The translations under genes were made by a program, and so were the position numbers. From positions 3,328,501 to 3,392,500 of the forward strand of contig AP031352.1 in assembly GCA_037833965.1 (NCBI GenBank): a DNA stretch of 64,000 bases, read 5' to 3'. Positions 1 through 64,000 of the stretch are shown here, one piece after another; within the stretch, counting starts at the first letter, position 1; the number at the start of each line of letters is the position of its first letter. This stretch comes from Marchantia polymorpha subsp. ruderalis (taxonomy: Eukaryota > Streptophyta > Marchantiopsida > Marchantiales > Marchantiaceae). Under the pieces are notes generated by a model. That model was not told the DNA's origin, did not search any database, and saw only the letters and a list, made by a program, of their open reading frames with translations.

Positions 1-960
1 TCGGCTTGCTCATAATCTTCTTCAACCATAGTGATCGTCCGACAATTCTTGCGCGGATGAACAGAATATGCCACATGCCTGCAACGATGGTGTGGACCAT
101 GAACTCATTGTCTTAGTTAGAAGCGAACGCATGCGATCTTGAACGAGAAATCAACCGTTCACCTAATTGAGAACCTGCAACTGATAACTAGGTGTCTAGT
201 ATCTAAAATATGCGACGAGCTTGTCGGATCCTTGGCATGTAAGACAACGGCAGAACCAATTTTCCGTCATAGGAAGTGGGACTAGCCAAACGCCCCCATC
301 TTGGGTACAAGAGCCACTAAGTGATTGTCCGGTGCGGAGGGTACCAGACAGATCTGGTCGTGTACTGGGAATATTGATACGAATGAGCCCCTAGTTGAAA
401 GTAAACGAGGCTCATTCAGGTTACATTTTCTTGGCGTCGTCCATAGGAATGTATTCCATGTTGAATAGGAGAATCAATCAGGGTCAAGAGGTCTCAGGTT
501 GCGTGAGGCACGCAGGTGTATTCAGTTGGAGAAAAGTCCTAACTTTTCTTCGTTATTCTTTATTTGGGTCCACGAAACAAATGGAAACTGCCAGGAAGGA
601 TACACCCAACCGACGCTCACTGTTTATAAAGTCCAGGGCATTTTCCAAATATCTATATATGTCCATTACCGAAGATCTGGGCACGTAAACACCTCAGACA
701 GAGGATGTATCGTTGGACAGGGAGTGCCCATCTCGGGTATCTACAGTTGGTCAGAGGATGATGGATATGGACGGCTTTTCTTCCTCGCTAAGATGTACAT
801 AGTCGAGGGCCTCGTCCGATAAGTTAAGCGATGGTTCAAATAATACATATTGTCAGAAAGTTACGTACCCCAAGTTAGCGCCATGGAAGTTCACCCGGAG
901 GAGCAGAGCTAACTCGTCGCAACGCTGAGATGATTTGCGTTTAGAAGCCAAAGTTGCAGA
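1..960. other. No supported gene; mixed-composition DNA
   Basis: Several overlapping open frames of about 100 codons occur here, but none shows a recognisable domain or a clear splice structure. A short inverted pair (GAATGAGCC / GGCTCATTC) lies near 382-417. The stretch could be the edge of a gene beyond the window, but nothing in it proves that. Confidence 0.4.
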
Positions 961-1501
961 CTTCATGGTTTAGAGATGAAATGGTATGAAATATTCCACA
1001 CTTCCCCAATTGTGAGCGGCGGGGAAGGGTGATCTACCTTCTTCATCTTGCGGTCCAAGGGGTCCGAACCCTTCTCTGGATGAACCTGGAGCCCTCAATC
1101 TCTCCTATGGTTTGTTTGAGTTTGTAGGCCCTGGAAATTGTTATTAATTTTTATTTATCTATACTGTAGACTTGCTCTCACATGACCTTTTACTCCTCGC
1201 GAATGGATATTTATTTATATATTTTCTCTGGCTTCATGGTTTAGAGATGAAATGGTATGAAATATTCCACACTTCCCCGATCGTGAACGGCGGGGAAGGG
1301 CGATCTACCTTCTTCATCTTGCGGGTCCGAACCCTTCTCTCGATGAACCTGGAGCCCTCAATCTCTCCTATGGTTTGTTTGAGTTTGTAGGCCTTGGAAA
1401 TTGTTATTAATTTTTATTTATCTATACTGTAGACTTGCTCTCACATGACCTTTTACTCCTCGCGAATGGATATTTATTTATTTATTTATATATTTTCTCC
1501 G
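961..1501. repeat. Tandem duplication of a ~271-bp unit
   Basis: Unit 1 (961-1231) and unit 2 (1232-1501) both begin CTTCATGGTTTAGAGATG. They run in parallel to an AT-rich TTTATTTATATATTTTCTC tail. They differ by scattered substitutions, a short deletion in unit 2 and extra TTTA microsatellite units at its end. No coding potential is apparent. Confidence 0.9.
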
Positions 1502-1849
1502 GCTGTCATCATGCATCTCATCTTCTGCTTACAGCTTTCTAGGAACTAACCAATTTCTGTGAAAAGGCCAGTGAACATGCTTGTGTGGGAGATATGACGC
1601 CAGCGTCTCACACCTGCTTTCGGAAGTATTTTCACCTGCAAAAGTTGCATGCTTTGCAAGTGTGAGATCCACTGGAACAGAGCCATGCATGCATCCTCAC
1701 AGCTTAAAATTCTGTGCATCGGTCCGTTGATCACCATTGCTTACTTCGACGTCGTATTTCTACAAGCACACATGCGCAGGACACCTGTCTTTCTTCAAGC
1801 GCCATCCTCCTTAGGTGCCAAGATGCTTACAGTCTTCTGACGTTAAACC

Positions 1850-2227
1850 CAGGGTTTGACAGGCATGGCTCAAAACCACCGGGTGACCCCGGAAATGCGC
1901 CACAAAACGTCTTGACTAGAGCATTCTTGATTTCTCGGGGTCTTGACTAGAGCATTTTTGATTTCTCGGGGTCGCCCGGATATTTTCGGAAACAATTTCC
2001 GGGGGTTCTTAGTGGATTGAAAGCTATTGAGTCCGCTATTTACGTGTGAGTGCTCCCAAAAATTTTTCAACAAAATGACATTTACAACGGGTGTCCCCGG
2101 GTTTAACCCTTAAAATCCTCCGGGTGTAGCCCCCTCTTAGCAAGAGTGCACCAGCGGATTCCTCCGGTTGTCCCCCTGTTCCGGAAGTAAGTTACTGTAT
2201 CTATTCCCGGGGGAATGTCAAACCCTG
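1850..2227. mobile_element. hAT-type MITE (non-autonomous)
   Basis: A 378-bp element is bounded by perfect 12-bp terminal inverted repeats: CAGGGTTTGACA at 1850-1861 and TGTCAAACCCTG at 2216-2227. The flanking 8-mers, GTTAAACC (1842-1849) and CTTAAACC (2228-2235), match at 7 of 8 positions. This is what an 8-bp target-site duplication would give, and 8 bp is the size used by hAT elements. CAGGG-type ends are also common in hAT families. The interior is GC-richer than its surroundings, non-coding, and carries further CCGGG-rich inverted pieces and a 31-bp tandem duplication. Confidence 0.75.
1910..1971. repeat. 31-bp tandem duplication inside the MITE
   Basis: Two adjacent 31-bp units (1910-1940 and 1941-1971) differ at one position. 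Both begin TCTTGACTAGAGCATT. Confidence 0.9.
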
Positions 2228-4300
2228 CTTAAACCGGAAGTCTCATTTTGATCCATCTCCTCAACGATCAGGTTTTGCAATCGCTATATTGGAATAGTGT
2301 GCAACTCCCTGAACACTATTCTCTACACTGAAGCTTCATGTCTTTGCATTTTAAACATTGTCAAACAAAACCTTCGTGGTTTTGGTCAAGTCAGGATAGC
2401 ATTATGCCAAGGCTACGGGGCACATCTTGTTCAGGAGTCCTTTTTATAAATGAACTATTGTAAACTCAACGAATGCTTTGCAGGTGTGGAGATTCAAATA
2501 ATAATGAAAGACATTAATGTTGTGATGTCAAAATTTGCGAAAGGTCTTGCACTATTTTCATAAATCGAGATATTGGTAGCAAAGGAGTAAATCAGACTAA
2601 GTTGGGATTTTATTGGAAATTTTAGAATTCTGATAATGGTTTTATTTGCTTTAAGCTAAGGTGCATTACGATAGTTTAGGTTGGAAAAGAAATTTAAAAA
2701 ATCAGGCAAATGTTGCGATTTTAAGTCTAAAGTGTGACATCCACAATGAATTCGAGAAATTGTTCATCAGTTTAAAATGTGTATGTGACCTTCACCGTCA
2801 TTCTACATGGACTAACTTATTTGCCCAGATCATTTGTTTGGTATCACTATCAATCTATTACTTTGCTCTTGACACACACTCTTTGTATCACTGCCAGGCC
2901 GTATCAAGAAACAGCCTATGTCTTGATTGCAGTTAATTGCGAAATCTTCTGATGGTATTCACTTTCAATTTCCTTGAGGATTGATAGTTCCAAATAGAGA
3001 CTATATATCTAGTCCCTTTTATATTCTTTGGTAAATTCTTCTTAGATCCATTGTTTCTTTTGAGATAGTTTGGGAATGAGTGAAATCCGTCTGGTTTGTA
3101 TGGTTAGTTGAACACCTGTATGGTCTACAATAAAAAAGCCAGCATTTAAACTAACGCCTTCAAATGTTCTCATGGTGATTTATGATTCTTCTCCACTTGG
3201 CGCAGCAGAACCTGAAAGACTTTTTTCGATCAATATGCTTTTGTTGATGAAAATTATTATTTGTATCTCAATTCCAGAGTAAAAAATATTTCAAGTTAAA
3301 TCAAAATGAAAAATGATTGAAAAAAGAATTGTTGTACAAAAACATGGAAAATAAAGAGTTTTCTATACAGAACTGTATGAGGTTGGTAACTAAAATTTTA
3401 TGTGTATATATTTTCAAGTCAAGAGAAACTTAAAAATTATTAATTATTTAGACAATGATTGATTACAATTTAAAGTACATGAAATATTGAACGATATTTC
3501 AATTTTATTACTTATTTCTCATGTATAATCCTGTTTTCTTCAAAATCATGAGTATTTATTTATTTACTAGTTCGTAAATAAACATGTTAATTTAAGGATT
3601 TAGGAACTTTGTGCTAAACAAAATGCATGAGGTTAGGTTGCTTATGTTTTCTCCTATAATTTATATCCAGCTTTGTGCATACACCCTAAAATAAAATCCG
3701 CTTGTGAAATCAAAAGATTACAACTACCCACCGCTGGTGTAATCAAGAGGTTAGTATTTATATCCAGTTGGTACAACTACTAATGGATGCACCATACAAT
3801 TTATCCATTCTGAAGAAAGTGCGCGAGACCGTGATATCAATTGATTGGTGTAGGTAAAGAAAAGATTCAGTTACCTTCAATTTAAACCTTATCCAAGGAG
3901 CCCAGAAGCGGATGCTTTAGTCAAAATTTAGTACTGTAGTAGACTATAGAAGGAATAGTGAAGAGATATCTCTTCATTACTGCTTAAGTATCCACATCAA
4001 TATGATTTATAAAGAAAAGAATATAATTAGAGATTAAATCATGTCACTGAAAAGGGTATATTAACGTTTTTATTGATAGAAATATAGCGAATACTCATAT
4101 ATATTCATTTTCTTCCACTCTGAAACTCGCATAGAAACTCAGAAAGCTTTGCAACCTCTGGCTGCAAGTAGCTTTCAGTCGTGAATCGTGAGTCGTAATT
4201 ACAACATGCTACAAGGTAGCTAGCTACGAGGTAGATGAGCGTTGTAGTACTCCGTACCACTGTGTGGTTGACTGCGCTGTCCAAGTGTAGAATAGGTGGT
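2228..4300. other. AT-rich intergenic DNA, no gene seen
   Basis: Only short stop-bounded frames occur. No domain, tRNA or complete repeat could be recognised. It probably holds decayed transposon sequence followed by the upstream region of MCM7. Confidence 0.5.
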
Positions 4301-4310
4301 GACAACTTGT

Positions 4311-4338
4311 TTTCCCGCCAAAAGTTTTCTTTCCCGCG
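4311..4338 (+). promoter_or_regulatory. Paired E2F/DP-type sites upstream of MCM7
   Basis: TTTCCCGCC (4311-4319) and TTTCCCGCG (4330-4338) both match the E2F consensus TTTSSCGC. They lie about 210-240 bp before the MCM7 start codon. The second site extends to TTTCCCGCGAAA, which is partly symmetrical. Plant MCM genes are established E2F targets, so the sites fit G1/S-phase control. The function of these particular sites is inferred. Confidence 0.75.
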
Positions 4339-4549
4339 AAAGCTTGCTGAGGAGTCTGATTCGCTCGATGCCTCTCTCCTCTCTCTCCTCCCATCTCTGT
4401 GTCTGTACAGAGTGCGCGCGTCTCTCGTGGAGCGTGTCGTCGACCGATCGAACAAGCGCTGCTCTTCCTCGACGCATTCCTCGCGGAAACTTGATTTGAT
4501 AGGCGGGTTTTCGATTTCTCGCTGAGCGCATTGATTTCAGTCGCTCGCG

Positions 4550-9902
<5,353 letters not shown>

Positions 9903-9991
9903 CAAAAGTTTAGCCTCTAGCACAAATAGTGACACCTTTGACATCCGCTTTATTGACGCTTAAGAAAAGTTTAGCCTCTAGCACAAATAGT

Positions 9992-11450
9992 TTATCAGAC
10001 CTACCATTCGTTCACAGAAGAGCCCGTACTAGGTTGTACAGAAATTCGTTAAATACCAACATCTGTGGTTTGCTACTTCAAGTCACTCAAGGACGCCCTT
10101 ACTGTAGTTATTTTCCATCCGCATCCCTTTTGCCTTGTACAACAACCGAACTCAAGATGTATCACTCGGTGTCCTGTTATGCTTATACCATTCTTTAGCA
10201 AGGTTCCTATATCTCATCTCGTTCGCACCTCTTTGCGTGATCATCTCATGCAGTAGTGGAATTTATTTTTTCCCCTCAGGTGATCTTCAGCAGCTCAAGT
10301 TTTCATTATGGACAGTGGGAACTACTCATGAAAGCTGTATAGAGGGCCCAGGAGTATTCAAAACAGAGGCTATTCAATCTAAGAAAGACTCTTGAAATGA
10401 ACTCACTAAAATCAATGCCCCATGTTGCTTGCGCATCACTATCTGTCAGGTCGGAGCACGGATGAACGTGCCGACTAAAATCTTCAAGCAGAAAAACTGT
10501 GTAATACCCGAACGTAGAAAACTCTTCTTCTGGGGTTACTAAGACACCCTGAATATCGGCAGCAAAACCTCGACTATCTGAATCAGAATACGGGCTGCAA
10601 ACAGATGCAGCCCGCGGAAACCTGGAATGGTTGTGAGGAGGACATTTAGGTAGCTCTGAGTTAGGCAGACCCTGATCTCATCGCGATAAATAGAGGGAAG
10701 GTACAACTATCGTTTGAAATTTACGAAGTAAGTTCTAGTAAATTCTTGAAACGTACGAACGTTGCTGAAAGTTACCAAAACTTTAAAGATGCCGTGCTCA
10801 TCGTTCTACTCCTTTGTATTTCACTGTACGTTGAACGTCCGAATGCTCGAGATCATCCACTCTCTCTCCTCTGTACAGTACTTCACTTGGTTGTTTCTTT
10901 GAAACATCAGTGTCAGTATTGGCTTTGTCTTATACTGCAGTGTCAGTTCTTTACATCCTCCTGGTCCACCCAGTTGGCAATTCGGCCCCAGGACATCGAC
11001 GACTATTTTACATGCTTCACAACACGAGAAGACGAGGATATAAGCGACAAAGAGAGCACATAAAGACGCGGCCATTTCTGCCTTAAAAGACGAAAACGGA
11101 ACACATTATCCAGGTTTCGTAGTTCCACATCTTTTTCGTTTAATAACGATAAGTGTCTTCTCTGATTGCACTTTATTGAATGCTCGTATTCATATTTCCA
11201 CCCTTCCTCTGTGGACAATCGTCGTTAGTCTTGACTGTCTCATTTTTAGTTGTAGCTTCCGCCTCCTGATCTTTAGTTTATACGTTCACCAACTCAATAC
11301 TCAAGTTGAGGAGTCATTTGTGAACTCCTCAACTTCTACCGCACAATCTTCCAGTACTCATACACCACTAACAATTACTATACTTGATCGAAGAATCAAA
11401 ACTCTTTCTTTCGACGTAATATCTTCTTAATCAGTAGTATCAACTTAATA
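9992..11450. other. Intergenic region downstream of MCM7
   Basis: It holds the MCM7 3' flank and several open frames without recognised domains. The only one worth noting is a minus-strand frame with a signal-peptide-like start, listed separately. Confidence 0.4.
10821..11075 (-). CDS. Possible small secreted cysteine-containing peptide (uncertain)
   Basis: This is an 84-codon minus-strand frame. Its start codon sits in a good plant context (A at -3, ATGGCC). The first ~20 residues (MAASLCALFVAYILVFSCC) look like a signal peptide, with a possible cleavage near the CEAC segment. The rest contains scattered cysteines and a GGPGGC turn but matches no family I recognise. No TATA box, intron pair or conserved motif supports it, and a frame of this length can occur by chance. 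It may also be the first exon of a spliced gene. Confidence 0.22.
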   Translation of the reverse strand: MAASLCALFVAYILVFSCCEACKIVVDVLGPNCQLGGPGGCKELTLQYKTKPILTLMFQRNNQVKYCTEEREWMISSIRTFNVQ

Positions 11451-13292
11451 ATAGCATAAGTTTGTATACATTTGAACTAATTATAACGGAGTATAAAATG
11501 TGCAAATTGCGAAGAATATTCCTAAGGATTGCAATTCTATGATACAACAAAATACTAGATTGAGTCAATATCTCAAAGTGAAGATTTGCCTCTTGATAAC
11601 ACTTGAAGTGAGAAAACTTGAATTAACATTGATAATTGGAAAATTTTACACAATTGATGTTGGCTAGAGAAATGAACAATTTTCTCATACTCTTTAATTG
11701 AAATACTAGGATGTTATTAGAAATTTCAAAGCTTTAAAAAAATCATTTTCATTCAAAAATTTTAAAAAAGTTATTATTTTAAGAATGGAAAGTATTATCA
11801 TAATCATCTTTAATTAGTTACAATTAAAATAGAAATTATTGAAGATATAAATATATTAATATTCTAACATTATATCCATATTTATCAATTCAACAATCTG
11901 TGACATATATATTGGATATATATATAATGATCAATATATTTATCAATTCAACAATCAATATTGGATATTGATAATAAATTTTTTGATCATATTGGAAACG
12001 ATAGCAATTTTAGTTAAAGATATTTGTTTGTTTATTACTATTTCATAACTTTATCAATTTACAAGATATTCTAATATTTTTGATTGATGCAAGAGTTGAT
12101 GATCTTAGAAACTTCAAATTCTTCTTCTCCGTTAATCTTGAATGATAGCGAATGTTATTGAATTGTCACATAATAAAATATGGCTATATATATATACATA
12201 TATAAACACATAATATATTCTTTATATTGCTCAAGCAAAGAAACATAAAAAAAATGATGAGTTGTATAGAGTATGTCAATTTCAACTTCTATGCTTATTC
12301 ATAAAAAAAGATTTAAGATGACAATAATCAACTTTGTCTTTCGATGAATAGTCTTCAAATAGCAATCCAAAAGTTGAATTTCATTTCAAATTGAGATATT
12401 CATTTTGAGATTTGTTTAAATTTTTTTCTTCTCTCTTCAATTTTTATAAACCTTGATTTCATGTTTTTGTGAATTTGCAAAATTTTGGCGACAAGATTTT
12501 GCGTAGCACTATACTTTACCAAATTAAATTTTAAAGAGTCAAATTATGGATTATATCCATAACTTGCAAAGAACTAAATTTAGTGGAGAACTCTTCAAAT
12601 CAATAATTGTAAACAAACTCTATGACAAAAAATATATACATCTAAATGTTTTCATAGTAGTTGATAAAGCACAGTAAATAATCCTCAAATACTTGATTTG
12701 TCTATCCATGTAACAATGATAGACTGATGATTAATTGATGTTCATTTGTAAAATCTTGAATAGAATTTGTCAGAACTTAGATGTAAATTGAGTACCACAT
12801 CAGATATGACATCGTTGCAAAGGTCATGATATTTGTATATACTTTTGAAAAATTGTGTTTTTTTTTTAACTATGATAATCTTGTTACAAGACACTTTGTG
12901 CTTTGTCAAGCTATAGATTATAACAAAAAATTGAATCAAAATATTTGGATTTCATAATAAGTTTTACATTGAAATCCATAAATATGAATATCAATAAAGT
13001 TTTGAAAGTTGGCAGTGATTGAAATAAATATATGACTCGTGACAAGGTGTTTTGAATCTAAAGCAAGTGTCACATGTTGTGATATAATCATATACAACTT
13101 TTCACATTTGTGATAATCAAAAGTGTTTAAATATCAACTTCATAATCTTATTGTAATCAAAATTTTTTGTTGATATAATATTATGTTAAGATTGAAACAC
13201 TTGAAATCGACATGAAATTTTATGTACATGAAGTAATTCATAGTGATTTAACCATGCATCTTGGAATTGAAATTTTTGATGATCATAATCTC

Positions 13293-13472
13293 GAAGTGTT
13301 TCATGCAATTCAGAAACTTATAAACTTGAAGTAGATTAATTTGGAGGTTTTAAATCTATTACAACTGAATTAGAGACATGAGAGTAAAAATTTGGAATTT
13401 TTTCATGTTGGAGATATCAACATTGTTCTTCAATTTGAAGTATAAAGAATTAGATTGTAAATATACTCAAAT
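13293..13472 (+). repeat. Direct repeat, copy 1 of 2 (180 bp)
   Basis: It begins GAAGTGTTTCATGCAAT and matches 13982-14161 along its full length with moderate divergence. The copies are 689 bp apart. They could be remains of terminal repeats or of two insertions of one element. Confidence 0.85.
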
Positions 13473-13981
13473 ATTTTAGAAAAATCTCCACTAGTTTCTC
13501 ACTTGTGTTTTCAACTCTACTTCCTCTTGGTTACAAAGATCATTTTCTTACTAAAAGTTTCATAAATTCTGTGCTCCCATCTTGACATAATTTCTTCCAT
13601 CTTCTTTTGCTTGGACTCTTTTACCATCCCAAAAGTTTCATGTTTTTTGTGATTTCATCTTAAGACAAAATCTTACATTATCTGCTTGCATCGTTGATCA
13701 TCCAGAGATCATAAATTCAATAATATCTTATTTGAATGACGTTGGATATATTGTTTCTATTTCCAACCTTGATCACATCATTATAGAGCCAAATTGAATC
13801 ACAAATGTAATGTGATGAGTTTGTAGTTCTGGCTCAAGATTTTCAAACTCATGAGCCCCGATCTTTTGACAACAGGATGTCGCGTGACTCATACGCAAGC
13901 AAGGACGGATTTGTGAATGAGAAAGACTTTGCTCGGTTGATGAAGAAGTTGCAACGAAAGCAATCACATGAAAGTCATCTT

Positions 13982-14161
13982 GAAGTGTTTCATGCAATCT
14001 AAAAACTTATAAACTTGAAGTAGACTGATTTGGGGGTTTTGAATCTATAACCTTTGAATTAGAGACTTGAGATAAAACATTTGGAAACTTTTCATATTGG
14101 AGATACCAACATTGTTCTTCAATTTGAACTACAAAGAATTAATTTGTAAATTCACTCAAAT
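13982..14161 (+). repeat. Direct repeat, copy 2 of 2 (180 bp)
   Basis: This is the partner of 13293-13472. It has the same length and the same order of motifs, including a shared TATAAACTTGAAGTAGA string and an ACATTGTTCTTCAATTTGAA string. Confidence 0.85.
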
Positions 14162-16952
14162 TTTTATTTTTTTTAAATGCATCCATCATAGTTGTGATGA
14201 GTATGGTATTCAGCTGAAGTTGCTTGGTTTGATAAGTATAGGTTTTTGATGATTGGAAGTTGCATATACTTCAATGGGTGTTGGATATGCTCATCGGAAA
14301 AAAATTCCAAATCGGATTTGCTAGTAACTAAAACAATATGTGATGACGAAGCTGAAATGCAGAAATGATATACTCCAATGGGCTTGTCGTCTATTCAGTA
14401 CCTTTGTAGACGTGAAAATATCCAAGGTTATTATGTTTGATGTAGATAATGATTGGATGTTGAACTTCTTTCAAAAAAAGATGTCATTCGTTGAACGATT
14501 TGAAAATGGGTAACAACTTCTTGTTGTTGATCTTTTTGTTAATAGCAAAAGTAGTAAATTTTTGCAAGTGAAACGAAACAAATATAGAAACGTTACTTTG
14601 CATTGTGTTGTGAAAAAATTGTTCCAATGCTAAAGTCAAAAGCATCCAATTCTAGAAAGAATGAATTTTAAAAATCATGATGATTTAGATTCAGATTTTC
14701 AAATGTTTGATTTGCTTCACCATCTCACTGAATTTTTTTCTCCATTAGATTGAACGGATCAAAAAATTTGGAACAGTTTTGTATGAAAATTTGATAAAAT
14801 TTCACAAAACAGATAAAACATTATATGTCTCAAATAGATATCAAATTGGAAAAATTTGACATATATAAAAAGAAAAACATAATTTCTTCAATAAATCTGA
14901 CTTTTCATTCATATCATGTAACAAAGTTAACTTTGTTAGTTTCTGAAGGTATTGAGATGTTGAAATTGCACAAATTGCAAACATATTTTTTTTGCATCCT
15001 TCACAAGGCTAGGGCACCAATTATCAATAAGAATTTGATCTTGGATTTTATAAAAAAACAAATTTATAATACTTTTAGTGTACCCAGATGAAATATGATA
15101 ATATATCAGCTTTTTTTTTTCTAATCTTTATTTGGATTGATAATTTCTAATCAAAAAAAATCTGAAAAAATATTTTTAGAAAAAAATAATGATATTGAAT
15201 ACAATAATACTTTAGAACAATGTTCAAGTGTTTAGTTTTGTGACTGACTACTTTTAAGATCAAAGCACTATGGTTGATAAATTTTACTACCACAAAATAT
15301 ATTTTTTAAAAAGTATAGAAAAATTATGACATTTTTCAATATTTATGTCAATAAAACAAAAAGAAGCTTTGAAATCTAACAAGCTTTGATCTATGTGGAT
15401 GAAAAATTATTTTAAGCAAGATCTTAAAATAACAAAAATAGTTTAGTGTATAGGAGAAAACATGAAGATGTGATAACACTTGTTTGTCGCATGATACTTA
15501 ATTTCGTTGGCTTTTGTCATGTTTCAAGAATAAATCAATGTCTATCAAAAGTGATCAATATCTATTCAATAGTCACAAAAATCAAGATAACACGGTTTAG
15601 GTGAGTATTGATCTAATGAGTTCGACTTGTGTTTCTTATGTTGAGTATCTATGTGGTTGAAAGAAAAAGATAAACCAACCTTGATTGAAAAATTTTAGAT
15701 ATTTGTATGATCTCCGTCAAATTACTCTGGCAAGCTTATTCAAGATTCTTTTGGCACTTATGGAACTAAATTTGTTGATATAGCAGTAAAATGGTTGAAC
15801 CATGAACAACTTGGAGCTATTCCATGGCTATTTCTTGTTGTATCAATTTTAGTATGGTATCCACATGATACATTTAGATGTTGGAAACAACTTTCATCTT
15901 GAATTCTATACGCTTGGAGGTTCACAAGTAAATGAAGTAGCAAATTTTTACATTGTGTAGTCTCAAAATGATCATGGAAAGTGAAGAGCTCAAACTTTTG
16001 GAAAAAAGACTGCTAATTGATTATCTTCAAACTGTTGAGGATGTTAATTCTTTGAAATAATAAAAGACTTGATTGAGTAAATATCTCAAAAGATGACCAA
16101 AATAGACTAAAAGTGAGGAGGTTCCTCAAGACTCGAATTAACATTCAGAGTGGAAAAAACTATAAATAATTTTGATAATTAGAAGAATAAGTTCAAGTGA
16201 TTTTAACGAGAGTGAGGAAGAATGTTTTGAAACTCTCTATGTATACTACTGAAATGATACTAGGGATTTTGAAGTTAGAAAGAATCATGAGTCCAAAGTT
16301 AGAAAAAGTCGTTGACTCTTCAAAGTTAAATAGAGGCTTTGAGTCCGAAGTTAGAAAGAGTCATCGCCTTGGAAGTTGGAAAAACCGATACTGTATGTTA
16401 TGTCACGTCCGTGACACAAACTATGCATTGAGCTGGTTTAATTTTTGAAAGTTTTAGTAAACCTTGTGTTACATTGCAAGTTTTGCACGACTGTGAGTAG
16501 AATTTACTATAATTTATTTTATCTTTATATATGATTTCACTCTATATTGTTTTGGTTACAATGTAGTTCTAGTTAGCTCTTGTTTAATGAGGATTATATG
16601 TCATATTTTCTTCCAAGATTTTTCACGGAATAATCATATTAACTATAGATAAGACAGATTTCAAGACATGAGTCAAGGAGAAGATTGATAGTAATAAACT
16701 TAAGTCTTGTCAACCAAAGTTAGTATTATTGTAGGTTTATTTCTATATATAAGAGTTAGTAGTAACTATTAGTGTAAACACAATTAGGGGCTTTGTATTA
16801 AAGCAATGATGTGTTTATATGTATGCAATCTAAGAATATGAACCATGTATATTTTGTTTTTTGATTTTGTGTATGCTATGTGGTATGCATGAACATTGTC
16901 TGGATGTTTGAGTAAAGAAATTAGAGTAAAAGTATAATCCACATTCACTTTC

Positions 16953-17038
16953 GGGAGACTTAGTTAACTCCTTACCAATAAAACATACAATTGGAGGGAG
17001 ACTTAGTTACCTCCTTACCAATAAAATATACCATTGGA
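16953..17038 (+). repeat. 43-bp tandem repeat, two copies
   Basis: Units at 16953-16995 and 16996-17038 both begin GGGAGACTTAGTTA and end ATTGGA, with a few differences. A CTATATAAG string follows shortly after, at about 17,081-17,089. Confidence 0.85.
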
Positions 17039-17099
17039 TCTCCGTAGAGGAATATGTTCAAGCTATGAAACTATCGGACTCTATATAAGTCGTAAATGA

Positions 17100-20019
17100 A
17101 CATATATTTATTTCGTCTTCTTATCTCATTTGCTACATTATTAGGGTTTGGTGAAATAAAATCACGGAATTTACAACTGAAACAAGCAAGAAAAGGTGAA
17201 GTAAGAGGAAACCGCAAATCGGAACCTAGAAGAGGAAAAGAAGACCGGCCAGGAAAGGAGGGAAGTAGTGGAATAAGCGAATGCGGACAATTCAGGAGGA
17301 AAAGTAAAGAGAGAAGAAGCTGTAAGCCCTAGCGACGAAATAATGGCGAGAGGGAGAAATCGTGGAGAAAGCAAAATTGTAGAAGGGTGGAGGTGCCATG
17401 TTCATGATAGTATCACTTTTGAAGCTCAGCCTGCCTGTTGCAGCAAAACAATCTGACAAACCGTGTAGAGTTCTACCTACACAGAGTTTCATCGATCGAA
17501 GGAAAGTCAACTGAGAGAGAACTTCCACATATGATGAGGAGGTTCTCTGTCATATTCTATGCGCTTGTCGTGAATTTGAATCAAGACAATATTGTGAAGA
17601 GAAAAGATTGTGCTAAATTTGCAGAATGTGCAAAAATAGTTTGGCTGGAAGGGGCTTCTGGATTCACATCAGTGCAAGTGCACATTCAAGTATTGAAATT
17701 GAGAAACGGAAGAGGATTAAAGTCAGGAGTACAACTGAATCAGCAGTTTTCGATTGTCACATGATTCCAATATTCTCAACTGTTTCTCTTCCGCAACTTG
17801 ATTCCAAGAGAACAACCATGTTGGCGGGACCTAAGTAATTAGCAAAAAGTACGAGAAGACCTTGCCAAAGATCAAACTAAAAGTGCTCACCTGGGACTAG
17901 ACACATCAATATCACGAAGAGCAATTTTAACCACAACACTCATGATATCTGAACTATAGAAATTACGCGCTAAAAATCATCCAATAAATCTATGTTATCG
18001 ATTAGTACCTTATGTAAGAAAATATGTGCTTCCATATGTATATAGGGCGTAATTTCAATGGAATGGTTAGCACTGGGAATAATCATCGGTCGAGTCACTA
18101 TACATCAACCTCTCGGGCGTTTCGTAGCGAAAGGGTGCCCGTCGCTATTACTATCCTTACTTGGTATGACGAATGAGGTCAAACTTGTAATTAATTGCTC
18201 TTTGAACAGTCAATGACCTAAATATAATCCCCAGATCTTGGGACTCCATTTTCAATCACCAAGAACCTTGCGCATTTACACACGCCCGAGGTTGTCTTCC
18301 GACAGCAGCCAAGGATGAGACGAACCGGTTTGCCACAAATTATCCGGTCGGATGATGTTCGTCGCATCTGATCCGCACGGCTCAGAGAGGCTCTGGAGAC
18401 GGTTCACGGAGGTATCTGAAAGCAGGAGATGCCTTCACAAAGCGTCTTTCATCCGGTCACCGTCAAGGATCCTCGGGATCAAGCGACAGTAGCGAGAGAG
18501 TGGCCCATTACTTCAGACAATTCTGTCACTTCAGATCCTCCTTTGACTGTCATCGTCGGTGATGCATCAACTGTCATGCAGTACTGTACAGTCCTCGCCG
18601 CTGCGCTGATGACGTCCCGCCTAACAAAGCTCCACTCGGGCCCGGCTCTACTCCTTTGCAACTTTTGTACGACAGTACAGTGTGTGTAGATCCGCTCGAT
18701 TTTGCTGCTCTCTTCGGAATTGGAAATGTTTTCAAGCTGACGTACCAGCTAACTTCCTGATCGAGTTCATACCAGCCAGCTTAGCAACTCCACCATATTT
18801 TATCATATTTCCTTTTTCTCTGTTGACTCTGTTCCAACTGCACTTACACAAAAGCAGCGGCTCTCTTGTCGCTCTTAAAAAATTTTCTGTCCCAGCCAAT
18901 CAAATCCTCTCCCGGGAAGACATTTCGGGCAGCTCTGAGCAGTCAGACCAAGGAACGGCACATCCGAGCGTGTCTGCAAGCTCGGTGGAGGAAATTCCCA
19001 CAGTATGCGCGAATGCCATAGCCGTATCTCGCAGGACTGCGTATAGGTATGGCTTTGCCTCATCCGTCTACACGAACTCAGAGCCCATCGGTGAGTGGAC
19101 GATCCGGCCTTGCTCTATGCGGAGAGCTCAGAAGTTTCGTTGTTGTTCCCGGGAAAGACTGTCATGATCACAATTCAGAGTTGTAACAGCCAGTGCCTTG
19201 CAACTGCAACTGCAAAGCACTGGTTCACACTCCGTACGCTTTGGATCCACCCTTTCGCCTCAGTGCACTGCCATCCCTCAAGCGATCCGCGTCTCAGCTG
19301 TCACTGCTCTCCTTACTTCGCCTTCGTTCCTCCGAGGGCTGGAGGGAGACCTTACAGTAATCCGAGTCCATGCCTCAGTCAGTTGAAACGGTACAGAGTG
19401 TTCGTTCGTCTGTACGGGATGGATTGCAGTAGCTGAGCTACTGCAATCCTGTTCCGTGACGAGCAAGTTTTCTTCACTCGCTCTGTCTATGAGCGGTGGT
19501 TGTACGGTACATGCTCGTAGACATAGGCAAGTTCTTATCGGATCATCGAACGTCGTTGCTGTCGGGCCTTTCGCATCAGCACGGTAGCCTACTTTGGGAA
19601 TAAATGACTTTGCGAGACTCAGATCGCAGTGAATACTCGGTTCGCGTGTTTTTACATGTACACAGAATTGCGAGTGGTTGAAGCAGGTAACTCAGCACTG
19701 TCAGCGGCCTCGAGTCCGCAAGAGTACAAGATTTGGTCAGGTCCGGTCAGGCCAGGCCCACCCATCGGCTTCCTTCCTGGTGTGCAAGTTTCTGGGCCCT
19801 GTGGATCGAGCAGTCCCCATCTTCGATTTGACCCTTGGGAGAGGGCATTCTCCGGCCCCCGCCCGGTCCCCTCCCACACCTTAATTGAATCCCAAGAGGC
19901 TTCTTCGTAATGTCGAGTGCGTCCGCCTACAGCCGGAGCTGAAGGAGGGAGCCAGGCCTCTCTGATCCACGAGGAGATGGGCGGTGAGGTGAGGTGAGGT
20001 GAGGGATTGAAAAGGATGC
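17100..20019. other. Intergenic region before the GH5 gene
   Basis: The GC content rises from left to right. Open frames around 17.1-17.8 and 18.4-19.4 kb have no recognised domain and overlap one another on both strands, so none is called as a gene. A 29-nt palindrome lies at 19421-19449. The right edge must contain the promoter and 5' UTR of the GH5 gene. Confidence 0.4.
19421..19449. repeat. 29-nt perfect palindrome
   Basis: The arms GGATTGCAGTAGCT (19421-19434) and AGCTACTGCAATCC (19436-19449) are exact reverse complements around a single G at 19435. The palindrome lies about 660 bp before the GH5 start codon. Confidence 0.95.
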
Positions 20020-20106
20020 GTGATTGAGAGGTCCGCTCGAGAATCAGAGTCTCTCGCAAAGCTCGCAACGAGGCCGACGACGCGCGCTCGGTGGTCGAGG
20101 TTGGAA

Positions 20107-21315
20107 ATGGCCGCGGCTAGAGAGCTCGTCGTCGTGTGCCTGGCGGTGGCGGTGGCGGCGTGCATGTGGGCGATGCCGGCGCGCGCCTGGCTGCCCAAGG
20201 AGAACCCGATCCGCGGGGTCAATCTGGGAGGGCTATTCATCGTGGAGCCATGGATGATGGGCGACGAGTGGCGGAGCATGGGGTGCGGCGACTACGCGAG
20301 CGAATTCGACTGCGTGCGCGGCCTGGGCCAGACGGCTGCCAACGCCGCGTTCCAGAAGCACTGGGCGACATGGATCAACCAGACGGACATCGCGCAGATC
20401 AAGAGCGTGGGCCTGAACACCATCCGCGTTCCGCTCGGGTACTGGATCAAGGAGGATCTGGTGTACCGCGACAGCGAGTTCTGGCCCCAGGGCGGGTTCG
20501 CGTTCCTCGAGAGCTTGTGCCGGCACGCCACTGAAGCGGGCTTGTACATAATCCTCGACCTTCATGCCGCCCCCGGCGCGCAGAAGGCCTGGGAGGCCTT
20601 CACGGGCCAGATGGCCCCCACGCCCGGATTCTACCAGGATTACCAATACGAGAGGGCCCTGCAATTCATGGAGTGGCTGACGAATCTCGCGCACACCAAC
20701 CCGAACTTCGCCAACGTCGGAGCCATCCAGCTGATCAACGAGCCGCTTCAGAATCGCGACACCGTGCAAAGCATGCTCAATGGCTACTATCCGAACGCCT
20801 GGAAGCGCATTCGTGCCCTGGAAGACAGCCTCGGAGTCATCCCCAGCAACAGGCTGCATATCATGATGATGAACGGATTGTGGGGCAGCGGCGACCCCAA
20901 CGAAGGGCTCAAAGGAATCGACTTGTCTTTCGCTCTGTACGATGATCATCACTACCTGAAGTGGAGCACTGACCCGCCTGCGAACCGCAATGCTTACATG
21001 AGCCACTCGTGCACCAATGACAGAGGAGGCAATTTTCCCACCATCGTCGGAGAGTGGAGTCTGGCTACCGCCGACGAAGATGGTTCGGAGTTTGACATAA
21101 AGAAGGCCGATGCCGTGTCCTGGTACAGGAGGTGGTGGGCCGCCCAGGTGCTGAGCTACGAGAAGCAGCGAGGCTGGATTTTCTGGACCTGGAAGGTGAA
21201 CTGGATTAATGGACATTTGGAGTGGAGGTGGGGTTACCAGCAGGCCTATTTAGCCGGTGTCATTCCAAAGAACCCTCAAGAAGCGCACACTTACGGCGTC
21301 TGTAGCGGCGTTTGA
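20107..21315 (+). CDS. Secreted GH5 glucanase, fungal endo-beta-1,6-glucanase type
   Basis: This uninterrupted 402-aa frame encodes a glycoside hydrolase family 5 enzyme expected to cleave beta-glucan (beta-1,6, possibly beta-1,3) outside the cell. Residues 1 to about 27 form a signal peptide ending near ARA. The second ATG of the open frame (20107) was chosen over 20020 because the signal peptide begins there and the context is AAATGGCC. Family motifs in order are IRGVNLGGLFIVEPWM, GLNTIRVPLGYW, IILDLHAAPGAQ, LINEP (acid/base E212), DDHHY and VGEWS (nucleophile E316). The order and spacing resemble fungal glucan endo-1,6-beta-glucosidase B proteins more than plant GH5 enzymes as I recall them. 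The gene is intronless and GC-rich beside spliced neighbours, which fits transfer from a fungus. Substrate specificity is inferred. Confidence 0.9.
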   Translation: MAAARELVVVCLAVAVAACMWAMPARAWLPKENPIRGVNLGGLFIVEPWMMGDEWRSMGCGDYASEFDCVRGLGQTAANAAFQKHWATWINQTDIAQIKSVGLNTIRVPLGYWIKEDLVYRDSEFWPQGGFAFLESLCRHATEAGLYIILDLHAAPGAQKAWEAFTGQMAPTPGFYQDYQYERALQFMEWLTNLAHTNPNFANVGAIQLINEPLQNRDTVQSMLNGYYPNAWKRIRALEDSLGVIPSNRLHIMMMNGLWGSGDPNEGLKGIDLSFALYDDHHYLKWSTDPPANRNAYMSHSCTNDRGGNFPTIVGEWSLATADEDGSEFDIKKADAVSWYRRWWAAQVLSYEKQRGWIFWTWKVNWINGHLEWRWGYQQAYLAGVIPKNPQEAHTYGVCSGV

Positions 21316-22642
21316 GCACGAGATGAAGATCCATAGGCTGCCTGCCTGTAGGAAGGCGAACTGGGATTTGTTGTGGGAAAAATGTGTAGATAGACGTAGT
21401 TGACTCGGCTCTACAGGCAGCATAATTTTGCATTGTTACTTTTGTATACGGAGCAAGTCTCTCACTCATTTTGATTTTGACGTGGATACCAATTCTCCAA
21501 TCTCCTCCTCTGTCATCCGTCAGTTCATCTTTTGCCTTCGGATTCCTCACAAGTCTTCTCACCGATAGTTCGCCACATCCCCGTTTCTTGATTTCAGTGT
21601 TTTGCCGAGAAATCAACTGAAACTGCTGTGATTGGGTAAACGGTTGTAAGACTAAAGGCCGTAAACTACATTGCTCTCCATTAGTCCTAATCAAGCATGT
21701 AGCTTGGAAGACGACTATGTAGAAAGTTAGTCGGAAAAGGAAAGACTTGTGCCAAGCATGACCTCAGCGGAGCTTGATGTGTGGGGTAATGTCATACAAT
21801 ATTTCATTACTACAACAAATTACGTTGATGGTTGCAGTCCATTACAACGCCATGTTTCTGGGTGTCTAAGTTTAGGGTTTGACTCCCCACAACGAGGAAC
21901 CCACTGCCTTTACGACAAAGCACTTCTACGTGGGGAGAACCCAAATAGTTTTCACTTATGTCGTAACGATTCTCTGCTTCAAATCACACGCATTGCACAT
22001 GCGGAATTAGCAGTCTAAGTTTTATGTCCTTTCCGTGCGAGGATCACTAGGAACATTCAAGCATCAATTCCAGGATCAGATCTCCGATCCGTAGCATCGA
22101 GAGTTTGGACATGTGCATGGGTGGATGCGTCGTGTGCTGAGGACATCGTTGCCTTCGATATCACATATCACATATCGATTTCGTCACCTTCGATATGTAT
22201 CAGTTGTAAATCTTTTTATCACAGAGTCGCAGGCCCTGAATGGCGAAAAATATACCTCACTTATCGACATAAGCACTAGTCGCAGTTTTCTCGGTCCCGT
22301 TTTCTTCCGGCGGAGAAGTTCTCTTTCGTACTCCGGAGTCTGTGCTGTACTTGCAGCGACTCTGCCTGTCGTCATAGCTGTGGATCATCAGCCGTCCAGA
22401 TCTCCTTTCCTTCTGCTATCGTTGTCCCAACCACCCTTTTCTCCTCGCGGGCCGGGTCTGAACGCGCATGAATGTGAACGAGCTGTCCTCACGCCACATC
22501 TACCCGTAGCCGATTGCACGCTTGGCAATCACCAGATGCAGGCATTGTGAATGTGATCAAGAAAGCAAAATTTAGGAGGTTGGTGTGATTGTGTCCTTCA
22601 CGTTGCTGTTGTTCGTTGACACTGTGTTTACAGTTGACGGTT
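21316..22642. other. Intergenic region between GH5 and COX19
   Basis: It contains the GH5 3' flank and the COX19 upstream region. Frames at 21.26-21.69 kb (minus) and 22.11-22.55 kb (plus) lack recognised domains and are not called. Confidence 0.4.
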
Positions 22643-22651
22643 TTAGGGTTT
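22643..22651 (+). promoter_or_regulatory. Telo-box-like motif before COX19
   Basis: TTAGGGTTT, the reverse of the plant telo-box AAACCCTAA, ends 5 nt before the COX19 start codon. Telo-boxes are frequent near transcription starts of plant growth-related genes. With this spacing the motif probably lies in the 5' UTR. Confidence 0.45.
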
Positions 22652-22655
22652 TGCG

Positions 22656-23030
22656 ATGGCGAGCATCGGAGGCGCGTTCGGAGGTAATCGGGGATTGACA
22701 CCCATCCCCCCGGAGAAAGGAGTTTTTCCCCTGGATCATTTACATGAGTGCGATGCGGCCATGAAGGATTACATGAAATGTCTGAAGGAGAGCAAATTCG
22801 ACTCTGAGAAGTGTAGGCAGCTTTCGAAAGTGTACCTGGAGTGTCGCATGGAGAGGGGCTTGATGGCCAAGCAAGACCTTAAAGAGTTAGGGTTTAAGGA
22901 AGGCGATGGCGGACGGGTGGAAGCCGAAGTTCTTGGAGGGTCTGGAACACCGTTGGTAAACGAGCACAGCAAGCTGCGAGATGGATTCGTGTCGGGAATT
23001 CGCAAAACATCGTCTGGATCTACTCGATAA
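22656..23030 (+). CDS. COX19: COX19, cytochrome c oxidase assembly factor
   Basis: This single-exon 124-aa protein of the twin-CX9C (CHCH) family acts in the mitochondrial intermembrane space during copper delivery to cytochrome c oxidase. The N-terminus (GGAFGGNRGLTPIPPEKG, then VFPLDHLHEC) closely matches plant COX19. Cysteines at 32/42 and 53/63 form the two CX9C pairs that make the disulphide-linked helical hairpin. The family string LMAKQDLKELGF follows. The C-terminal tail beyond about residue 85 is glycine- and serine-rich and is expected to be variable. The ATG is supported by the conserved N-terminus. Confidence 0.96.
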   Translation: MASIGGAFGGNRGLTPIPPEKGVFPLDHLHECDAAMKDYMKCLKESKFDSEKCRQLSKVYLECRMERGLMAKQDLKELGFKEGDGGRVEAEVLGGSGTPLVNEHSKLRDGFVSGIRKTSSGSTR

Positions 23031-25060
23031 GTGACCTCCCGTCGAGGTGCCGACAGAAGTGAGGGAAATCTCTTACATTTGCAGAATTACAAGCTGCCTG
23101 TTCTCGACTTTGGTCCTTGGTTCTCAAGTCGATCGCGATTGTACATAATAGCAATATCGTCTGTGACTGGAAGCCAGCCACAGGATTGCCACATTTTTGG
23201 GACAGATCAAACAGAAATAAAACTTGGAACTGGCTTTTCTTATTAGTTTGTAGCTGCCGCTGGATTAGGAGCAAATGACCCAGCGGTATGAGAGGCCTAG
23301 CATTCAACGATTGTAAGTTTTAACAGCCAAAGGTTTTGCATAGTCAAGTAAGTAGTCCGTGGGTGCCAATACTGTCCAGCCCGGAAGCATGTGGAGCACG
23401 TACGCGCTGAATTATATACAATTTCGATGCACTCGAGGGTTTTGAGGAATGATTGCTCTGTCTCTATCTGTCTGTCAGTCGGACATCCTCATTCCTTCCG
23501 CCTCTGTTTGTGTTTGATTACACCAAAGTCTCATAACCTTTTGGGTTGCAAGTGATGACTAGCGGGCATAGTGGACATCAGTGTGCCCTGAGTCGACATC
23601 TCCGATGCCCTCCTGCATGTAGGCCAAATGCTCGAGACGACGACAGATGTATCTTCATAATCGGCCTCGTCTTTTCTCATCAGCTCGAGTCCTCATTTTG
23701 GTCTCCGTTTTACCACCTTAACTTGCTGACTTCTTCAATTCATTGAGTGATTGTGATATTACTATTCTGCGGACTGCTGAATCCTCTCATGAAAGACACC
23801 TTTCAACTTCATGCATGGAGCTTTGAAGGACGACTGTAGGGACTGCATAATCACCTGCCAGAGCCCAGCTTGCATGCATGGCTATCATTCAAGAACAAGT
23901 AATGTCCTTCCCGTCCCCCATGGAGTTGCAATCAGTTCTATGGACTAGGGCTTTTGTATGCAAGTGAAAAGTCCTACAAGCATGTGTACCCAGAGTGGAC
24001 GCCCCGTGCAAAATCACAACGCTGGTGCAGTGGTGCCACGTAACATCATTTGAAACCGGACCTCGGTAACAGCCGTATCTCAAGGAATCGAGTATGAAGC
24101 GCACCAATTTTTTCAGTGGCAATCATTGAATAGATGATAAGCGCCAAGGTTGTGTCTCTAAATGCGATCATTGTATTCTACGCCACGCAGTGAGCATTTC
24201 GTAGTACAGGACGCACAGGAAGTGTTTACAGTAGTTCCTTTCTTTCGTAAAGAAGTGCGATACAACACTCGATAGATTGTGTGCCATGTGTTCCGGTAGC
24301 TTGAGTGTCACCAGCCTCTCCAGGTTAATCAAAAGATTCACCTGTTCCTTCGGAAAACCAGAGACATACCTGTAATTTCCTGAGACGGGAAGAGCTGTAT
24401 CGAATACGTGTTACTACTTGAAAGAAGGAAAGTCCGATATTTTCTGCAGAATCTTACAAACTCCTGCCAAATGCGCAGCTCTCAAAACGAGACGGGAGAA
24501 GGGTAATGAGGTGGCCACATCTCAACAACCGCAAACCCAGCAGATACTCAGCGAATCAGATTCACGAACGAGGAATCTGCGCACAGACTTTGAAATACCG
24601 GAAGCCGAAAGGCTTCAAGGATCTCGGAATTCGGCCGGGGACCGACAACTGACTTCCGACTTTCTCCCTGCGGAGCATTTTGGTCGCAGAATCTCAAAAT
24701 TCAACTGAATCAGAACGGAGAACTCGTACTGGCGGAAAGTTCAGAGTCATCTCATCGCTGAAATATTGTGTACAGTACTAAAGATACAGAGTACGCTCAG
24801 TCATTGGCGGTGACTGGACACCGACACTTCATCACTGAATGGAACACAGTCACTAACCAGGTGTCTGCATGCATGGCGATCTGGCACCCCATGTTCGTCG
24901 CGATCACTTCGAGCGAGGCCAGGTGGATAGGTTACACTGCGGACAACTGGCCTCCGAGGCACGTAGGCCCACAAAACCGTCATCGATCGCACTCTAGCTC
25001 TCAGACTTGGCCCTCCCTAGCTTCCTCTCCTAGAGCAGACTTTTTCGCTACGAAATTTTT
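23031..25060. other. Intergenic region, no gene seen
   Basis: Only short unrelated frames occur. The right end is presumably the promoter of the next gene, and its 5' leader holds a CAG-repeat tract near 25,125-25,142. Confidence 0.4.
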
Positions 25061-25244
25061 TGCGACGCAGTTGTTTCGTGAATATCCCTTCCGGGCCGAA
25101 GATTGTGAAGAAAGCAACGACGACAGCAGCAGCAGCAGCAGGTGCGGTGAACATTGAGCTGGATCGAAAGAGAACTTCTACGAAAAGTTGCGAGGATTTC
25201 CCTTTCGCTCCACTGAGCATTGAGCAGTCGTTCTGCGGGTGGAG

Positions 25245-27610
25245 ATGGCGCATACAAAAGGAGAGTCCAACCAAGGTGAGCGACTCATACCTGGATTTCT
25301 GTACCTGTGGCTTTAGCCAGACCGAAGTTCGCAGTTTGTGAACATGCTTCTCACGTCGTGTTGTCGAGGTATCTTGTTGTCGCCAGTCGAGTCGAGTCAG
25401 AACATATCTGTTCTTTAGAGCTGATCTCGTTCCATTACATTGGCAGAAGCTTGTTCCATCCATCATACATTGTCCAGTGTCCATGTGCAATAAGCAAGAA
25501 GCGATTGTTGAGTTTTATGTTTTCTTTTTTCACTTCGTCCACGCTCACGTTGCTGTGAAGTCTCTGCGAAGCGGAGCTCGTTAATTTCGCACAGTGCTCG
25601 GAAAGCCCGAGAAAAATTTGTAGACGAGTGTCAGTAGATTTTAGATCCCGGTCGCAGGGACTGTCAGAATAGCCGCAAGAAATTGTCTTGTATATGAATG
25701 TCCTTCACATTTTTGCATCTTCTGTCTTCGTCTCACGAGCAATTGCTCATACGTCACCTCAAGCCAGATTTAGAATTACTATTTGAAATACCGTACTTCG
25801 TAGGCCGTGTGCATACCCGACCTTAGCTCAGTTGGTAGAGCGGAGGACTGTAGTGTACGAACAGATATCCTTAGGTCGCTGGTTCGAATCCGGCAGGTCG
25901 GAACTGCTTTTGTGCACAAACCTTTTATCAACTCAATTGTCGAACGATCGGCACGAACAAATTTTATTGCTTTTGACATTTGTCCCTACCCTGCTTTTTA
26001 AGTTCGTGACAAGGTCAGGTTTGCTAGAGTACGACAGATCCCAATTTACTACTAAGAGAAACATTATGGTCAGGGGCAATGTGATCGAATTCGTGTGCTC
26101 AGTCAATAGTAGCACAAGCCAGTTTGTGCACGGGTAGCGCGGAGTGTTAAAAAACTTGTCAGAGGAAATGGAGATGCGGGGTATCGATCCCCGTGCCTCT
26201 CGCATGCTAAGCGAGCGCTCTACCATCTGAGCTACATCCCCTCCTGCAGTTTAGGTTGAGAAAAAACATTTTATAAATAAATGTACAATCTTATTCTATC
26301 GTTATCCGATATGAGAGTGTAGACGATGGGGATGGGAAAGCCGTCACCATTCCAGGAGTACTTAAGAGATTAAGACAGAGATTATGTTCTTCTTCCATCA
26401 GATTTGGACTTTTCCAGTGTCTTATCCGAGTTCATTTAGGTCCTTTACCCAAGGCAACACCATTCGGTGTTGCTTTCGTTACTCTGTCGTTGTATGTTGT
26501 AGGTTCACACGTCATTTAACAACGTTGGGAAACCTCTTTACACTGGCTGGGCCTTGTTGTGCTGTTTAAGTGTCTCTCCTTTCATACTGGACCTGTAGAG
26601 TTTCACCAAATGAGTACGTATGTGTTATTCCATTAATTAGCAGAGGCCCCTGGACAAAGCTGCTGCTGCTGCTGCTGCTTAGCCATGGCTTTCTTTGAGG
26701 ATTGTGATCTCTGTGCCCAGCAAATCATAATTTCCTCGTCGAATCTGGAGTGTTTGTTCATCGGCATTTGGTGCTTTGAATCAGGGAATAACAATTTGGT
26801 CTCATCTGTGCACAAACGCAGGTGGTCACCAAAGCTCCGAGGAACCTTACAAGAGAGGGATCTTCAGCAAGGTAAGCAAGTCACTGTGAACTCAGTTAAA
26901 CCATCTGCTCTTCAGGATTCATTCATCAATTTTAGTGGAGAAAAGAAGAATCACTAAATTACCACGCGTTTCTTAGACTGTGGGCACTCAAATTGATTAG
27001 TCGCACTAACATATTTCTGATGACATTTCCATCGAACGGTCTTTTGACTGAACACTAGTCACTTGAATGTTATTGATAATAGGTCAAAGATAAATTGGAC
27101 TTCACCAAGCACTTAGGTTTCCAGTCAGACCCAAACAGTTTGGCAAATCGTGAAGCACTCGAGAGAGGAAGGGCAGCACGCGAAGCCGAGGAAGAGAGAG
27201 AGAGGAACCTGGGGCCTGCACCACCACCTGGAGCCAGCGACAGAGATGGCATCGGAGGAGTTGTGGAAACTTTGGCTGGAGTTGTAACCCCAAAGACAGA
27301 AAACACACTTACCCCAATTGACAAAGCAGTGCCAGCTGCGGATCCAGTGAACAAGGAGGGTGAGCAAAGACCCAATGAAGCTATCCAATTTGATGAATCT
27401 CCTGGTCATTCTATGAATGGAGTAGAAAGTAATATCTCAACTGCTGAGCAGGCTGATCAGGAGCAGGGGAAAGACAAATCTAAGGATCCGGATTTGGGGT
27501 GGGGTCGGTGGATGGTCCACAAAGTACATCAAGTCCAACGAGCTGCCGCATCGAAAGACTTGTCCGATGAGCTTCTGAAGAAAGAGCCAAAGGCCAAGGT
27601 TTCCAAGTAA
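25245..27610 (+). CDS. Unrecognised hydrophilic protein with a dehydrin K-segment-like stretch
   Basis: Three exons join in frame with GT/AG borders: 25245-25275, 26822-26871 and 27083-27610 (609 nt, 202 aa). I do not recognise a family. The protein is highly charged, with no signal peptide or membrane segment. Residues 21-33 (KRGIFSKVKDKLD) resemble the lysine-rich dehydrin K-segment (KKGIMDKIKEKLPG) and are split by the exon 2/3 border. Residues ~49-67 are a charged helix rich in Arg and Glu, followed by a GPAPPPG linker. The C-terminus holds a GWGRWMVHKVHQVQR segment and a lysine-rich tail. Support for a real gene comes from precise splice joins and from a decayed duplicate at 33.9-34.4 kb in which the exon 2 region is recognisable. 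Intron 1 (1,546 bp) hosts two tRNA genes. A late-embryogenesis/dehydrin-like role is only a guess. Confidence 0.72.
25817..25902 (+). tRNA. tRNA-Tyr (GUA), intron-containing
   Basis: The acceptor stem CCGACCT / AGGTCGG pairs perfectly, with discriminator A at 25902. The D-arm TAGCTCAGTTGGTAGAG and the T-arm GGTTCGAATCC are canonical. Anticodon GTA is at 25850-25852. A 13-nt intron (25854-25866) lies one base after the anticodon, as usual for plant tRNA-Tyr, leaving a 73-nt mature body. A TTTT terminator follows at 25908-25911. The gene sits in intron 1 of the surrounding protein gene, on the same strand. Confidence 0.97.
26169..26241 (-). tRNA. tRNA-Ala (AGC), copy 1
   Basis: This is a 73-nt tRNA gene on the minus strand. 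The acceptor stem GGGGATG / CATCTCC includes the G3:U70 wobble pair that marks alanine tRNAs. Anticodon AGC corresponds to plus bases 26206-26208, and the discriminator is A. A run of six T on the transcribed strand just beyond the 3' end (plus A-run near 26,148-26,153) can serve as the Pol III terminator. It lies in intron 1 of the surrounding gene, antisense to it. Confidence 0.97.
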
Positions 27611-28597
27611 GAAATTAGATTCTTATTTTTTTTGTTCGGTGTAACCGCACTAGAAATTGATGTTGGTGAAAGATACATATTTGTTGAAGTGAAGAAGACT
27701 GCGAAAGTACTTACATGTACATAAATGAAAGTTCAGATCTGAAAGTCCCACATCTAGGAGTTTATCTCTCCCACAGTTTTTTTGCTTCAGGACAGTCACC
27801 AAAATAGGAAACAAACTATGATAGGCGTGGATAGTTGATAAAAACGCCCTTTCGATGTCTTAATCTCCGTGGCTGCAATCTCCCCGGCCTTTCACTAAAG
27901 CGAAAGCGGTCTTCCAAAAGAGATTTTGATTCTTCATATTTTCCTCCTTTGTCGATTTTTTTCCAAAATTTATATCGAATGTAAATGGCTGCTACTCATT
28001 ATATAGGTCTGATGTAAGCAAAGACGTTTGTAAGACAGGAGAGAATAGATGTAACGTAACTACAATCCTCCGCGTCTTCGTCCTAGCAAATGCTATACTA
28101 AAACAATACTTGCTTCAATTTAAGCATTAAAATGCCTATTTCTATACTCTCGTGCGTGATAAACCTTCTCACGAAGAGGACGATATAATTTTTATCTCAT
28201 CAATCGTGTAACTATTATATATAAAGTGGATTCAAAATCAATCATGCACGTCATCAAGATAATTGACTAGTTCTCAAACTGTCATGATACACACGCACAG
28301 TCCAGACATGTTCTGGTAAAACGCCATCTGGTATAGCCAACAATATCGCGTTACATCATCATGAGTTTATACTCCAGTCCAGCCACTACAGACAAAATAT
28401 CCACAAAATTGGTACATTAAAAGTCGAAATGGCTTTAGGCAAATTATCCTGTTCACAGAACTTCTCGAAAACGCGCTTAAAATAATAATTTCCATGTGAA
28501 CATCTTCCGTAAATGCATGTCACTCTATCCACTGATAAAACACTTTTATAAATACCAAAAAAATTGAAACCTTTATAAATATTGGATATATATATAG

Positions 28598-28704
28598 GCG
28601 AACGAAATGTAAAAGACGAAGCTTTGTCGCAAAGTTGGAATACTTAACCCTTTATAACTTAATTTTATTGAAGCCTTTATAAATATCTTTTACATTTCGT
28701 TCGC
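28598..28704. repeat. Inverted repeat with 18-bp perfect arms
   Basis: GCGAACGAAATGTAAAAG (28598-28615) and its exact reverse complement (28687-28704) are 71 bp apart. CCTTTATAAATAT strings lie before the left arm and before the right arm. It may be a small MITE or foldback element, but no target duplication was identified. Confidence 0.9.
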
Positions 28705-28930
28705 TCTTCCGAGTGATTTGTCAGTGCAACAGTTAACTGAAACTCAACATCTTGGTGCCCTAAATTTTAAGTATCTTCATCCACATCCACATTCACAAGA
28801 AATATTTTTTGAGGAAAGTTTCATTTCCCCTTACATGAAATGTGAGTATAATTTGGGTACTCAAGTTGATATCCTACTCTACTTATCTATCTTTAAAACA
28901 CTGATCCTCTAACAATTATCCTGTGTGCAC

Positions 28931-29074
28931 AATTCCACTCCATAACAATTCCGTAGCAAATAATCTATAAGGAACCAAAGCTCCATTCCCTTTTGAAGTT
29001 GAAATTCCACTCCATAACAATTCCGTAGCAAATAATCTATAAGGAACCAAAGCTCCATTCCCTTTTGAAGTTGA
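28931..29074 (+). repeat. Perfect 72-bp tandem duplication
   Basis: Units at 28931-29002 and 29003-29074 appear identical; both begin AATTCCACTCCATAACAATT. The lack of differences implies a recent event. Confidence 0.95.
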
Positions 29075-30702
29075 GATAACAATCTGATCTTAACTAAAAA
29101 AGATTCCATGCTCTGGTTGTATCCGTACTAGTGCGACCAAATGGACCTACCATACTTTATAAATTAAACATTTATAATCAGCTGAAAGACGTCTTTCTGA
29201 AGCTTGCTAGTATATCATGACTTTTTAGTACTTTCCGGAAACACCAGAAGAATTCATTACCACAAGCGAGAACTTAGCCGAAAGCTACTTAAATGAATTG
29301 CTAAAGGGAGAGCTGCTTGACAATTGATTCAGATCCTCGGATAACTGGAATTCATTCCACTGTTTTGTCAACCAGTTAAGAAATAGAACATAGTAACACA
29401 GAGGATGCCGAAACAGTTCAATTTCCAATGCTTGAGTGGTTGTAAGAGAAACAACAATCTTACGTGACGAAAAGATATACTAAACCGCTGTATAAACTCA
29501 TTACTTGAATGAGAGAAGAAAACGGGAAGAGGTTACTGGTGTATACGAAGAGGCAAACAATCGCCAAAATTAATGAATAGTATCGCAAAAGCACATCAAC
29601 ATTTGTAGTCGGGAAACTATTACAAAAGTCCATGCGCATTTGACCTACATTACTTAGGCTTGCATACACTACATTAAAAAGTGCTATAGATATTTTGGCG
29701 AAAGATAAAAGCTAGTACTCGCTGCATGACATAGTTGACAATTTTGTCTTCTTACTTACGTTTGCAAGCACAACATATTCACAAAACCAGTAGGCTAGTG
29801 TTCCCAGCATGACATGTCTGCTGGACACGAAATAATTATGAAAGAACAGAGAATGAAATCTAAAACCTCACAATTCAATCTTTCAACTCTAACTTAACTT
29901 ATACAGCTGAAAAGTCGAAACGGAAGATTATACAAGCTAAGGAATACTCTTAGATGCAATCAACACCAATTATCATAGTTAAAAAATAACATTTACATCT
30001 GTAGTTCAGATAGACCCATGTAATTACAGGTGTGACTGCCCAAGACATTGTCAACACTAGAACGTCAAGCTTACATTTACATTCTCGTGACGAAAAAGGT
30101 AACGTTCATTGGCTATAACTTCACGTCACTATATAGAGACGAGAGTCACATCAGATCCTGTGAAGGCTTCTGTTGAAGACATCGAAGAACGTCTTTCCAC
30201 GTCATGACCTCACATTTAACCTATATGGTGAACGCGCAATAGAATATACCTCAGCTGCAGTTCCGGAGACAAAGAGTATTGCTGTGGAAAATCTGATTGA
30301 AATGCTACTGCTGAATTTTACAATGGTAGATTTTGTTGGTGGAGACTACCTGATCTTGCAGCTAGATCAGGTCTGCGCCCAACTATACAGAACCTACCGC
30401 ATGGATTGATTGTGACTCCTTCAGGCTACAGCTGACTTCAGAAATAGTCAGGATGGGGATTCTTTCAGAAACTAAGGCAAGGTACACACCAAGACCGGCA
30501 TGAGGCAAGAGTTAGGTCCTGAAAGGAGGCTGTGAGTAAATTCTGTGTCATATGCTAAGACCTGATCAACCTGGGGCTAAGTGTTTTTTTTCTTTATATC
30601 CAAAATCATCGGCATAGCTTTCCAATGACTAGATAGGTATTTAACAAGTTTGCAACAGCCTAGATTAACACTGTGCAGCACTTACGCTGCTTCGGTTGTC
30701 TT

Positions 30703-31527
30703 TTAAGTTGGGTAGTCTGAGTTGATCCCAAAAATCCGAACCTTGTGCATATGTGGAAACTTGGCGATCAAAAGCACGAACACTGCAATTGTGTTGAGCA
30801 GCAAGACTGGACTCCTGTAGTCTGTTGTGTGGGACGCAATCAAGTACCTGATTACAAACCCAAAAAAAACAAACATAAGTGTCAAGGCCATCCAGGGTTT
30901 GAGCAAAGCTTTAGCTACACAAATAGGGTTACGTCGGGTTTCAAAACTTACAGAACAACAGGAACCACAGTTAAAAATTTGCGGTTGCGAGTAAGCTGCC
31001 GCCCATGGTCTACTTGCTCCCACCACGTTAACTTGTTGTACATCCCTTGATCTTCAGCAAAGGGAGAACCCTTCTTCCAGTGGAAAAACCTGTACGTTAC
31101 CTGTGCCAGAAATCCGAAAGAGCAGATTCACTAAACCATCAATATCGCACAAACCATACGAGCGCAACAATTCCCGGCGCAATCGTCCAGCACGCGTCGT
31201 AAACAGAGAATTGCCTCGCAAAAATGCAAGAGTTCACGCAACGACGCTAAAACTGATGGGCAGATCGTCACGCACCGCAAAGTGTGTCAGGTTGACGACA
31301 GTCCAGGCAGTGCCGGCGGAACATCTGAAAACCGAGAGAATGAGCAGCCAGCCGATAACAATGATGAGAAGGTACGTCGTCCACACGCCCGGATACAAGA
31401 ACCACTCGGTATTCTTGTTCAGATCAGGTGGAGGCACGACTTTCACGTACAAATTTCCCACAACCGGCACCCCTCCATCCAACTCTCTCCGCGAAGATCC
31501 GGCCCTTTGGATCACTCCCTCCGCCAT
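30703..31527 (-). CDS. ORM: ORM/ORMDL protein, regulator of serine palmitoyltransferase
   Basis: This ER membrane protein restrains serine palmitoyltransferase and so sets sphingolipid synthesis. Three minus-strand exons join in frame: 31527-31276, 31100-30952 and 30847-30703 (546 nt, 181 aa). Conserved strings are LNKNTEWFLYPGVWTTY (residues ~36-52), NLTHFAVTYRFFHWKKG, FAEDQGMYNKLTWWEQ, LTRNRKFLTVVPVVLYLIAS, HTTDY and the C-terminal KFPHMHKVRIFGIN. Hydrophobic membrane segments lie near residues 48-67, 70-86, 125-140 and 146-163. Plant ORMs as I recall them are about 157 aa and start near NLYVKV, so this start adds roughly 23 polar residues. An internal start is possible, but the frame is open from the first ATG. 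A pyrimidine-rich tract (on plus) lies upstream. Confidence 0.95.
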
Positions 31528-31733
31528 CTGACAGACAGACTCCCGGGTTCAACACCGCTCCGACCCCACTGCAACTCCCCACAACGATGGCAACCCTGAT
31601 GCAAATCAAGCTCGTGTTCCTGCTCTAATCCCAACGACTGCCCCCTCCCCTTCCCACCCCCCTTCCTCTCAACCTTCTGTTTTCTCTCTTTCCTGCGTTC
31701 GCAGCGCCCTTCGTCGTCTTGCTCGCTTGCTTC

Positions 31734-31759
31734 CCTTCCTTCCTTCCTTCCTTCCTTCC

Positions 31760-31790
<31 letters not shown>
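31734..31790. repeat. (TTCC)n and (CT)n microsatellites upstream of ORM
   Basis: (TTCC)n at about 31734-31762 is followed directly by (CT)n at 31763-31790, inside a wider pyrimidine-rich stretch (31,640-32,000). On the ORM strand this is GA-rich and may be part of its leader or promoter. The long open frames here on both strands are products of the low-complexity sequence. Confidence 0.9.
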
Positions 31791-31795
<5 letters not shown>

Positions 31796-32299
31796 CCTCC
31801 CTCCTCTTCTCTTCTCTTCTTCTCTCTACACTTCTCTTCTCTTCCCTGCATATGCAGCTCTTCTCTTCTCCCCTCCTCCCCTCCCCTTCCCTTCCCTCCC
31901 CTCCCGTCGTCCCAGCCCCTCTGTCTTTGCCCCTCTTCTTCTCCAGAGTCTTCCTCCGCCTTCTCTCCTCGAGGCGCTCTATCTTTCGCTGCTCTGCTCG
32001 GGACCTCGTCCGCACTCTGGCCCTGGAATTTCTCCTGCCCCGGCCCGACGACGCCCCAACAGATGCTCTTCGCATATCCCCCCACTGCGGCTCGTCGCGC
32101 GTCACCTTGCCTGGGCCGTCCCCGAGGCTCGGCGAGGCCCGGCCTCTGCCTCGGGCAATCAAGGAAGGGCCTTTCTCGGCTGCCTTCGGCTACACACTTC
32201 CCTACCGCCCAACGTCCATGTCTATCTATGGCTTCCTTCCTTCCTTCGTCCGCGGACGGCTTGGAGCGACAGAAACGAGTCGGCGTGATTCGGAAGAAA

Positions 32300-33870
32300 C
32301 ATCATCCTCAAAGACGAGAACACAGTCAGTACGATGTCTGGCACATAGCTTCCGCAATATATAGCAAGCGATCGCTATAAGAAGACACAAAATTAATTAG
32401 TAACGATTTTAAATTCGTGCCCTCTATTCTAGGGTTCAATATCTTACTCGTGGTTTGGAGAATCTGAAAGAGCAAGTAAAAGTTTCAGACATCTGGTCAT
32501 CTGCTTTTCATATAAGGGAAAAGCGCGATTTGAATTATTTACAAGAGCATGTTTCTATTTCGGTTAAAGATACGCATTTACGTATCTAATCTACGAAACT
32601 CATCTCTCTCCGCCCATTTTCTTTACGCTCGAGCTGGTTTCTCTTGTTTTTGTTCCATAGAGATCTGCATTCATTCGTATCATATATTTCATTAGCTTCA
32701 AAACTCGTATACAACTGATTTATATACTAGCCCTAGATCCAACAAAACCATTTGATATCCATGTACTCTAATTAGTAGGAGTGATTGTATGTGGGAGTGT
32801 ATCTTTAAAGGAGACTATTAGTTCCTCGGTCATCGTGAGGTTATACATTTTTGGAAGTTGAGATTCAATAGACAACTACTTGTTTTCAAGTTCAATCTCA
32901 TAAGTAACAATTTCAAATATGGAGATTTACATAGGGATTCATGATTGATATTATTATTTTTGGTACATTAGTGATTATTTTTAAGTTTGACACATTACTC
33001 ATGAACTTCTTTATTTCAATTTCTTCATTTTCTTACGATTCATGAAAAGACACTAATTTGAAATCTTATGAAGATAAAAGTATACAGATAAATTTGTATA
33101 ACATTGAGTGTCTCAAGATCACATTTTATTCCTGTGAGGTAGGTTAACAAGTAACTGTGATCTGGCAGGTGGAATTTAATGTATGATGGAATATGGTATA
33201 TAGCTATAGAATAAAATCAGTTTCAAACTTGATAAACTCTTGCATGAAAAAGTTCACGAAAGTTATGACTCAGTCACTTGCTAAGAACATTCTAAGCCAA
33301 ATGCATGAAATTGTAGCTACAAAAACACCTTCATAATCGTCGTGTAAACTGAGATTCAAATTTTCTACATCTTACACATCCAATTTTCAAAAACCAGACA
33401 ACTTGAATATACTTTGTCATCTAGAATATCACTCTAAAAGTTATGTCATCGATATATTTTGACACTATTCATTTTGATTACTATATAAAACCTATGATAG
33501 TTAGTGTCAATTTGATCTTACCCAAAAAATTAATTGCAACTTCTTAGTAAAAGCTACCACAATTGTGTTTTTACCAAACAAACAATGAATATTAATCTTT
33601 ATTTCGATTCAACCAATCCCTTCGAGAGTTTGAGTATCAGAATTTTACTTCAAGATGACTGATATCCAATCTAGTTCAGATATACTGCATGTTTGGGGTT
33701 TCAATCTAAATTGCGGTCCAATTCAACCTGGATTTATTCCTATCTGGTACTTCCGAAGCTTAAAAAAGCATTACGATTTGTTCAACGCAGGGGGCTGGAC
33801 TGAAGTCAAAAATCACAGCTTCTAGCGAAATCTAAAATTAATATATACGGCCAGGTGAGTATTAACACTG
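32300..33870. other. AT-rich intergenic block, no gene seen
   Basis: It contains short frames only, with no named repeat. It separates the ORM promoter side from the duplicated tRNA-Ala segment. Confidence 0.5.
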
Positions 33871-33879
33871 GTTTCCACT

Positions 33880-33952
33880 TGGAGATGCGGGGTATCGATC
33901 CCCGTGCCTCTCGCATGCTAAGCGAGCGCTCTACCATCTGAGCTACATCCCC
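33880..33952 (-). tRNA. tRNA-Ala (AGC), copy 2
   Basis: The 73-nt body is identical to the copy at 26169-26241, including the G3:U70 pair and anticodon AGC. No T-run follows directly on the transcribed strand; the nearest TTTT is roughly 45 nt beyond the 3' end. Internal promoter boxes are intact. It forms the left edge of a decayed duplicate of the 26.2-27.1 kb region. Confidence 0.95.
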
Positions 33953-34400
33953 TCATGACTGCGGATAGGCACAAATATATAATATTATTCTAAAACTATT
34001 ACACGACTTTTTATTGACTTACACATTTTTATTTCGATGTGAGAGTACACGGCTGGTGACGGGAAAGCCGCCACCATTCCAGGAGATAATGCAGGAAAAT
34101 TTTCCCTGCATTATCTTCTTTCATCATATCTCTGTATTCTAGGGTCATATCCGAGTTCATCTAGGTCCTGTCGCTTTTCCTACCTATGCCCTAAGCATCA
34201 TCCAACGGAGTTGCTTTCTTTGGCCCCTGGAGTGTTTCTTCATCGGCATTTGCTGCCTTCAATCAGAAAAATATAAATTGGTCTCCAAACTTCCGAGTAA
34301 CCTTTAAGGCTAATTAGTTGCGACTAGCATTTTCTAATAAGATGTCATTCGATAGGCTTTTTAACTTAACACTCACTTCAATGTGATTAGTAGATTCAAG
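33953..34400 (+). pseudogene. Decayed duplicate of part of the three-exon gene
   Basis: The segment follows the order of 26,242-27,090. Shared strings include GGGAAAGCCG, CACCATTCCAGGAG, ATCCGAGTTCAT, GGAGTGTTT and TTCATCGGCATTTG. An exon 2 counterpart, GGTCTCCAAACTTCCGAGTAACC, replaces the intact GGTCACCAAAGCTCCGAGGAACC. Similarity then continues through intron 2 and fades near the exon 3 border. Deletions and substitutions are many, and exon 3 is not recognisable. It is a fragment, not a gene, and marks an old segmental duplication about 7.7 kb away in the same orientation. Confidence 0.85.
34085..34115. repeat. Hairpin unique to the decayed duplicate
   Basis: GATAATGCAGG-AAAA and TTTTCCCTGCATTATC form a nearly perfect 31-nt foldback with one unpaired base. 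The corresponding place in the intact copy has no such hairpin. Confidence 0.8.
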
Positions 34401-35640
34401 ATCATCTAGACTGCACGCACAAGATAGATTGAAGATCCGTTTGATTGTTTACATTCCTTAGCCAATTTTCTAGCTTTCGTTGTGAGTTTTCCAATCTTTT
34501 CTCCAAATTTGAGTATGTTCTCTCGGTATGGATTTCGAAGCTTATCAAAATCTTGAATTCTTTGACACTAGCGTCATCATCGGTCCAACTTCATGACAAT
34601 GAAGAGTGAATATTCTGAGATCTAGTGCCACCAAATTGGCTCCATGTTAATGGAGTACTTCAGGGCTGACCTAATCCTATTATTCAGCCATAAAATTCAA
34701 GAACACCAATTTATATAATTAAGGAGTCAGAATTTCAACACTCGCTAAGAATAGACAGAACTTCAAATTATACCCAGGAATTTAAAACTTCAATTCGAGT
34801 ACAATTTGTCAAAACTACATTTATACTTCAAGAAAAACAAAGAGGTGAAAAAAAAATGATGGACACATTCAGTGTTTATGTACTCAATCTGTTCACTCGG
34901 TTTTTTGATCAACTGACGATGTTTTTAGGATTTGAAAATACCTTTTTGGTGATTTTTGAAGTATTTTTAATATCTATTAAACGTCATATGGTTCAAATAT
35001 ATTCATGTCTAGAGGAGAGTGATCCATGGTTTGACTTATCGTAAATAGATACATGAAATTTCTGATGGTGATAGAAAAGACCAACCAGTCAAGCACAATG
35101 GTTTGTATTCTTCCAAGGTTGTAACAAGAATTTCACTTGACTCGCTGACGCTTGTAAAGTCGCACGTATCGAATCGAAAGTTTAAAAAAAATTTGGACAT
35201 CAAGAAGGTTAGGTGGTAAAATGGTAACCGATAATTTACCAGAAGATATGAACTTTTACCCAAAAGTATTCCAAATGCAGCCGCGCGAGGACTTTCCAAC
35301 TGGATTGATGACGAAAATCTTACTTGGATCAAGGACACGTCTGCATCCACGGAGTAAAAGTTGTCATCCGGATGATCTGGCGATGTACCGAAGGACCTGT
35401 TAAGCACTTGGTCGCGTCCAGTCATCTCGTCGCTTGCTGACTAGGACCAAAAGCAAAATGACAATCCTGTAAGTTTTGATTCGCTTGAACATGATCCGCC
35501 TGTAATTTAAAAGTCAAATTCGGACAACGTGTAATGTTCTGCTGATCGAGCAGTGCTGTCGTCGAATTTTGTAATTAGCGCAAACTGGAGTGGGAAGGCT
35601 CGTGAAGCCCACAGCTGATTCTGGATAATTCCACTCCGAG
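34400..35640. other. Intergenic region before the sHSP gene
   Basis: Short frames at 34.86-35.04 and 35.04-35.43 kb have no recognised domain. Nothing else is seen. Confidence 0.4.
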
Positions 35641-35652
35641 GGCGCGGAGCAG

Positions 35653-35735
35653 CTCTAGAATATTCCCGGATGGTCTCGACAGATGACCGGTGAAAGTTCT
35701 AAGGCTCTCCAGACCCTTCCACGAGGACTATATAA
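35653..35735 (+). promoter_or_regulatory. Heat-shock promoter: HSEs and TATA box
   Basis: A heat-shock element of alternating units, CTCtaGAAtaTTCccGGA, lies at 35653-35670, with two perfect and two imperfect units. A second core, GAAagTTC, is at 35692-35699. TATATAA at 35729-35735 follows and lies about 200 bp before the sHSP ATG. The arrangement is typical of HSF-driven promoters. Confidence 0.85.
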
Positions 35736-35934
35736 TCAGCCGCGTCCTCAACCTTCCTCATCTTGGAAATCACAGCAATCTGATATTGTGCTCTCTGGCA
35801 GAGTACCGCATATACAGTTGTCGCTTACACTCTCAGTACCTGCGTACCAGTGCCCCACAGCGTCGTGCATCGGATCAGCTTCTGCAATTTCTCTCGATCA
35901 AGTACCTGCTCGTCTTCGAACTCGAGACTCGGCG

Positions 35935-36707
35935 ATGGCTCTGACACGCGGATCTGGAAGTTCCATCTTTGATCCCTTCTTCGGGAACAGCATCTTCGAC
36001 CCGTTCGAGAATTTCCCACTTTTCGATCGTATGCCTCTCCCGACTTTCCCGCGTGATGTGAGTTCGGTGGCCAACACTCGAGTGGACTGGGTCGAAACTC
36101 CTGAAGCCCACGTATTCAAAGCAGATCTCCCTGGTATGTACATCACCTGCGACATTTCTAGACACTAATTTCTTTCAATTTCATGCTGGAAATCGTGGCT
36201 TGGACTTCATAGTCGCGGGCTTAGGCTTATTGCTGCTTAGGACACTCTCTCATTTCCGTCCGTATTCCCTGGAGACTTCGGGAGACAGTATGACTGCAAG
36301 GACAGTGGGATTTCAAGAACCTGCATGCTCGTAGTACGTCAAGTGGCCTTGCGATTCCTGTTCTTACAGTGCGCTGACAACTTCCACTGTCCAACTTATT
36401 GACGTGTCTATTAACGTGCTGGAACTGCGCAGGGTTGAAAAAAGAGGAGGTAAAAGTGCAAGTTACGGAAGATAAGTACCTCAGCATCAGCGGAGAGCGC
36501 AGCAAAGAGGAAGTGAATGAGAAGGATTCGTATCGGCACGTCGAGCGTTCTTACGGAAAATTCTACAGACAGTTCAAGCTGCCGGAGAACGCAAAGGCGC
36601 AGGAGGTTGGTGCCAAAATGGAGAATGGTGTTCTGACCGTCACCGTGCCAAAAGCTGAGGTTACGAAGGAAAAGTCAAAAGTGCGAGATGTCCAGATCAC
36701 GAATTGA
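35935..36707 (+). CDS. HSP20: Class I-type cytosolic small heat-shock protein (HSP20)
   Basis: This is an alpha-crystallin-domain chaperone that binds unfolding proteins in the cytosol during heat stress. Exons 35935-36133 and 36433-36707 join in frame (474 nt, 157 aa). The N-terminus carries [19 protein letters not shown], like the FDPF repeats of class I members. The crystallin domain begins near residue 50 with [20 protein letters not shown] and continues [10 protein letters not shown]. It includes [23 protein letters not shown] and [14 protein letters not shown]. The C-terminus ends VRDVQITN, with a V-x-I motif for oligomer contacts. The start was chosen because the upstream frame extension carries no family sequence and would begin before the expected transcript start. 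A 299-bp intron splits the G of DLPG. Angiosperm class I sHSP genes are mostly intronless. Confidence 0.94.
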
Positions 36708-38700
36708 AAGTGAAGATCCGAGGAAGAACAATTGGACGAACTCGACGGATCGTGCTTATCTTGTTTTCAGACTCAGAGAAGTAGAGCGTCTCGATGCATA
36801 AGAGAAAGAGTAATCGTTTTGTAAAGTCTGGACGAATGTCTAATACCTCAATCTTGAGCCGGAACGGTAGATTTGAGACTAAGTAGCAGGGCCTTCAAAT
36901 GTAGTGTAACAAGTCGAAAATAGAATCGGTGGGAGATAACTGGATGAACGATTTGTGAGACAGCTGTCTCGGAATGATAGAACGAACGACACAGTCGCTT
37001 CTTCGGCAGATGCTGTGTGCTTAGGTTTGCACCAAAATCGCTGGCTGTTTATCCCCATCAATATGCATTAAGCCTTTAACGAGAATTCCTAGCAATAAAG
37101 AGAAGTTACCTGACAAACGAAATGTGAGTCTTGTTTTTTGTCAAAAGTTTATATGCAGCGGAGAAATTTGGCAAGTGTGTATCCGAGTAAGTTAGATAAC
37201 GTGGGCATCGTCCACGTTATCCGTCTGTGGGCATAGTCGGATTTCCACCATTACACCAAAATGAGCGCCTCTTACTACGGCATTTGTTCCTTCTAGCTGA
37301 TTGTTTGAGACAATTATCCAGCGCTATAATTCTGCGATTACAATTCGATTATCACTAATCATCTGGAAAGTAGCATTATAAAGCGCCAGTCCTTGAACGA
37401 TTCTAAGGCTTAATCAAACGTTGCGACGATTACGAGCGACGAATACATGAAAGACAAGAACGATTGAGACCGTTCATTCAATCATAATGTACCTGTGGAA
37501 TATTTGTCATTCATGGCCCGAAAGGTGTCAGCTACAAACCTAGAATGAAAATATTATGGAAAAATACCAACAGCACGCTTCAATCTGATAATATTGCATA
37601 AATCCCAACAGAACGATCTGTGTTGCTTAAATTGTCCTTGTGGACTACACAATGAAACGTTTATAAATACTTGGTTTGAAGTCAGGTAGGAAAAAATCTT
37701 ACGATCGCATCTCCTGAACTCTTGTCACACCATAAGGAATTCGACCTTAAATGTAGATCACTTTTAATGATTGGTATGATTCATGACCACGGTAGTAGCT
37801 TCCTCATGAAATCTTGTCATGTGTTCACAGCTCCACAAGTCGAGGTAGCTTCCTATACATCACACAGTTTCTATCTTCACTTAGCATAGTAACAACAAAT
37901 TTTCCACTCTCCATTCTCGTATCTCGTGGTACTTGGTAGATACTATGATGTGTCACTGCAATCTGCATTAGGAGGTTGATGCTCATTCCCCAGCAGGCTT
38001 TTACCTGCGTTTCTAACAAGTAGAACCGGACAACGGTAGAATTGACATTTTTGTTCAATGTCTCAGCTGTATGATGTAATAGACATGTATTGGAACCTGT
38101 AAGTTATCTTATGAGAACTGTGAAACACCACTGAAGTAGACTGACTATGTGTCGCCTGAATTGTGACTCGACCCTTACTCCTAAATTTTTCGTTTGTCTT
38201 CAAATCACATTCTTTAATGCGAGCCGACGTCTCCTAGACTATGCTTTAGGTCTCACTTGGTTAAATGCCCCTGCTTTTCAGAGTTAACATTTTTCGTAAG
38301 CTTAAAGATACGGAGCTCTTCTAGCACACAAGTTGTATATATTGCGATTACACAACCTTCTGGCATAACTGGAGTTTGCTTCAGCAGACGCTTCACCAAT
38401 TTAAAGCTCACTACAATGAGCTTTGCTTCGACAGACTTTGACATGATTAGGCTTTCAGAGCATATTACTAAACAAAATTCATCTGCTTGGGCCATATATG
38501 AACAATTTGAGACGAAGCCACATATATCGATGCCGCAGAGGTCTTAGAAAGTTAAGTAGAGTTGAAGTTTAGACATTAAAGACCATTACTTTCAATCAAG
38601 TTGTGTAGTTGATGATTTTTGATCTATCTATTCTCTTTAATAGGTTTTGATTGATAAATGATGCACATTCTTAACTTTCTTCTTTTCTTGCTTCTACTTA
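36708..38700. other. Intergenic region, no gene seen
   Basis: It holds the sHSP 3' flank, a 10-bp-arm hairpin at 37195-37221 with an ACGT core in each arm, and frames at 37.8-38.5 kb without recognised domains. Confidence 0.4.
37195..37221. repeat. Hairpin with ACGT cores
   Basis: GATAACGTGG (37195-37204) and CCACGTTATC (37212-37221) are exact reverse complements around a 7-nt loop. Confidence 0.9.
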
Positions 38701-40680
38701 AGGGAAGTTATCCTACGCCAGGTAAACGATGCCTTTGTTAACAATGTTCAGCAAGCTACAATACTCGAGATAGAACTTTCCCAACGATTGAACAATTTTG
38801 ACGAGCTTGTCCATAGCTTTTTTCGTCTCGGCGTATCATTCGTTTGGCAAGGTACATAAAACATTGAGAGTGTGCCACATTCAATTGATGTCAACAATGA
38901 AAACTCTAGCAAAGTGACCGTTCTCATTGTCAGCCTTCCAGCCACAGCTCAACAATAGAGGGAAACGAATTGCCCATAACTTAACTCTCAGTAGTCAAGT
39001 TGATGGCTCATATAACCTAGCTCTTGTTAACCAGATTGTTGACTCGGAGTTAGAATATGAATAGTAGATCTTTCATAGCAATTATGAGATTGCAAATTTA
39101 TTGAATGACGGTGATTTGATACATCTAAGATATTTCTGAGTATCTTATTTGTGAGTCAATTGAAAATTGTGTGGTGTGTGAGGTCAAAGCGTTCCTAATA
39201 CTTTTAAAAATATTACTCAAATGTAAACGCTACAATGTTATCATCCCAAAAATTAATGCACTTCAGAACGATATATTGAAAAGAACAGTGGAGATGAAAG
39301 CTCAATTTGAAAAGAAACTGTTCAAAAGCAATTTTGCAATACATATGTCATTGAATATGTGCACTGCTACATACCATTTTTTTTATCTGTAATCATACAT
39401 TTTGTTAATCTAGATTGGATTTTTCACAAAATGCTTCTTGCTTTTACACACATGATTGATCACGATGGGGCTGGATTGGTAGAAATCGTTCATAAAACAT
39501 AGAAGTTCTTGAAATTTTTGGATGTTTGATCATGGATAATGCTTCAAACAACAACACTGTATTGAAGATTATTGCATTTGTGAAAGAATATTAAAGTCTT
39601 AGAATATAGATGATTTAAGGATTTGATGTCTATTACATATTATCAATCTTTCAATGAAAGCATTTTTGAAATTCTTGGAAGAAACCAACGATATTGCAAT
39701 CTACAATAAATTTCCAACCAATAACGCTTCTATCTTTATCCAAAACCTACGTTTTTATAGCGAAAAAATTGCGTTATAGTTCTCAACAAAAAAATCAATT
39801 TCGTGGGCACTACAAATCTTGCCAATTGTAAAAATCTGATGCTCATCTTGGATGTCTTCACCCATTAGAACTCAACGTATAACATGGTTGAAAGAGCAAT
39901 TAAAGTTCAAAACGGCATCAAGAATTGGCTTTGTATTCATACTCAAATTAGAAGCATCAACACGGATCAGTTGTAGATTACTTATGATAAATGACGAAAG
40001 TTTCAAAACATCTATTATCATCTGAAAAGTTTTGAAGAGTATTTTAGATTAATATCATGGTAGAAGTAATCAACACTCTTCTTTGCAATGTTTGTGTTGG
40101 TTGAATTGTTCTTGTATATTAAGAGACATATGACTCTTCTTGACGATCTAAATCCAATGAAGTACGTTTTGAATACTATTGGTTCACGAATGATTCTTAT
40201 TTCTATATGATGTCTATAACTTTGGATCCCATATTCATAAAAACATACCTCAATCAGAAAGAGTTCAAGTAGTTTTACCTATGATTGATCAAAGCTATTA
40301 TTATGATTTTGAAAAAGTTGATGAATGATATAAAAATGTTGTGTGACGCCAATGAGATGAGTTCAGTTTTGTCACACAAACCTCACAGCCAACCGTATTT
40401 TTAGACATGTTTGTTCATTGCAATGCGGATAATGAAACGGAAAATCAGATCGACATATATCTATCTTTACAATGTGAAGATACTACAATTGAACTGCTTG
40501 AATACCGGAAAGTTCATGAAAAAAGATTTCTTAATAGTGCAATTGTAGAGTACGTACTTTCTATATTGAGTTTCTCAGTGGCCGTTGAACGTATTTTCAA
40601 TTGCGGGCGCGATGTGATTGATATACAACGGCATTCTCTCGCTCCCGTGACTTTGAATGCTATGATGTTTGAATAGGTGT
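38700..40680 (+). pseudogene. Decayed hAT transposase
   Basis: The clearest part is the C-terminal hAT dimerisation region, open from 40407 to 40676. It contains EYVLSILSFSVAVERIFNCG followed by RHSLAPVTLNAMMF, matching the family pattern of a Ser-rich SVxxERxFS stretch and R-x-L-x-P. Upstream, a DNASNNN string at about 39535 matches the hAT catalytic-core motif DNASNND. The sequence between contains many stops and frame changes in every reading. Terminal repeats were not found. It is an old, inactive DNA transposon copy. Confidence 0.7.
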
Positions 40681-41089
40681 TTTGAAATGATTTATAATCA
40701 ATATATCACACCATTTTTTTTGTCCACAATTTTTTTTGGACTCTACCTGAATCGATTTGAATCTAATCCGATTTTTTGGGTTTGAAGATCAAACTCGACC
40801 CTAATCCGATCTGATCGGAGCCCTCTTACAACGACACGATGAATCTTGAACCAACTAGAGACTTTGCTCATAGATTTCCATCAGATGTTTGCAATTGTTT
40901 TGGTCTTGATCTGCATATCATTAATGAGATTATGCTGTCGCTTCAAATATGAGATTTAGCTAATGATATCTGAATATAATTGTTCGTCCATCACAGCCGC
41001 GAAGAAGGTCTAAAACTTGATGTCAAGTGAATGTAAATCACATCAAAGACTGTAGAAGTTCGAAAGAGCAGCTTGTTGGAAGCAAGTTG

Positions 41090-41600
41090 CTACGCCCTAG
41101 ACACAACCTGTCATTTTGCGCTCTCCATGAGTACCGATGGAAATGATCATTTGTTTCCACTGAGTAGCAAAAATATCAAGAGCTTTGCAAGGTTGTAGAA
41201 AAAAAAAATCACAATATTGCGGCTGAATATTGGGATCGCCACCAAATGAAAGTTCAAAATGGCAGATTTTTAATGCAATCAAATCCAAAATCCTAGATAT
41301 GAGGTTGTCATGTGAGTAGACATATCCATTGCAATCAAAAAAATCCACATTTGAAGCTGCGTTTGAAGATTCAGCACACAAATAAAGCGAATGTAGTTAG
41401 TCACTTTAACTTCAGATGCAGAGCCAATAGAATTCAAGCCTGTGCGCTCCTTGGATATCATAAGAACTCCGGAGGCCATTCGAAAGGAATCACCAATGAT
41501 GAGGTAATAAACAATCATATTGAACTGAGCAAGATTCTTCAAGTTGATACGATATCTATCAACGACGACGTTCACATTTGCTTCTTCAACTACAGCATTG
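41090..41600 (-). pseudogene. Second transposase remnant, opposite strand
   Basis: Two overlapping minus-strand frames carry strings such as FLIAMDMSTHM, SYLGF, KQMIISIGTHGERKMTG and ISKERTGLNSIGS. I associate these with a hAT-like transposase family found in plants and oomycetes, from memory only. The frames shift and stop, and no ends were found. Possible further remnant sequence reaches about 42,000. Confidence 0.4.
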
Positions 41601-42054
41601 GCTTGTTAAGAATTGAGCACATCTTCAAAAATGTTGAGAGCACGCTCTTGCATAATCTCATTGTTCAAATCAACATCTCTGTGATGATAAACATCAACAA
41701 TAGCAAACAAGTGAAGAGAAACTTGAGCGCCAAAGAATGTGATTTGATAGTGTTGCGGTGAGCCACATGAGCATTGTCGTCAAAGAAAACAATATTTTCA
41801 TTAAGGATTTGCTCACTGTACTCTTTCCAGCACCGTCTATACTACGACGGGAGTCATCATATGAGACATGTCATGTCAGCACGGAAGTGCTTCTTGAAGT
41901 ACATAACATTTATTGTGCGGCTTCTTTTCATGCTGATTTGCTTCTTGCGACCAAAGTGAATCCAGAAAAGACAAGACATTCATACTACAGCTTTTGAGAC
42001 AGCATCCCGCTCAAACACTTTAACACCGAAATCAAATGCATGCTCCGTTTTATA

Positions 42055-42210
42055 ACGTGAAGCTTGGTAGCCATTGGAAGTAAAATAAAATGAGAAATAA
42101 TGAGAGATCCTGTCTAGCAAACTTTATTTGTGGCGCCACGTGAAGCTTGGTAGCCATTGGAAGTAAAACAAAATGAGAAATAATGTCTAGCAAACTTTGT
42201 TTGTGACGCC
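42055..42210 (+). repeat. Tandem duplication of an ~83-bp unit
   Basis: Units at 42055-42137 and 42138-42210 both begin ACGTGAAGCTTGGTAGCCATTGG. The second is shorter by an internal ~10-bp deletion. Confidence 0.9.
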
Positions 42211-44460
42211 GCGCAAAAGTTATATGTGGCTATTTGTGGCGTTTCGTACCAAATCGTTACATTTAAAGTTACATTTAAAGTGGTCTGTACATCTCACCTT
42301 CACAAGCATGAATGTGGCATAGCTTACATAGGTAAGTTTCATATTTTGGCACCTTTTGTGTTCGCATTCTCAACAATTGTAGCAATGAATGGAACAAAGA
42401 GGTTTACGACACGATTTATGGATTTTGCTGAAAGTATCCAGTGTGTGATGCTGTTGGAGTATAGTGCATTGTTGGATTAGAGTATACGTGTATCATATGG
42501 AATGCAACTTATGGTACAGTGAGGTCACATGACCCCCCCTTAGGTCATGTCTGCCAACTAAAGGCAGCTGTGGACGGTGTGGTGGCAGAACTAACCAGTA
42601 GCAGGGCATTCCCTCTTGGGGACTATACCCTCTAACGAGAGAATTGCAGTATTTTATTTCGTTGCAGAAAAAGAAGAAGACCATCAATATTGAGTTGGAT
42701 ACGAGGTGTCTGAACGACTTCTGAACAGCTTTTCTGTCAGTATGTGTCAAAAATAAGGAATAGTTTGTAGTTTGCGCTGTAGAGAAAAACGCGTTATGTA
42801 CAGTGGAGGACCATAAACGATAGGCACTATGCACTAGCTAGGGCTTCGCTTTTGAGGTCTATCCACTTGTTTGTGGTTTTAGCATGTATTATGGTTTTCA
42901 GCCTTTTGACCCCGGGCTTGGTCTATTATGATTTACTATTAGGAAAATAGCGTGTTTGGAACCTTCAGCTCGAACAGGCCAGTTTTCCCACTACTCTTCA
43001 CCCGCAGGTCCTAGAGTTGGACGGGGGAAGGGATTTTGAGTCCAGACCGTTGGATACTTGTGATTAGGGTAAAACACTATCAGTTGCCATGGTTCAGTGG
43101 TAATAATCGTCATCAAGGCTTTAGTGTCGATGCGATTCTGTGCTCTGTCTGCGTGCTTTAAGTGACCGATGCGTTACACCTGGAATGCTCAGCCAGCCAA
43201 GAGATTTCTCGTCAAACTGGTCAAGCCAGATCAGAAACTCTAGTCCGAAACTCTGATGTATCATCATAGCAATCCAGGGATCGAACTGTAACCACTCACG
43301 GGGACATGTTACGTTCACATACCGCGATGCCGCAAATAATTCCTGTGCTTCAGTTCGTTCGGTTTGTATGTCAGTCATACCGATGAGACCGTGGCGAGTC
43401 AAAGAGGTTAAAACCCTAGACGACACATCTTATACGTACCTTTTTGGACATAACATAGACCTCATCTCCAAAGGCTAGGGATTGTCCCTAAACTTTAACG
43501 GGCTGACAGCGACTCTGGATTATGTTAGTAGACTTCCCTATCGTCTGATACCGATTTAGGTTCAACACGAAACTCTAGTGATGTTTGATCCGAAGTGTAA
43601 TGTCGAATCTATCTTGAGAGGGCCTAGCTTGAGTATGTAATCACCCTAAATGGCACCACAGGCAATTAGCAATGCTTCACCAGTAGCTTCCTATCGAGAA
43701 GTGAAAGATTGTTCTTCGCAAACCCTGGACGGCTCAAGATTCTTGCAGGACTACCTTGTCCGTGGCAGGTTGGCGATACATTTCTATTAGGTACTACTGC
43801 GATGACTCGTCCCGTGAGACTACACAAAATTTTCACACTCACTGCTCTCCGCACTTAGAATCCGGGCAGAAGCGTGCCTAAGGGATCTACTCCTGGTGCT
43901 TCTAGAAAGAATACCCCCTCTCCCCGTTTTCTCATCTATGAGAGCTCTCGAGTTTCTAGCGTTCAACGCCGAATCAAAACCCAAATTTGCTGGAAAGAAC
44001 AGCAGAAACCGACATGGAACACTTCCTGACCCACCCTCGTTTTCAGCAGTGCTCCACCTGCTCACATTCCGGCGCAAAACGAAACTAAAATACAGGAAAC
44101 GTCGAAACTAGTTCGGAATCAAGCCCAAGGTCTGAAGGATTCCCAACTCGCAGCACAGCCTAGGCATCAAAGGCACGATTGGTGCTCAACTGTTAAGAAG
44201 ATATATATATTGAAGAACATAACGACTTCTCCGCAGTGCTATCCCTGCTCTCATCTCTGCAACCACAAACCCTAATTCAAGTTTGACCACCTCGAGAATC
44301 CGCCTCATCGTTACACACCTCCTCCCCGAGACGTCCAACTGTACACAGTACACGCAGTCCCGACGAGGTGGGATTTTCCGGAATTCAACTTCTGGCGAAC
44401 AATATCAATTAGATAATGCAAATCTCTACAGATTTTTGTTTATTTTTAGAACAGTACTTG
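42211..44460. other. Intergenic region of higher GC, no gene supported
   Basis: Open frames occur at 42.2-42.5 kb (plus), 42.5-42.8 kb (minus) and 43.1-43.4 kb (minus, 101 codons, rich in Trp and Phe). None has a recognised domain or clear splice partner. An AAACCCTAA telo-box string at about 44,268-44,276 hints at a former promoter. Confidence 0.35.
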
Positions 44461-45873
44461 TTGGTTGAGGTAAATCGTACAATATTTATTTGGCTCATAG
44501 TTCTCGTTTTTTTCATATTTTTTTTAAAAACAAAACAATCTAAACTTGCATACTTGTGTAAATATATTTTTATTTGAAAAAAAAATATTCATTGTTAAAT
44601 TAAACATGAATAAAAATAAGAAAAATCTAAAGTATTTTGAAACCAAATATTATGCAATTTTCAGTTAAAAATTACAACCAAATAAGAAGATATTTTTACA
44701 AAAATAAATAAATAATAAAATATTACATACCTAACATTTTCAAGATATTTTATTACAGGATTATTGAAATGAAAAATTAGATTGATAAGAATGGTCTAAA
44801 ATAATAATTTATATAAATAGATAAATGTTTTGTTGAACGGAAATGTATTTACATTATTCAGCTCAAATTTTAGAAATATTCATTTGTTAACAAAATTTGC
44901 ACCTAACATGGTGAAATTTGAGATCTTAATTAATAATAATAATAATAATTTCAAACTAAAACATAATATTTATTTTTTGTTTTATTTTGTTAATTTCTAT
45001 TATATTTGAACTAACCAACAACGTTATTGATGAAAATTTTGGCTACAAACCTAAACATGTAGTATTATATTATTTTTGTAACAAATAAATATGATTCAGT
45101 ATTGACTCAGATTAATTTACAATTGAAGGCAAAATATATTTTAAAAAAAAATTGATATGATCTTTGACTTTAATCTTGAGGATACTTTATTTACTGAATT
45201 TAATTTTTTCATGAAGAATGATATATATTAATTTTACAAAAGCTTAATCGTTTATATATTTTCAATAGTTTGATTTTGATAGATCATTTATTTGATATAA
45301 TCTAAATAGATTTAAAATTTTCATGATTTTTTTCACATCATCTGAATTACAACATTTATAGTTTGACAAGATTTGTTTACAAAATTTCAAAGAAAATTAC
45401 AAAAATGATTTTGATACAAAATTTGACAAATTGTAACATTTTATTGATTAAAAAATCGTTTAAATAAATAATTTTTAATTTTCATATGTTTCACTTTATA
45501 TCATATTAAAATATATATATTTAATTGCGCTCATAAAAATATGTAATGATATATATTAATGTCATTACTTTTGAATAAATTCTTTAGTTTTTATATAAAT
45601 AAATAATAGGTATTGAATTTTGTGCCTATGTAGCTGTAATTTATATTTATTTTAGTTATTAGTAAAAAAACATAATTATTTATTTTCAATGAATATTAAT
45701 TTGTATTAATCATATCAAAAGATTATTTATACTATATAAAATAAGAAATTTATTGATACGAGCTGAAACTTATTAATCAATTATGTACAATACATAATTT
45801 ATATAACAATAAGATATCATTGTTATATAAAATAAGATTTAAGAATAAAAACTAGTTATTTTTACTATTAAAA
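44460..45873. other. Very AT-rich block, no gene seen
   Basis: Almost pure A/T runs with short AAT microsatellites near 44,930-44,950. No repeat family was recognised. Confidence 0.5.
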
Positions 45874-46056
45874 ATTTTGATATTATTTCTTTCAACACAT
45901 TAAATATGGAAAAGTAAAATATAAATATATTTATTAAATATATTTTCAGTTCAAATATACAGAATTGTACATTGGTTGACTCGAAAATATATTTAATAGA
46001 TACATTTATATTATACTTTTCCATATTTAATGTGTTGAAAGAGATAATATCAAAAT
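45874..46056. repeat. Foldback element with 74-bp inverted arms
   Basis: The left arm (45874-45947) and right arm (45983-46056) are reverse complements over 74 bp with about five mismatches, around a 35-nt loop. Both arms contain TTCAACACATTAAATATGG or its complement. It could be a MITE or a small-RNA-producing hairpin. No clear target duplication was seen. It lies about 420 bp upstream of the first GST gene. Confidence 0.85.
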
Positions 46057-46186
46057 TCTTTCAAGTCAACAGACTGTACCCGGGTTGACTGAGAACATTC
46101 AACTCAGAGCATTCTCTCAGCCACGACTTCTAGTGACAGAGAGCGTTTCAACTGTAATGGTATGAGGAGAGACACCTCTCAGCCAC

Positions 46187-46250
46187 GTGATTGAATTACC
46201 CCATGAGTCCGCACGATATGCACTGCGGACTCATGGCGTAGTTCAATCAC
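46187..46250. repeat. Two-stem hairpin upstream of the first GST gene
   Basis: The outer arms GTGATTGAA (46187-46195) and TTCAATCAC (46242-46250) enclose inner arms CCATGAGTCCGCA (46201-46213) and TGCGGACTCATGG (46224-46236). The internal loops are 5 nt each, the apical loop 10 nt. The inner arms carry TGAGTC, a bZIP-type half site, on both strands. TTGAC W-box cores occur at about 46,084. Confidence 0.9.
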
Positions 46251-46479
46251 AAACGTCTTGTTGACGATTTCAAGAACTTCATCTACCAGACCGGTGCACT
46301 TGTCAACTGTGCTGCTTACGTAGCCCAAGGTCACAACATAGCTCCTTGCAAAATGCTCGGTTGCAACGTGAGCATCGGAAGTGAGCAACGTCGAAGGACA
46401 ATAAATGTAACTCGTCTTGCCGGAAGAGTCTCTTAAGTTTGCTCTGACGTAAGCAAGCCTTCGCCGAAGGTGGCAAGCA

Positions 46480-47621
46480 ATGGCGATCAAAGTCCATGGA
46501 CGGCAAATTTCTCCCTACGTCAGAGTCGTGCTGTTGGTCTTGTACGAAAAGGGCGTGGACTTTGAGCTTGTATCGAGCGATCAGCACTCCGATGAGTATA
46601 TGGCGATGCTCAATCCTTTTGGAAAGCATCCGGCTGTTGAAGATGACGGCTTTCTTCTGTACGGTACGTTACTCTTGAGGAATATATTTTCCGATTCGGT
46701 TTTGCATTTTTATTTTTCATGAGAGACGCTTGGCCCATAAAAATCTAGAATTACTGAGAATTACTGAGTCACCATGCTCATGGAGGCAGCTGCCGTGGAC
46801 AGTTCGATGATTATACATGAAATCGTGAGGGATTATTGGTAGATGGTAGACAGAAATGGCTGAGCGGATGACTGCAATAATTAAACTTCGGTGTCTTTCT
46901 TCCACGGATATTAGATTTCACAATCACTGTAATTGTGGAAAGTTTGGGAGGTTGGAGGGACTCTTGAATTAGAGCACCTCTGACGGTGCAACAAGTGATT
47001 TGTGCTGGATACTTAACTTCACATGTTAGTAGACTCCATGAAAGTTTTCAAATTACATGAGGACAACCATGAGCAGATCATGGTTGTCTACTTGTGATTT
47101 GTAATCACAGAGAAGAAGCTTATTGTGTTAAGCTTTGACACGCATTGACTGTTGCTACCCGGCTTGGTGCAGAAAGTAGAGCAATAGTCAGATATTTTGC
47201 AACGAAGTACGAAAGCCGGGAACCGAATCTGCTTGGATCAACTCCTCATGAGAGGGCACTGGTCGATCAGTGGACTGAAGTGCAAGGACAGATTTTCCAT
47301 CACCCAATTTTGAAAATCAACTCAGAGTTATACCTCGGGCCAACATTTTACAAGAAAAATACGGACTTAGCCGTGGTGAAACAAAATTGCGCGAAGTTAG
47401 AATTGATATTAGACATCTATGATGCTCGCCTGGCTAAGAATCAGTATTTGGCGGGGAATTTTTACTCCATGGCAGATTTGATCCATATTCCCATGCTGTA
47501 CATTTTACTGACCCACACCGACCAGGGGAGTTTGATTACCAGGCGAAAGCATGTATATGCTTGGTACAGAGATATTTCTTGTAGACCAGCATGGAGGAAG
47601 ATTTTGGAAACGCAGATATGA
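46480..47621 (+). CDS. GSTF: Phi-class glutathione S-transferase, copy 1
   Basis: This is a cytosolic enzyme conjugating glutathione to electrophiles. Exons 46480-46663 and 47173-47621 join in frame (633 nt, 210 aa). The thioredoxin-like N-domain carries Ser11 (QISPYV), the phi-class catalytic position, the proline of GKHPAV (P51) and ESRAI (62-66) binding the glutathione Glu. The all-helical C-domain follows with LVDQW, LDIYDARLAKNQYLAG and the helix-cap motif MADLIHIP. The single intron falls just before ESRAI. The last codons (LETQI) overlap the junction of a 140-bp tandem duplication, which appears to have set the present stop and altered the C-terminus. It is paralogous to the gene at 52.9-54.4 kb. 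Confidence 0.93.
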
Positions 47622-47752
47622 TCCATATTCCTATGCCGTACATTTTACCGACCAACACCCAGCAGTGGAGTTTGATTATCAGCCGGAGACATGTCTGGGC
47701 TTGGTGTAGCGATATTCATCGTAGACCAGCACGGAGGAAATTTCTGAAAACG
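47473..47752 (+). repeat. 140-bp tandem duplication of the GST C-terminal exon end
   Basis: Unit 1 (47473-47612) encodes the last part of the GST from ADLIHIP onward. Unit 2 (47613-47752) repeats it with moderate divergence. Because 140 is not a multiple of three, reading from unit 1 into unit 2 changes frame and meets TGA at 47619. The original frame of unit 2 stays open to about 47,830. Confidence 0.9.
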
Positions 47753-47830
47753 CATAACGTCGATGAGTCTTGTTGGTTCAGATTCCTCATGGTGACGCTT
47801 TTAGGTCCCAGCCGTATGTTGCCCGTTTAG

Positions 47831-49650
47831 TTTCATCTCCGCATGACTTGACAGGTCTTCCCATCCTTTTTGCTATATTACTGGATTTCCATTAAGGATA
47901 TGCGCGCTAGTCTAAGCATCAAACCGGTCAGAAGGTTCTGTAATCAGGAGCTACTCTGTAATTCATAGAAGGTGGGGATGAATGTCCTCGACTGAATTTT
48001 TATAATAAACTAAATGTTCTGACGCCCACACTCTTTGATCGTTGTAAAGTGCTGTACAACACTCGCTGCCTCCCTCCGTCTCACCCAGTGCTCACTTTCA
48101 AGCTTTTTCCGTTCCTTTCATGCGATTTCTGCATGAAGCTCTCACCATCTTGACTGAATATTTTTTCTTTAAATTGTATACCCTATCCATTGTAATCTCT
48201 TCAATCGTAGTATAGAGTAATCGTGCACTGCTTCTGCAACGATTTAAAAGACCGTAAAGACTAGTTTTCACAAAAACGTATACGAACTGCTAGAATTACT
48301 AAATCCAAAGGTTGCTCGTCATCGTTAACTAGTTGAATGGCAAAGATCAGACAACAAGTAAAACTTAAATTAGAAATGGCCGACCTGTATTCAACAGGAT
48401 GAAAACATTTAGGCATTAATTTGTACGGCGAACGCATCTTTGACTATGTCTGTTTGTCGATAGGTTCACGTCGAGCGACATTCATTCATCAGCCGCATAG
48501 TCGTACCCGAGCCTAAGGCAGACACAAAGGTACTCGCGTATCCTGTGGGTTTAAAGATAAGCAGAGAGTGTACTTAAAAATAAAGATATACCATAATAAA
48601 AGGAGAGAAATCTGCCATTGCAGCCCTACAGGCGACAGATGCCGAGCTCATAAAGCTCGAAATAGATCGTTGCCCTCGAGGTCCACTACTTCCCTGGCGA
48701 AGGGGCGAGATTCTCGCCGCTATATCCATGGCAGATGACAACGCCACAACGATATTTCGTCGTCACTCCAACCATAGTCCTTACCTGAACAATACAGTTG
48801 ACCTACTATTACTTCAGTAGCTCTATCCAAGAGTGGGGTTCAGCTCATAGCTTATTGCCTATACTTCCGAGAGAGTATTCCATAACATAAATTCGGGACT
48901 ACGCGGTGACGCGTTTAAATGGAGTTCGGTATTGAGATAGCGAGAAACTTTACAAGTGTGCAACTTTGTTCAAAGAGGAACGCATGCATGTGTGAGAGAG
49001 ACGGACGTAGTGAAGCCCGCTCAGTCTCTACCATTTTGTCCTCCGAAGGATTTGACCAAATACCGAATGATCGATTGGGAGCGACAAAATCTCGCCAATT
49101 GATTGAGTATATTGATGTCTTGATGACAATCAAGATAATATAATTGGCATGAGGGGGATGAGGGCAGCAAATGAATGCACAAAGGTGTCCATGGATCGTG
49201 TTTCTCTCTATCGTTGCAATTGGCCTTCTTCTAGGACATTGGAAAAATATACATATAGAATTATAGTTTGAATCCGTTGGTGAAGAGAAGGTATTGCCGT
49301 TTCCCTGCATGTAGCAAATCCCCACGTGTATATGTATGTTGCAGTGTTGTATATTAGCGCAAGTCATCACCAGATTTCACAAGAAAATGAGCCACATCTG
49401 CAAATGCCATGATCAAATTGGACAAGAAAATGTAGCAGGATGGAGGATTCTGTTGTGAAGTCCATGGAACAAGGTACCAGAAGAAAATTGAATCAACGTG
49501 CTATGTTCTGCACTTTTAGGAGATTATCTTCAACATTGAGAGGGGAACAAATCATGACAAAACCCTACTTGTATAATGTGTATTATGAGAAAATTAAAGC
49601 ATGGCAAAATGATGATATAAATTGATCAAGCTAGACGATAAGGCTTATTC
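47831..49650. other. Intergenic region, no gene seen
   Basis: Frames near 48.9-49.6 kb have no recognised domain. It holds the first GST gene's 3' flank. Confidence 0.4.
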
Positions 49651-52420
49651 AACACGCAAGGAGAATATTGGCCTGATACTTTTGTGTAGTGTTGAAACGA
49701 AATATCTCAAAATTTAAAGTTTTAACTTAAATTCTAAATCCTAGTTTTGTCTTGTGGGTGTGTGATTTGTTAACTCGAGTAGAATAGAAGATTCATTTAT
49801 AAAGACCACACAAAAAAAAAACTCAAGTATTCATATGACTGCCATGGAATTTGGAGAAGCTAGATATGACATTGTTAGATACGATAGATATGACATTTTC
49901 TTGAATAGGTTGATAGTGTGAAAAATTATACACTATACATTAAAATATCATGTAAGGTTATTGTCAATAGAAGTATTTTTTTAATAATTTTGGATCATTG
50001 AAAAAAAGAAGATTTTTTTGACTTCATATATTGATAAGAATAAATCTTCAGTTTAGAAAGTTGACAAGAGAAGTATTGGTCATTATGAATAATAATGATG
50101 TGATTAAAAAAAGTCTCTATTTCAGATAATGATTACCTTTAAAGAGTAAAAATTGGACTAGCAACTTATTATCAATGAGTTTCAAGCATCAAACTTGAGA
50201 CTCAATCATACTAGTTAACGAGAAGATCATCAAGTTAGATTAATAAGCTTGATAACATATGAATTTGAATCAATTTATTTAATTTTAAAAATAATTATAT
50301 CTAAAATAAATATGATGATGCTTAGTGTTGATTAAAAAAATTTAATATCTTATTTTATCAAAATATCCAAAAATATTATCAATAAGCTTGAGTAAAAATA
50401 AACTATGGAGTGTGAAGTCAAATTATTTATTGATAACAAAATATAAAAGCTCATGAAGATTTCAAAAAATCAACCTTTGATTGATAGCAAATGATTTTAA
50501 AAGCAAAAAATATTATGTAACAGTTGAAAAAAAAATACTATCTTCAAAGTATAATTGATAATGAGACGGTTCACACAAAAGAAAGTTGTGAATTACAACA
50601 AAGATTTCTTTTGTAGCACAATTTGCTTAAATTTGATTAACTTGAGCATTTTTTTGCAATATTTGTATGTATAAGTATAGGATCAGACATAATAGTATCA
50701 CGATGATTTTTTCACAATTTTTAAGTATTAAATCTACATAAAACAATTAATCGGCTTAAAAAAATTTTATTTTCTCTTAATTGTAGAAGGCTAAAATCCT
50801 TGTTTGAATTGAAGCAAACTTTTAGACATTGTATAATGAGTTTATGTGACTTCATGAAAGCATAAAAATCTGCACTAAGTGTGTATGATGCATGTGCATA
50901 TATCAAGATAAAAATATAATTTTTTATTTAATCATTTTACTAGGATGATATGCTTATCTTTTTTTTTAAAACATATAATATTTCAAATGTAAAAATAAAC
51001 TAGATACGACATTCAAGATAAAATATTGTGATAAATACAATAAAATATGATATTAAGTATTAATTTCATGGAGGTTTGAAAAAAATGCTACTATTAAATC
51101 AAAGCAAATACATTCAATATGGGTTTGACAAATTTAACATGGCATAATTCAAAAAAATATTTACTCCTTTGTCATAAAAATTTGAACATTATTCAATTGA
51201 TGTCATAGATTAGTAAAACAAGTCATCACATTTATATCATGTATTTTCATGCTATGCACTAGAGCTAACATTACTCTAGCGATGTTCAGTAGATAAATGT
51301 TTCATCCAAAAAAGATGCGATAGGAAGTTGAAATATATCCAAATTTAAGTACTAAATATTATGACATTTTGTTTGATAATTTATTAGACAATGGAAATTT
51401 TTGCTGATAATGATTATAGATTCAATTTGAACAAGAAGAAATTTAGAACTACACATGTGTTTACATTTGATAGTGGATACATCACTTGAACATTTATTTG
51501 CAAAAGTGTAGAGCTTATTCAAAATAATGATTGAATTGTCTTATAATGATTAATCTATAGTCGTTATGTCAACAATCTATGTGTTTAGAAGATAAAATAT
51601 AAATGTGTTAGTTATCAACAACACGTTAGCAATTCATGTGTTTGTTAGGTGAATCTTGCATGTCATCAATCTATTAGGTTTGAAATAGATTATAAAGATA
51701 AAAATTATCTTTTTATACTTGTTATAAGAAAAAAATTATAATTTAAGTATTTTTATTTTTGAAGTTTGTGTTTCATCCCTTTCATACTTGCTAGTGTTAC
51801 AATATGTCAATCCATTAGGAGAATAAAATATGTAGCAGCAATAAAGGAGACAATTTCATTGAATAGATTTATTACTTATATGACATTGAAACATGTTATA
51901 ATTAAATTGTTCAAATTCAATCTATAATTTATATATATAATCTCATATGTAACACACATATATATATATATAATCTATATATGTGTTACATCTCATTGCA
52001 AATCAAGTAATTGACAACATATTGAAACACATGGATATTAAATATCAATAGAAAAGTAGTTTTTAATGGGAAGGTTAAGCTAGTAAAGATTGATGATACG
52101 TAAATGCAATTCGGCTCATGAGTTGATACTTTGAAAAGATATTGCCCAAATTTTTAAGTTTTACATGTGAAGAACAAGTAGAATTTATTAACAATATATA
52201 TATATATATATAATGTTTTGATTAAAATTTAGTTTTAGTTAAATCAGTAAAAAAAATATCTTATATTAAGTTTATTTCTATAAATTCAGGCAAAGTAATG
52301 ATATAAGTTATGAAAACTAAGGTTAATAAAAAAATGAATTCAACAAGAAAGATCGTTAGAATTAACTAAGAGTATTTAATAAATTAGATGAACTTTAATC
52401 TCAATGAATAAAGGTGATGA
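49650..52420. other. AT-rich block, decayed DNA
   Basis: No gene was recognised. A foldback around 51,935-52,000 pairs ATATGTAACACACATATATAT with ATATATGTGTTACAT. A short (TA)n tract lies near 52,190-52,212. Confidence 0.5.
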
Positions 52421-52938
52421 AAGTGTCATTATTCCTCGCGCACATATGAAAGTAGAATGTGTGCACTCATGGTTATTTCTGAGACACACATTCTTGGAGT
52501 TCTATGGACAAAATTTCATATAATATATTAAATCTTGAGCAGATTAATTTTGGCAATTCTGGCAAGACGTAGGACTCCAACCGCGTATTTAAGCCCTAAC
52601 GATAATTCACCGTTCAGCATATAAACTTTCAACATTAGAACGGGCTAAGTGGATGAATAAAATTGGTACGACACAAACATGAAGTCAATGGCAAGGACCT
52701 CAAGTATCATATATTGATGAGCTAGAGCACCTACGATAACCTCGTGCAATTGCATGGACTTCAGCGGCATCATGGGTCGTTCTCAGAATGCCCACTTTTC
52801 CTACGTCATGTGTCCCTCTCAGAGTTGCTTCACCAGACATATGGACGCCTGTGGGTTGGAGGTGCGTATCAGAGAGGGTCCAAGATTTGACAAGCAATAC
52901 TACAGTTTCTGCAGGTTTTCACCAAGAGTTTACAAGCA

Positions 52939-54407
52939 ATGGTGATAACGATTTACGGACGCTGCCTCTCTCCATACGTGAAACTTGTGCTTTTCGGTTT
53001 GTACGAGAGGAATGTTGACGAGTTCGAGATAGTGCCGATCAATCCGCATGATCCAGAACTCGTAACAAATGTGAGCCCCTTCGGAAAGGTTCCAGGGGTG
53101 GTAATCGATGGATTGGCTCTCAGTGGTATGTTCAATGCTTGAGCATTTTCAGAATTTGTGAAGACTAGATGTCGACTACATTTGCTTCAGGTTTTCGAGT
53201 GAGATTCGTGAGTGCATGTGAGTGGAGTTTGTGAGATCATGGAAATCTGACAGCGTAGAATATGAGAAACAGGCATGTCAAGGCGAGGGATAGGAAGGGA
53301 ATAAAAGCCCAAGCCATTAAAAAGAGTTCAGATTTTGTGATATGCCAACGACTATGTTCACGAAAATGTGCATCAACGAACTGTTGCTTTCAGTGCTGAG
53401 AATGCTGGCACTGTCTCTGCAAGTTACGGAATGAATTTATTTCAAACTCTGCACACAAGGGGTCAAGTCGTTTGATATGTGTGAGTTACGTTCATGAAAC
53501 AGGCGACTTGGTATAAATTTTGTAATCGTGAGAATCACGATTACAGAATATATACCAAGTTCTCGTAAATTGGTTCCTAACAACTGTCAAAGATCCGAGC
53601 GGAGCAACGAGTTGCGCCCGCTCCCATGCTAAGACGTGGCTAAAGACCCCGAGTCCAAATGCTGCTCCGCATCGCAATGGACAGAGGCCCCTCTCGAGGA
53701 TGCACGGATGATTGTGACACATGAATCAGCTTTTCAGCAGCTTAGGGAGAAGCTACGCGCCACGGATGCACGTTCCGTCTTGTAAGAGCTTAGTCCATCA
53801 GGACCCGTGGACTTTGGATGCCGCACCTGAACGGGGCAAACGCATTCGATGATACCTCCCATCAGACAATCTTGGGCGGTTGATTGAATGTACTTCAGGA
53901 GCTGGGCATGTTTCCGGACTGATGCACGTTCTCCTGCTTGTTGCAGAAAGTAGAGCAATTCTCAAGTACATTGTGACAAAGTTTGAGATCGAGGGCTCAA
54001 ATCTGATGGGATCAACTGCTGAGGAGAAAGCAAAAGTTGATATGTGGATTGATCTGGAAACGATGATTTTGCATCCCGCCGTGATGGCTCTCAACGGGCA
54101 CCTCTATAATAGGCCGAATTTCTACTCGAAGGAAACAAACCAAGTTGCTGTAGCAGAGAACATTCCTAAGGTTGAGAAAATTCTAGACGTCTATGATGCT
54201 CACCTCGCCAAGAATAAGTACTTGGCAGGAGACTTTTTCTCCATAGCAGATATGATTCACATCCCTCCGCTGTACATTCTCGTGAACAAAAGTCGATGTG
54301 CAAGTATGTTTACCAGCCGAGAGCATCTGAAAGCTTGGTGGGAGGACATCTCCTCCAGGCCATCTTGGAAGAAGGTACTAGAAAATAATACTGAGGATTG
54401 TGAATAG
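52939..54407 (+). CDS. GSTF: Phi-class glutathione S-transferase, copy 2
   Basis: Exons 52939-53125 and 53947-54407 join in frame (648 nt, 215 aa). The fold and intron position match copy 1. Ser11 (CLSPYV), P52 in GKVPGV and ESRAI at 63-67 form the glutathione site. The C-domain has GSTAEEKAKVDMW, LDVYDAHLAKNKYLAGDFFS and IADMIHIP, ending RPSWKKVLENNTEDCE. This is the C-terminal form expected for the family, unlike the altered end of copy 1. Both copies share the acceptor sequence TTGCAG followed by AAAGTAGAGCAAT. The 821-bp intron contains a 55-nt hairpin. Confidence 0.94.
53506..53560. repeat. 55-nt hairpin in the intron of GST copy 2
   Basis: The outer arms ACTTGGTATA (53506-53515) and TATACCAAGT (53551-53560) enclose inner arms TGTAATCGTGA (53521-53531) and TCACGATTACA (53535-53545). 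The loop is 3 nt, with symmetrical 5-nt internal bulges. Confidence 0.95.
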
Positions 54408-55553
54408 AAAGGGTATACAGACACTTCTGTCTACAAAACCTTCCGTCAGCAAGCTTTCGAGTGCCTAGCGACTCGCTAGGCGCTCGAATGCTGCCATCGG
54501 ACCCTAGAGCTCTATGTACGAAGCAGTAAGAGTCGTGTTTAAAGAAGAAGATCTCACGAACGAGTACGGTGTTATATGTATATATATATATATATAACAC
54601 CATAGTGGAGAATGAGCTTTATAATTGGATGATATGTAATTTATTTTTCAAATTCACTCCGTCCAACCTCCACCATTATTGATTATTATTTCATAACCTC
54701 AACATTCCAACGCCGATAATCTCCAGTCTAATGAAGTGTTGGGACGATTTAATTAATAAGTGTTGAAATTTCATGTGTTAACCCCGAAGATTTCATTAAG
54801 TGTGCAGATTAACTTAATATTAATTTCTGATTTTATCAATCAACAAACAACTTGAACATACTAATATTCATGATATAACATTATTATTATTCTATACGCA
54901 ATATCAATTCATGTTTTTGTCACACAATGTAATAAAATTGAGCAAAATAGAATCTAAAATAACAATAACAACAATTTATCGACAATAACAATTAATCATT
55001 TGCACAAATTATAAATGTTTTACATGATTAAAAAAATATAACTGTACAAAAATGCATTACAATTGAAAAAAAAGGTTTAATACATTTTAAGTATAAAAAC
55101 GTTTAATTTTAGTATTAAATTCTAAGATTATAACGTAAATCAATTGTTAAGTAAAATGATGTATCAAAAAGCATTCATTTTGAGATATAATTATTCATAC
55201 ATAAACATCATGTTATTATTATGAATCACTTTTATGTTCATTAACAAAATTTGCCATTGAAAAAAAAGATTTCATTTGTACATAAATTCATGAATTTTCT
55301 ACAAGAAAAAATCCTAAGAGAAAAAGCTTTTGGCAAATTCTCAAGTTTGTTTATGTTTTATCAGCAAATGAAGTTATCTCACAATACACTTTTATTTTGT
55401 AGATTTTGAAAAAAAATTAGTTGAAGTTTGAATCAATAGGAGGTTTCAAAATTTTTAAAAAATTTGATGTATCATAGTTTTTTGGAGCATATAATTTTAT
55501 TTTATTGTGATCACAGTCGTAACATTATTCTAAACTTGAATCAGGTTTAGAGT
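54408..55553. other. AT-rich intergenic DNA with a (TA)n foldback
   Basis: A GGTGTTATAT...ATATAACACC foldback around a (TA)n tract lies near 54,567-54,602. The rest is AT-rich with no recognised gene. Confidence 0.5.
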
Positions 55554-55558
55554 AAAGG

Positions 55559-55966
55559 CGTAACATTAGGGTTTAGAGAGAAGTTCACTCGAAGATAGAA
55601 ACGTAAACTCTGAAGATGAGAGAATCCAACAATGGTTCTACTCTCCCTTATATAGCTCTCACCAACAAGTACAAGGTGATAAGATCTAATACCCACCATC
55701 CATCTCACTCCTAGTGGATGGATGACGTGGCGGATAACCCTAACAAGCACACGGATCGCTGACGTGGCGCACCCAACTAACACACTCAATCCTTACCTAC
55801 AAGCACACGGATTGCTGACGTGGCACTGTCAACTAACACATCCACTCTGTACCTACCAAGTGCGCGGATCGCTGACGTGGCAGTTATGACTAGTGCACAC
55901 TAATGTATCTACATCAATATTCAGAGTAACCTCTACTTTAGTTCTAACTAACTAAAGATGGTTACA
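55559..55966 (-). repeat. 3' LTR of the chromovirus
   Basis: This 408-bp LTR on the minus strand begins TGTAACCATCTTTAG at 55966 and ends in the conserved CTAAACCCTA region. It differs from its partner mainly by one fewer copy of an internal ~56-bp repeat, plus a handful of substitutions. Confidence 0.92.
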
Positions 55967-55968
55967 AA

Positions 55969-55981
55969 CCTCCCTCCTTTT
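55969..55981 (-). other. Polypurine tract of the chromovirus
   Basis: On the minus strand AAAAGGAGGGAGG lies two bases from the 3' LTR. This is the expected plus-strand priming site. Confidence 0.85.
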
Positions 55982-58900
55982 AAGATGCAACGTCCTCGTT
56001 GCACATACGTTCAAACTCCTGAACTATCAAAGGTGCATTTGCTAAATTTTTAGCTGGTTCCCAAGTTGATTCATACGATGGATAGCCTTTCTATTGAATC
56101 AAATACTCTACTTTGGGATATTTATGACCTCGAATACGTTTCTTGAGTATCTTTTCTACCTCAAACTCCTCATGATCTGCTATCAATGTTGGAAGAGGAG
56201 GTGGTGCTGGTTGGTTGGTGAATTTGTTTGGTCATGGTACATGTTTTTGCAATCGTGACACATGAAATACTGGATGTATTTTCATATGTGACAGAAGTTC
56301 CAACTTGTATGACACTTCACCAACACGCTTCAAAACCAAACATGGACCAATGAACCTAGGGTTTAACTTTGGTGTTCATACAAGAAACAAATTCGTTGTA
56401 GATAACCAAACATGATCTCCAACCTCGAAAATCACTTCTCTACGATAAGCATCGGCATGCTGCTTTTGCCGATTTTGAGCTATCACCAACTTCTCCTTGG
56501 CCTGATATAGTCCTCGGTGAATATGCTCCACGAATTCGTTGACTGCTGCAACTTTGGTCGAAAACTCCTCTCCTTTGGGAAGTCTCATCAAACTTGAAGG
56601 AGTTATAGAATGAGCTCCATACATAAGAAAAAATGGATACACTTTTGTTGATGCATTAACAGAATTGTTATATGCAAATTCCACAAGTGGCAAAAGGTTG
56701 TCCAACTCTTCTTGCTCTTCTAATGTGAATGCTCGTAGCATATCCTCTATGGTCCTCTTTGCCCTCTCAGTTTGTCCATCAGTTTGAGGGTGATAGGCCG
56801 TTGACATTGCTAGTTTTGTTTTGAAAAAACTAAACAAAGTTTTCCAAAATAAACTAGTGAAGTGAGTAACGCTATCCGTGATTAACACTTTGCTTAAGCC
56901 ATGATTCACAAAAACTGCATCTAGATACAATTGAGCTAGTTGTGGAGCTGTTACTGTTTTTGTGGTTGGCCTAATGTGAATCATCTTGCTCAATTTGTCC
57001 ACAAAAACCACCACTAAATCATGTCTTAACAAAGTCCTTGGTAACTCACATACAAGATCCATGATGACATGTTCCCACCGCTGTTCGGGAATAGGAAGAG
57101 GCTGTAATAAACCCGCTGATTTTTGATTACTTGCCTTGTTTTGTTGACAAGCAACACAACTTCGAACATAAAACTCCACATCCTCACGTATTTTGGGCCA
57201 ATGGTACACTCGTTGTATACTCTCCACGGTTTTTTCCACTCCCACATGACCTGCAATGGCTGTATCATGACTTTCTGCCAAAATCATTGTGCGCAAATCG
57301 TGATCTTGTGGAATCCATATACGCTGATTGTAAAACGCCAAACCTTGAGATTTCTATGCCTTTCCAGTTTGTAATGCCTGAGTGATCTCTTCATCCTCCT
57401 TTGTGGCTTGTGACATCTTGCTCCACCAATACTCCTGAATTTTCACTTTTGCAACATGATTCAAACAAGGCATGCGTGTGAGAGCATCTGCAAGTTGCTT
57501 CTTTCCCTCCACGTACACAATCTTCATGTTGAAGCGTTGACGCCACTCTGCCCATCGAATTTGTCGTTTGGACAGATCCTTCTGAGTTTCCAAATAAACC
57601 AAGGGTTTTTTATCAGTCTCCACCACAAACTCCTTATCACCCAAATAATGCTTCCAATGTTTGGTTGCCAACACGATGGCTAACTCCTCCCGTTGTGTTG
57701 TGTGATAATTTAGTTCCGCCGCCACCAACTTTCGAGAATAAAAAGCAACTCGATGCCATCCATCCTCCCATTCTTGTTGAAGTATGCCACCTACTATTGT
57801 ACCTGATGCGTCAGTGGCCAACTTGATAGAACGGTTAGGATCATACCACTTGAGAATAGGTGTGTGTAACAAAGCATCTTTCAATGCTTGAAAAGCTAAC
57901 TCTTGAGCTGTTCCCTATCTCCACTTTTGACCTTTCCCTAACATGGAAGTCAAGGCCTGAGCTAGTCGAGCAAAACCTTTCACAAATCTACGATAGATAA
58001 CAGTGAGCACTAGAAAACTCTTCAATTGAGTTTGATCCTCAGGTGCTATCCATTTCTGAATGGCATCTATCTTCTCACTCATCACTTGGATTCCTATAGT
58101 TGTAACTCTATGACCCAAGTAATCTACTTCTGACTTGCCAAATTCACATTTTGAAGCTTTGGCATACAATTGATTGTCTCTTAAAACTTGAAGTACCTCC
58201 CGTAAATGACTTCTATGATCACTCAAAGTTTTACTATACACCAATATATCATCTAGAAAAACAATAACAGATTTATCTAGATAAGGGCGAAAGATATTGT
58301 TCATCAATCCCATGAATGTAGCTGGTGCATTAGTGAGACCAAAAGGCATCACCAGATATTCAAAGTGTTCATACCTAGTACGAAAAGCTGTGTTGTGACA
58401 TCTTCATCTGCAATTCGAATTTGATTGTAGCCGCTTCTCAAATCTAGCTTGGTGAAGTACTTCGCTCATTGAAGTTGATCAAACAAATCATCCATACGAG
58501 GTAATGGATATTTGTTTTTCACCGTTTGCTGATTTAACATAGGCGATAATCGATACATAGTCTCATGGATCCATCTTTCTTCTTCACAAAGAGTACTGGA
58601 GCTCCATAAGGTGAAACACTTGGTTGAATGAATCATTTGCTCAACATCTCCTCCACTTGAGCTTTGCATTCTTCCAATTCGTTTGGAGCCAAACGATATG
58701 GAGCTTTGCAAGTTGATGTACTTCCAGGTATCACCTCAATCTTGTGATCTACTCGCCTCTTTGGTGGTAATACTGCAGTTAGATCATTTGGAAAAACATC
58801 TTTATACTCCATAAAAATGTCGTTCAAGGACTCCGGGATGTAAGGTTTGTCCCTGGACCCAATATCTCTTATAAGTCCAAGGAAACATAAATCATCTCTA

Positions 58901-61159
58901 GAAATGGATGCTGTACCCATCACAAAGAGGGGTAAATTCCTATTCTGAGATCTAATTCTATCTCCATAGATCTTCCATCCACTACTTGTAATCACTTTTC
59001 TTCTCCAAACTACCTTCGGATTATATTGTTCCATCCATGGCATTCCAAGGATGACATCATATCGAGCTAAACGAATTACTCTCCATTCAATGTTCTCCTT
59101 GTATCTACCTATGGATAGTTCTACACTCCGTGGTAGTGTTTCTATCACTTCAGTTTGCCCGTTTGGCAATTCAACTTCTTCACTCACGTCCTTCATCAAC
59201 ATCAAACCTAACTTCATAGCAACACTCATTGATAGAAAATTCTCAGTTGCTCCAGGATCAATTAAAACTCTCACCTTGTGTCCTTCCATGAAACCATCAG
59301 TGACAATGAGTTGAGCTTGCTTCTTACTCCTTCCATGAGCTCCCAACCATTGCCTTCTTCCAACCTCGCCTTTTCTTCGCTTTGTAGAACCAGTAAGGCC
59401 GTGAGGCAAGATTACTGGTGATCTTCGTTTCCCGAAACTGCTTCCTCCACCTCTTCATACTCTATCCCCTCCATATTGTTGAACGGTCGTCGCTGCATGG
59501 GCCGTCCTCCTTGTTGTGTCGGCCGAACTCGACAAAACTTGGCTATGTGACCCATTCGTCCACATGCATAGCATTGGCGATTGTCACGAACTCCAGCTCC
59601 TCCTCGAACCATTTCCATTATTAGCATAACCTTCTTGCAAATTTGGAACTCCTGGTCGCCTAATCTCACCTCCAAATCTTGGTGGTGGTCCTCTTGTTGG
59701 TGCAAAACCTTCTCTACGTCGAAGGTTTCCCAACTCCATCGGTGTTGGACCAGATGGATCTCTAAAATTGCTCACTGGTTCACCGTGTGTGACACCAAAA
59801 GCACCCGAAATTCGTTGAGCAATTGCAATTGCTTCATTCACAGTAGATGGATTGCTTACCATCACCTCCTTTCGAATTTGATCTTTCAAGCCTCGTTTGA
59901 ACATGTCCAAGGCTTCAGCTCCACTCATATCCATGATAGATACTTGAAGATCACGAAATTCTTCAATGTACTCATGAATACCTACTTTCTGCTTCAGATC
60001 CCACAACTTCATTCTTGCAGTTTGAAGAGAATCCACCGCTTGAAAATTTTGCAGAAGTCCTTCTTGCATTCTACTCCACAAAATGGTAGCACCTCGTTCT
60101 GAAAGCATTCTCTCCCATGTTGTGTACCATGTGAGAGCCTTATCCGTAAGGTAAGATCTCATGAACATTCCTGCAATATAATCAGAAACATGAAAATGGG
60201 ATAAATGAATATTCATCATCATAATCCATCCCTCTAACACTCCCATTGCACTACTCCCTTTGTAAGCTTCCACCTTACAGGATTTTCCCATTTGAAGCAA
60301 AAGATTTGCTTGATCTTCAATCTCTTGAAGACGTCTCCTATTTGCCTCTGCTGCATCAATAGGAGTTGGTTCTGGCTGAACTTGGGAAGCTTGAACTTGA
60401 GGTTCAACTTCCATCTCTCCAACTCTCTCTCTTTCTACTTTCTCACTCTCTAATGCGAAGATTTTATCTTCCATGGCTTGTTGCTTGGTATGCCCATCTA
60501 CTATCGCTTTTCTCAACTACTTCATCTCCGCCATGATTGCATTGAGAACCTCACCCATATCAATTGATGTTCCAATGCTTTCTCACACTCCCTCTAATAC
60601 AAAGTGAGTATAATCACTATGTGACCTCTCAACAAAGGAGTCACAAAAGGTGGAGGTGACTCTATCGTAGCTCTATAGTACTACTCTCCATAATTCCTCA
60701 CAAGAAAATCTCTCCATATCCTCTTCTGTCTATATATTGTTCTAATCTCTACATAAGTGTTGAATCGAACCGGGACAGGTGATTCACGATTCAAATCCAT
60801 GAAACAATCAGTATAGAATGTATATAGTACAATCCCAAGTGTCTCCATAAGTAACTATTGGAAGAATCAGTGGCACTCTTGACTCCATCAATCTAGTCAT
60901 AAAATCTGCACCCCAACAAGCCACAAGGTACATCCGAAAATGATGTTTCTCCATGCAACGAAGTTGAATATCGAATAGGTTAGGAATTGGCGAGTCAATC
61001 CCGTCCATATCTGCAAAAACACAATTTTCCCCTTCCACCTCTCTCTACATGCAGATGAATGAACTCTTCCAGCCTCTATACACTCTCAAGACTACACTTC
61101 ATCATCATTCATTTGCTATTCCATGAGGGGTAATCCACACTCAAGGAAAGAGCAAGGTC

Positions 61160-61171
61160 GCTCTGATACCA
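61160..61171 (-). other. Primer binding site (initiator tRNA-Met)
   Basis: On the minus strand TGGTATCAGAGC follows the 5' LTR after one base. It is the standard plant LTR-element site complementary to the 3' end of initiator tRNA-Met. Confidence 0.93.
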
Positions 61172-61172
61172 T

Positions 61173-61636
61173 TGTAACACTAGGGTTTAGAGAGAAGTTC
61201 ACTCGAAGATAGAAACGTAAACTCTGAAGATGAGAGAATCCAACAATGGTTCTCCTCTCCCTTATATAGCTCTCACCAACAAGTACAAGGTGATAAGATC
61301 TAATCCCCACCATCCATCTCACTCCTAGTGGATGGATGACGTGGCGGATAACCCTAACAAGCACACGGATCGCTGACGTGGCGCACCCAACTAACACACT
61401 CAATCCTTACCTACAAGCACACGGATTGCTGACGTGGCGCACCCAACTAACACACTCAATCCTTACCTACAAGCACACGGATTGCTGACGTGGCACTGTC
61501 AACTAACACATCCACTCTGTACCTACCAAGTGCGCGGATCGCTGACGTGGCAGTTATGGCTAGTGCACACTAAAGTATCTACATCAATATTCAGAGTAAC
61601 CTCTACTTTAGTTCTAACTAACTAAAGATGGTTACA
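61173..61636 (-). repeat. 5' LTR of the chromovirus
   Basis: This 464-bp LTR has TG/CA ends (TGTAACCATC...GTGTTACA on the minus strand). It contains a CTATATAAGG promoter string near 61,259-61,268. Upstream of that, in U3, is a minisatellite of ~56-bp units, each with a TGACGTGGC box. Confidence 0.93.
61371..61555 (-). promoter_or_regulatory. U3 minisatellite with repeated GCTGACGTGGC boxes
   Basis: CTGACGTGG occurs four times here, in tandem units spaced about 56 bp. TGACGTGG combines the TGACG (as-1 type) and ACGTGG (ABRE/G-box type) cores read by plant bZIP factors. The 3' LTR holds one unit fewer. Enhancer function is inferred from the motif and from its position in U3. Confidence 0.6.
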
Positions 61637-62158
61637 AAAGATTGGAGCGCAGATTTTTTTGGCATCAAGAATATTGTTTCATTACAATTTTAAATGCAAA
61701 TTGAACTAATAGATTTAGGGGCACGTTTTTTGTCACAAAAACAAACCATTCGTATGAAAATTTTCATTTTAAGGTATTTGAAGTTTACACATATCATAAG
61801 AATAATGATTTATATTTGCGCATAAGTCTTTACTGCCCTTGTTGAAGCACCTCGCATTTGCTCAAATGATGTATTGCTCAAGTAGTTTGTGAGTTATCAC
61901 ATTCAATCACTTCTCATAAACTTTTTATTTTGTCATTTGTTTCCAATCAAATATAGTTAATCTATTTATCAACATTGCAAAATGATTCTTTCTGCTAAAG
62001 AATCTAGACTTTTCAAAATCCAGCTTTCATTGTGTCAAGTTTAATCTTTAATTTCTTGATTTTAATCATGATAGCAATTATTACTTTTTCTTATTAAGAT
62101 GTGATTTTTTAAAGTAAAAATACAAAAAAACATGATATTTATAACTCAACTACAATGT
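61637..62158. other. AT-rich spacer between LTR copies
   Basis: No gene or repeat is recognised. Confidence 0.5.
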
Positions 62159-62563
62159 GGAACACTAGGGTTTAGAGAGAAGTTCACTCGAAGATGTAAA
62201 TATAAAATTTGAAGATGTGAAATATCAAGAATGTCTTTACTTTTTTTTATATAACTCTTACCAACAAGTACAAGGAGATAAGTTTTTGACATTCCATCCA
62301 ATTTAATCCTAGTGGATTGATGACATCTCGGATATACCTAATGAGCACACGGATTGCTGACGTGTTGTTATCAACTAGCACACTCAATCTTACCTAACAA
62401 GCACACAGATTGATGACGTGTCGTTTTCAACTAACACACTAAATAGCACACTCAACTATGACACGAAATGTTAACGTGATACGATAGATATTCCATTATC
62501 ATCTACTCTACTCAATCTTGACTAATCTCTACTGTCATTCTAATTAATTAAAGATGGTTACAC
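62159..62563 (-). mobile_element. Solo LTR, older relative of the chromovirus LTR
   Basis: Similarity to the 55.6 and 61.2 kb LTRs runs end to end, from ACACTAGGGTTTAGAGAGAAG at the left to AAAGATGGTTACA at the right, with no internal region beside it. Divergence is far greater than between the two paired LTRs and is dominated by C-to-T and G-to-A changes. This marks an older insertion that lost its body by LTR recombination. Confidence 0.88.
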
Positions 62564-64000
62564 AATGTCTCAATCCAAATAAATATGTAATCTTTTACTT
62601 TTTTGTTTATGACATCAAAGAATAATAATAACAAAACCACAAACAAATAGCATCTTGAGACTCATTATTTCAGTAGAACTATGCTCTTATGCGATTCTTC
62701 TTATAATTTTTGGTGCGCAAGAAAATTCATGCAATGTTTGAGATAATGTATGACTTTGCAAACAAGACAAGAATAAGAAAAAAAAAATTGACCGTAATAT
62801 TTGTGATTTAACAAAATCATCCATGAATTGATCTAATTCAACACTACAGCGTAATCTTTAAAACACAGATCATAAAAATTGGTAAACTTTAAGGTTAGAT
62901 TGTTGCAATGCAAATAATTCATAATCAATCACAATAATCTGCTTATTTTACTCACAAAGTCACTCACATCAAAATCTTTAGTAGCTTTTGAAGATCAATT
63001 TGCACTCAGATCTTCATTCTCAAGTTAAAACATGAAAGCAAACACAAAACATATCAACTTCATGGCATGCATGTTTCACTCTTCTACTAATTATTAGGAA
63101 AAAAATTCAAACACATAATTCACAAAATCAACACAAGAATTGAAAACACACGCAAAATTCACACTTAACATACAAAATCATGTTTATGTTAAACAATCGT
63201 ATGAATTATCTAAATAAACTTGATCTAGAATCATCAAAAATGATTAAATATGTGAAAACAAGATGAATGATTTACTTAGCATAAAAATTATTGGTTAGCA
63301 TTTATCAATGCTGAAAATTCTCTCTAAATATGAAATGTTTTGACTTTTTCTTATCCAAATTTTGATAAAATTTTTTGTATCAATTTTTTTCTACACAAAG
63401 AATCGAAAATTTTGACTCTACAACTAGTTCAAGAGAAACTTATTGCTATGACACCACAATATTTCATCAGATTTGGAAATCAAATAATCATAAAGATCAA
63501 ACGTACTTGAAATTTCAACTACTAGAAAGCAAATAAATGTTGTACTTCAAGACTTAATCACATCTATGAGCATGGATTTGGATGTTGTGCTCGTCAGTAA
63601 TGAAATTGATCTAAGCTAATGGATAATCATGCTTCAACAAGAAAACATGTTGCCAAATCTTTTGGGTAAAATCAATTGCGAATAGCTCAACGATACTGAT
63701 TTGAGATGATAAATAACAATGTTTTAATGAGAAAGCATGTTATCAAATCTTTAGATAAAATCAACTGCAGATAGCTTAACAAGCTCATGTTCTAGCAATA
63801 GAATATAAAACCAACAGTAATCATTGCATTGTTGTTTCAATTTTGATAAACAAAAGTTTCATGAATTACGCCATCGCATGTTTACTCAATCTAAACGCGG
63901 ACGATGTTGTGTTGAAAATTGTTTTAATTACTTTCATTTTTTCAATAAGAAGTCAGTTTTAGAAGTCAAATCAATCAAACATTCTTGGACACTACACAGT
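62564..64000. other. AT-rich DNA to the window end, no gene seen
   Basis: Only short frames occur. Similar phrases near 63,650 and 63,740 (AAATCTTT...TAAAATCAA) suggest a decayed local duplication. Confidence 0.5.

Follow-up and report, generated by a model that had tools for sequence, protein, structure and literature searches.

A candidate fungal-derived beta-1,6-glucanase gene of the GH5_15 type in the liverwort Marchantia polymorpha

The genome of Marchantia polymorpha subsp. ruderalis carries, on a chromosomal contig, an intact gene for a GH5 glycoside hydrolase with a conserved active site, which falls with other plant sequences into one clade whose nearest relatives are ascomycete proteins. 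We read the product as a secreted beta-1,6-glucanase of the GH5_15 type, gained by an early land plant from an ascomycete-like fungus and most likely acting on fungal walls, a reading to which we give a probability of roughly 0.55. The window, by which we mean the whole stretch of DNA analysed, comprises 64,000 nucleotides, from base 3328501 to base 3392500 of contig C3; the nine contigs of the genome total 241,466,482 bases.

Results

Coding frame, protein and active site

The gene and its principal features are as follows.

20107..21315, + strand: GH5_15-like glucanase coding frame, 402 codons plus stop, intronless
20107..20187, + strand: probable signal peptide, residues 1-27, from the hydrophobicity profile and alignment
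20740..20742, + strand: codon for the predicted acid/base, E212, within NEP; glutamate in 172 of the 173 aligned rows
21052..21054, + strand: codon for the predicted nucleophile, E316, within GEW; glutamate in 172 of the 173 aligned rows, with one gap

The frame runs uninterrupted from the ATG at 20107 to the TGA at 21313-21315; an in-frame upstream extension to a GTG at 20020 is possible, and in the alignment the relatives start near the ATG. The protein is collinear with a 401-aa protein of M. paleacea, to which it is 93% identical, so that no coding intron is needed, and the single intronless frame of 402 codons described in an earlier note on this DNA is confirmed. That note had also called the frame GC-rich, correctly (60.5%, and 80.6% at third positions, against 39.5% for the whole window), and the surrounding DNA AT-rich, which holds at the scale of the window but not for the 2-kb flanks, where GC is 52.5% and 47.3%. 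Third-position GC is 57% and 61% in two paralogues from the same genome, and the GC richness of the frame therefore does not by itself indicate a recent transfer. The protein starts with a strongly hydrophobic stretch, the probable signal peptide that the note had claimed, after which comes ARA-WLP; in many relatives an AWLP-like stretch likewise follows a hydrophobic start. The glucanase is probably secreted.

Pfam finds a sole family in the protein, Cellulase/GH5 (PF00150, 6.3e-19), and the NCBIfam models gave no match to it. The two putative catalytic residues E212 and E316 align with E192 and E292, respectively, of the Candida exo-1,3-glucanase, and R107, H153, N211, E212, H281, Y283, E316 and W360 are each conserved in at least 171 of the 173 rows. 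The six residues R, H, N, H, Y and W, with the two catalytic glutamates, are what we take to be the canonical GH5 set; their presence, together with the Cellulase domain and the barrel fold, places the protein in GH5, and the GH5 motifs listed in the earlier note are indeed there. The window lineage has W162 at a position where W is not among the six commonest residues in the 173 rows, possibly a change near the active site.

Among the tree neighbours of the protein are ascomycete sequences named glucan endo-1,6-beta-glucosidase, in a tree that held no assayed or CAZy-assigned GH5_15 member. The window protein and its ascomycete relatives probably belong to GH5_15, which points to beta-1,6-glucanase activity; we know of no assayed enzyme from the plant clade of GH5_15-like proteins. 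One trait of GH5_15, that its members are fungal only, does not extend to the putative member in the window, which sits in a plant chromosome, a matter of range and not of enzyme type. The fascin-like module that is a trait of GH5_14 is absent from the window protein, where Pfam shows Cellulase alone.

Chromosomal place and paralogues

Three copies of the family occur in the genome, all on contig C3, at 2.45, 3.35 (the window gene) and 11.36 Mb. Both paralogue frames are full-length, the copy at 11.36 Mb being 57% and that at 2.45 Mb about 53-54% identical to the window protein, and their proteins are letter-identical to the M. polymorpha subsp. ruderalis proteins P0015 (from its own ATG) and P0033. 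A CHCH-domain frame lies 1.3 kb downstream of the glucanase frame, and two of the nine neighbouring frames submitted to Pfam had no family. Further along the window are the following features, the first two of which are perhaps a tandem pair.

47145-47621, + strand: glutathione transferase C-terminal piece (Pfam)
53880-54407, + strand: glutathione transferase C-terminal piece (Pfam), about 6.7 kb from the first
56376-60516, - strand: parts of a Ty3-type retroelement (gag, protease, RNase H and integrase), spread over several frames

If fungal DNA had contaminated the assembly, the fungal type of the protein and the high GC of the frame would be accounted for. Against it, the gene lies 3.35 Mb into a contig of a nine-contig genome, shares the window with the CHCH-domain gene, the glutathione transferase pieces and the Ty3-type element, and has one orthologue in M. 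paleacea (93% identical, on a contig of 5.9 Mb) and another in Riccia (80% identical, on a contig of 66 Mb). Since the paralogues are letter-identical to named Marchantia polymorpha proteins, the host is this liverwort and contamination is excluded for practical purposes, and we reject it as far as the assembly data go; long contigs here and in the relatives, and the other genes of the window, uphold the earlier claim of a fungal-type GH5 gene in a plant chromosome.

The whole genome has seven GH5 matches, of which three are the glucanase family on C3, two fall in one C4 frame, and one each lies on C2 and C9. The window protein was compared with the C4 frame, with one frame from the C2 locus and with one from the C9 locus; the best E was 0.024, and we reject the possibility of an ordinary plant GH5, in support of the earlier reading. 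At about 7.07 Mb on contig C4 (L087 604-2685) there is another GH5 gene, a long open frame of 693 aa from its first ATG, unlike the glucanase family.

Relatives and distribution

Protein searches were conducted with the window protein (best 120 of 566 matches) and with the moss and lycophyte proteins (best 120 of 840 and best 120 of 1276, respectively), the union of the matches listed being 172 proteins. Among the named proteins of these 172, nine are from plants, one is from a tardigrade and the rest are fungal; the moss and lycophyte queries brought in no additional named plant among the matches listed, and the names among the 172 include no seed plant, no fern, no hornwort and no alga, and neither Physcomitrium nor Sphagnum. 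Identity to the window protein among the matches listed, beyond the 93% of M. paleacea, is 80% in Riccia fluitans, 66% in the lycophyte Diphasiastrum complanatum, 58% in the moss Ceratodon purpureus, 56% in Calypogeia fissa and 55% in the second copies of Riccia and M. paleacea. Named ascomycete relatives among these matches are 47-59% identical, Maublancomyces and Geopyxis being the closest at 59%, and many are called glucan endo-1,6-beta-glucosidase; some unlabelled proteins reach 64%. The contigs that carry the plant proteins measure 66 Mb in Riccia, 48.5 Mb in Diphasiastrum, 33 Mb in M. polymorpha, 19 Mb in Ceratodon, 5.9 and 4.7 Mb in M. paleacea, and 2.5 Mb in Calypogeia.

Two further placements were observed. 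The protein P0165 of the tardigrade Paramacrobiotus metropolitanus, from a contig of 234,920 bases, is 55% identical to the lycophyte protein and groups with Dothideomycetes in the 69-row tree (support 96/71), which suggests a separate transfer or contamination. The proteins P0096 and P0063 of the chytrid Entophlyctis stand among Eurotiomycete and Leotiomycete proteins and not below the ascomycetes, possibly another transfer.

The plant clade and the number of transfers

Our main, careful tree has 69 rows. It omits 12 (P0012, P0029, P0041, P0063, P0065, P0073, P0075, P0084, P0118, P0136, P0139 and P0171, some of them long, short or near-duplicate) of the 81 rows, taken from 173, of a first quick tree in which 29 rows carry no organism label. 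The outgroup trees omit five more (P0040, P0048, P0101, P0157 and P0166), and a further tree holds all 173 rows under a plainer model. In the main tree, ten named plant rows, that of the window protein included, come together with four unlabelled rows in a single group (support 99/96). The plant group has support 100/95 and 98/94 in the outgroup trees (68 and 66 rows, respectively) and 92 in the quick tree, and in the 173-row tree the smallest group holding the plants consists of the ten named plants and five unlabelled rows, with support 97. The named fungi nearest to the plants by tree are Maublancomyces, the second Geopyxis copy, Sarea and Orbiliomycetes. One plant clade with ascomycetes as its nearest relatives bears out the fungal affinity that had been proposed for the gene.

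Within the clade, the window protein, M. paleacea and Riccia form lineage A (100/100), and the second Marchantia and Riccia copies form lineage B/C with the moss and Calypogeia (100/100), so that the three copies of the Marchantia genome come from two old lineages. Diphasiastrum and one unlabelled row lie inside the plant group at positions without resolution. A group of bryophyte rows without the lycophyte has support of 58/70 only, and joining lineage A with the lycophyte gave p 0.228. The Calypogeia protein P0025 groups with the moss Ceratodon (100/99), apart from the B copies of Marchantia and Riccia, a placement that might stem from an ancient duplication followed by losses, from plant-to-plant transfer, or from contamination.

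Related ascomycetes might instead have given the gene separately to lineage A, to the liverworts and mosses of lineage B/C, and to the lycophyte. Placing A, B/C or the lycophyte next to the Maublancomyces group gives trees that are not rejected at the 0.05 level (p 0.0865, 0.0645 and 0.0536, respectively), the distribution among the matches listed is patchy, and repeated transfer of such genes into grasses has been published (PMC5567365, PMC8432771). These alternative trees are, however, 16-20 log units worse, and the plant rows group together in every analysis of main, outgroup and 173-row trees at the support given above. We therefore favour a single transfer, and consider separate gifts unlikely.

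Root and direction of transfer

The tree was rooted with four outgroup rows, with two PDB rows only, and by a scan of one ingroup tree, kept fixed, in which the two PDB rows were attached to 61 internal branches (LG+F+G4). Bacterial relatives (80 loci kept of 436; 12 frames extracted, of which 8 were used in one run and 2 in the four-outgroup tree) are 22-33% identical, too distant to help in rooting. With a midpoint root and in the searched outgroup trees, the plants sit among the fungi. Trees constrained to a root on the plant branch nevertheless had a slightly higher likelihood than those searched freely, by 2.2 log units in one case (p 0.55) and 1.3 in the other (p 0.535). In the root scan, the 12 best positions are outside the plant clade and positions 13-15 are inside it, the best of these, on the B/C branch, being 5.0 units worse (p-AU 0.41); the plant branch itself ranks 16th, 6.1 units worse, and is not rejected (p-AU 0.136). 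Thus, the nesting of the plant sequence in fungi that the earlier note looked for is seen on the searched trees, but a plant-branch root fits about equally (p 0.14-0.55) and the outgroups do not fix the root, so that the direction of transfer rests on distribution.

Path lengths from the plants to Maublancomyces, a Pezizomycete, are 1.07 for lineage A, 0.78 for the lycophyte and 1.34 for B/C, and those from Maublancomyces to Eurotiomycetes, Leotiomycetes and Dothideomycetes are 1.29, 1.41 and 1.44, respectively. Plants are therefore no farther from the fungi than ascomycete classes are from one another, a pattern better explained by transfer than by descent from a plant-fungus ancestor. The age of the ancestor shared by mosses, liverworts and lycophytes makes a donor from within Pezizomycotina difficult to accept. 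When described in 2012, GH5_15 comprised fungal members only, secreted beta-1,6-glucanases (PMC3526467); this description and the path lengths favour a fungal source.

Conversely, the gene could be old in plants and have passed from plants to fungi, or be an inheritance common to eukaryotes that most lineages have lost. The p values for a plant-branch root are compatible with either course. The plant-fungus distances, which do not fit descent from a plant-fungus ancestor, argue against such an origin, as do the 12 best scan roots outside the plant clade, the mostly fungal relatives with no alga named among the matches listed, and a basidiomycete gene annotated as GH5_15 (PMC9626453), and we regard it as improbable, more so than separate transfers. 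Under the preferred transfer from fungi, the recipient suggested in the earlier note was a bryophyte ancestor; liverworts and a moss do share the gene, but it is also present in the lycophyte Diphasiastrum, which makes an early land plant, and not only a bryophyte, the probable recipient.

Discussion

Proposed function

We propose that the product of the window gene would be a GH5_15-type retaining glycoside hydrolase, secreted and cleaving beta-1,6-glucan, with E212 as acid/base and E316 as nucleophile by homology. An early land plant would have acquired the gene from an ascomycete-like fungus, after which it would have been retained and duplicated in liverworts and retained in some mosses and at least one lycophyte. 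The enzyme would leave the cell and, most likely, attack or trim the walls of fungi touching the plant, as defence or as management of contact. This antifungal role is inferred more loosely than the beta-1,6-glucanase activity; the note had put forward a possible use against microbes or in symbiosis. beta-1,6-Glucan is present in oomycetes as well as fungi. In fungi it is described as a component of the wall (PMC5567365; PMC11254853). Pezizales are described as infecting mosses by appressoria, with one species on the thallose liverwort Riccardia (PMC6579791), and contact between the nearest named fungal group and such hosts is a lead, though not evidence of transfer.

A fungal-derived enzyme might also have been turned to another use, on the plant's own wall, on arabinogalactans, or on dead fungal matter as food. 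GH5 subfamilies close in fold vary in substrate, and the window lineage has W162 as a possible change near the site; the catalytic residues are unchanged, however, and the nearest named relatives among the matches listed are called beta-1,6-glucanases, which leaves such a use rather unlikely. As to the proposed action on fungal walls, a bolder account, which we offer tentatively and at less than even odds, is that a beta-1,6-glucanase passed from an early ascomycete to the common ancestor of liverworts, mosses and lycophytes and that the enzyme has served to repel or manage fungi since plant life on land began, the grasses acquiring theirs later via Epichloe, so that there would have been at least two uptakes.

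If our reading is true, an enzyme subfamily regarded as fungal only reaches non-seed land plants, and a wall-cutting enzyme joins the list of old gains by plants from fungi. A model plant would then offer a test case for a fungal enzyme in plant-fungus contact, and the published grass genes, taken together with this one, would suggest that the same tool has been acquired repeatedly.

Comparison with known systems

At the level of titles and abstracts, we found no report of GH5_15 in non-seed plants; an earlier listing, for example in supplements, is possible. A hornwort genome paper mentions a transferred glycosyl hydrolase, with no family given there (PMC7027989).

Several known systems resemble the window gene in part. 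Plant exo-beta-1,3-glucosidases of GH5_14 (OsGH5BG type) are likewise GH5 enzymes in plants, but are described as having a fascin-like module after strand 1 (PMC3526467), which the window protein lacks. The fungal exo-1,3-glucanases of GH5_9 (Candida, Aspergillus) are only 24-28% identical to it. Fungal GH5_15 enzymes share with the window protein a single GH5 domain of putatively secreted type and conserved catalytic residues, with named ascomycete proteins among the matches listed 47-59% identical, but were described as Sordariomycete and Eurotiomycete clades, fungal only (PMC3526467), whereas the window member is found in a plant and is known from sequence.

Marchantia GH88, the fungal fruit body lectin and MTPSL are likewise reported as transfers from fungi in early land plants or bryophytes and are linked to defence (PMC12890914): the set of genes induced by a fungal pathogen is described as enriched in GH88 and lectin genes, and resistance as tied to an MTPSL cluster (PMC12890914; PMC12448838). 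The reported range of GH88 (mosses, liverworts, lycophytes and ferns) resembles that of the window gene, but all three are other kinds of protein, and GH5 or glucanase does not appear in the main text of that report (PMC12890914).

The nearest parallel in plants is LpBGNL of ryegrass and AsBGNL of bent grass, plant genes of the fungal beta-1,6-glucanase type that have been ascribed to transfer from Epichloe (PMC5567365; PMC8432771) and whose sequences were left out of our trees. The grass genes are described as 9-13 million years old and 72-82% identical to fungal proteins, with an intron in LpBGNL (PMC5567365). In contrast, the window gene is intronless and common to liverworts, mosses and a lycophyte, and would represent an older and wider-ranging case of an already known kind of enzyme.
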